A stretch of DNA of 40,510 nucleotides from Lachnospiraceae bacterium (GTDB taxonomy: Bacteria > Bacillota > Clostridia > Lachnospirales > Lachnospiraceae). The position numbers and the translations under genes are program-made. The stretch covers positions 1-40,510 of the forward strand of contig JAILRI010000046.1 in the NCBI GenBank assembly GCA_024698555.1, in the 5' to 3' direction. Of the stretch, positions 1 through 40,510 are shown one piece after another. A model generated the notes under the pieces. It did no database searches. It was not told where the DNA came from and saw only the letters and a program-made list of their open reading frames with translations. Position 1 is the first letter of the stretch. Every line of letters begins with the position of its first letter.

Positions 1-383
1 CCAGCCAGAAGGTTCCCATCAGATTTGGAGAAACGATCCTCAGCTATGCTTCAAGCGATTCACTGGATGTGAAGAGTCTGACATTTATTCCGCTGGCTAT
101 TGCCGGCTGGATGCGTTATCTGCTCGGCGTGGATGATGAAGGTCTCCCGTTTGAATGCAGTCCCGATCCGATGCTTGATGAGCTGCAGGGGATGCTTAAG
201 GGCGTGAGCCTGGGGGATCCCGCTTCTGCAACGGATGAAAGATTAGCTCCTGTTCTTTCCAACAGAACCCTGTTTGCAAATGATCTTTGTGAGATAGGGA
301 TCGCTCCGAAGATCTGCGGAATGCTCAGGGAAATGCTCACCGGACCCGGCGCGGTAAAGGCTGTTCTTAAGAAATACGTATAA
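1..383 (+). CDS. uxuB: Mannitol dehydrogenase / D-mannonate oxidoreductase (fructuronate reductase) family, C-terminal part, truncated at window start
   Basis: Open frame from base 3 reads SQKVPIRFGETILSYASSDSLDVKSLTFIPLAIAGWMRYLLGVDD..., typical of the C-terminal domain of long-chain mannitol dehydrogenases; stop at 381-383. The ORF track starts it at an internal GTG (69). Confidence 0.75.
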   Translation, partial: SQKVPIRFGETILSYASSDSLDVKSLTFIPLAIAGWMRYLLGVDDEGLPFECSPDPMLDELQGMLKGVSLGDPASATDERLAPVLSNRTLFANDLCEIGIAPKICGMLREMLTGPGAVKAVLKKYV

Positions 384-398
384 ATCTGAGTGGTTAAG

Positions 399-424
399 AA
401 AACTACATTATATAGTTTTTTTTA
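399..424 (+). terminator. Rho-independent terminator after the uxuB-like gene
   Basis: aaaacta (399-405) / tagtttt (413-419) inverted repeat running into a T-run, 16 nt after the stop. Confidence 0.6.
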
Positions 425-445
425 CAATATATATTTCAATATATG

Positions 446-474
446 TTGCATTATAAAAAAACTTGTGATATGAT
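446..474 (+). promoter_or_regulatory. Sigma-A-type promoter for the degV gene
   Basis: TTGCAT (446-451), 17-nt spacer, TATGAT (469-474), with TG upstream of the -10. Confidence 0.55.
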
Positions 475-505
475 AGGTCAAGATTTACACGAAAGGTGAT
501 TGTTC

Positions 506-1378
506 ATGTTCAAGATTATTACGGATAACGGTTCGGATCTTCCCAGGAGTTATCTTGAGGAAAACGGCATTGATTGCCTGTATCTGAGCACTATCCTTGA
601 TGGTAAGGTAATTGCCGGACCGGGAATCGATCTTAATGCCAGGGATTTTTACCGCCTGCTTTCGGAAGGGGCAAAGCCCTCGACCTCTCAGATCAATCCA
701 TCCGACGCGAAAGATTATTTTGCCAGACACATAGAAGACAGCGACGAGTTTTTATATATTGGGCTTTCGTCCGGGCTGTCGGGAACGGTTTCCAGCATGA
801 CTAACGGAGTTGCGGAGGTGCTGGAGGCTCATCCGAATAAGAAGATAGAGATAGTTGACTCTTTGGCAGCCTCCATAGGACAGGGCATCATGGTCACACA
901 TGCCGTCCGCATGAGAAATGAAGGCAGGTCACTTACCGAGACTGCAGAGTGGCTGCGTAAGAATGCACTTGGTTTCAACACTATTTTTACTGTAGATAAT
1001 CTGTTTGACCTCTGGAGAGGCGGGAGACTTTCAAAGGGGAGCGCCGTTCTGGGAACCCTGATAGCAGTTAAGCCCTTCATGATAGTTGATGATGAAGGTA
1101 AGCTCGTAGTAGAAAAGAAGCTGCGGGGACGCAAGAAGGCTCTTGCTTATATGGTTGACTATATGGAAGAGCGTTTGGGCTCGAAAAAAGATATGAATGA
1201 CGTGATAGGAATCTGTCACGGAGATTGCGAGGAAGACGCGAAGTACCTTGAACAGCTGGTAACAGAACGCCTTGGATTTATCAGGTTCCTCGTAAGCAAT
1301 GTCGGTCCCATGATCGGAACTCATACAGGAGCAAGTCTTGTAGTACTTGGTTTCCTGGGTGATAATCGTAAGGGCTGA
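506..1378 (+). CDS. DegV family protein (fatty-acid-binding fold)
   Basis: MFKIITDNGSDLPRSYLEENGIDCLYLSTILDG... with SSGLSGT and a C-terminal GPMIGTHTGASLVVLGF motif typical of DegV proteins; ATG at 506 preferred over the track start at 500. Confidence 0.9.
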   Translation: MFKIITDNGSDLPRSYLEENGIDCLYLSTILDGKVIAGPGIDLNARDFYRLLSEGAKPSTSQINPSDAKDYFARHIEDSDEFLYIGLSSGLSGTVSSMTNGVAEVLEAHPNKKIEIVDSLAASIGQGIMVTHAVRMRNEGRSLTETAEWLRKNALGFNTIFTVDNLFDLWRGGRLSKGSAVLGTLIAVKPFMIVDDEGKLVVEKKLRGRKKALAYMVDYMEERLGSKKDMNDVIGICHGDCEEDAKYLEQLVTERLGFIRFLVSNVGPMIGTHTGASLVVLGFLGDNRKG

Positions 1379-1416
1379 CCTGATCTTGCCGGCAAGAAGT
1401 ATACATACACACTCAC

Positions 1417-1462
1417 AAAGGAAAGAAGCCGATGAATATTTATTTGTCGGCTTCTTTCCTTT
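1417..1462. terminator. Long perfect hairpin between convergent genes, probable terminator
   Basis: aaaggaaagaagccga (1417-1432) / tcggcttctttccttt (1447-1462): 16-bp perfect stem, 14-nt loop; no long T-run follows. Confidence 0.6.
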
Positions 1463-1463
1463 G

Positions 1464-1627
1464 CTAGTACATCGATTCTTAAATAACTGGACCGAATGCT
1501 TGACGGCTTTAGCGATAGCACACGCCTAAAAGCCTCGCCGTAGCCCGCTACGTCTGCGTTTTCAGACATGTACTCTCGGGCAAGCATTCGGCGCATTAGT
1601 CCAGTTATTTCGCGATCGATGTACTAG
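1464..1627. repeat. Palindromic intergenic repeat element, copy 1 (complete)
   Basis: Perfect 13-bp terminal inverted repeats ctagtacatcgat (1464-1476) / atcgatgtactag (1615-1627), plus nested inverted repeats aaataactgga/tccagttattt and ccgaatgcttg/caagcattcgg; near-identical second copy at 40370. Confidence 0.9.
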
Positions 1628-1638
1628 TTTTTATGTAG

Positions 1639-2427
1639 TTACATAAGGTTTTTCTTTATTTTTTCTTCGGCGTCCGCTTTTTCAAAGAAATCATCCACCG
1701 CTGTGATGATCTCAGCCGGCTTCATGGTTTTTAACAGATATCCTTCGGGCTTTAAAGCCAGGACCTCCATAATGCTTTCCCTGTCATTTTTGCCGGTAAG
1801 GAAGATCACGGGAATATCCGAAAAATCGTTTTCTGTCCGGATCATTTCCAGCACCTGTTTTCCGTTGACTACCGGCATTTCGTAATCGAGGAGTACCAGA
1901 TCGGGTCTGTCCATGCTCATGTATTTGATGGCCATGGCTCCTGAATTGGCCAGGACTACATGGTATTTGTCGCCGAGCCAGGCCTTGACATTACGGAGCA
2001 TGGCACCGGAATCGTCTACGACCAGGATCTTTTTTTTGCTCTTTTTCCCGTGCTGCTGTATATAATCCAGGATCTGAGAGGAGGCTTCACGCACATTGAC
2101 CGGACGGCGAAATGTTTCTGTGACTGCGGTATCAGGGATAACGCGAAAAACATCATCGATGTCAATATCTCCCTGAATGATAAAGAAGGGGATATCGTCA
2201 TCTACTGCTTTATCCTTAATGAAGACCAGAGCGTCTCTCCAGGCGGAAATATCACCGTCAGCAAACAGAATAACGGCGTCGGCTTGCGGATCGGCATGCC
2301 CGAGTGTTTTTAGATCCGCTTTCAGAGAAATAAGCTCCGCGCCTTCTGATGTAAGGTATTTTTCTACACTTTTAAGCAGGAATCCCTGATTGATGTATAC
2401 TGAGATTATTTTGAGTGATCCATCCAT
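1639..2427 (-). CDS. Response regulator: degenerate N-terminal receiver plus canonical C-terminal receiver, no output domain
   Basis: C-terminal half KKKILVVDDSGAMLRNVKAWL...DLVLLDYEMPVVNGKQVLEMIR...DIPVIFLTGKND is a REC domain. Start at MDGSLKIISVY preferred over the upstream track start. Confidence 0.8.
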   Translation of the reverse strand: MDGSLKIISVYINQGFLLKSVEKYLTSEGAELISLKADLKTLGHADPQADAVILFADGDISAWRDALVFIKDKAVDDDIPFFIIQGDIDIDDVFRVIPDTAVTETFRRPVNVREASSQILDYIQQHGKKSKKKILVVDDSGAMLRNVKAWLGDKYHVVLANSGAMAIKYMSMDRPDLVLLDYEMPVVNGKQVLEMIRTENDFSDIPVIFLTGKNDRESIMEVLALKPEGYLLKTMKPAEIITAVDDFFEKADAEEKIKKNLM

Positions 2428-2542
2428 TGGCAGATGCCACCTTTCTTTCTGGTGATCGTTCGTCCACCTGCCCCGCATCTGCAAAAAACAGGAAAGCTCT
2501 TTATCCGGCAGGAGGGTGAATGATTATCTTGGTCTGATTATA

Positions 2543-5500
2543 TCAAAGTGTCTTCAGTTTCGCAACAATATCATCGCATAGACGCAGGATATCTTCCATG
2601 GCTACATCAGCGACGAGCGCGTCAAGATCTTCTACGGATCCTTCAATACTTTCAGGCACGCGGCAACTTTCAAGCTCTTTCAGGGCGTCATCAGCCATGT
2701 CCAGGTCGAAGTTTTCAACCGCGTCCTTTAAGGTGGTAACGATCATGATCAGCTCATCGGTATCAGCGTCTCTTTTATCTGCTGTGTCATGCCGGGCAAA
2801 TGGTTCCAAAACAGGCTTAAGAGCCCTGAAATGCCTTAGTACTTCGGGAACTTTTATGTTCAGGGCTTCTAGGTCTTCCTTATTGCCCAGGTGTTCAAGC
2901 TCGTAAAAATCTTCGGACAGGCTCAGCGCTCCGATCATTCGGGAAGTGTTCTTGAGGGCATGTACCTCTATCGTGACATCATGCAGCATTTGATCGGCAA
3001 GACATTTTTCTATTTTTGTACTCTTTTTATCGATCAGTTTATAGTAATCGCCGAGTAATGACAGATACAGTTCCGCAGTTCCGCAGCTTTCCACTCCTGA
3101 AGCTGTATCAATCCCATGCCTGGCGAGCTCTTCAAATGCCGCTGTTGATGAATCGTCCGGCAGAAGCTTAGTGACGCTGCCGGATACGTCCGGCTCCGTG
3201 ACATGTTCGGAAGCTGCAGATATCAGATCGGGTGAAAGCCATTTTTTAATGCATCTGCAGATTTCTTTCATCTGGATTGGCTTGGATACAAAATCCGTAA
3301 AGCCGCTGTTTTTGAACAATTCTCTGGCTTCGGCGGTTGCGTTTGCCGAAAGCGCGATGATGGGAAGCTTATCAAACTTTTCAACGCCGGCTGAACGAAG
3401 AGAAGCAGTTGCTTCTATTCCATCCATAACAGGCATCATATGATCCATAAATACCAGATCATAATCATGTGAATGGATAAGCTCCAGAGCTTCTTTGCCG
3501 TTATGCGCGTATTCAAGCTGCATCTTTAAGGGAGCAAGCAGTCCGGATGCGACTTTCAGGTTCATTTCGTTGTCGTCGACGACCAGTATGTGAGCTGAAG
3601 GAGCTTCGAACAGATAATCGGCGTCAGCGGCTGCGGCTGTGACCCGTTCATGGTTTATAGCCTGGCAGAAGTTGATCGAATACAACGGTTTGTTTACGAT
3701 GGTTGCGTGGAGCTCTGACAGATTTTGAAGCATCGGATTATGGAGTACACATATATTTGTACCCCATTTGTCAAGGTGTTCCCGGATGTCCGGTGTGATC
3801 AGTTCATATGAATCCGTAAACAGAAACGCCGGCGGTTCTGCTTTATCAAGCTCTCTGTTATCGCAGCCGTCCCCATGTTTGCTTTCTTCCAGCACGTCAT
3901 GGTGCCTGAAACCATAGACTGAAGCCAGATTTTCAAATTCGTTTTTTATAAGCTCATTTTCAAACATGCCGCACAGCAGAGCCTGCCTGTCCTCAGATTT
4001 GATCCGGGCCGCGGGAGTGGAATTGATGACTTTTTGCTCAAGCTCGAAGCTGAAAGTACTCCCTTCTCCATATATGCTGTTTACTCCGATGGTACCTCCC
4101 ATGAGCTCTACAAGTCGTTTACAGATGGACAGCCCCAGACCTGTTCCCTCCTTGTCACGGTTTTTCCTGGTATCAACCTGTGAAAAGGCACCGAAGAGCT
4201 TGTCAAGATCCTCTTCTTTAATTCCCTGGCCGGTGTCTTTTATATCGACAATGAGTTTTATATGATCGGTATCCGTCTGTTCGGTTTTTATGGAAAGCCG
4301 CACATATCCTGAATCGGTAAATTTAACGGCGTTATTCATTATGTTGATGATGATCTGCCGGATACGTTTGTCGTCGCCGTAAAGACGGGAGGGGAGCATA
4401 GGGTCTATATCGTAAAGCAGTTCTATGGGCTTGCTTCCGATACGGTTTAGGAAGATCATTGACAGATCGTTGAGCATTGAGGACAGTTCGTATTCACCTT
4501 CAACTATCTCCAGTTTTCCTGCTTCGATCTTTGAAAAATCAAGGATATCATTGATGATCGAGAGCAGCGCGTCGCCTGAATTTTTGATATTCATCAGGTA
4601 TTCGTTGTCTCTTTCGGGCAGGTTTTCACGAAGCAGGATGTCTGTCATGCCTACTATGGCATTCATGGGAGTTCTGATCTCATGGGACATATTCGACATA
4701 AAGGCTGATTTGGCCTGATTGGCGGCTTCGGCCTGTTCCTTGGCTTTCTCCAGCTCATAGACCATAGCGCGCTGTTCGGTAATATCCGAAAGGAGCATGG
4801 CATAGCCTTCGATCCTTTTATTCCGGGTAACCGGAGTGATGAGCCGGTTGTAGTAACGACCGTCTATTTCGACCAGACACATTTCCAGACTGTTGTCGGT
4901 GCTCTCTTCGCTGTTGTATACGCTTTCACGGCTTTCCAGAAAATTGCCCAGTTTACCTATTAAGCCGCGTTCATGCCATCTTTTTGCGCGCTTCTCGGAT
5001 TCGGCGGGCTCGGTTTTGCCTGGAGCAGCCAAAGCTCCCGGTTCATCTGTGTCCCCGGCGTTGACCGGTGTTTCGGTAACATGAGGCTTTTGGCGGTGGA
5101 CGGGATCGATCTCGCAGCCCATTTGAAAAATGTCACGTATCTTGCCGGGAAGGGGCGCCATTTCCGGGAGCTTTGCCAGCTCGGGGAATACCGTTTTCGC
5201 GCAGGAATTGGCATCACGGTAGGCATAATCCGGATCAGCGATGATAAGTACTCCGGGCATGTTTTCCACAAACCAGGACTTGCCGCTTTCGATGACACTG
5301 AAAAAACTACCGTTGATAACTCCTATGATGATGGACAGGAGCGCCATGGAAGAAAGAATGGGAACATAATCATAGTTGGTATCGATGTTCATCCATATCA
5401 TAAGCGCGGAAACAATGATAAATTCTGCTCCGGCAAGCTTGGCGAGGTTATTTCTTACATTACCCTTCGGAGCCTTGAACATTTTATACAGGGTATAGGC

Positions 5501-6004
5501 AAGGAGGATCGTAAGCACGGTACAGATAAATATATACCTTGACTGCTGAAGCATGGAATTGGTGATCTCCATTTTTGAAAAGGCGATGGGATCCGTACCG
5601 TCCGGTCTTCTGGGAATTTCACGTTGTTCAAGGTTCATATTGTTAAATACGAGCTCCTGGCGTTTCCCCGACCATAAAAATGTGAGGATCGTAAGATCAA
5701 GAGCCAGCCACGGAAAGATGATCAGCTTGCTCCACTTTAGCTGGAGGAAACGCATGACGAACATTGCGAAAAAAAGATAAAAGACAGTGGCTCCGAAATA
5801 TTCCATTTTGTAGGCCATGGTAGCCGCGCCTTTTTCTGCGGATACTACTACCAGAACATAAGCACTGTTCATGATCAGACACCCCATGGTCGAGATCAGC
5901 AGCTGCACGGACATACGGGAATGAACCTTGCCGATCAGCCAGAATACTCCCACAGTCGGGATCAGGATGCCGATAGTTTGCAGAAAATAGAGTAATATAT
6001 GCAT
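2543..6004 (-). CDS. Membrane-bound hybrid sensor histidine kinase (7TM, HisKA, HATPase, REC, Hpt)
   Basis: N-terminal hydrophobic helices; SNMSHEIRTPMNAIVGMTD (H-box); DTGQGIKEEDLDKLFGAFSQ...GTGLGLSICKRLVELMGG (ATPase); HILVVDDNEMNLKVASGLL...DLVFMDHMMPVMDGIEA (REC); EVHALKNTSRMIGALSLSEDFYELE (Hpt). Confidence 0.93.
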   Translation of the reverse strand: MHILLYFLQTIGILIPTVGVFWLIGKVHSRMSVQLLISTMGCLIMNSAYVLVVVSAEKGAATMAYKMEYFGATVFYLFFAMFVMRFLQLKWSKLIIFPWLALDLTILTFLWSGKRQELVFNNMNLEQREIPRRPDGTDPIAFSKMEITNSMLQQSRYIFICTVLTILLAYTLYKMFKAPKGNVRNNLAKLAGAEFIIVSALMIWMNIDTNYDYVPILSSMALLSIIIGVINGSFFSVIESGKSWFVENMPGVLIIADPDYAYRDANSCAKTVFPELAKLPEMAPLPGKIRDIFQMGCEIDPVHRQKPHVTETPVNAGDTDEPGALAAPGKTEPAESEKRAKRWHERGLIGKLGNFLESRESVYNSEESTDNSLEMCLVEIDGRYYNRLITPVTRNKRIEGYAMLLSDITEQRAMVYELEKAKEQAEAANQAKSAFMSNMSHEIRTPMNAIVGMTDILLRENLPERDNEYLMNIKNSGDALLSIINDILDFSKIEAGKLEIVEGEYELSSMLNDLSMIFLNRIGSKPIELLYDIDPMLPSRLYGDDKRIRQIIINIMNNAVKFTDSGYVRLSIKTEQTDTDHIKLIVDIKDTGQGIKEEDLDKLFGAFSQVDTRKNRDKEGTGLGLSICKRLVELMGGTIGVNSIYGEGSTFSFELEQKVINSTPAARIKSEDRQALLCGMFENELIKNEFENLASVYGFRHHDVLEESKHGDGCDNRELDKAEPPAFLFTDSYELITPDIREHLDKWGTNICVLHNPMLQNLSELHATIVNKPLYSINFCQAINHERVTAAAADADYLFEAPSAHILVVDDNEMNLKVASGLLAPLKMQLEYAHNGKEALELIHSHDYDLVFMDHMMPVMDGIEATASLRSAGVEKFDKLPIIALSANATAEARELFKNSGFTDFVSKPIQMKEICRCIKKWLSPDLISAASEHVTEPDVSGSVTKLLPDDSSTAAFEELARHGIDTASGVESCGTAELYLSLLGDYYKLIDKKSTKIEKCLADQMLHDVTIEVHALKNTSRMIGALSLSEDFYELEHLGNKEDLEALNIKVPEVLRHFRALKPVLEPFARHDTADKRDADTDELIMIVTTLKDAVENFDLDMADDALKELESCRVPESIEGSVEDLDALVADVAMEDILRLCDDIVAKLKTL

Positions 6005-6109
6005 ATGTTAACCTCCTGGGTCTGTCAGAAAATGGGATCTTTGAGCTGCTGTTGGTAACGATTATACACTTATCTGGGGGATTCGTAAAGAATTGTATGA
6101 CAATTACTA

Positions 6110-6137
6110 TTGAAAATATACCGTAATGAGGTATAAT
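6110..6137 (+). promoter_or_regulatory. Promoter for the 6174 ORF
   Basis: TTGAAA (6110-6115), 16 nt, TATAAT (6132-6137). Confidence 0.5.
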
Positions 6138-6173
6138 TCATAGAGAGAAGAAGGTATCCGTGTCAATGAAAGC

Positions 6174-6686
6174 ATGGATCGGTTAAGCATAAAACATATA
6201 CTGAAATTTGAGGTAATGATGAATACAGCCGGTAATCCGAGTATACTGATCTGCGTGGATGAATACGCGGAGGGTGATATCAAGGGAAGGATATATGAAG
6301 CGTCGGTAGACGGACATTGTAAGTTTACCGGTGCACTGAGCCTGGTAAAAACGCTGGAAGCAATCCTTAACAGCGGGGACTATCCGAGATCGACCATGAA
6401 AGTCAGATCGTTCGGTAAGGAACAACAGGCAGGTAAAGCGACTAACGGCACCGGGGCAAAAACTGCCCGTCCGGAATCCGTATGGACTCATGCGGACGGC
6501 AGATGCGCTACTTTCAGTATGAGCATCATGTTCAGACAGAATGCCTCATGGCAGGGAACACTAAGATGGGTGGAGCATGACCGTGCGGAAGATTTCCGCA
6601 GTGTGCTGGAACTGCTGATGCTTTTGGACAGCGCGTTGAGCAGTAATGATGATAAAACGGAATTCCAGGCCGAGGATCACACCTGA
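6174..6686 (+). CDS. Hypothetical protein, 170 aa
   Basis: Open frame with upstream promoter; C-terminal region FSMSIMFRQNASWQGTLRWVEHDRAEDFRSVLELLMLLDSAL looks like a conserved domain. Confidence 0.75.
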   Translation: MDRLSIKHILKFEVMMNTAGNPSILICVDEYAEGDIKGRIYEASVDGHCKFTGALSLVKTLEAILNSGDYPRSTMKVRSFGKEQQAGKATNGTGAKTARPESVWTHADGRCATFSMSIMFRQNASWQGTLRWVEHDRAEDFRSVLELLMLLDSALSSNDDKTEFQAEDHT

Positions 6687-7300
6687 AACCAGTCAGGTTC
6701 AAGTATTTCCAGAGTACGAAGCCCGTTTGTGATCTCGGAGATATATTGTCCGAGAAAAGCGGCTTCTTCTCCAGAAAGGGCATATTCAAGGCTGACCAGC
6801 TGTCCGAAGGAGGAATTGATCATCCTGAAGCCTCTTTTTTCCGCTTCGTAGCGCAGCTTTCCGTAAGCGTCATAATCTACCGATACTGTCGCTCTGTTCA
6901 GCTTTCGCATGGTTATTATTTCTGCCGATTCGATAGCGGCTGTGGCCGCGTCACGGTAAGCCCGCGTAAGTCCTCCGGTACCGAGGAGTATTCCGCCAAA
7001 ATAGCGGGTCACAACCATACATACGTTATGGAGGCCCATATTTTTTATTGTCTCAAGAATGGGCATGCCTGCGGTTCTCGATGGTTCGCCGTCATCATTG
7101 GCGCGTTCGGCATAGTCGTCAAACCCGGCAACGAACGCGGAACAGTTGTGACGGGCATCCCAGTACTTCTTTTTCATTTCGTTAATAAAATCTACTGCTT
7201 CATCTTCGTTTTCCACGTGGTGAAGAGTACCTATGAAACGCGATTTTTTTTCCGTTATTTCACCTGAAGAGTCGGTGAGAACGGTCTTGTATTCTGTCAT
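6677..7300 (-). CDS. yigZ: YigZ / IMPACT family protein
   Basis: KKSRFIGTLHHVENEDEAVDFINEMKKKYWDARHNCSAFV...DDGEPSRTAGMPILETI...VVTRYFGGILLGTGGLTRAY are family hallmarks. Confidence 0.92.
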   Translation of the reverse strand: MTEYKTVLTDSSGEITEKKSRFIGTLHHVENEDEAVDFINEMKKKYWDARHNCSAFVAGFDDYAERANDDGEPSRTAGMPILETIKNMGLHNVCMVVTRYFGGILLGTGGLTRAYRDAATAAIESAEIITMRKLNRATVSVDYDAYGKLRYEAEKRGFRMINSSFGQLVSLEYALSGEEAAFLGQYISEITNGLRTLEILEPDWFQV

Positions 7301-7380
7301 ATGACCGATCCTTTCAAAAATACGCAGGAAAACATACTACACATGTAGAGAAGTTGTTTCTATATGTAACACTTTTTTAA

Positions 7381-7409
7381 TTGTAAAAATATGCGCTGTT
7401 TGTTATAAT
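7381..7409 (+). promoter_or_regulatory. Promoter for the PBP gene
   Basis: TTGTAA (7381-7386), 17 nt, TATAAT (7404-7409). Confidence 0.55.
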
Positions 7410-7434
7410 ATAACAGACTATGGAGGTTTTTTCA

Positions 7435-10278
7435 ATGGATTATAGCAGACAGGGTGTTATAAATAAACAAAAAGAAGTCCGCTCAACTACATCGCGGCTT
7501 ACCTCGAAAATATGGATCATGGTATTCAGGATATTGATGATAGTGGTTGTCGGAATAGGCGTATCGGGCGTAATGGCTGCATGGGGGCTGTTCAAAGGGC
7601 TGATCGACACATCTCCCACGGTACAGCTTCAGGCGTTTACGGATACCGGCTACAGCTCCACTTCATACTATGCTGACGGTGAAGTGGCACAGGTTTTTGC
7701 CGGAGTTGAGGCCAACCGCGTATACGCGACCATAGATGAGATCCCTCAGGTTGTTCAGCGCTGCTTTGTGGCGCTTGAGGACGAACGTTTTTACGAGCAC
7801 AACGGTATCGATGTAAGAGGTATTTTCCGTGCCGGATATTCGACTATATTTTCCGACAAGGATTTTGGCGCGAGCACCATAACGCAGCAGGTGCTTAAAA
7901 ATATAGTTTTTGGCGGAGGTAACGAGTCCAATAAGCTCGACAAGGTTAAACGTAAGATTCAGGAGCAGTTCCTTGCCATTCAGCTGGAAAATGTGCTTTC
8001 CAAGGATCAGATACTGGAGTACTATCTCAATTACGTCAACCTGGGCAACGGAGCGTATGGCGTAAAGACCGCGGCTGAGAGCTATTTCGGCAAGGATCTG
8101 TCGGAACTGACTTTATCCGAGGCATCTGTGCTGGCTCCTATCGCGCTTACTCCTACTTACCGCAATCCTATAAACTATCCCGAACAGAATGCCGAGAGGC
8201 GTAAGGCATGTCTGGATAACATGAAGAAGCTTGGGTGGTGTACTCAGGAGGAATACGACGAGGCGATCAATGATGATGTATATGCCCGTATAGCGGCCTA
8301 CAGCAGTGAAAAGAAGACTATTTCCCTGACCACTTTTTCATATTTTACAGATGAACTGGTAGAGCAGGTTATAGAGGATCTGCAGACAGAGCTGGGTTAC
8401 ACTTATGAACAGGCGCAGCATCTGTTATACTACGGCGGTATCAATATTTATACGACTCAGGATCCGGTGGCTCAGAGTATACTGGATAAATACTATACCG
8501 ATGAGTCCAATTTCCCTTCCTTTGGATTTACAAGTTCTGGCGGTTCGTGTTATGAACTTACCTACGCGCTTTCGGTATTTGATCCTGACGGCAATCCGAC
8601 CCATTATCAGCGCAATGATCTTCTGGAATATTTCGCCGATTATGTGGACAGTGACGGCCTTTATTATCATGAACACGGCGGAAAGAAGGGCATCAGTGAA
8701 CTGTGTCTGTCGGAAGAAGATATCTATTCCAAGATAGATGAATTCAGGGAGGCGCATGTCAAGCCAGGATATACATATATTGAAAGCAAGCATCTTACAC
8801 CGCAGCCGCAGTCATCCATGACTATTATCGAGCAGTCCACCGGAAAGGTGGTGGCTCTGTACGGAGGACGCGGCGAGAAGCAGGGGTCTCTTACACTGAA
8901 CAGGGCTACGAACGCAACCAGACAGGTTGGTTCGACCTTTAAGGTCCTTGCATCATTCCTGCCGGCCATAGATGGCGCGGGACTTACTCTTGCCTCGGTA
9001 CAGGACGATGTACAGTATTTCTATCCGGGTACCGGCAAAGAGGTTATAAACTGGTACGGCTCCAACAGCTTCCGTGGATTGCAGTCCATCAGAACGGGTA
9101 TATATAATTCGCTAAATATCGTGGCGGTAAAAACTCTGGAGCAGATAGGCGCGTCTCTGGGATTTGAATACCTGGAGAAGCTGGGATTCAGTACTCTGGT
9201 ACGCAGTAAAAAATCCGAGGACGGAACCGTATATTCGGATATCAACCTTGCGCTTGCTCTCGGCGGACTTACCAACGGCGTTACGAATATGGAACTGACC
9301 GCCGCTTATGCCGCGATCGCCAACGGCGGAGTATATAACAAGCCGATATTCTATACCAGGATAACTGATCATGACGGCAATGTCCTGATAGACAAAGAAA
9401 CAGAATCAAGGCAGGTCATGAAGACCTCTACAGCCTGGCTGCTCACCAGCGCCATGCTGGATACGACTACTATAGGAACAGCTTCCAGGCTGGCTTTCAG
9501 GAATTATAAGATGCCTGTAGCCGGTAAGACGGGAACGGCATCGAAGGATGTCGATCTGTGGTTTGTCGGTTATACGCCTTATTATACCGCTGCTATATGG
9601 ACGGGCTATGATAACAATTTTGATCAGCTGAACAAGAACTATCAGCAGAATATTTGGCGTAATGTCATGGAAGAGATCCATGAGACGAAGCAGCTGGAAT
9701 ATAAGACCTTTGAGAAACCTGACTCCATCGTTCAGGCATCCATATGTACCAAGTGCGGCAATCTGGCCGTGACCGGACTGTGCGACCAAGCGGAGGGCGG
9801 CTCTTGTGTTAAGACGGAGTATTTTGCAAAAGGTACGGTTCCCACTCAGAAATGTAACTGCCATATCAGAGTCAATATCTGCAAGAAATCCGGCAAGCTG
9901 GCAGGGGAATACTGTAAACCGAAGCATATCGTCAGCAAGGTGCTGCTCATAAAGAACGAGAAATATAAGATCAACCCCAAGACAGGTCAGTATTATGAGC
10001 CGTTGGAGGTGATCCCGACCTGGGATACTCCTTATGTATACCATCCCGATCAAATCTGTGATTATCATCTTCCAGACGGTAGTCATCGTGATGAGGATGG
10101 CAATATAGTACCGGATGATGAGGAAGACGGGCAGACAGACGGTGATGACAATACCGATACCGACGGGAAAGGTAAAGGAAAGGGCAAGGACAAAGAAAAA
10201 GATAAAGGGAACGCGGCAGGAGACGCAGATACTTCAGGAGGGGAAAACGAAGATGAGGGCGGTGAACCTCAGGGGTGA
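7435..10278 (+). CDS. Class A penicillin-binding protein (transglycosylase/transpeptidase, PBP1A family)
   Basis: TM anchor, GT51 motif EDERFYEHNGIDVRGI...GASTITQQVLKN, transpeptidase SxxK (QVGSTFKV), SLN (YNSLN) and KTGTA motifs; acidic/GK-rich C-terminal tail. ATG at 7435 preferred over the track start at 7420. Confidence 0.93.
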   Translation: MDYSRQGVINKQKEVRSTTSRLTSKIWIMVFRILMIVVVGIGVSGVMAAWGLFKGLIDTSPTVQLQAFTDTGYSSTSYYADGEVAQVFAGVEANRVYATIDEIPQVVQRCFVALEDERFYEHNGIDVRGIFRAGYSTIFSDKDFGASTITQQVLKNIVFGGGNESNKLDKVKRKIQEQFLAIQLENVLSKDQILEYYLNYVNLGNGAYGVKTAAESYFGKDLSELTLSEASVLAPIALTPTYRNPINYPEQNAERRKACLDNMKKLGWCTQEEYDEAINDDVYARIAAYSSEKKTISLTTFSYFTDELVEQVIEDLQTELGYTYEQAQHLLYYGGINIYTTQDPVAQSILDKYYTDESNFPSFGFTSSGGSCYELTYALSVFDPDGNPTHYQRNDLLEYFADYVDSDGLYYHEHGGKKGISELCLSEEDIYSKIDEFREAHVKPGYTYIESKHLTPQPQSSMTIIEQSTGKVVALYGGRGEKQGSLTLNRATNATRQVGSTFKVLASFLPAIDGAGLTLASVQDDVQYFYPGTGKEVINWYGSNSFRGLQSIRTGIYNSLNIVAVKTLEQIGASLGFEYLEKLGFSTLVRSKKSEDGTVYSDINLALALGGLTNGVTNMELTAAYAAIANGGVYNKPIFYTRITDHDGNVLIDKETESRQVMKTSTAWLLTSAMLDTTTIGTASRLAFRNYKMPVAGKTGTASKDVDLWFVGYTPYYTAAIWTGYDNNFDQLNKNYQQNIWRNVMEEIHETKQLEYKTFEKPDSIVQASICTKCGNLAVTGLCDQAEGGSCVKTEYFAKGTVPTQKCNCHIRVNICKKSGKLAGEYCKPKHIVSKVLLIKNEKYKINPKTGQYYEPLEVIPTWDTPYVYHPDQICDYHLPDGSHRDEDGNIVPDDEEDGQTDGDDNTDTDGKGKGKGKDKEKDKGNAAGDADTSGGENEDEGGEPQG

Positions 10279-10324
10279 TACCGGACGCTGTTCGTTTTTA
10301 TGGTCATGATAAAGGAGGGCATTT

Positions 10325-10528
10325 ATGGCTGTATATTTGGATGAAAATGAGGAATCGAAGCGCAGAAGTGAGCTGGAACAATATGATCGTGAGATCCAGG
10401 CAGGAATAGACGAATCCAACGTAAATGCCAGGGCTCGCAGGAAACAGCAGGATAAGTTGTTCCAGAAAGGATTGATAACGATGTTTGTTATCGTGTTTAT
10501 CGTGCTGGCCATCATGTGGGCAAGATAG
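10325..10528 (+). CDS. Small single-TM (tail-anchored) protein, 67 aa
   Basis: Good RBS (aaaggaggg); charged N-terminus and C-terminal helix GLITMFVIVFIVLAIMWAR; followed by a terminator. Confidence 0.65.
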   Translation: MAVYLDENEESKRRSELEQYDREIQAGIDESNVNARARRKQQDKLFQKGLITMFVIVFIVLAIMWAR

Positions 10529-10547
10529 TCCTGTTTTATGTAGGTAT

Positions 10548-10577
10548 CCCGGAAGCATAAGCCTTCCGGGTTTTTTT
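10548..10577 (+). terminator. Rho-independent terminator
   Basis: cccggaag / cttccggg stem followed by ttttttt. Confidence 0.85.
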
Positions 10578-10624
10578 ATGGATATATTACAATATCAGAA
10601 TTATAGTTGCCTTTTAGATACATA

Positions 10625-10653
10625 TTGACAAAAATCTTTGAATAATGTATAAT
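10625..10653 (+). promoter_or_regulatory. Consensus sigma-A promoter
   Basis: TTGACA (10625-10630), 17 nt, TATAAT (10648-10653). Confidence 0.75.
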
Positions 10654-10702
10654 TTTTGTATCTAATGTTACTAATAATTTGTGTTTCTTTGGGGATTGAT
10701 AT

Positions 10703-12760
10703 ATGAAGAAAATTTTAGTGGTTGACGATAACAGCGTCAGTCTTTCACTTGCCAAGAGCATGCTTTCCGATCTCTATCAGGTTTCAGCCGTTCTTTCGGG
10801 GGAACAGGCTTTGCGTTTTCTGGAAAAGAAAGAATGCGACCTGATACTTCTTGACATTAATATGCCGGAGATGTCCGGATTTGAAACTATCCGAGCCATT
10901 AAGGATAATGAGATCACCAAAGATATTCCGATCATTTTCCTTACAGCCGATAATGATCCTGAGACCGAGAAAAGATGCTTTGAAATGGGGGCTTTTGATT
11001 TTATTGTCAAACCTATTCAGAAAGCTACTTTACGGAGCAGGGTCGGACGCACGCTGGAGCTTTTGGAATTGCAGAGGAATCTGGAAGGACAGCTGATCGA
11101 AAAAACCAAGCAGATAGCCAGGATATCCCTCAAATCCATGATGATGATCGCCAACACTGTCGATAAAAAGGATCCTCTTGCTGCGCAGCATTCGACCAAT
11201 GTGGCCTGGTTTGCCGTTGAGATCGCCAAGAGAATGGGATGGGAGGGGGACGATCTTTATAATCTTCAGAACCTGGCTCTTATCCATGATATAGGAAATA
11301 TAGGCGTTCCCGATACTATTATTCGTAAGAACGGACCGCTTACCGACAGCGAGTATGATACCTTAAAGAAACATACCGCATACGGAAAGAATATCCTGCA
11401 GGATATGACTGTGATCCGTAAGGCAGCGGAAGTGGCAGAGACTCATCATGAACGTTTTGACGGCAGCGGATATCCCAATGGACTGGCCGGCGACCAGATC
11501 CCCATTGAATCCAGGATCATAGCTGTTGCCGATGCTTTTGACTCGATGACTTCGGATCGCGCTTTCCGCAAAAAGCTTGGAAAAGAAGAGATACTAAGGC
11601 AGTTCGAAGAGGGAAGAGGCACACAGTTTGACCCTGCCATGGCTGATATAGCGATATCTCTTGTTCGGGAAAATAAACTGGAACACAGTGAACAGGAGCT
11701 GGAACGGGAGTCTGATATCGCGCTTGAAAGCAGCAGACTGCTTCAAAAAGTGCTTTCCGAGTATACGCGTGAGATCAAGGCCGAAGCGGCCAGAGATCCG
11801 CTGACCGGTCTGTGGAACCGCAGTTATGCCATCGATGTGATCAATGATTACTTCCGGGATAAACGGCATTCCGGATGCTTCTTTATGATCGACATGGACG
11901 GGTTTAAGGGCATCAATGATACATATGGACATATAGTAGGCGACAATTGTATAGTCAAGCTGGCCAGGCTGCTGAAGAGCGTTATCAGGGAAGATGATGT
12001 GATATGCCGTATAGGCGGTGATGAGTTTATTATTTTCTTTGCCGGAACCAATTCACGTTCATTTGCGTCTTCTAAAGCCGAAGAGATAATTCTGGGACTT
12101 GAAAATGATCCTCTGCTTGAAAACGCGGAGATCAAGCCTTCGGTGTCTATCGGGATATCTCTTACTCCTACTGACGGTAACGATTTTGATACCTTGTACA
12201 ATAAAGCTGATAAAGCGTTGTATTACGTAAAGAATAACGGTAAACATAATTATCACTTTTACAGTGAAGATACCGCAAGCACGCGGCCGGGAACCAGAAA
12301 GGGAACCAATATCGATATTGCGTATCTGCGCCGTTTTCTTCAGGAACAGGATACAAATCCAGGTGCGTATCAGGTGGAATATGAAAGCTTTAAGAAAATA
12401 TACCGTTTCCTGGTACGCACACAGAAACGCACAGGAAAACCGGTGTTGATCCTTCTTATAACCTTATGCGGCGATGATGGTAATCTGCCGGATACCGATA
12501 AGCTGGAAAAGGCTTTTACGCGATTGAAAAAAGCTGTATCATCTGCGATCCGCAGTAATGATATCGGTACTACCTACAGTTCAAGCCAGTATATTGCTCT
12601 TTTGGTAGATTCGACACCTGAAAACGGATATATCGTGGCGGAACGTATAAGAAAGTCATTCGAGGAGGGGGGACCCTTGGATGTCAGGATGGAGTACGAT
12701 ATCGATGAGATAAGTGTTGATCTTGATAAAGTATCTGATGAGGGGAAAAGTGAACAATAA
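10703..12760 (+). CDS. Response regulator with REC, HD-GYP, GGDEF and an additional C-terminal degenerate GGDEF-like domain
   Basis: KILVVDDNSVSLSLAKSML...DLILLDINMPEMSG (REC); LALIHDIGNIGVPD...HHERFDGSGYPNGLAGDQIP (HD-GYP); RDPLTGLWNRSYA...CRIGGDEFIIFF (GGDEF). Confidence 0.92.
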   Translation: MKKILVVDDNSVSLSLAKSMLSDLYQVSAVLSGEQALRFLEKKECDLILLDINMPEMSGFETIRAIKDNEITKDIPIIFLTADNDPETEKRCFEMGAFDFIVKPIQKATLRSRVGRTLELLELQRNLEGQLIEKTKQIARISLKSMMMIANTVDKKDPLAAQHSTNVAWFAVEIAKRMGWEGDDLYNLQNLALIHDIGNIGVPDTIIRKNGPLTDSEYDTLKKHTAYGKNILQDMTVIRKAAEVAETHHERFDGSGYPNGLAGDQIPIESRIIAVADAFDSMTSDRAFRKKLGKEEILRQFEEGRGTQFDPAMADIAISLVRENKLEHSEQELERESDIALESSRLLQKVLSEYTREIKAEAARDPLTGLWNRSYAIDVINDYFRDKRHSGCFFMIDMDGFKGINDTYGHIVGDNCIVKLARLLKSVIREDDVICRIGGDEFIIFFAGTNSRSFASSKAEEIILGLENDPLLENAEIKPSVSIGISLTPTDGNDFDTLYNKADKALYYVKNNGKHNYHFYSEDTASTRPGTRKGTNIDIAYLRRFLQEQDTNPGAYQVEYESFKKIYRFLVRTQKRTGKPVLILLITLCGDDGNLPDTDKLEKAFTRLKKAVSSAIRSNDIGTTYSSSQYIALLVDSTPENGYIVAERIRKSFEEGGPLDVRMEYDIDEISVDLDKVSDEGKSEQ

Positions 12761-12771
12761 AGTCCGCTTAT

Positions 12772-13965
12772 ATGCCAATGGAAAAAGAATATTATATTAC
12801 AATGCTCGGAGAGTTTAAGATCTGCAGAGGTCAGAACGTGGTCACGACATCTGCAGGCCGTTCAGGTAAATCATGGAATCTTCTGGAGTACATTATTGCC
12901 AACAGGGCAAGACACCTGCCTCATAGCGAGCTCGAAGAATTGCTTTGGGATGAGGAAGACAGCGGTAATCCTGCAGGAGCGTTAAAGGTGCTTCTGCACA
13001 GAGCCAGAAAAAGTCTTGAGAGTATTCCGACAGATAACGGATCGAACCTGGTCGTACTGAAACATGGCGAGTATTATTGGAATGAAGATGTACAAACGGT
13101 GGTTGATGTTGATCTGTTTGTATGTGCCTACGAATCCTTTTTGAACGCAACCGATGAGAGTGAACGGCTTAACCGGCTGCAAACAGCCGTAGGGCTGTAT
13201 AAGGGAGATTTTCTGGCAAATAATAATGCTTCATGGGTGATCCCTCTCTCTTCGGGTTATCATAAAATGTATGTTAACGCGGTAAAAAAACTAGCCGATA
13301 TATATGCCGAAAATGCTGATTTTACGAGCGTAGTCAGTCTGTGCGAGGAAGCGGTGAGTATTGAGGGACAGGATGAGGAACTGTACTATCGGCTTATATA
13401 TGCTCTCTATATGTCAGGAAGGCAGGAAGAAGCGCTTGACAGATACAGACATGTAACTGATCTTTTTTACAGCCGTTTTGCCATAACTCCGTCTGACGAG
13501 CTTAAAGACCTGTATAAAACTATCATGAGGTCGACCCGTAAGATGGAGACGGATATAAATGTGATCAAGGATAACCTGACAGAGCATGGAGACGTAACAG
13601 GCGCCTTTGAATGCGAGTATGGAGTATTTAAGGATGTCTATCAGCTGGAGGCCAGAGCCTGTGCCAGAAACGGTGATTCCATTTACCTGTGTCTGGTCAC
13701 ACTGGAAGCGAAGACTGACGAGGAGATATCGCAAAAGAATATGAACCGGGCGATCCAGCACCTTGAACGAGCAATAAGCGAGACTCTGCGCAAGGGTGAT
13801 GTTTTTTCGCGATTTAGTGTCGTACAGTATGTTATTCTGCTTCCGGCTGCCGCGTATGAGAATGTTGTGTCTGTCTTGAAGCGGATCACATCCGCGTTTA
13901 ACCGTAAATATCTGAAGAAAGATATCAATGTGGTCTGGGCAATGCAGCCGATCGAACCGAAATAA
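12772..13965 (+). CDS. BTAD (SARP-like) transcriptional regulator with a C-terminal degenerate GGDEF-like domain
   Basis: N-terminal winged-helix YITMLGEFKICRGQNVV...SELEELLWDEE..GALKVLLHRARKSLE, then BTAD repeats VVSLCEEAVSIEGQDEELYYRLIYALYMSGRQEEALDRYRHV. Confidence 0.85.
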   Translation: MPMEKEYYITMLGEFKICRGQNVVTTSAGRSGKSWNLLEYIIANRARHLPHSELEELLWDEEDSGNPAGALKVLLHRARKSLESIPTDNGSNLVVLKHGEYYWNEDVQTVVDVDLFVCAYESFLNATDESERLNRLQTAVGLYKGDFLANNNASWVIPLSSGYHKMYVNAVKKLADIYAENADFTSVVSLCEEAVSIEGQDEELYYRLIYALYMSGRQEEALDRYRHVTDLFYSRFAITPSDELKDLYKTIMRSTRKMETDINVIKDNLTEHGDVTGAFECEYGVFKDVYQLEARACARNGDSIYLCLVTLEAKTDEEISQKNMNRAIQHLERAISETLRKGDVFSRFSVVQYVILLPAAAYENVVSVLKRITSAFNRKYLKKDINVVWAMQPIEPK

Positions 13966-13980
13966 TAAATGGACTAAAGT

Positions 13981-15030
13981 TTATTCGACAATGATGTCAA
14001 AGTCGTCTTTTTCGGTCACGTATCCGATGATCGCAGCATCAGTGTGAAGATTCAGGGCACTTAGGAGTGCATCTGCATCTTCCTGATCGACGCTGATGAG
14101 CAGACCGCCGGAAGTCTGCGGATCAAACATGGCATCCAGCATGGCTCTGTCTACCGCCGATCTTGTCATATAGTGATCACCGACATAATCCCTGTTCTTG
14201 TAAGCTCCTTCGGGTACAAATCCCATGGAGGCCATGAGCAGGGTATTTTTATGCATACAAAGATCTGCTTCCTTAATATGCAGAGTGGTATGACTGCCTG
14301 CGGCCATTTCATAAGCATGACCCATAAGTCCGAAGCCGGTTACGTCAGTACAGGAATGAACACGATACCTCACCATATCGTTCCTTGATGCTTTGTTCAA
14401 CGTACACATGGCATCGATCACGGTTTGAAGATCATGCTCGTCGAGCATGGATGCTTTGGAGGCAGTAGTAAGGATACCGACTCCGAGCGGCTTGGTGAGG
14501 ATCAGGACGTCTCCGGGTCTTGAGGAAGAATTTTTAAGGAAACGGTCAGGATGAACAAAACCGGTAACCGATAAGCCGTACTTGGGTGATTCATCATGGA
14601 TGGTATGGCCGCCGCAGACGGCAGCACCGGCTTCGCTGGCTTTATTGCAACCGCCGCGCAGGATATCATGTATGGAGGCTTCGTCCATATCCTTTGTGAC
14701 AGCCATGATATTGAGGGCAAGTTTTGGCTCGCCGCCCATGGCATATATATCGCTTAAGGCATTTGCGGCGGCAATCTGACCGAAAGTGAAAGGATCGTCC
14801 ACTATCGGCGGAAAAAAATCGAGTGTCTGAACCAGGGCTGTTTCGTCATTGATCTTATATACACAGGCATCGTCGCTGGTATCGAAACCGACCAGCAGAC
14901 CGGGAAGCTGTATGGTTTCCAGACCCTTAACGAGCTTTGAAAGAGTTCCCGCACCGACTTTGGCACCGCAACCGGCGCATTTTGCAAGCCGGGTGAGGCG
15001 TACATTACCGGTATTTGGCTTATCGGACAT
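13981..15030 (-). CDS. selD: Selenide, water dikinase (selenophosphate synthetase)
   Basis: LTRLAKCAGCGAKVGAGTL...VGFDTSDDACVYKI...VQTLDFFPPIVDDPFTFGQIAAANALSDIYAMGG are SelD hallmarks; the active-site position is Cys, not Sec. Start at MSDKPNTGN. Confidence 0.95.
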   Translation of the reverse strand: MSDKPNTGNVRLTRLAKCAGCGAKVGAGTLSKLVKGLETIQLPGLLVGFDTSDDACVYKINDETALVQTLDFFPPIVDDPFTFGQIAAANALSDIYAMGGEPKLALNIMAVTKDMDEASIHDILRGGCNKASEAGAAVCGGHTIHDESPKYGLSVTGFVHPDRFLKNSSSRPGDVLILTKPLGVGILTTASKASMLDEHDLQTVIDAMCTLNKASRNDMVRYRVHSCTDVTGFGLMGHAYEMAAGSHTTLHIKEADLCMHKNTLLMASMGFVPEGAYKNRDYVGDHYMTRSAVDRAMLDAMFDPQTSGGLLISVDQEDADALLSALNLHTDAAIIGYVTEKDDFDIIVE

Positions 15031-15112
15031 ATTAATTCTACGCTTTCTGTATATATGGTTTATGGTGCAAAATGAATCCAACGGACACTTCAGGTTTACG
15101 CCAGCATAATCC

Positions 15113-15403
15113 CTACCGGGTGTTTACAAATCGGATATCGGAAGCTGTTTCATGAGAACCGTCGGGCCGAAGAAGGACGATCTGCTCGATCTCTTCCGGG
15201 TGCGACAGTAAGTTTATCAAGCCTGTTTGTGCGTTTCCCGATACCGGATCAGGAGTATATTGAAATTCGGCACAGGTTCCGCAGGAGGAGCTTAAAAAAC
15301 GGGGAACGGGGCCTAAGCTCACATGGATGCCGTGGGTCTGCAGTTCCCTTGCAAAACGTACAGCCCCGAAATGTGAATAAAATGTAGCGATATAAGTATT
15401 CAT
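15113..15403 (-). CDS. DUF3343 domain protein (selenium-operon-associated small protein)
   Basis: MNTYIATFYSHFGAVRFARELQTHGIHVSLGPVPRFLSSSCGTCAEF; position between TusA/YedF-like and SelD genes. Confidence 0.75.
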   Translation of the reverse strand: MNTYIATFYSHFGAVRFARELQTHGIHVSLGPVPRFLSSSCGTCAEFQYTPDPVSGNAQTGLINLLSHPEEIEQIVLLRPDGSHETASDIRFVNTR

Positions 15404-15410
15404 AGAAACC

Positions 15411-15617
15411 TTACTTATCGAGAGAAAGAACAAAATCATCGTCTTTAACGGTACAGGATACCTTAAAGCCGTTATGTTCGCCAAAACGGGTGATATTCTC
15501 TACAGAAGTGCGGTTATCAACCATGATCTCGTAATGTGAATCATTAGATGTAATAGCATTTTTGATCATGATCACAGGTTCGGGGCATGAAAGCCCTCTG
15601 GCATCCAAAAAAGACAT
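15411..15617 (-). CDS. TusA/SirA-like domain protein, YedF N-terminal-type, 68 aa
   Basis: FLDARGLSCPEPVIMIKNAI (conserved CPxP); ends after one TusA-like domain. Confidence 0.85.
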   Translation of the reverse strand: MSFLDARGLSCPEPVIMIKNAITSNDSHYEIMVDNRTSVENITRFGEHNGFKVSCTVKDDDFVLSLDK

Positions 15618-15669
15618 AATAGAATCTCCTTTTAATTAATTATAAGTTGCAACAAAATATAATTATTGT

Positions 15670-16827
15670 TCAAGAGCTTGATTTTGCGTTTTTGTAAGTG
15701 TTGGATACAGCTATGACAGTAACTATTACCAGACCGATGATTACAGCAATCTTACCTGCGGTCGTTGCTCCTCCCAAGGAGATGTTATAAGCGGAATCAG
15801 GAAGTACCCCGGCAGCATCTGCAGCCGCAGTATCATTCAGAGTCTTGGAGGCTGCTGCGGAAGCCAGTCCGAAATTATGACTGAAAGCAGCTCCCGTGAT
15901 CAGGCCCAGAACCGTGACCGCGGAGTCTGAATTACCTTCACCTGCGAGGATAAGCTGCCTTAAGGGACAGCCACCGAGAAGCACACAGCAATAACCCACC
16001 AGCAGCATGCCGAGGAAATTCCATAAAATATCGAAATGAGCAACAACGTTGTACTGATTTGTTAAGCCTAAATTAAACTTACCGGTACATATATTAGCTA
16101 TTAACGCGGCGGCAAAGATGGAGACAAATCCGAGAATAAGCTTCTTTTCCCTGAACAGTATCAGATCTCTGATGCCTCCGACCATACACAGTCTGGTGTA
16201 CTGTGCCATACCGCCGACCAGAAGTCCGGCGATAAGTGATATTATAACCGCTGTATGTTTGGAACCGGGACCCGATTCGGAAAAAGCGATAAAAGCAGGT
16301 GCAGCGATGAGTAAAACGAGAGCGGCAACCTGAATAAAAGGAAATGCGATGCCGTCTGTAACAGGCTGCTTATAGGATCTTCCAAGGGAGAAGCCTTTAT
16401 TCAGGAAAAACACTCCTGCCAGTATTCCACAGACAAAACCGGCCAGACCGATCAGGGCATTCAGGTCTCCGGCAGCGAGTCTTAATATCATACGGAATGG
16501 ACAACCGAGGAATACCAGACAGCCGATCATCGCGAAAAAGCCGAGGACAAATCTGGTAAGAGGAGCCGAGCCGCCCTTGGGTCTGAATTCCTTTCTGATG
16601 AGAGAGAGAATAAATGATCCCAATACCAATCCTATGATCTCCGGCCTGATATACTGTACCGGAGCGGCAGAGTGGAGCTTCAAGGCACCGGCGGTGTCAC
16701 GTATGAAACAGGCGATGCAGAAGCCCATGTTGGCCGGATTCCCGAGCAGAACGAGCAAAACTGCTATAATGCCTGTGACCAGACCACATATGCAGATGAT
16801 TGGGAGTTCCTTTTTTGAGTTGTTCAT
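15670..16827 (-). CDS. yedE: YedE family putative selenium transporter
   Basis: Polytopic with GFCIACFIRDTAGALKLH, LGCPFRMILRLAAGD, RLCMVGGIRDLIL and GGCPLRQLILAGEGNSDSA motifs of the YeeE/YedE family. Confidence 0.9.
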   Translation of the reverse strand: MNNSKKELPIICICGLVTGIIAVLLVLLGNPANMGFCIACFIRDTAGALKLHSAAPVQYIRPEIIGLVLGSFILSLIRKEFRPKGGSAPLTRFVLGFFAMIGCLVFLGCPFRMILRLAAGDLNALIGLAGFVCGILAGVFFLNKGFSLGRSYKQPVTDGIAFPFIQVAALVLLIAAPAFIAFSESGPGSKHTAVIISLIAGLLVGGMAQYTRLCMVGGIRDLILFREKKLILGFVSIFAAALIANICTGKFNLGLTNQYNVVAHFDILWNFLGMLLVGYCCVLLGGCPLRQLILAGEGNSDSAVTVLGLITGAAFSHNFGLASAAASKTLNDTAAADAAGVLPDSAYNISLGGATTAGKIAVIIGLVIVTVIAVSNTYKNAKSSS

Positions 16828-16849
16828 ATATATTTCCTCATACTAAAAA

Positions 16850-18025
16850 TTAAATCGAGATTAGATTACCCAACGCATTTATACAATAATCTATTTCATC
16901 ATCTGTGTTATAATAACCTAAGGAGAATCTTACTGTACCGACGGGATAAGTGCCGAGCGTACGGTGTGCCTCGGGAGCACAGTGAAGACCTGAGCGGGTC
17001 CATATGCCATATTCGTCGGAAAGTCTGCGGCATAATACTGCGGGGTCCATGGCGCTGCATACAAGAGATACTACCGGCAACGGGCCGTTTCCGTAAATAC
17101 AGATTCCCTTGATATTACGAAGTGCGGTAAGGAATCTTTCCTTAAGGAGATTTTCTTTGTTTAATATATTACTTACACCAACTGTTAAAACATAATTTAA
17201 ACTTTCCTTCAGGCCAAAAATGCCGGGGATGTTAAGCGTACCAGCTTCAAAGCGGTCAGGAAGATGATCCGGCATAGTGAGCAGATGAGAGTCACTTCCG
17301 GTTCCGCCTTCAACTATAGTGGATAATTCATGCGACAGACGATCTGAGATTATAAAACCTCCGATGCCCTGAGGACCCATGAGTCCCTTATGACCCGAAA
17401 AGCACAGACCGTCAATATTCATGGCGCGAACATCGATCGGAACCAGTCCTGCGGTCTGCGCAGCATCCACAATAAGAAATAATCCATGTTCACGGCAAAA
17501 ATCCCCTGCGGCTTCTACAGGGAGAAGACTCCCCGTAATGTTCGAACCGTGAGTCATGACAACGGCTCTTAACGACCTGGAGACATCGTCATGGGCTGAA
17601 AGAAGGATATGGTTAAGCTGTTCATACATTTCATCGTACGAGAGCTGTCCGTCAGGATCACATTGAATGGTGTACAGTGTAATATCTCCTTTACCGCAAA
17701 GAGAATACAGAGGACGCATGACCGAATTATGTTCCATGGAAGTGGTCATAAACACGTCTCCTTTGCGTGCAATACCCTTTATGAGCATATTTAAGCTCCA
17801 GGTATCACCGGGAGTAAATATGACGTTACGTTCGTCAGGCGCGTTAAAAAGCTGTTTCAGCAATTGTCTTGCATCGAAAAGAACGTTTTCTGCCTCCAGC
17901 GCTCCGGGATAGCTGCCCCTTCCCGGGTTACATCCATTGGCGGCGAAATAAGCGGAAACAGCGTCTGCTACCGCAGCCGGCTTGGGAAAACTCGTAGCGG
18001 CATTGTCAAAATATATATTTTTCAT
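16850..18025 (-). CDS. Class V aminotransferase / cysteine desulfurase-family protein
   Basis: IYFDNAATSFPKPAAVADAV...MTHGSNITGSLLPVEAAGDFC...VDAAQTAGLVPIDV..DGLCFSGHKGLMGPQGIGG...RSGLHCAPEAHRTLGTYPVGTVRFSLGYYNT. Confidence 0.9.
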   Translation of the reverse strand: MKNIYFDNAATSFPKPAAVADAVSAYFAANGCNPGRGSYPGALEAENVLFDARQLLKQLFNAPDERNVIFTPGDTWSLNMLIKGIARKGDVFMTTSMEHNSVMRPLYSLCGKGDITLYTIQCDPDGQLSYDEMYEQLNHILLSAHDDVSRSLRAVVMTHGSNITGSLLPVEAAGDFCREHGLFLIVDAAQTAGLVPIDVRAMNIDGLCFSGHKGLMGPQGIGGFIISDRLSHELSTIVEGGTGSDSHLLTMPDHLPDRFEAGTLNIPGIFGLKESLNYVLTVGVSNILNKENLLKERFLTALRNIKGICIYGNGPLPVVSLVCSAMDPAVLCRRLSDEYGIWTRSGLHCAPEAHRTLGTYPVGTVRFSLGYYNTDDEIDYCINALGNLISI

Positions 18026-18032
18026 GTTAATT

Positions 18033-18061
18033 ATGATATCACAGCGCTTTTACGAATTCAA
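18033..18061 (-). promoter_or_regulatory. Promoter of the selenium cluster (minus strand)
   Basis: On the minus strand: TTGAAT, 17 nt, TATCAT, then only 7 nt to the ATG. Confidence 0.45.
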
Positions 18062-18082
18062 TAACAATAATTGCTGCGGTAC

Positions 18083-18110
18083 TTGACTTTATCGAGCACC
18101 GATGTAAAAT
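18083..18110 (+). promoter_or_regulatory. Promoter of rarA
   Basis: TTGACT (18083-18088), 16 nt, TAAAAT (18105-18110). Confidence 0.5.
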
Positions 18111-18149
18111 TATATCCAGTGTTTATTATATCCGAATGGAGAAAATCAA

Positions 18150-19481
18150 GTGGATCTATTTGATTATATGAAGGATAAGAACCGGGAAAAGGAATCCCCG
18201 CTTGCATCCAGGATGAGACCGACTTCTCTTGACGAAGTGGTCGGTCAGGAACATATCCTGGGCAGGGACAAGCTGCTTTACAGGGCTATAAAGGCAGATC
18301 GTCTGAGTTCCGTGATATTTTTCGGACCTCCCGGAACCGGAAAGACTTCTTTGGCCAGAGTCATAGCTGCAAGCACCAGCTGTGAGTTCAGGCAGATCAA
18401 CGCTACCTCTGCCGGCAAGAAGGATATGGAGGATGTCGTGACCGAGGCTCAAAAGCTTTACGGAGGATACGGCAGACGTACCATGCTCTTCATAGATGAG
18501 ATACATCGTTTTAATAAGGGACAGCAGGACTATTTACTGCCCTTTGTTGAGGACGGCACCGTGATCCTTATCGGGGCGACTACGGAAAATCCATATTTTG
18601 AGGTCAATCAGGCTTTACTTTCCAGGTCAGTCATTTTCGAACTGAAACCGCTCACAAAAGAAAACATCGAAGAGCTTATCAAAAGAGCTCTTACTGATGA
18701 GAAGAAAGGACTGGGAGCATATCACGCCGTGATAGACGATGATGCTCTTGACTTTCTTGCAGATGCTGCAAACGGAGATGCCAGAGCAGCTTTAAACGCC
18801 ATAGAACTGGGAGTTCTGACTACAGAACGGGAAGCTGACGAGCGTATTCATATCGATCTGAAGACTGCGTCAGAATGTATACAGAAGCGTGTTATCAGGT
18901 ATGATAAGGATGGGGACAATCATTATGATACTATATCGGCATTTATAAAGAGCATGAGAGGCTCCGATCCGGACGCGGCAATATATTATCTTGCCAGGAT
19001 GCTATATGCGGGCGAGGATATCAAATTCATTGCCAGACGTATAGTGATATGTGCCTCGGAGGATGTGTCCAATGCGGACCCTATGGCGCTGGTCGTTGCT
19101 ACATCGGCTTTCCTGGCTGTGGAAAGGATAGGAATGCCCGAATCGCGGATCATGCTGGCTCAGGCGGCAGCATATGTCGCGTGCGCTCCGAAATCCAACT
19201 CTGCGATCTGTGCCATAGATGACGCCCTTGCGGATGTTGGCAGCCGTAAAACGCCGAAAGTCCCTGCGCATCTTATGGACGCGCATTATAAAGGTGCTGC
19301 GAAGCTGGGACATGGCCTTGATTACGAATATGCCCATGACTTCAAGAATCATTTCAGCGCGCAGCGATACCTGCCTGATGAGCTGGCGGGAACAGTTTTT
19401 TACCGTTTAAGCGGTATGGGATATGAAGCCAAGCTGGAGGAATACCTTCACAAGATCAGACATGAAGCGGGATTGGAATAA
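18150..19481 (+). CDS. rarA: Replication-associated recombination protein A (AAA+ ATPase)
   Basis: RMRPTSLDEVVGQEHILG, FFGPPGTGKTSLARVIA, LFIDEIHRFNKGQQDYLLPFVEDGTVILIGATTENPYFEVN; GTG start. Confidence 0.95.
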   Translation: MDLFDYMKDKNREKESPLASRMRPTSLDEVVGQEHILGRDKLLYRAIKADRLSSVIFFGPPGTGKTSLARVIAASTSCEFRQINATSAGKKDMEDVVTEAQKLYGGYGRRTMLFIDEIHRFNKGQQDYLLPFVEDGTVILIGATTENPYFEVNQALLSRSVIFELKPLTKENIEELIKRALTDEKKGLGAYHAVIDDDALDFLADAANGDARAALNAIELGVLTTEREADERIHIDLKTASECIQKRVIRYDKDGDNHYDTISAFIKSMRGSDPDAAIYYLARMLYAGEDIKFIARRIVICASEDVSNADPMALVVATSAFLAVERIGMPESRIMLAQAAAYVACAPKSNSAICAIDDALADVGSRKTPKVPAHLMDAHYKGAAKLGHGLDYEYAHDFKNHFSAQRYLPDELAGTVFYRLSGMGYEAKLEEYLHKIRHEAGLE

Positions 19482-19497
19482 AAAGGAGAGTAAGCAT

Positions 19498-19722
19498 ATG
19501 GAGAAATTTGCGAAAATTAAAAGGATCGCCGCCCTGATAGGCGTGATCCTGCTGGTCGGAATGTATATCGTAGTGCTCATAGCAGCGCTGGGAAAATGGG
19601 AAAATGCCCATTCCGTGTTTATGACCGCGCTCTACGCCACTATAGTGGTGCCGGTGATCATATATATACTGCAGGTGATCTATAAAGCGGCTGACAAGAA
19701 TAATAAAAAAGACGGTCAGTAA
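19498..19722 (+). CDS. Small two-TM membrane protein, 74 aa
   Basis: RBS aaaggagag upstream of ATG 19498; two hydrophobic helices. The upstream extension in the track overlaps rarA and is unlikely. Confidence 0.65.
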   Translation: MEKFAKIKRIAALIGVILLVGMYIVVLIAALGKWENAHSVFMTALYATIVVPVIIYILQVIYKAADKNNKKDGQ

Positions 19723-20426
19723 TAATAGTTTTTCTTGGGAGGGAGCAGCCGGACTTCTTTACGGTTCTTACGGCGGAACAGCCAGATAAGGATGACAGTG
19801 ACCGCTCCTATGATCACAGTTGCTGCTATTATCATACCGCATTGCATAAAGAAGCTTTCGGGAAGTATATTAATGACCGGATCGGTGGCCGGGTCAAACA
19901 TCCAGTCTCCGTTTTTAAAAGCCAGCAGATGGAACAAAGTAAACATCGCGTTAAAATTGATCAGCGCGAATATTACAAACAACACCGGAATAACAAGGGC
20001 AACTATACCTGCAACAAGCAGATAGCGGGTTTCGTTGCTCTTTTTTTTGATGATGAATGAAACAATGCATATCACAAGGCTTATCAGACCTACGATGTAA
20101 ATGACGTTAAATATATGCTTGACCTCTGCAAAATGTGAGATGCCTGAGGCTGAAGCCCGCAGTGACGGAAAAGTAAGCTCACCCTTAAAGAACGGCGAGC
20201 AGTAATCTATGAGAGCGTTGTAATTTTCTTTGATAACTACGGCGTTGAGCCCGGATTCGCCGGGAATGTCGAACCAGGTGATATCAAGATAGTATAAAGG
20301 ACGAAGATTGATAGCCAGAGCAAGACCGACCGCGATAAGCGCCAAAAGAAAACAGATACCTGTCGGGATATCCGTCCAATGAAAGCCTTCTTTGGGCTCA
20401 AAGGGAATGTCACGGGTTTTCTTCAA
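19716..20426 (-). CDS. Integral membrane protein, TIGR01906/DUF1461-like
   Basis: Several TM helices with an extracytoplasmic loop YNALIDYCSPFFKGELTFPSL..FAEVKHIFNVI, typical of this Firmicute family. Confidence 0.7.
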   Translation of the reverse strand: MKKTRDIPFEPKEGFHWTDIPTGICFLLALIAVGLALAINLRPLYYLDITWFDIPGESGLNAVVIKENYNALIDYCSPFFKGELTFPSLRASASGISHFAEVKHIFNVIYIVGLISLVICIVSFIIKKKSNETRYLLVAGIVALVIPVLFVIFALINFNAMFTLFHLLAFKNGDWMFDPATDPVINILPESFFMQCGMIIAATVIIGAVTVILIWLFRRKNRKEVRLLPPKKNYYY

Positions 20427-20505
20427 CTGTACTACTCCTTCGTCTGTAGATTATTCTGTAGTATACCACAACTGTAGACTAATATCAAGTGGCAGATGGT
20501 GTTTT

Positions 20506-22488
20506 TTATGCCTTTGTATCAAAATTGTATTTGGTCTCTGCAGAAGGCGCGGCACCGTTTGAAGAAGCGGCCATGCTGCCGGCTGCGTCCTCCGCGGCAT
20601 CTTCTTTCAGCTTTTGGGCGGGGCTGAAAGTGGCGTTTAACAGGTAATTCTTTGCTTCAAGCTTATCGTTAAGCTCTTCCACATTATCTTTAAGTATTTC
20701 ACCGGCCGGTTCTTCGGAGTAAAAGCGCGCATTTAAATTGCGGTCGGTAAGCTCTAAGTGGATATCCACAGGACCGAGATTGGGCATATTCAGATGCAGC
20801 AGGGCACTGGTGCCCTTTGACTGGATACGGTTTCGATTTCTGGCGTAAACATACAGCCCGGATTCTCCCTCTCCTTCGGAAAATTTTACAGGCAGCTCAA
20901 AATGAGGGTACATCTGATTAAGCCGGTACAGTGTATCCAGACTTTTCTGGGCATGAGAGGCTTTATCCGAAAGCTTCCCGGCAGATGATGCTTCGTCGGG
21001 GATGTTTTTCAAACGGTTCAAAAACTCGTATGTACGTTTATAGAGCTCTTTGACACTGTCCTTGCCAAGTTTGTCCGGGTTGAGCGATAAGGCGCTTTTG
21101 AGGGCTTTCTTCAGTTCGGCTCCGGACATGGCTTTAAACTCATCACTAAGGAGTCTGTGAAGTCCGGTTCTGTCGGGACTGCCTTCCATGGCGTTGGAAA
21201 AAACGCCTTCCGCTTTCTGGGCAGATTCCATGTTGGCGCTGCTTAAATCTTCCCAAAGCATATCCAGATTCCGTACATCTGTTTGAGAAGCAGTGCCGGA
21301 TGTGTTTTCATGGATCGCTGTAAATGATTGTGACTGTGACGGATCGGCAAACGAAGAATGCGAGAAAGTGCCCTCACCTGCTGAAGCGCCTGCGTCGTGC
21401 TGCAATACCGGCTTATCGGCACCGGTTACTACACGATATGGATGTGAAAAAGGCGTCAGGGGAGGCATCTGTCCGCCTGATGCCGTTTCGGGATGAGTAA
21501 CCGCACCGGATAAAGCGGGCGCGGAAACAGCCGGATTGATCTGTCCTTCGGGCGTTCCTGCCAAAGCCTGCGCGCTTTCGACTTCACCGGCAGGCGCGTT
21601 CGCGATCCTTTCAACGACATTTGAGATGTCCTCAGATGTTGTGGGAGAGGGAGCGGCCAAAGAAACCGTATCGTTTCCGACATTGGAAAGAAGCGCGTTT
21701 ATACCGGAAATATCCTGCGGATTTATATGACCTGTATCAGCGGGGCGTTCAGGGGAAGCTGTATGGAAAACTGTTTCGGGAAGCCCGGAGCTGACATCGG
21801 AACCGGAGGGCCCGGCATGAATTGAACCATCAGAAGTTTCCTGTGATACGGGAAGGTTTAAGGACTCACTTTGCTCAGGTTGCTCTGCTTCACGGGCGGC
21901 GACCACTGTTTCAAAAACAGCTGATCTGATGGCTGTATCAAGCTCTTCGGGCAGATCGGCAGAGGAAATAAGGGTTTCGATCATATCCGCAACTTCATTG
22001 ATCTCGTCCGCAACTATTGCCGAATGCTCGTTAAAATCCTGCACCAGCCTGACATTGTCATTGGTCAGTTCTATCCCGGATTTAGCCATATTAACGAGAA
22101 CTCCGGCGGGCACATCGGGATGTGTACTGATACCGGTCAGCATATTACGGATACTTTCCTTGCCTATCGACATACCGTTATCGAGCAGTAGCATGGCTAC
22201 GGAAAGATTGGTGGGAGTCTGGGCAAGACCTGCTTCATTCAGAGCCTTGGCGATCGTGGAAGAATATGTGTTTCCTCCCCCGGTATAATTTTCGGACAAG
22301 AGCCTCGCAAGCATACGGGTTTCGGGCGATATTTCCACAGTACTGTTTTTGGACGTTACCTGTGACGTATCGGCAGCATTTTCGGACGTTGAAACATTGG
22401 AGCTTTCAGCGCCGTTTTTTGCCACAGTGTTTTGGCTTCTGGGATTTGTTATATCTGAAGCCGCAATATGATTGTCCGATATCAGCAT
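20506..22488 (-). CDS. FliK-like (flagellar hook-length-control-like) Ser/Ala/Pro-rich protein
   Basis: Long low-complexity middle and a C-terminal LNMPNLGPVDIHLELTDRNLNARFYSEEPAGEILKDNVEELNDKLEAKNYLLNATF resembling the Flg_hook C-terminal domain. Confidence 0.55.
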   Translation of the reverse strand: MLISDNHIAASDITNPRSQNTVAKNGAESSNVSTSENAADTSQVTSKNSTVEISPETRMLARLLSENYTGGGNTYSSTIAKALNEAGLAQTPTNLSVAMLLLDNGMSIGKESIRNMLTGISTHPDVPAGVLVNMAKSGIELTNDNVRLVQDFNEHSAIVADEINEVADMIETLISSADLPEELDTAIRSAVFETVVAAREAEQPEQSESLNLPVSQETSDGSIHAGPSGSDVSSGLPETVFHTASPERPADTGHINPQDISGINALLSNVGNDTVSLAAPSPTTSEDISNVVERIANAPAGEVESAQALAGTPEGQINPAVSAPALSGAVTHPETASGGQMPPLTPFSHPYRVVTGADKPVLQHDAGASAGEGTFSHSSFADPSQSQSFTAIHENTSGTASQTDVRNLDMLWEDLSSANMESAQKAEGVFSNAMEGSPDRTGLHRLLSDEFKAMSGAELKKALKSALSLNPDKLGKDSVKELYKRTYEFLNRLKNIPDEASSAGKLSDKASHAQKSLDTLYRLNQMYPHFELPVKFSEGEGESGLYVYARNRNRIQSKGTSALLHLNMPNLGPVDIHLELTDRNLNARFYSEEPAGEILKDNVEELNDKLEAKNYLLNATFSPAQKLKEDAAEDAAGSMAASSNGAAPSAETKYNFDTKA

Positions 22489-22566
22489 GTTATAACCTCC
22501 GGATTAATGATAGTCATGATAGATAAAGGCGTTATGGCTTTTGAAAACCGGGACATCTAAAAGTTA

Positions 22567-22603
22567 TGTAAGCGCTTTTACAATTATATGTAACTCTTTT
22601 ACA
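22567..22603. promoter_or_regulatory. Two tandem LacI-type operator-like palindromes
   Basis: TGTAAGCGCTTTTACA (22567-22582) and TGTAACTCTTTTACA (22589-22603), sharing TGTAA...TTACA arms with sites at 33360 and 33538. Confidence 0.5.
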
Positions 22604-22604
22604 T

Positions 22605-22633
22605 ATTATAACACAGAAACCACGCGATTTCAA
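22605..22633 (-). promoter_or_regulatory. Minus-strand promoter toward the FliK-like gene
   Basis: On the minus strand TTGAAA, 17 nt, TATAAT. Confidence 0.55.
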
Positions 22634-22686
22634 ATGTGTTTTGTTAAAATTTTACATTGTGATGATACAACTGAAAGAAATTTTTG

Positions 22687-22715
22687 TTGACATACGTTAA
22701 AAAATGCTATATTAT
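22687..22715 (+). promoter_or_regulatory. Promoter of the carbohydrate transporter operon
   Basis: TTGACA (22687-22692), 17 nt, TATTAT (22710-22715). Confidence 0.55.
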
Positions 22716-22752
22716 ATAATATACAAGCTAAAAGGATTACTTTATCTGTTAA

Positions 22753-23334
22753 ATGAAAGCACTTACATTTAATCAATACAGAATTACGAACATATTTATT
22801 CTGTCACTCATTTTTTTTATAGCTGAAACGCTTATTACCAGGGGTGCCCGTGAGTGGTTCCCTGAACTGCCGTATGTATTGTCACTGAACATTCTCTTTA
22901 TGAGTCTTGAGTTCATGCGCTGGAGAGCTTTTGGAGCCATTTCCGCTATAGTCGGAGGTGTGGCGTTCTGCATGGCATCCCGGGCGACACCCGGACAGTA
23001 CGCGGTATATTGCCTTGGCAATCTTATGGCGGCTGCTGTACTGATATATATTAAGTATATCGGCAGGAAGAAGGTCAGGGATAAGGTTGTTCTTACTGTA
23101 ATATATGTGACGCTGATCTTTGCGGCGGCGTGTCTGGGCAGATTTCTTACGGCTCTTATTCTGGGAGCGGACTTAAAAGCGCTGCTGGCCTTTGTGACCA
23201 CAGATATCTTAAGCTGGATGTTTGCACTTATCGGTGTTCTGGCGGCACGTAACGCGGAGGGATTATTTGAGGATCAGAAGGATTATCTGATGCGTCTTGA
23301 AAAAGAAAAACAGGAGGTCTCACATGAGGGCTAA
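22753..23334 (+). CDS. Polytopic membrane protein, first gene of the transporter operon
   Basis: 193 aa with several TM helices; 3' end overlaps the permease gene start by 11 nt. Confidence 0.75.
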   Translation: MKALTFNQYRITNIFILSLIFFIAETLITRGAREWFPELPYVLSLNILFMSLEFMRWRAFGAISAIVGGVAFCMASRATPGQYAVYCLGNLMAAAVLIYIKYIGRKKVRDKVVLTVIYVTLIFAAACLGRFLTALILGADLKALLAFVTTDILSWMFALIGVLAARNAEGLFEDQKDYLMRLEKEKQEVSHEG

Positions 23335-24382
23335 GGGGTCGGACTATTTGATCTATGACGAAGAGACCGGTAAGTACTCACAGGATCCTGAACAGGCTGT
23401 CAGGGATGATGTCGAGAAACATTACTGGCTGAACGTGGGGCGTGCCATCGTTAAGGATTGGCGCCTTTATCTGATGCTTGTTCCCATGCTGCTCGTATTT
23501 CTTTTCTGGCGTTATTTCCCTATGTATGAGCTTTTGGGATGCTTTAAGGTATATGATGTGGTCAAGCCTGTTTCAGAACAGGTGTATTCGGGCTTTTCCT
23601 CATTTAAGACCCTGATCCTGGGGTCTCAGGCAACCAGCTTCTGGAGGGCTCTTCGCAATACATTTCTTTTGAGCTTCTACGGGTTATGCTTCGGCTTCCC
23701 GATGCCTATCATACTTGCTCTCTTTTTCAATGAGATCCGTTCCAATATAGCGCGCAGCGTATATCAGGTACTGACTTATCTGCCGAAGTTCATGTCAACG
23801 GTAGTTATGACATCACTTGTTACACTGCTGATCAAACAGGGTTCATTAACTTCGGGCATGGGTGTCATATCCCAGCTTCTGGTCAAAATGGGAGCCATTA
23901 CCGAAGAAGTCGGCAGGTCGGGACTTCTTCGTAATCCTTCGTTTTTCAGAGCCATTTATCAGATAAGCGGTATCTGGGAGGGTGCAGGATACGACAGCAT
24001 CGTATATTTTGCCGCTATTATAGCGATCTCACCTACCAGCTACGAGGCGGCACAGATAGACGGAGCCGGCAAGATGTCACAGATGAGATATGTGGTGCTT
24101 CCCAGCATCCTTTCTACGATAGTCATCATGCTCATTACCCGTATAGGTTCGCTCTTAAGTATAGGATATGAAAAGGTCATCCTTCTTTACAACACTGATA
24201 CCTACATGACCGCGGATGTGGTTTCCACTCTTTCCTACAGACTGGGTATGGGTGAGGGCAGCGCGGCCGGCTTAAAAGGTATAGCCTCCGCTGCCGAGAT
24301 GATGAACAATGTGGTCGGCATGCTGCTGGTGATCGGGGCAAATACCATTGCCCGCAAGGCTTCCAATGTGTCACTCTATTAG
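23324..24382 (+). CDS. CUT1-type sugar ABC transporter permease, LplB-like
   Basis: EAA loop SPTSYEAAQIDGAGKMSQMRYVVLPSI; ends with ANTIARKASNVSLY. Start at MRAKGSDYL. Confidence 0.92.
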   Translation: MRAKGSDYLIYDEETGKYSQDPEQAVRDDVEKHYWLNVGRAIVKDWRLYLMLVPMLLVFLFWRYFPMYELLGCFKVYDVVKPVSEQVYSGFSSFKTLILGSQATSFWRALRNTFLLSFYGLCFGFPMPIILALFFNEIRSNIARSVYQVLTYLPKFMSTVVMTSLVTLLIKQGSLTSGMGVISQLLVKMGAITEEVGRSGLLRNPSFFRAIYQISGIWEGAGYDSIVYFAAIIAISPTSYEAAQIDGAGKMSQMRYVVLPSILSTIVIMLITRIGSLLSIGYEKVILLYNTDTYMTADVVSTLSYRLGMGEGSAAGLKGIASAAEMMNNVVGMLLVIGANTIARKASNVSLY

Positions 24383-24395
24383 GTGAGGTTGTCAT

Positions 24396-25286
24396 ATGAA
24401 ACGTAAATTGGAAATATCCGAACTCATTTTTAAGATCCTCAGCTATCTGCTGCTCACGATATTTGCCCTGAGCTGTCTGTATCCGTTTGTTTATGCGATA
24501 TCGGCGGCTATAAGCGGACGCAGCTATGTGGATTACAATCAGGTGCTGCTGTTCCCCAAGGGAGTCCAGTTTGACGCGTTCCGCGAAATGTTCGGCAATA
24601 ATATGTTCTGGAATTCGTATTCCAATACACTGTTTCTGACATTTTTCGGTACTCTCTGGGCTTTGGGCGTATCCATACTGGGCGGATACGCGCTGTCGAA
24701 GAAGCGCCTGCTGTTCCGCAGAACATTCAATTTTTTCCTGGTTTTTACCATGTGGTTCAGCGCCGGACTGGTTCCCCAGTATCTGAACTACATAAACACC
24801 AAGAAAGTTTTCAACTCAGTTGGTATCAGCGATGATAAATGGCTGGTAGTCATAGCCATGGGTATGGCGGCGATGAACATTATCCTGCTGCGCAACGCGT
24901 TCGAGGGAGTTCCTTCCGAGATCGAAGAGGCGGCTATAGTGGACGGAGCGACAGAGATGCAGGTTCTGTCCAAGGTGTATATACCCATGAGTAAATCTAC
25001 GATAGCCACGGTTGCGCTGTTCTTCGGAATTTCACGCTGGAATGGATATTTCTGGGCAAGACAGATGATGTCTAACCTGAATGAGCATCCGCTTCAGGTA
25101 TTTGTCCGCAGACAGCTCGAATATTTCACGGATCCCGAAACCAGTGCCGGGTGGAATAAAACGTATGCTTCGGATTCGGTGATCTACGCTTTGATAGTCT
25201 GCTCGATAGTTCCCATTATCATAATATACCCGTTCATACAGAAATACTTTGCAAAAGGTGTGAATATGGGTGGTGTAAAGGAATAA
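24396..25286 (+). CDS. CUT1-type sugar ABC transporter permease, LplC/YtcP-like
   Basis: EAA loop VPSEIEEAAIVDGATEMQVLSKVYIPMSKSTIATVALF and C-terminal YPFIQKYFAKGVNMGGVKE. Confidence 0.93.
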   Translation: MKRKLEISELIFKILSYLLLTIFALSCLYPFVYAISAAISGRSYVDYNQVLLFPKGVQFDAFREMFGNNMFWNSYSNTLFLTFFGTLWALGVSILGGYALSKKRLLFRRTFNFFLVFTMWFSAGLVPQYLNYINTKKVFNSVGISDDKWLVVIAMGMAAMNIILLRNAFEGVPSEIEEAAIVDGATEMQVLSKVYIPMSKSTIATVALFFGISRWNGYFWARQMMSNLNEHPLQVFVRRQLEYFTDPETSAGWNKTYASDSVIYALIVCSIVPIIIIYPFIQKYFAKGVNMGGVKE

Positions 25287-25369
25287 CACGATCGGCATTT
25301 TTACGGTTGCTTCCGCTTTCGCGGTCAACAATACATGATTCTATTTTATTATTTTCAGGAGGAGATTTT

Positions 25370-27616
25370 ATGAAGAGATTTAAGTCAGTTCTTGCGATTG
25401 TACTGGCGCTGGCACTCGTTTTCTCAATGGCGGCATGTACAAAGAAGGCGGACGACACAGACAAGGGCAGCGATAAAGCTGCTGCTACAGCTACTCCGAA
25501 GCCTACGGCTACCACGGCTCCGGTATCGAGCGATGCAGAGCAGAAGCAGGACAACAGCGGCCAGGCCAATGCAACGACCAATGAGGAAGCAAAGGAACTG
25601 TCCTTTAAAGAAGGAACCGTGCTCCGCATGGCTACCGGTTACAACAGCACCAAGACAGGTCTGTTCTTTGACGCTGAAGTAGCCGGAGACGGCATTACTC
25701 TTGCTGATGGTAAAACCTACTATGCAGGCGACTTAAAGCCTACCTGGGTACGCCTTCAGGAAATCCTCGGAATGGTATTCGAGGATAAGTATCAGGGCAA
25801 TTCGGCAGCTAAGGAATTTGATTACTGGAAAGAGCAGCTTGACCAGGTTGATATGGTTGCCGGTTCGGCAGCTACCCTTTCAGAGTACGGCAATGCGGGA
25901 TATCTGGTAAATATTGCGGATTATCTTGATATGATGCCCAACTTTAAGGCTTATCTTGAAAGCAATTCGATCGTTCGCCTTTCCATTACGGGATCCACTA
26001 CAGGCGACAATAAGGGTGCTATCTATTTCTCACCTTATTTTGACGGTGCCGACGATATCGAGCGTATGCCTCTGATGAGAACGGATATGGCAGCAAAGCT
26101 CCTTGACGGTGACGGCGAATTTACGGCTGCATCATGCAAGAACCTGAACGCAGCGGTCTACACACCTTATATGCCTGAATCCGGCAAGATCAGCATTGAT
26201 GTAGTAAAGGCTGACGGATCGGGTGTTGAGAAGATCACCAAGGATTACGACGCGGCAGGCAATATCATCAAGAATATGAACGACGCGCTTGCAGCAGGAA
26301 CAGTGAGCGGTGTGGATGCTGTCAATATGCTTCGTAATTATATCGATACAGCTTATAACGGATATTACGGAACTACCCGTTCGAATCTGTTCTGCGGACA
26401 GAACGCGGCATGGGACGCAGATGAGCTTGTAGCTCTCCTGCGCTGTGTAGTTGCCAACCCCCAGACTCTTAACGGAACAGATACCATTCAGGGTATGTTC
26501 TCCCGTGAGGACAGCAACCTTCAGCGTCAGATAGACCTTTTCAGATTTGCCGGACATCTCTTCGGCGTAAGAGGTCTTGAGTCCAGACAGGATTACCTCT
26601 ATCTTGACTGTGACGGCAACCTTCACGACGGACGTCAGGAAGAAGCTACCTATATAGCTATCGACAGGATGAACGCACTTGTACGCGAAGGTCTTATTTC
26701 CGAATCCTATGTAAACGCATCGGAAGAGAGCTCCGCTACCATGCTCGAAAATGATCTCGGATTTGTAAGCTACGATTACAACCAGACCCAGACCGTTATG
26801 AACGCTACCAAGCTCCAGGCAGACCAGGGTGAAAAGTATATGGCAGTTATGGTTCCTGTAGCCCGCTGGTATGACGGAACAGATCCTAACGGTGTATATA
26901 TGAGATTTACCGAATCATGGCGTTCGGTAAAGACTGACGGCTGGGCCATTTCCAAGTCAGGTGTGGGAGATGATCAGGACAAGCTCTGCGCAGCCTTAAA
27001 GCTCATAGACTACGCATACAGCAAAGACGGCATGATCCTTATGTCCTACGGACCTTCTGAGTTTATAAAGACCAATTCGGACGGCTCTTATGTGACCTTC
27101 AACTTCAACGGCAACGAAATGCCTGTTATCGCTGATGCCACATATGCTGAGCTGTGGGAGAAGGCATCAGGTAACTACACCAATTACGCCCGTTTCTATC
27201 TCGGATCGACCTTAAGCTTTGTAAAGAGCCAGGCGTTTGAGTATCAGTGTACACATGAAGTCGGCAAGGAAGGCGCAGGATATATTTCAAACGCTATCGG
27301 ATTTGGAACCATCAAGCATCCGGTACTCGCCGTAGCAGCCAATCCCTGGTATACTTCGATCCCTACAGTATTGCCCAATACTACTGTAGAGAACGAAACG
27401 CTTGCTACCTATACCGATCTGACCCAGAATTTCTCCGGCACGAAGGGCGGCTACAATCTCCTTGTTGACATTATCCAGCACGGTTATTCGGGCGAAGGCC
27501 TGTCTTCAAGAGGTGAGGTTCTCAGTTCGGTATCCGGCAGCTGGAACGGTGCCCAGTATCTGCTTCTCAAGCAGCAGGCATGGAAGAGGCTTCTTGATTT
27601 CTATAACGGAAACTGA
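25370..27616 (+). CDS. Large extracellular solute-binding lipoprotein (carbohydrate ABC transporter)
   Basis: RBS aggagga; lipobox ALVFSMAAC; Thr/Ala/Pro linker ATATPKPTATTAPV; 748 aa mature-type SBP next to LplB/YtcP-type permeases. Confidence 0.9.
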   Translation: MKRFKSVLAIVLALALVFSMAACTKKADDTDKGSDKAAATATPKPTATTAPVSSDAEQKQDNSGQANATTNEEAKELSFKEGTVLRMATGYNSTKTGLFFDAEVAGDGITLADGKTYYAGDLKPTWVRLQEILGMVFEDKYQGNSAAKEFDYWKEQLDQVDMVAGSAATLSEYGNAGYLVNIADYLDMMPNFKAYLESNSIVRLSITGSTTGDNKGAIYFSPYFDGADDIERMPLMRTDMAAKLLDGDGEFTAASCKNLNAAVYTPYMPESGKISIDVVKADGSGVEKITKDYDAAGNIIKNMNDALAAGTVSGVDAVNMLRNYIDTAYNGYYGTTRSNLFCGQNAAWDADELVALLRCVVANPQTLNGTDTIQGMFSREDSNLQRQIDLFRFAGHLFGVRGLESRQDYLYLDCDGNLHDGRQEEATYIAIDRMNALVREGLISESYVNASEESSATMLENDLGFVSYDYNQTQTVMNATKLQADQGEKYMAVMVPVARWYDGTDPNGVYMRFTESWRSVKTDGWAISKSGVGDDQDKLCAALKLIDYAYSKDGMILMSYGPSEFIKTNSDGSYVTFNFNGNEMPVIADATYAELWEKASGNYTNYARFYLGSTLSFVKSQAFEYQCTHEVGKEGAGYISNAIGFGTIKHPVLAVAANPWYTSIPTVLPNTTVENETLATYTDLTQNFSGTKGGYNLLVDIIQHGYSGEGLSSRGEVLSSVSGSWNGAQYLLLKQQAWKRLLDFYNGN

Positions 27617-27669
27617 TGCGGTATGTAATTATTCTTTAATGAAATCATATTTCGGTTTCAGATGTGCAG

Positions 27670-27695
27670 GGCATGGGAACTTTGCTTCCCATGCC
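27670..27695 (+). terminator. Intercistronic hairpin after the SBP gene (attenuator/stabiliser candidate)
   Basis: ggcatgggaa / ttcccatgcc 10-bp perfect stem, 6-nt loop, no T-run. Confidence 0.5.
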
Positions 27696-27734
27696 GTTGC
27701 ATAAACTATAGCGAACGATATAATAAATCTGTTT

Positions 27735-27764
27735 TTGCGATGATAAATGCTAAAGTGATATTAT
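27735..27764 (+). promoter_or_regulatory. Possible internal promoter downstream of the SBP gene
   Basis: TTGCGA (27735-27740), 18 nt, TATTAT (27759-27764). Confidence 0.3.
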
Positions 27765-27794
27765 TCGTTATATTCGGGATTTTGGAGGTACCTG

Positions 27795-28394
27795 ATGTAT
27801 AAAGCACAGATGAAATTCCAGAAGATAGTCTGTTATGTGGCGCTGATCGCGAGCGCTCTGGTTTTCGTTTATTCATTGGGACTGATGACGGATCTTTATG
27901 ACAGCCTGTATCAGATGATGCCTGATCCGGCAGATGCCTCCTCTGACTATGTTGAAGGCGCGCGTATTTTTTACGATATGCAGGATTTTAACCGTGCTCT
28001 GACGAGAGCGGGTATCATACTTATATTGCTTGCGGTTTTTATTCTGATCATGAACACTCATATACGCAGGCGCTATTATGCAGGCAATTATGTAGCTGCC
28101 TGCCTGTTTACGGCTGCCGGTATCGGATTTTCGATATGGGCGCTTAAAAATCTGGCAGCATATAAAGAACAGTTTCTGACCACAATAGATTTTGAAATGC
28201 TCGCTTTCTGGGCTGAAATCTGGAATTCCACTTATACCGAGTCTACCTTCTGGTTTGATATCGGAAAGGCTGTATTTGGGATTCTGCTTATATCCGTATG
28301 CCTGATAGTGGTCAACATGATCTGGAAAATAAGTGTGACAAAGGCAGAGAAGAACTTGATCGATCAAGGGAAAGGAGCCCGTGTAAATGGATGA
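27795..28394 (+). CDS. Membrane protein of unknown function, transporter-linked
   Basis: 199 aa, multiple TM helices; ggaggt RBS; overlaps the next ORF by 8 nt. Confidence 0.75.
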   Translation: MYKAQMKFQKIVCYVALIASALVFVYSLGLMTDLYDSLYQMMPDPADASSDYVEGARIFYDMQDFNRALTRAGIILILLAVFILIMNTHIRRRYYAGNYVAACLFTAAGIGFSIWALKNLAAYKEQFLTTIDFEMLAFWAEIWNSTYTESTFWFDIGKAVFGILLISVCLIVVNMIWKISVTKAEKNLIDQGKGARVNG

Positions 28395-28869
28395 GAAGCA
28401 GATAAAAAAGGATATCCTGAGGTATACCAAGAACTCATTATCATCGGGGCTTACATATCTTGCGATCCTTTTCAATGTTTTGTTCTTTGTCAATATATAT
28501 AGATCGGATGTCGGAAATTATTATTATACCTGGCTGACAGGTGTTTCCATTATTTACAACCTGCTGTTTATGCTGACCGCTTTTCTTTGCTCCGAAGGAG
28601 TAAAAAAGTATCATTTCGGATATTCGGTGACACTGCTCGTTATAGGGGCGCTCCAGTACGTAAGGATATTCGTGATACCTAAAAAAGCTTCGCAGGCAGT
28701 GATCAATATTGGCGGGGTCGAAGAAGCGGTAATGAAGGCTTCACAGTACAGGTCAGCGGTGGCTTTTCTGATCGTATCGGGGTGCTTATGTATCATTGCC
28801 GGTGTGATCGGGATGATCAAAAGCAGCAGTTTGAAAAGCTATGAAGCCGAACTGGCCAAAAACAGATAA
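28387..28869 (+). CDS. Membrane protein of unknown function, transporter-linked
   Basis: 160 aa, about 4 TM helices; overlaps the previous gene. Confidence 0.75.
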   Translation: MDEKQIKKDILRYTKNSLSSGLTYLAILFNVLFFVNIYRSDVGNYYYTWLTGVSIIYNLLFMLTAFLCSEGVKKYHFGYSVTLLVIGALQYVRIFVIPKKASQAVINIGGVEEAVMKASQYRSAVAFLIVSGCLCIIAGVIGMIKSSSLKSYEAELAKNR

Positions 28870-28883
28870 CGAAAGGGATAGAC

Positions 28884-29993
28884 ATGGCAAATTTGCAACT
28901 GCAGCATTTGGACAAGATATATCCAAACAATGTTCAGGCAGTATATGATTTCAACCTTGATATAAAGGATGGGGAATTGATAGTGCTGGTCGGGCCTTCC
29001 GGGTGCGGCAAGTCTACGACATTGCGTATGGTTGCCGGTCTGGAGGATATTTCAGCCGGCAAGCTGTTTATTGATGGCAGGGATATTACCACCATGCCTC
29101 CCAAAGATCGCGATATAGCCATGGTATTTCAGAATTATGCTCTGTACGGGCATATGACGGTATATGAAAACATGGCGTTTTCTCTGGTACTGCGCAAAGA
29201 AAACAAAAACGTCATTCATCAGAAAGTACTTGCTGCCGCGGAAATACTCGGACTTACGGATCAATTGAACAAAAAGCCGGCTCAGCTGTCAGGAGGACAG
29301 CGGCAGCGTGTGGCTATGGGACGGGCGATCGTGCGTACCCCCAAAGTATTTCTTTTCGATGAGCCGCTGTCCAATCTTGACGCGAAATTAAGAGGCGCGA
29401 CCAGACGTGAAATACTGCTTTTACACAAAAAACTGAAAGCAACGATGATATACGTTACGCACGATCAGACCGAGGCGCTTACGCTGGCCGACAGGATCGT
29501 CTGCATGTCTATGGGATATGTGCAGCAGATAGGGACTCCGCTCGAGCTTTATGATACTCCCGCCAATCTTTTCGTTGCCAGTTTCATAGGACTGCCGCCC
29601 ATGAACTTTTTTGAAGGCAGGATACAGAATGGAAGTTTTAAGTGCGATGATTTCAGCATTAAAGCGGACGGAAGGTATGTCGAAATACTCAGACCTTATG
29701 AAGGAAAAGCAGTAGTGCTGGGAGTGCGCCCCGAGAATGTTGTTTCGATCGACGGTGATACCGAAGCCGGGAATGATAAGGAAACTGTCGAAATAGAGGG
29801 CGGTGCCGTAAAAGTTCGTATCAGTCTCAATGAGAATCTGGGACAGACTACACTGGTTCACGGGACAACAGGCAAGAACAGGATAGTATGTAAGTTCCGT
29901 GAATGGTGTGACTATAAAGCAGGTGATGAAGTAAGGGTGTCGTTTGACCGCGTCCATTTCTTTGACAAAGAAACTACGAATGCCATCAGATAA
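28884..29993 (+). CDS. Sugar ABC transporter ATPase, MsmX/UgpC-type (copy 1)
   Basis: GPSGCGKSTTLRMVAGLE, LSGGQRQRVAMGRAI, VFLFDEPLSNLDAKLR, IYVTHDQTEAL plus C-terminal regulatory (TOBE-type) domain. Confidence 0.95.
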   Translation: MANLQLQHLDKIYPNNVQAVYDFNLDIKDGELIVLVGPSGCGKSTTLRMVAGLEDISAGKLFIDGRDITTMPPKDRDIAMVFQNYALYGHMTVYENMAFSLVLRKENKNVIHQKVLAAAEILGLTDQLNKKPAQLSGGQRQRVAMGRAIVRTPKVFLFDEPLSNLDAKLRGATRREILLLHKKLKATMIYVTHDQTEALTLADRIVCMSMGYVQQIGTPLELYDTPANLFVASFIGLPPMNFFEGRIQNGSFKCDDFSIKADGRYVEILRPYEGKAVVLGVRPENVVSIDGDTEAGNDKETVEIEGGAVKVRISLNENLGQTTLVHGTTGKNRIVCKFREWCDYKAGDEVRVSFDRVHFFDKETTNAIR

Positions 29994-30011
29994 AGGAGGT
30001 TGGCCTGTAAG

Positions 30012-30548
30012 ATGAAAGAGTCGTTTCGTAAAATGCTGGTATCCTTAAAAAGGAAACCTCAGATCATTCCCGGGATAGCTCTTGCTGCGGCTTTTCTGGT
30101 ATATTCCCTGAATCTGACCAAAATCTCGGACACTACAGCCAAGATACAAGGGAAAAATATGGGGCTCTGCGGATTTGTGACCATGCTTTTTTCTATCCTT
30201 GTATTTGTCTGTTTCCTGAATGCTTTTCCCAAGCGCAGGAAAGCCAATGTTCCCATGCTGGCCCTGATGTACGCGATCTTTGCGATCATCATAACCGCAG
30301 ATATATTCTACCATCTGAGAATATCGGAAGCGATGGCAAAGGAGGAGTTCCAGAGGGTTTTGAGCGAAAGCCCTTATATATACGCAGCGGATAGAATAGT
30401 AATTTTACATATTATCATGATAGTGGCAGTTGCATTGCTGACAGCCCTGCTTCCCGTATACGGCCGGCTTCTGAAGAAGATCAATACTTCGATAGATGTT
30501 GAAGGCTATGGCAAGTTGGACGAGATCGACATTTCCGGAGAGGACTAA
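30012..30548 (+). CDS. Membrane protein of unknown function, transporter-linked
   Basis: About 178 aa, roughly 4 TM helices; ATG 30012 preferred with aaaggagg upstream. Confidence 0.7.
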   Translation: MKESFRKMLVSLKRKPQIIPGIALAAAFLVYSLNLTKISDTTAKIQGKNMGLCGFVTMLFSILVFVCFLNAFPKRRKANVPMLALMYAIFAIIITADIFYHLRISEAMAKEEFQRVLSESPYIYAADRIVILHIIMIVAVALLTALLPVYGRLLKKINTSIDVEGYGKLDEIDISGED

Positions 30549-30554
30549 AAGCTG

Positions 30555-31172
30555 ATGGCCAAGAGGAATAGTGATCATGATCCGTATTCATTGAAGCACG
30601 ACGCGGTAGACAGACTGGTCAATGCCTCTGAGGAAACTTCACCCGAGGTATCGGATGAAGAGATAGCACGCGTAAGCGGGAGAAAACGCTTTCGTATACC
30701 AAATCTGATCAAGGTGTTGTTTATCAAATACTGGTTTTTCGGAGCGACATGTTTTTTCTTTTATCTCGGTCTGGGAATGTATGTCACCGGATTTTACGAT
30801 ATGATGTTGATCATGATGGCAGCCGGCGGGGTGGTTACCGATCTGCTGACCAATAAGCTGATCCGCTTCATAGAACCGTCTGAGGGTGCCAATGATAAAT
30901 ATCTGTTTGTGAGAACACGTAAATATTGGTCCTTTATTCTTAATATTCTTTATTCAGCTGTAGTTGTATACATCATATATTACATCTACAATCTGATCAA
31001 TCTGGCGCTGCTTACGGCGTTTGGAGAGGAAACCCGGCTTTTGGCTGTCGGACCGCTCCTTTACGGACTGTTTGGTCTGGCGGCGGATATGCTTCTGGTG
31101 GGAGCGAGAAACCTGTTTGGCAGGATATTGCGGGATGCGATGTCATCTGCCCGGAAAAACGATTTACGTTAG
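30555..31172 (+). CDS. Membrane protein of unknown function with charged N-terminus
   Basis: 205 aa; soluble ~50-aa N-terminus then several TM helices. Confidence 0.7.
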   Translation: MAKRNSDHDPYSLKHDAVDRLVNASEETSPEVSDEEIARVSGRKRFRIPNLIKVLFIKYWFFGATCFFFYLGLGMYVTGFYDMMLIMMAAGGVVTDLLTNKLIRFIEPSEGANDKYLFVRTRKYWSFILNILYSAVVVYIIYYIYNLINLALLTAFGEETRLLAVGPLLYGLFGLAADMLLVGARNLFGRILRDAMSSARKNDLR

Positions 31173-31181
31173 GAGAACAAC

Positions 31182-32279
31182 ATGGCCTATCTTACTTTGA
31201 AAGATATCAATAAAATTTACCCCAACGGGTTTCATGCGGTACATAATTTCAATCTGGACATAGAGCGGGGCGAATTTATTGTTTTTGTCGGACCTTCGGG
31301 CTGCGGTAAATCCACTACTCTGCGTATGATCGCCGGACTTGAGAATATCTCTAAGGGCGATTTTATGATCGACGGCAGGCGTGTAAATGAACTGGGACCG
31401 AGGGAGCGCGAGGTTGCCATGGTCTTTCAGAGTTATGCGCTCTATCCGCATATGTCTGTTTATGACAATATGAGCTTTGGTCTCTCGCTACAGGGTGTTG
31501 ACGAAGACGTGATAGAGGAAAAGGTGCTGGCTACCGCCAAGGTTCTGGGGCTTACCGATTATCTGGACAGAAAGCCCAGAGAGCTTTCCGGAGGACAAAG
31601 ACAGCGTGTGGCAGTCGGAAGAGCGATCATCCGCAAGGTAGGCATTTTTTTGATGGACGAACCGCTTTCGAATCTTGATGCCAAGCAGCGTGTCACCATG
31701 CGTTCCGAAATAACCCAGATACACAGGGAGACAGGTGCCACGACGATATATGTTACTCATGACCAGACAGAAGCAATGACGATGGCCGACAGGATCGTGG
31801 TCATGAAGGATGGATATATTCAGCAGGTAGGGAAACCTTATGATCTGTATTTCAATCCGGTAAATATGTTTGTCGCGGGATTTATCGGTGAACCGCCTAT
31901 GAATTTCATTAAGGCCCGGGTGAAGGACGGCCGGTTTGAGGTGGGATCCAATACGGTCATCTTGACTGATTTTGCAGATAAAGCGGTAGCAGACAGATTT
32001 GAGGGCAGGACAGTCGTGTTCGGGTTCAGACCGGAACACGCGGTTCTGGTGGGAGATAAAGCTCCGGCTGACAGCATCACGTTAAAATGTAAAGTTGAGC
32101 TGACAGAGCTGCTGGGTGATAATACCAACGTGTATGTCGATATAGAAGGGATCAGCGCAATACTGAAGATAGATCCGCATGATACGCCTGAAATGGACAG
32201 TGAGATCTGTTTCGCGGTACCGTACGGTCATATTTACCTGTTTGATGATGAGACTGAACAGCGTGTAGAACTTCACTGA
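31182..32279 (+). CDS. Sugar ABC transporter ATPase, MsmX/UgpC-type (copy 2)
   Basis: GPSGCGKSTTLRMIAGLE, LSGGQRQRVAVGRAI, IFLMDEPLSNLDAKQR, IYVTHDQTEAM, C-terminal TOBE-type domain. Confidence 0.95.
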   Translation: MAYLTLKDINKIYPNGFHAVHNFNLDIERGEFIVFVGPSGCGKSTTLRMIAGLENISKGDFMIDGRRVNELGPREREVAMVFQSYALYPHMSVYDNMSFGLSLQGVDEDVIEEKVLATAKVLGLTDYLDRKPRELSGGQRQRVAVGRAIIRKVGIFLMDEPLSNLDAKQRVTMRSEITQIHRETGATTIYVTHDQTEAMTMADRIVVMKDGYIQQVGKPYDLYFNPVNMFVAGFIGEPPMNFIKARVKDGRFEVGSNTVILTDFADKAVADRFEGRTVVFGFRPEHAVLVGDKAPADSITLKCKVELTELLGDNTNVYVDIEGISAILKIDPHDTPEMDSEICFAVPYGHIYLFDDETEQRVELH

Positions 32280-32286
32280 AAGCTTT

Positions 32287-33291
32287 TTAAGTGGTCTGTC
32301 TTTTTACCAGCAGACCGGAAAAAATGGTCTTACTGGGGACTTCGTTGCCGTCAAGTACATTGACAACATTGGATACAAGCTGCTTGCACAGCAGTTCCAG
32401 ACGATTGTCGATCGATGTCAGTTCGGGCTCGCTGCTGACGGCAAGGATCGAGTTATTGTAGCCGATGACAGCAACATCTTCCGGACATTTGGCACCGATA
32501 CGGGTGAGAAATTTGACTGCGCCCAATGCCAGGGAGTCCTCGCTGGCTACTACGGCATCCATCTTAACACCCTGTCTGTGGAGCATTTTAAGACGTTCGG
32601 TTGCCTCAAGCAGCTCGGCAGAGGGCTCAAACTGCTTGCTGATATATTCCGTGATGCACTTGAGCCCGTGAGTCTTAACCGCATCCATATAGCCCGCAAG
32701 TTTTTTGGAGCCGCTGAAGGAGGTGGAATTGTAAACGTATACAATGTCACGCCTGCCTGAGAGTATCAGCTCCCGGGTTGCGGAATATGTAGCCTGATAA
32801 TCATCGCACATACAGCAGTAAACGTTATCAGCGGCATAATCGGCATTGAGTATCATAACAGGGTGTTTTTTGGCGGTTTCACGGATATAAGTGTTATCTT
32901 CGTCCTTTGATGCTACAAAATTGGAGCCGACCAGAATGATACTGTCCACCTTTTTTGACAGCAGGAGATTCATGTAATTGATCTTGTCAGCAAGAGCGTA
33001 GCCACAGCATGAAAGTATGCTGTCGTAACCTTTTTTCCGAAGGAACTGTTCCAGATAATATACGGCTTTGGCCAGATAAATGTCGGAAGAATCCGCGCAC
33101 ATGATACCTATGGTCTTGCTGGTATTCAGACCCAGACCTCTGGCAAAGGCATTTGGAGTATATGAACACTCGTTCATGACATCAAGCACCTTCTGCCTGG
33201 TCGCAGGACTTACCTTGTCACTGCCGTTAAGGACCCGTGACACAGTGGCGATGGAGACGCCGGCTTTTTTTGAAATATCGTATATAGTCAT
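32287..33291 (-). CDS. LacI family transcriptional regulator
   Basis: MTIYDISKKAGVSIATVSRVLNGSDKVSPATRQKVLDVMNECSYTPNAFARGLGLNTSKTIGIM; upstream 41 codons of the track ORF cover the promoter. Confidence 0.95.
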   Translation of the reverse strand: MTIYDISKKAGVSIATVSRVLNGSDKVSPATRQKVLDVMNECSYTPNAFARGLGLNTSKTIGIMCADSSDIYLAKAVYYLEQFLRKKGYDSILSCCGYALADKINYMNLLLSKKVDSIILVGSNFVASKDEDNTYIRETAKKHPVMILNADYAADNVYCCMCDDYQATYSATRELILSGRRDIVYVYNSTSFSGSKKLAGYMDAVKTHGLKCITEYISKQFEPSAELLEATERLKMLHRQGVKMDAVVASEDSLALGAVKFLTRIGAKCPEDVAVIGYNNSILAVSSEPELTSIDNRLELLCKQLVSNVVNVLDGNEVPSKTIFSGLLVKRQTT

Positions 33292-33359
33292 TGATGATAC
33301 CCCGGAATAGAATAAGTGGCAAATGAAAGAATGTAAGAATATCTGTAAATGCTTCCATG

Positions 33360-33373
33360 TGTAAGCGATTACA
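33360..33373. promoter_or_regulatory. LacI-family operator candidate at the regulator's own promoter
   Basis: TGTAAGCGATTACA, just downstream of the minus-strand promoter TTGCAT-17-TATAAT (33386-33414). Confidence 0.6.
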
Positions 33374-33385
33374 AGAACTATTCCG

Positions 33386-33414
33386 ATTATAAACCGAATC
33401 GGCTGAGAATGCAA
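33386..33414 (-). promoter_or_regulatory. Promoter of the lacI-type regulator
   Basis: On the minus strand TTGCAT, 17 nt, TATAAT. Confidence 0.6.
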
Positions 33415-33537
33415 GAAAAAATTAGGAAAAAACAGCTTGTGACACGTAAATATTTCTTGACGGGCTTGAAAAAATATTATAATATATTTACATTCACGGG
33501 GCGCTGTATATAAGGCTCCGAATTGTTTAACACAACA

Positions 33538-33551
33538 TGTAAGAGCTTACA
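33538..33551. promoter_or_regulatory. LacI-family operator candidate upstream of the uxaB-like gene
   Basis: TGTAAGAGCTTACA with perfect 6-bp arms; a TATAAT at 33478-33483 lies upstream. Confidence 0.5.
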
Positions 33552-33653
33552 TACTTATGAGGATATATGATCCCAATGAGCAGACGGTACTTTTACATCA
33601 GGGAAACACTGATTAAGGAATAGCGCTTTTTTATATTTGGAAGGAGAATGGTC

Positions 33654-35081
33654 ATGGAACAGATCAATGCAAAAATGTTTACTAAAAAGAAACGTGATAT
33701 CAAAGTTCTACAGTTCGGAGAAGGCAATTTCCTCAGGGCTTTTGTGGATTACATGATCGATATCATGAACGAGAGGGGAACCTTTGACGGCAATATAGTA
33801 CTGGTCAAGCCTATCGAATTCGGGAATCTGGACCAGTTTGGGAAGCAGGATTACAATTATACAGTGCTTCTGCGAGGCAAGACGGATGATGGCGAATATG
33901 TTGAAAAAAGAGTGATCACCTCCGTTGCGGACGCTGTCGATGCGTACGGCGAGTACGAGCGTTACGCCGATTACGCGAAGCTGCCTTCACTAAGATTTAT
34001 TGTATCAAACACTACCGAGGCGGGTATCGTTTATGATGAGAGCGATTCGATCACGATGTGCCCTCCCAAAAGCTATCCCGGCAAACTCACCAAGTTTTTA
34101 TTTGAACGTTTCACAGAGTTTGGCGGCGCTCCTGACAAGGGTCTGGTCATGCTTCCGGTGGAGCTCATAGACGATAACGGAATAATGCTTAAAAAATGTG
34201 TTATGTCACAGATAGCGAACTGGAATCTGTCCGATGAATTCAGAAAATGGGTGGATGAGTGCTGCGTATTCACCTCGACCTTGGTAGACCGTATAGTGAC
34301 CGGATATCCCCGCAATGACGCTGAAGATATCTGGAAGGAACTGGGATATGAGGACAGGCTGCTGGATACGGCTGAGCCGTTTGCGCTCTGGGTGATCGAG
34401 TCTGCAAAGGATATCAGCGATGAGCTTCCCCTTGTGAAAACCGGTCTGCCCGTCATTTTCACCGACAATCAGAAACCTTACAAACAGCGTAAAGTACGCA
34501 TCCTCAATGGGGCGCACACATCATTTGTACTCTACTCTTATCTGAGCGGTCATGATACAGTCCTGGAGTCAATGCAGGATCCTAAGATCGCAGGTTTCAT
34601 GCATGATACGATCTATAATGAGATCATACCGACCCTGGATCTGCCTAAGGAGGATCTGCTGGCGTTTGCTGACGCTGTAAGAAACCGTTTTGAGAATCCT
34701 TTCATCAGACATGAACTGCTTTCCATCGCGCTTAATTCTGTTTCCAAGTGGAGAGCAAGATGCCTTCCGAGTGTTATAGAGTACTACAACAGGTTTAAGA
34801 AGGTGCCGGAGAATCTTGCGTTTTCACTGGCTGCGCTCATCAAATTCTACAGCTCGGACGAACGTGCTGAGGGAGCCCTCGTAGGACACAGGGGCGACAA
34901 TACATATATGATCAGGGATGATGCGGCAGTACTTGATTTCTTTGCGGCGAACTGCAAGCTTCCCGCAAAAGATCTGGTCGATAAGTACGTGGAGTTTGAG
35001 AAGGACGCCTTTTCTAAGATGGATCCGAAGGGCTTGGAAGAATTTAAGGCTGTGGCAGCGGAAAAACTGGAGAAGATGTAA
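33654..35081 (+). CDS. uxaB: Tagaturonate reductase (mannitol dehydrogenase family)
   Basis: LQFGEGNFLRAFVDYMIDIMNERG, KPYKQRKVRILNGAHTSFV, FENPFIRHELLSIALNSVSKWRARCLPSV; RBS aaggag spaced 7 nt from ATG 33654. Confidence 0.9.
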   Translation: MEQINAKMFTKKKRDIKVLQFGEGNFLRAFVDYMIDIMNERGTFDGNIVLVKPIEFGNLDQFGKQDYNYTVLLRGKTDDGEYVEKRVITSVADAVDAYGEYERYADYAKLPSLRFIVSNTTEAGIVYDESDSITMCPPKSYPGKLTKFLFERFTEFGGAPDKGLVMLPVELIDDNGIMLKKCVMSQIANWNLSDEFRKWVDECCVFTSTLVDRIVTGYPRNDAEDIWKELGYEDRLLDTAEPFALWVIESAKDISDELPLVKTGLPVIFTDNQKPYKQRKVRILNGAHTSFVLYSYLSGHDTVLESMQDPKIAGFMHDTIYNEIIPTLDLPKEDLLAFADAVRNRFENPFIRHELLSIALNSVSKWRARCLPSVIEYYNRFKKVPENLAFSLAALIKFYSSDERAEGALVGHRGDNTYMIRDDAAVLDFFAANCKLPAKDLVDKYVEFEKDAFSKMDPKGLEEFKAVAAEKLEKM

Positions 35082-35084
35082 CCT

Positions 35085-36581
35085 ATGAAGAAATACATAA
35101 AAATAGATCCGTCGGATAATGTGGCCGTGATACTGGAGCCGGTTGAGGCCGGTACTCTGCTTGAGGAGCTGGAAGTGACTGTTCTGCAGGATATTCCTGC
35201 CGGTCACAAATGCGCGATAAAGGATATTGCTGAGGGTGAACCGGTCATAAAGTACGGCAATCCGATAGGTACAGCTCGGGAACCGATAAAGGCCGGAGAC
35301 TGGGTACATACGCATAATGTGAAAACAGGCCTTAAGGGGCAGCTTACGTATGCATATACTCCGACGGAGGCTGTGAGAGAATATCAATACTCTGAAAGCC
35401 TGCCCGTCACCTTTATGGGCTATAGGCGCAAAGACGGACGCGCAGGCATACGCAATGAGATCTGGATCATTCCGACTGTCGGCTGTGTGAACCATATCGC
35501 GGAAGAACTGGAAGCGGATTTCAGGCACATATCGTCAGGCTCCGGAAGCATTGACGGTGTGGTGGCAATGACACATCCTTACGGCTGCTCACAGATGGGC
35601 GACGATCAGGAAAATACTGCCAGGATACTCGCCGATATAGCCAGACACCCCAACTGCGGCGGAGTGCTTATGCTTTCTCTCGGCTGTGAAAACAATAATC
35701 TCGATCATATGAAGAAATACCTTGAGGGTATTGATGAAGAGCGCGTCAGATATCTTGTGTGCCAGAACTGTGAGAACGAGATCGAAGAAGGCAGAAAGCT
35801 TATCGGTGAGCTTCTTAACATCGCCGGTAAAGACATCCGCATTCAGATTCCGGTAAGTGAGCTGACAGTCGGATTAAAATGTGGCGGCAGCGATGGCTTT
35901 TCGGGCATTACAGCCAATCCTTTAGTCGGACGTTTTTCGGATATTATCACGTCTTTCGGTGGTTCAAGCATTCTGACAGAGGTGCCTGAGATGTTTGGGG
36001 CAGAGCAGCTTCTGATGAACAGGGCAAAGGATGAAACTGTATTTAACAAAACCGTTGACCTGATAAATGGTTTCAAGGAGTATTATGAACGTCATGATCA
36101 GGTAATATATGAGAATCCGTCTCCCGGCAACAAGCAGGGAGGCATTACCACGCTTGAGGATAAGTCCCTTGGCTGCGTACAGAAATCCGGAAGCTCGGTT
36201 GTAACGGATGTATTAAAATACGGAGAGCAGGTGGAGGAAAAAGGCCTGAATCTGCTGGAAGGACCCGGTAACGACATGGTAGCGGTGACTGCGCTTGCGG
36301 CAGCGGGAGCGCATATCATACTGTTTACTACAGGACGCGGAACTCCTCTTTCATCGCCTGTTCCGACTGTCAAGATATCAAGTAATTCCGATCTGGCAAA
36401 GAAGAAGAAAGGCTGGATCGATTTTGACGCCGGCAGGGTCGTTTCTTCCGATATAAGTTTGGATGAACTCGGAGAGGAATTATACAGGTATGTGATCGCA
36501 GTGGCAGGCGGTGAGCAGGTAAGATCCGAAAAGTCAGGTTATCACAGCATGACTATCTTCAAACAGGGCGTAACGCTGTAA
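35085..36581 (+). CDS. uxaA: Altronate dehydratase
   Basis: SAF domain N-terminus (KIDPSDNVAVIL...DWVHTHNVKT), then HPYGCSQMGDDQENT, LGCENNN, LKCGGSDGFSGITANP, GRGTPLSSPVPTVKISSN. Confidence 0.95.
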   Translation: MKKYIKIDPSDNVAVILEPVEAGTLLEELEVTVLQDIPAGHKCAIKDIAEGEPVIKYGNPIGTAREPIKAGDWVHTHNVKTGLKGQLTYAYTPTEAVREYQYSESLPVTFMGYRRKDGRAGIRNEIWIIPTVGCVNHIAEELEADFRHISSGSGSIDGVVAMTHPYGCSQMGDDQENTARILADIARHPNCGGVLMLSLGCENNNLDHMKKYLEGIDEERVRYLVCQNCENEIEEGRKLIGELLNIAGKDIRIQIPVSELTVGLKCGGSDGFSGITANPLVGRFSDIITSFGGSSILTEVPEMFGAEQLLMNRAKDETVFNKTVDLINGFKEYYERHDQVIYENPSPGNKQGGITTLEDKSLGCVQKSGSSVVTDVLKYGEQVEEKGLNLLEGPGNDMVAVTALAAAGAHIILFTTGRGTPLSSPVPTVKISSNSDLAKKKKGWIDFDAGRVVSSDISLDELGEELYRYVIAVAGGEQVRSEKSGYHSMTIFKQGVTL

Positions 36582-36719
36582 GGAATTTATGACAGCGCAT
36601 CAGTGTGATGCCATGAATTGGCGAAGAGAGACATACATAGTCTGAAAAACCATGATAACATTTTTATACAACTTCGGAGAATATGTGTCCGAAGCTGTAA
36701 GAAAAGAAAGCGGGAAAAA

Positions 36720-38372
36720 ATGATCAGGATAATATACGTTACTCCGCGTTCAGTGACTCTGGATATAGATGATGGCGGGAAATACCGTACAAAGAATGCT
36801 TATTCACTGAATATACGCGGTGAGTCAGGGACTGGTGCAGCTGATGATCCCGATAAAGGAATAAAGCTTAAAGATGACCGCTCGATCATCACGGTATTTG
36901 ACCTTCAGCCCGAAACCGGGTACGATGTAACCGTAAGGTTTGAGAATGGTGATATCGACAGCGTTTCATTCGCGACGAAGCATGAAAGCGCTACTGTAAA
37001 CGTTCGCGAGTTCGGGGCGTTTGGCGACGGCGAACACGACGATACCGCGTTTTTGACGGCGGCGATCATGTGCTGTCCGGAGGATGGGCGTGTGCTGATA
37101 CCCGAGGGCACTTATCGTCATACCGGCCTGTATCTGAAGAGCAATATTCATGTAGAACTGGCGAAAGGAGCAAGGCTCGCTTTTGTAAATGAAAGGGAGC
37201 TTATACCCAGATTCCCGGCGCATCTGGAAAGTTGTGATACTCAGGTGAAGACCGGTGATGCCGGAACCAATGGTTCACCGGCTGACTGTGGTGATCAAAC
37301 AGGCAGTAAAGCAGACGGTGAAGCCGGTACCGGGAATACCGAAGATTCCCTTGGCAGCAGAGGTTATTTCCTTGGTACCTGGGAGGGCGTACCCCAGCCC
37401 ATGTTCAACGGGACGGTCAGCGCCATAGGAGTGAAGAACGCCTGCATTTACGGCGAGGGAACTATTGACGGCTGCGCGACAAAGGAAGACTGGTGGCATG
37501 ATCCCAAGGTCATCCGCATGGCCTGCAGGCCACGTCTTATATTCATGAAAGACTGTGAAAATGTAGCCCTGCAGGGCGTAACGCTCACAAACTCTCCGGC
37601 ATGGACCATCCATCCCTTCTTTTCAAAAAAAGTCGGAATATACAACGTAACGATAAAGAATCCCTGGGATTCGCCCAATACTGACGGTATAGATCCCGAA
37701 TCATGCGACGGCGTGGAGATCGCGGGAGTGCATTTTTCACTCGGTGATGACTGTATAGCTGTCAAGTCGGGCAAGATCGATATGGGCCGGATGTATAAGA
37801 CGCCCTGTAAGAATGTCCATATTTACGGGTGTCTTATGGAAGACGGGCACGGAGCCGTCACGGTAGGCAGCGAGGCCGGAGCCGGAGTGAGAGATCTGGT
37901 GGTTGACAGATGCGATTTCAACCGCACCGACCGCGGACTGCGTATAAAGACACGCAGGGGACGCGGCAGGGACAGCGTCATGGATAATATCATATTTCGC
38001 GATATCGATATGGATGGCGTGATCACACCGTTTGTGGTAAACAGCTTTTATTATTGCGATCCCGATGGAAAGACCGATTACGTACAGGACAGGAACCCGC
38101 TTCCCGTGGATGAGCGCACGCCTTTTATCAAGAGACTCGTTTTTGAGAATATCCATGCGGTAAACAGCCATTACGCGGCAGGGTGGATCGAAGGACTGCC
38201 GGAACAGCCGATCGAGGAGATAATACTTAAGGATATATATGTGAGCTTCGATCCCGAAGCAAAGAAAGGTATTCCTGCCATGGCAAATCATGTTCCCGAG
38301 TGCTGCAGGGAAGGATTTATTGTTAAAAATGTAACGAGCCTTGTGGAAGAAAATGTCGTTATTGACAGGTAG
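36720..38372 (+). CDS. Polygalacturonase, glycoside hydrolase family 28
   Basis: FGAFGDGEHDDTAFLTAAI, SPAWTIHPFFSKKVGIYNVTIKNPWDSPNTDGIDPESC, SLGDDCIAVKSG, HGAVTVGSEAG, RTDRGLRIKTRRGRG; no signal peptide visible. Confidence 0.93.
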   Translation: MIRIIYVTPRSVTLDIDDGGKYRTKNAYSLNIRGESGTGAADDPDKGIKLKDDRSIITVFDLQPETGYDVTVRFENGDIDSVSFATKHESATVNVREFGAFGDGEHDDTAFLTAAIMCCPEDGRVLIPEGTYRHTGLYLKSNIHVELAKGARLAFVNERELIPRFPAHLESCDTQVKTGDAGTNGSPADCGDQTGSKADGEAGTGNTEDSLGSRGYFLGTWEGVPQPMFNGTVSAIGVKNACIYGEGTIDGCATKEDWWHDPKVIRMACRPRLIFMKDCENVALQGVTLTNSPAWTIHPFFSKKVGIYNVTIKNPWDSPNTDGIDPESCDGVEIAGVHFSLGDDCIAVKSGKIDMGRMYKTPCKNVHIYGCLMEDGHGAVTVGSEAGAGVRDLVVDRCDFNRTDRGLRIKTRRGRGRDSVMDNIIFRDIDMDGVITPFVVNSFYYCDPDGKTDYVQDRNPLPVDERTPFIKRLVFENIHAVNSHYAAGWIEGLPEQPIEEIILKDIYVSFDPEAKKGIPAMANHVPECCREGFIVKNVTSLVEENVVIDR

Positions 38373-38387
38373 AAAGGAAAAGCTGGT

Positions 38388-39236
38388 ATGTATCAGGTCG
38401 GGATCAGGCTGCATGACGCGGCAGGTGATACCATTGAGGAAAAGGCGGCAAATGCTGCCGCGCAGGGCTTTAAGTGTGTGCATATAGCCCTTGGCAAGCT
38501 GATAAAGGATTATTCTACTGCTGACAGCGCGTTAACTCCGGGCTTTGCGATGTATCTGAAGAAGCTGTTCACGCACTATGATCTTGATATCGCGGTGCTG
38601 GGCAATTATCTCAATCTGGCGACTCCGGATAAGGAAGCGCTGGAACGCAATATCAACAGGTATAAAACACACCTTCGCTTTGCTTCGATATTGGGATGCG
38701 GGGTGGTGGGAACCGAGACCGGCGCGCCCAACACAGAGTACAGGACCGTCCCCGAATGCTATACACATGAATCACTTGAGCTTTTTATCCGCAATCTGGT
38801 TCCGGTGGTCGAATATGCGGAGAAAACCGGGACCATAATTGCCATAGAGCCTGTAGTCAGGCATATAGTCAGTACTCCCGAAAGAGCCAGATATGTGCTT
38901 GATGCGGTCAGGTCCCCCAATCTTCAGATCATTTTTGATCCGGTAAATCTTCTGGATATAAATAATTACAGGAATTATCATGATATATTCAATTCAGCTA
39001 TAGAACTGCTCGGAGAAGATATCGCGGTAGTACATATTAAGGATTTTGAAGTTTCCGGCGATAAACTGATCGCTTGCGCGGCGGGAACAGGTACTATGGA
39101 TTATTCAGATATTATTGAATTTATAAAAAAAGACAAACCGTACATACATTGTACTTTGGAGAATACAAAGCCTGAGAATGCGGTAACGGCCAGAATGTTT
39201 TTTGAATCGGGAGCGGTATATGAACAGAATAGTTGA
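38388..39236 (+). CDS. Sugar phosphate isomerase/epimerase-like TIM-barrel protein
   Basis: AAAQGFKCVHIALGK, IAIEPVVRHIVSTPERARYVLDAV, LQIIFDPVNLLDINNYRNYHDIF, IAVVHIKDFE, AGTGTMDYSDIIEFIK. Confidence 0.88.
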   Translation: MYQVGIRLHDAAGDTIEEKAANAAAQGFKCVHIALGKLIKDYSTADSALTPGFAMYLKKLFTHYDLDIAVLGNYLNLATPDKEALERNINRYKTHLRFASILGCGVVGTETGAPNTEYRTVPECYTHESLELFIRNLVPVVEYAEKTGTIIAIEPVVRHIVSTPERARYVLDAVRSPNLQIIFDPVNLLDINNYRNYHDIFNSAIELLGEDIAVVHIKDFEVSGDKLIACAAGTGTMDYSDIIEFIKKDKPYIHCTLENTKPENAVTARMFFESGAVYEQNS

Positions 39237-40356
39237 GTATATTGACGGGTTGATGGCAAAGAGTACTCCCGACAGACCTGCGTGGAATATTGAGAAGCTC
39301 GGGAAACACCCTATAGCTAAATGGAATTATGTGGACGGCTGTATGATAAAGGCTGTCCTGGAGATGTATGCCATAACGGGAGAGGACAGATACCTTAAGT
39401 TCGCCGATGATTTTACCGACTATCGGGTAAAGGATGACGGAACTATCACCGGCTATGATGTGGAGGAGCTTAATCTGGACAATATCAATGCCGGAAAGAC
39501 TCTGTTCGATCTGTATGATCTGACCGGCAAGGAAAAGTACCGTAAGGCCATAGATCTTATCTACAGCCAGATAGGGAAAATGCCCCGCACCGGCCAGGGT
39601 TCCTTCTGGCATAAGAAGATATATCCCGATCAGGTATGGCTGGACGGTCTGTATATGTGCCAGCCGTTTTATGCGGAATACGAGACCAGATACAACAATT
39701 GCGCCGGATATGACGATATATACAGGCAATTTGAGCTGGTCGGCGAGAATATGAAGGATAGCCGCACCGGACTGTATTATCATGCATTTGACTGTTCGAG
39801 AAAAATGTTCTGGTGCGATCAGGTGACCGGTCTTTCAAATAATTTCTGGCTCAGGGCAATAGGGTGGTTTTCCATGGCCATGCTGGATACTCTTGATATG
39901 ATCGGACCTGCTTACAGGGATACCGAAAAGTACGGGGCGCTTAAAAGACAGTACGTCGATCTGATGGAGGCCATGGCAGCGTATCAGGATGAAAGCGGAA
40001 TGTGGTACCAGGTCGTGAACTTAGGCGGGATGAAGCGGAATTACCTCGAAACCAGCGGCAGTGCCATCATGGCCTATTCATATCTGAAGGGGGTAAGACT
40101 CGGGATTCTGCCCGATAAGTTTATACAGCTCGGATGCAGGGCTTTCGACGGTATTTGCGAAAGGTATCTTACGGCGGATTCCGATGAACTTCACCTTGGA
40201 GGCATCTGTCTCGTGGGCGGCTTAGGCGGCCCGAATGACCGCGACGGCACATTTGATTACTACATGTCCGAACCCATAGTACAGGATGACGCAAAGGGCG
40301 TAGGCCCGTTCCTGCTCGCTTACACGGAGCTGCTGCGGAGAGAGGGAAGAGACTGA
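39220..40356 (+). CDS. Unsaturated rhamnogalacturonyl hydrolase / unsaturated glucuronyl hydrolase, GH105
   Basis: WNYVDGCMIKAVLEMY, FWHKKIYPDQVWLDGLYMCQPFYAEY, NNFWLRAIGWFSMAMLDTLD, LETSGSAIMAYSYLKGVR; start overlaps the preceding gene by 17 nt. Confidence 0.92.
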   Translation: MNRIVEYIDGLMAKSTPDRPAWNIEKLGKHPIAKWNYVDGCMIKAVLEMYAITGEDRYLKFADDFTDYRVKDDGTITGYDVEELNLDNINAGKTLFDLYDLTGKEKYRKAIDLIYSQIGKMPRTGQGSFWHKKIYPDQVWLDGLYMCQPFYAEYETRYNNCAGYDDIYRQFELVGENMKDSRTGLYYHAFDCSRKMFWCDQVTGLSNNFWLRAIGWFSMAMLDTLDMIGPAYRDTEKYGALKRQYVDLMEAMAAYQDESGMWYQVVNLGGMKRNYLETSGSAIMAYSYLKGVRLGILPDKFIQLGCRAFDGICERYLTADSDELHLGGICLVGGLGGPNDRDGTFDYYMSEPIVQDDAKGVGPFLLAYTELLRREGRD

Positions 40357-40369
40357 ATTCATCTGTTTA

Positions 40370-40510
40370 CTAGTACATCGATTCTTAAATAACTGGACCG
40401 AATGCTTGCCTACTTATCCCGATAGCACACGCCTGAAAGCCTCGCCGTAGCCCGCTACGTCTGCGTTTTCAGACATGTACTCTCGGGCAAGCATTCGGCG
40501 CATTAGTCCA
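40370..40510. repeat. Palindromic intergenic repeat element, copy 2 (truncated by window end)
   Basis: Matches 1464-1603 over 141 nt apart from a 10/11-nt replaced block and one A/G change; same orientation. Confidence 0.9.

Follow-up and report, generated by a model that had tools for sequence, protein, structure and literature searches.

Several families of short repeats described in bacteria are close to the element studied here. The RUP element of pneumococcus and its relatives, a MITE of IS630-Spn1, is 107 bp long and AT-rich, with no ORF, IS630-like ends, a TA-containing target and a predicted folded transcript (PMC3049150, PMC2229807). The Correia/NEMIS elements of Neisseria form classes of ~107 and 155 bp that differ by ~50 bp internally and have TA termini, and ERIC, an enterobacterial folded intergenic repeat of 127 bp, is reported to affect mRNA in an orientation-dependent manner (PMC2229807). 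REPINs are mobile hairpins with compensatory changes, made of REP doublets and associated with a Y1 transposase, RAYT (PMC3116915). Finally, the insertion sequences of the IS630 family (ISY100, IS630), which have a transposase gene and terminal repeats, insert at TA and duplicate it (PMC2170065); a CTAG preference of IS630 appears there through the title of a cited work (Tenzen and Ohtsubo 1991).

The present locus belongs to a 40,510-nucleotide stretch of a Lachnospiraceae genome, the whole of which is called the window hereafter. It contains an imperfect palindrome of 164 bp bounded by CTAG on both sides (Table 1). The ends of this palindrome are common with IS630 elements, and the family is therefore called an IS630-type MITE: very probably, it borrows an IS630 (Tc1/mariner-like) transposase, and its core perhaps acts as RNA.

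Table 1. Features of the palindrome and its second copy in the window
Feature	Position	Strand	Remark
Whole element, 164 bp	1464-1627	minus (conserved folding strand)	copy searches, folding, covariance model
Left terminal inverted repeat	1464-1493	+	27/30 identity to left end of the intact IS630-family IS (L351)
Right terminal inverted repeat	1598-1627	-	matches L351 IS ends; scores 45 and 39, 0/2000 shuffles
Left CTAG target	1464-1467		would be C, duplicated TA and first G of the element
Right CTAG target	1624-1627
Helix 3 (conserved), one arm	1495-1499		pairs with 1593-1597
Helix 3, other arm	1593-1597		within the bulge drawn in the earlier note
Internal-loop motif GCMGRAT	1586-1593	-	conserved on folding strand
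3' motif RNCAAG (also written RRCAAG)	1499-1504	-	conserved on folding strand
Inner covarying helix, one arm	1518-1530		many G·U wobbles on minus strand
Inner covarying helix, other arm	1558-1572
Apical hairpin CGTAGCGGGCTACG	1539-1552	-	near-universal in superfamily
Second copy, cut by contig end	40370-40510	-

Anatomy, copies and relatives of the palindrome

The arms drawn in an earlier note, made from the sequence alone, all lie at the places claimed: perfect 13-bp ends (1464-1476/1615-1627), a 4x4 mismatch (tctt/cgcg) with the stem aaataactgga/tccagttattt, a one-sided bulge cgcattag (1592-1599) and the internal hairpin cgtag-cccg-ctacg that appears as the apical hairpin in Table 1. The second 11-bp stem of that drawing (ccgaatgcttg/caagcattcgg) is also present in the window but is not the pairing that is conserved. 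In 37 diverse relatives, 222 cells of this stem pair and 173 do not, versus 170 and 12 for the alternative pairing of AATGC from the bulge with GCATT (helix 3). The palindrome is far beyond chance on both strands, with RNA fold z values of -7.6 (plus) and -8.5 (minus) and 0/200 dinucleotide shuffles as good.

The note had seen the element recur at the right end of the window, and the second copy is there; the recurrence is not limited to these two copies, however. The left end alone has 49 matches in the own genome (G000) with up to 3 mismatches and 0 control hits, about 40 copies were matched among the 40 scored of 85 candidate places, and the 13-bp tip has 68 matches in the whole own assembly. 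The host genome contains about fifty copies, with at least 49 left ends, so the outcome that the note would have taken as refutation (only two copies, no relatives) did not materialise. Many copies reach a contig end, where about 141 bp of the element are present, and the window stops inside its second copy because the repeat breaks the assembly there.

DNA matches were obtained in 4 of the 60 other genomes of a first kinship sample. A covariance model of the kind proposed in the note, built from 49 copies, found relatives of this short, non-coding and dispersed element in 46 of 299 Lachnospiraceae genomes, about one per genus. A pattern scan returned 70 stretches, every one titled Lachnospiraceae or Eubacterium. 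Rumen or gut assemblies supplied most of them, and the isolate [Eubacterium] cellulosolvens LD2006, with copies L086 and L121, is among them. None of the viral contigs matched the exact window-family pattern; a divergent member is located at the record ends of MT837746 and MT838414, two phage records that may be bacterial scaffolds rather than phage. Length is nearly constant across relatives (mostly 158-167 bp), short internal-deletion forms retain both ends, and a ~215-bp form exists with an additional apical hairpin. This longer class was observed at L086 (6320-6535), L078 (2457-2671), L105 (2179-2393) and L287, and its ~50-nt apical extension has a GGTCTAC..CGGTC motif common to families that differ in their tips. 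A further palindromic family, with tip CTAGTGTACTGTCTGCATTATAT, was seen in G309 beside CTAGTACACCG copies (L276 from ~1165 onward, L285 ~800-990).

No Rfam family matches at gathering score, and a literature search, whose coverage leaves out many journals, returned no prior description. Within Rfam and the papers searched, the family was indeed previously unrecognised. The note's remark that it recognised no named family is only partly right, because the ends are those of the IS630 insertion-sequence family.

IS630-type ends and the CTAG target

The main evidence comes from a viral contig (L351) with an intact IS630-family element of 1,294 bp, whose left end is nearly that of the window element (Table 1) and whose right end matches it with 0/2000 shuffles as good. 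This IS splits an ORF at CTAG, and the ORF reads through once the flanks are rejoined with a single CTAG. At L344 and L305, the C-terminus of an IS630 transposase is found with the tip, L344 scoring 40 against the window left end (0/2000 shuffles), and in RUG13451 the IS630 transposase is intact (391 aa) and accompanied by a right end that matches. Terminal repeats are common to elements and IS within single genomes as well, as 0/2000 shuffles equalled the match between IS630 and element in either RUG13451 or G309. Transposase P0001 is assigned to IS630 by NF033545 (226.8 bits) and Pfam DDE_3, and the transposase fragments likewise. The conserved core is absent from the intact L351 IS. The note had suggested seeking a transposase with the same terminal repeats; the L351 IS has closely matching ones. 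In the host, no IS630 protein was found in the ~0.48 Mb read, and across the whole assembly the exact window tip was seen only in element copies or at contig ends.

The outer ~30 bp are IS630 terminal repeats. We propose that an IS630 transposase acting in trans would excise the element and insert it at the TA within CTAG. This TA would be duplicated, and each insertion would therefore add one CTAG. CTAG starts and finishes nearly all copies, including the near-identical sets of G223 and G309; a few have unequal ends (CCAG/CTGG, CTAG/CTAA). Neighbouring copies, tandem or nested, have one CTAG in common, and one G309 copy is inserted at the internal CTAG of another. The check for target duplication showed CTAG on either side of the element and a gain of one CTAG for each insertion; no MITE copy had an empty site at an orthologous locus. 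TA and CTAG duplication are inseparable at most loci because CTAG is palindromic; several G150 copies have a left CTAG and a right CTAA or CTAC, and we favour TA duplication as the one that would better fit such ends than a four-base duplication. Footprints CTAGTACTAG were also noted beside copies, in the left flank of L106 and immediately to the left of position 77109 in G309:C22, and look like what deletion of an element down to TA would leave.

The tips vary by lineage, and both sides change together. In G150, a separate set of elements has tips CTAGAGCGTGTYTGAAAAA, and the same tips (~18 bp) bound an 883-bp IS5-family element (NF033580) in that genome; the CTAGAGCGTG elements of G150 thus class as IS5-type MITEs by tips in common with a same-genome IS5. 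These IS5-tipped elements carry the same apical hairpin as the core family and, from this and a modest model score, probably belong to it. The 883-bp IS5 at L211 (4224-5106) and L227 (4251-5136) has split ORFs and tips as in >30 small palindromes of the genome, and at L306 (G150:C1:2918382-2920762) the IS5 is interrupted by an insertion whose transposase gene looks IS256-like by eye. ORF clustering beside the copies made only the IS5 of G150/G226 stand out among transposases, and an IS5 protein search of 14 genomes was positive in G226 only. IS5 with DUF4096 was rejected as general mobiliser: it is absent from nine CTAGTAC-tip genomes and fits only the G150 CTAGAGCGTG elements.

The folding core and the placement of copies

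The interior is a conserved core, one strand of which folds into a long imperfect hairpin. By RNAalifold, the minus strand reaches -65.1 kcal/mol and the plus strand -28.5, the minus strand folds better in 37/37 diverse members with both RNA and DNA energies, and slid controls of the pairing drop to 31-37% paired. In the 49 copies, 23 pairs show change on both sides versus 11.0 in shuffles, and the wobble cells point to the minus strand, with 192 G·U versus 15 C·A (185 versus 33 in the 39 rows of <85% identity). These statistics are limited by a structure derived partly from the same sequences and by related copies that are not independent, and their p-values serve as a guide only. The loop motifs GCMGRAT, CGAGWGTGC, AACGYAGGCGTAGCGGGCTACGYYGAGG and RRCAAG are conserved. 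Mutation as the source of the G·U excess was set aside by reasoning, since drift from C to T on the leading strand would, in the usual orientation, yield C·A instead of G·U. We infer from these alignments that the core pairing, G·U included, is under selection on one strand and that the core may act at the RNA level; since DNA energy parameters favour the folding strand too, single-stranded DNA may alternatively be the selected form. In line with proposals for folded MITEs such as ERIC, the core, once transcribed, could be a folded RNA whose effect is to lessen harm to neighbouring transcripts or to alter them.

The window element is flanked by two convergent genes, one of the DegV family at 500-1378 on the plus strand and one for a response regulator at 1639-2484 on the minus strand. 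A strong hairpin directly before the element (1411-1468) probably terminates transcription of the DegV-family gene. With ORFs called by a simple rule, 0/47 copies fall inside ORFs versus 46/66 control CTAG sites, at a median of 10 bp from a gene 3' end; in G150, 4/42 copies are inside a called ORF and the median is 97 bp.

Could the family consist in the main of a gene for a structured RNA, or of a mobile riboregulator, that hitched onto transposon ends and is kept for RNA function rather than transposition? Core motifs and apical hairpin that stay constant under changing tips, the G·U excess and the ~50-nt apical extension recurring under different tips would all agree with it. However, no promoter was found in the element, no Rfam family matches, the near-identical multi-copy expansions look selfish, and placement at gene ends can reflect selection against damage, which leaves this explanation unlikely. 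Since the core sits between varied IS630-type ends and, in one genome, IS5-type ends, it might also be a transferable module of structured RNA that persists by swapping transposon ends and parasitising unrelated transposases, a proposal that we regard as speculative and rather improbable. A transcription terminator or insulator, surviving beside gene 3' ends by ending transcription, is slightly less credible still: the short distance to gene ends and a plus-strand hit resembling a terminator (1539-1552) speak for it, but the T-run is not next to the stem, the scan expects 0.6 hits by chance and the upstream gene already has its own hairpin.

In 36/42 G150 copies (36:6 by replichore), the folding strand runs antisense to the replication-leading strand, as it does to the G-rich strand in 54/75 others (54:21), with no bias in the recently expanded copies of G223 and G309 (12:7 and 11:13). 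Such orientation, together with several genomes that have no autonomous partner of the same exact tip, would suit an element of the REPIN or PATE type that a Y1 transposase (IS200/605 or RAYT) moves, in single-stranded form, at the replication fork. This is nevertheless very improbable: the ends match DDE IS630 elements, exposure of the lagging template would present the poorer-folding strand, and a bias strong in G150 but missing in G223 and G309 led us to reject transposition at the fork. To us, the bias reflects selection on placement rather than the mechanism of transposition. Finally, mobilisation by the IS4-type transposase of G223 and the own genome deserves practically no credence, as IS4_4, although its gene occurs in the own genome and its C-terminus adjoins a tip-like sequence in G223, has different ends of its own (ACTCAAACTTCCCACA) and had merely inserted into an element. 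A full-length IS4-family transposase with ends ACTCAAACTTCCCACA was observed in the own genome at L316 (G000:C34:3111-4430).

We thus return to the IS630-type MITE. The note had offered a MITE/REP-like mobile palindrome or a structured RNA; the MITE is retained and the covariation on one strand is in line with the latter, but REP is unsupported and the ends match IS630.

Comparison with known systems

The present elements form a large, apparently undescribed mini-transposon family in a bacterial family of major importance in gut and rumen. They help explain the fragmented assemblies of such genomes. Because a single-strand fold is conserved while the ends change, they also offer a direct test of whether the inner structure of a MITE serves transposition, transcript protection or an RNA function.

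Compared by description only, RUP is similar in its short length, absence of ORF, IS630-like ends, TA-containing target and predicted folding, but the present family is ~165 bp long, occupies many genera and displays a constant core under changing tips with strand-specific covariation. The two size classes of Correia/NEMIS are echoed by the 165- and 215-bp forms, also by description only, with a different host and different ends. ERIC, compared in the same way, is comparable as a short folded intergenic repeat but has a 7-bp TIR and no IS630 partner named in PMC2229807. REPINs share the mobile hairpin with compensatory changes, but the present ends are those of DDE IS630 elements and not of a Y1 system. 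IS630-family insertion sequences (PMC2170065) agree in terminal repeats, CTAG preference and, probably, TA target; unlike the present family they have a transposase gene, and the core is missing from the intact IS examined. The new points are the strand-specific conserved core and the changing ends around it.
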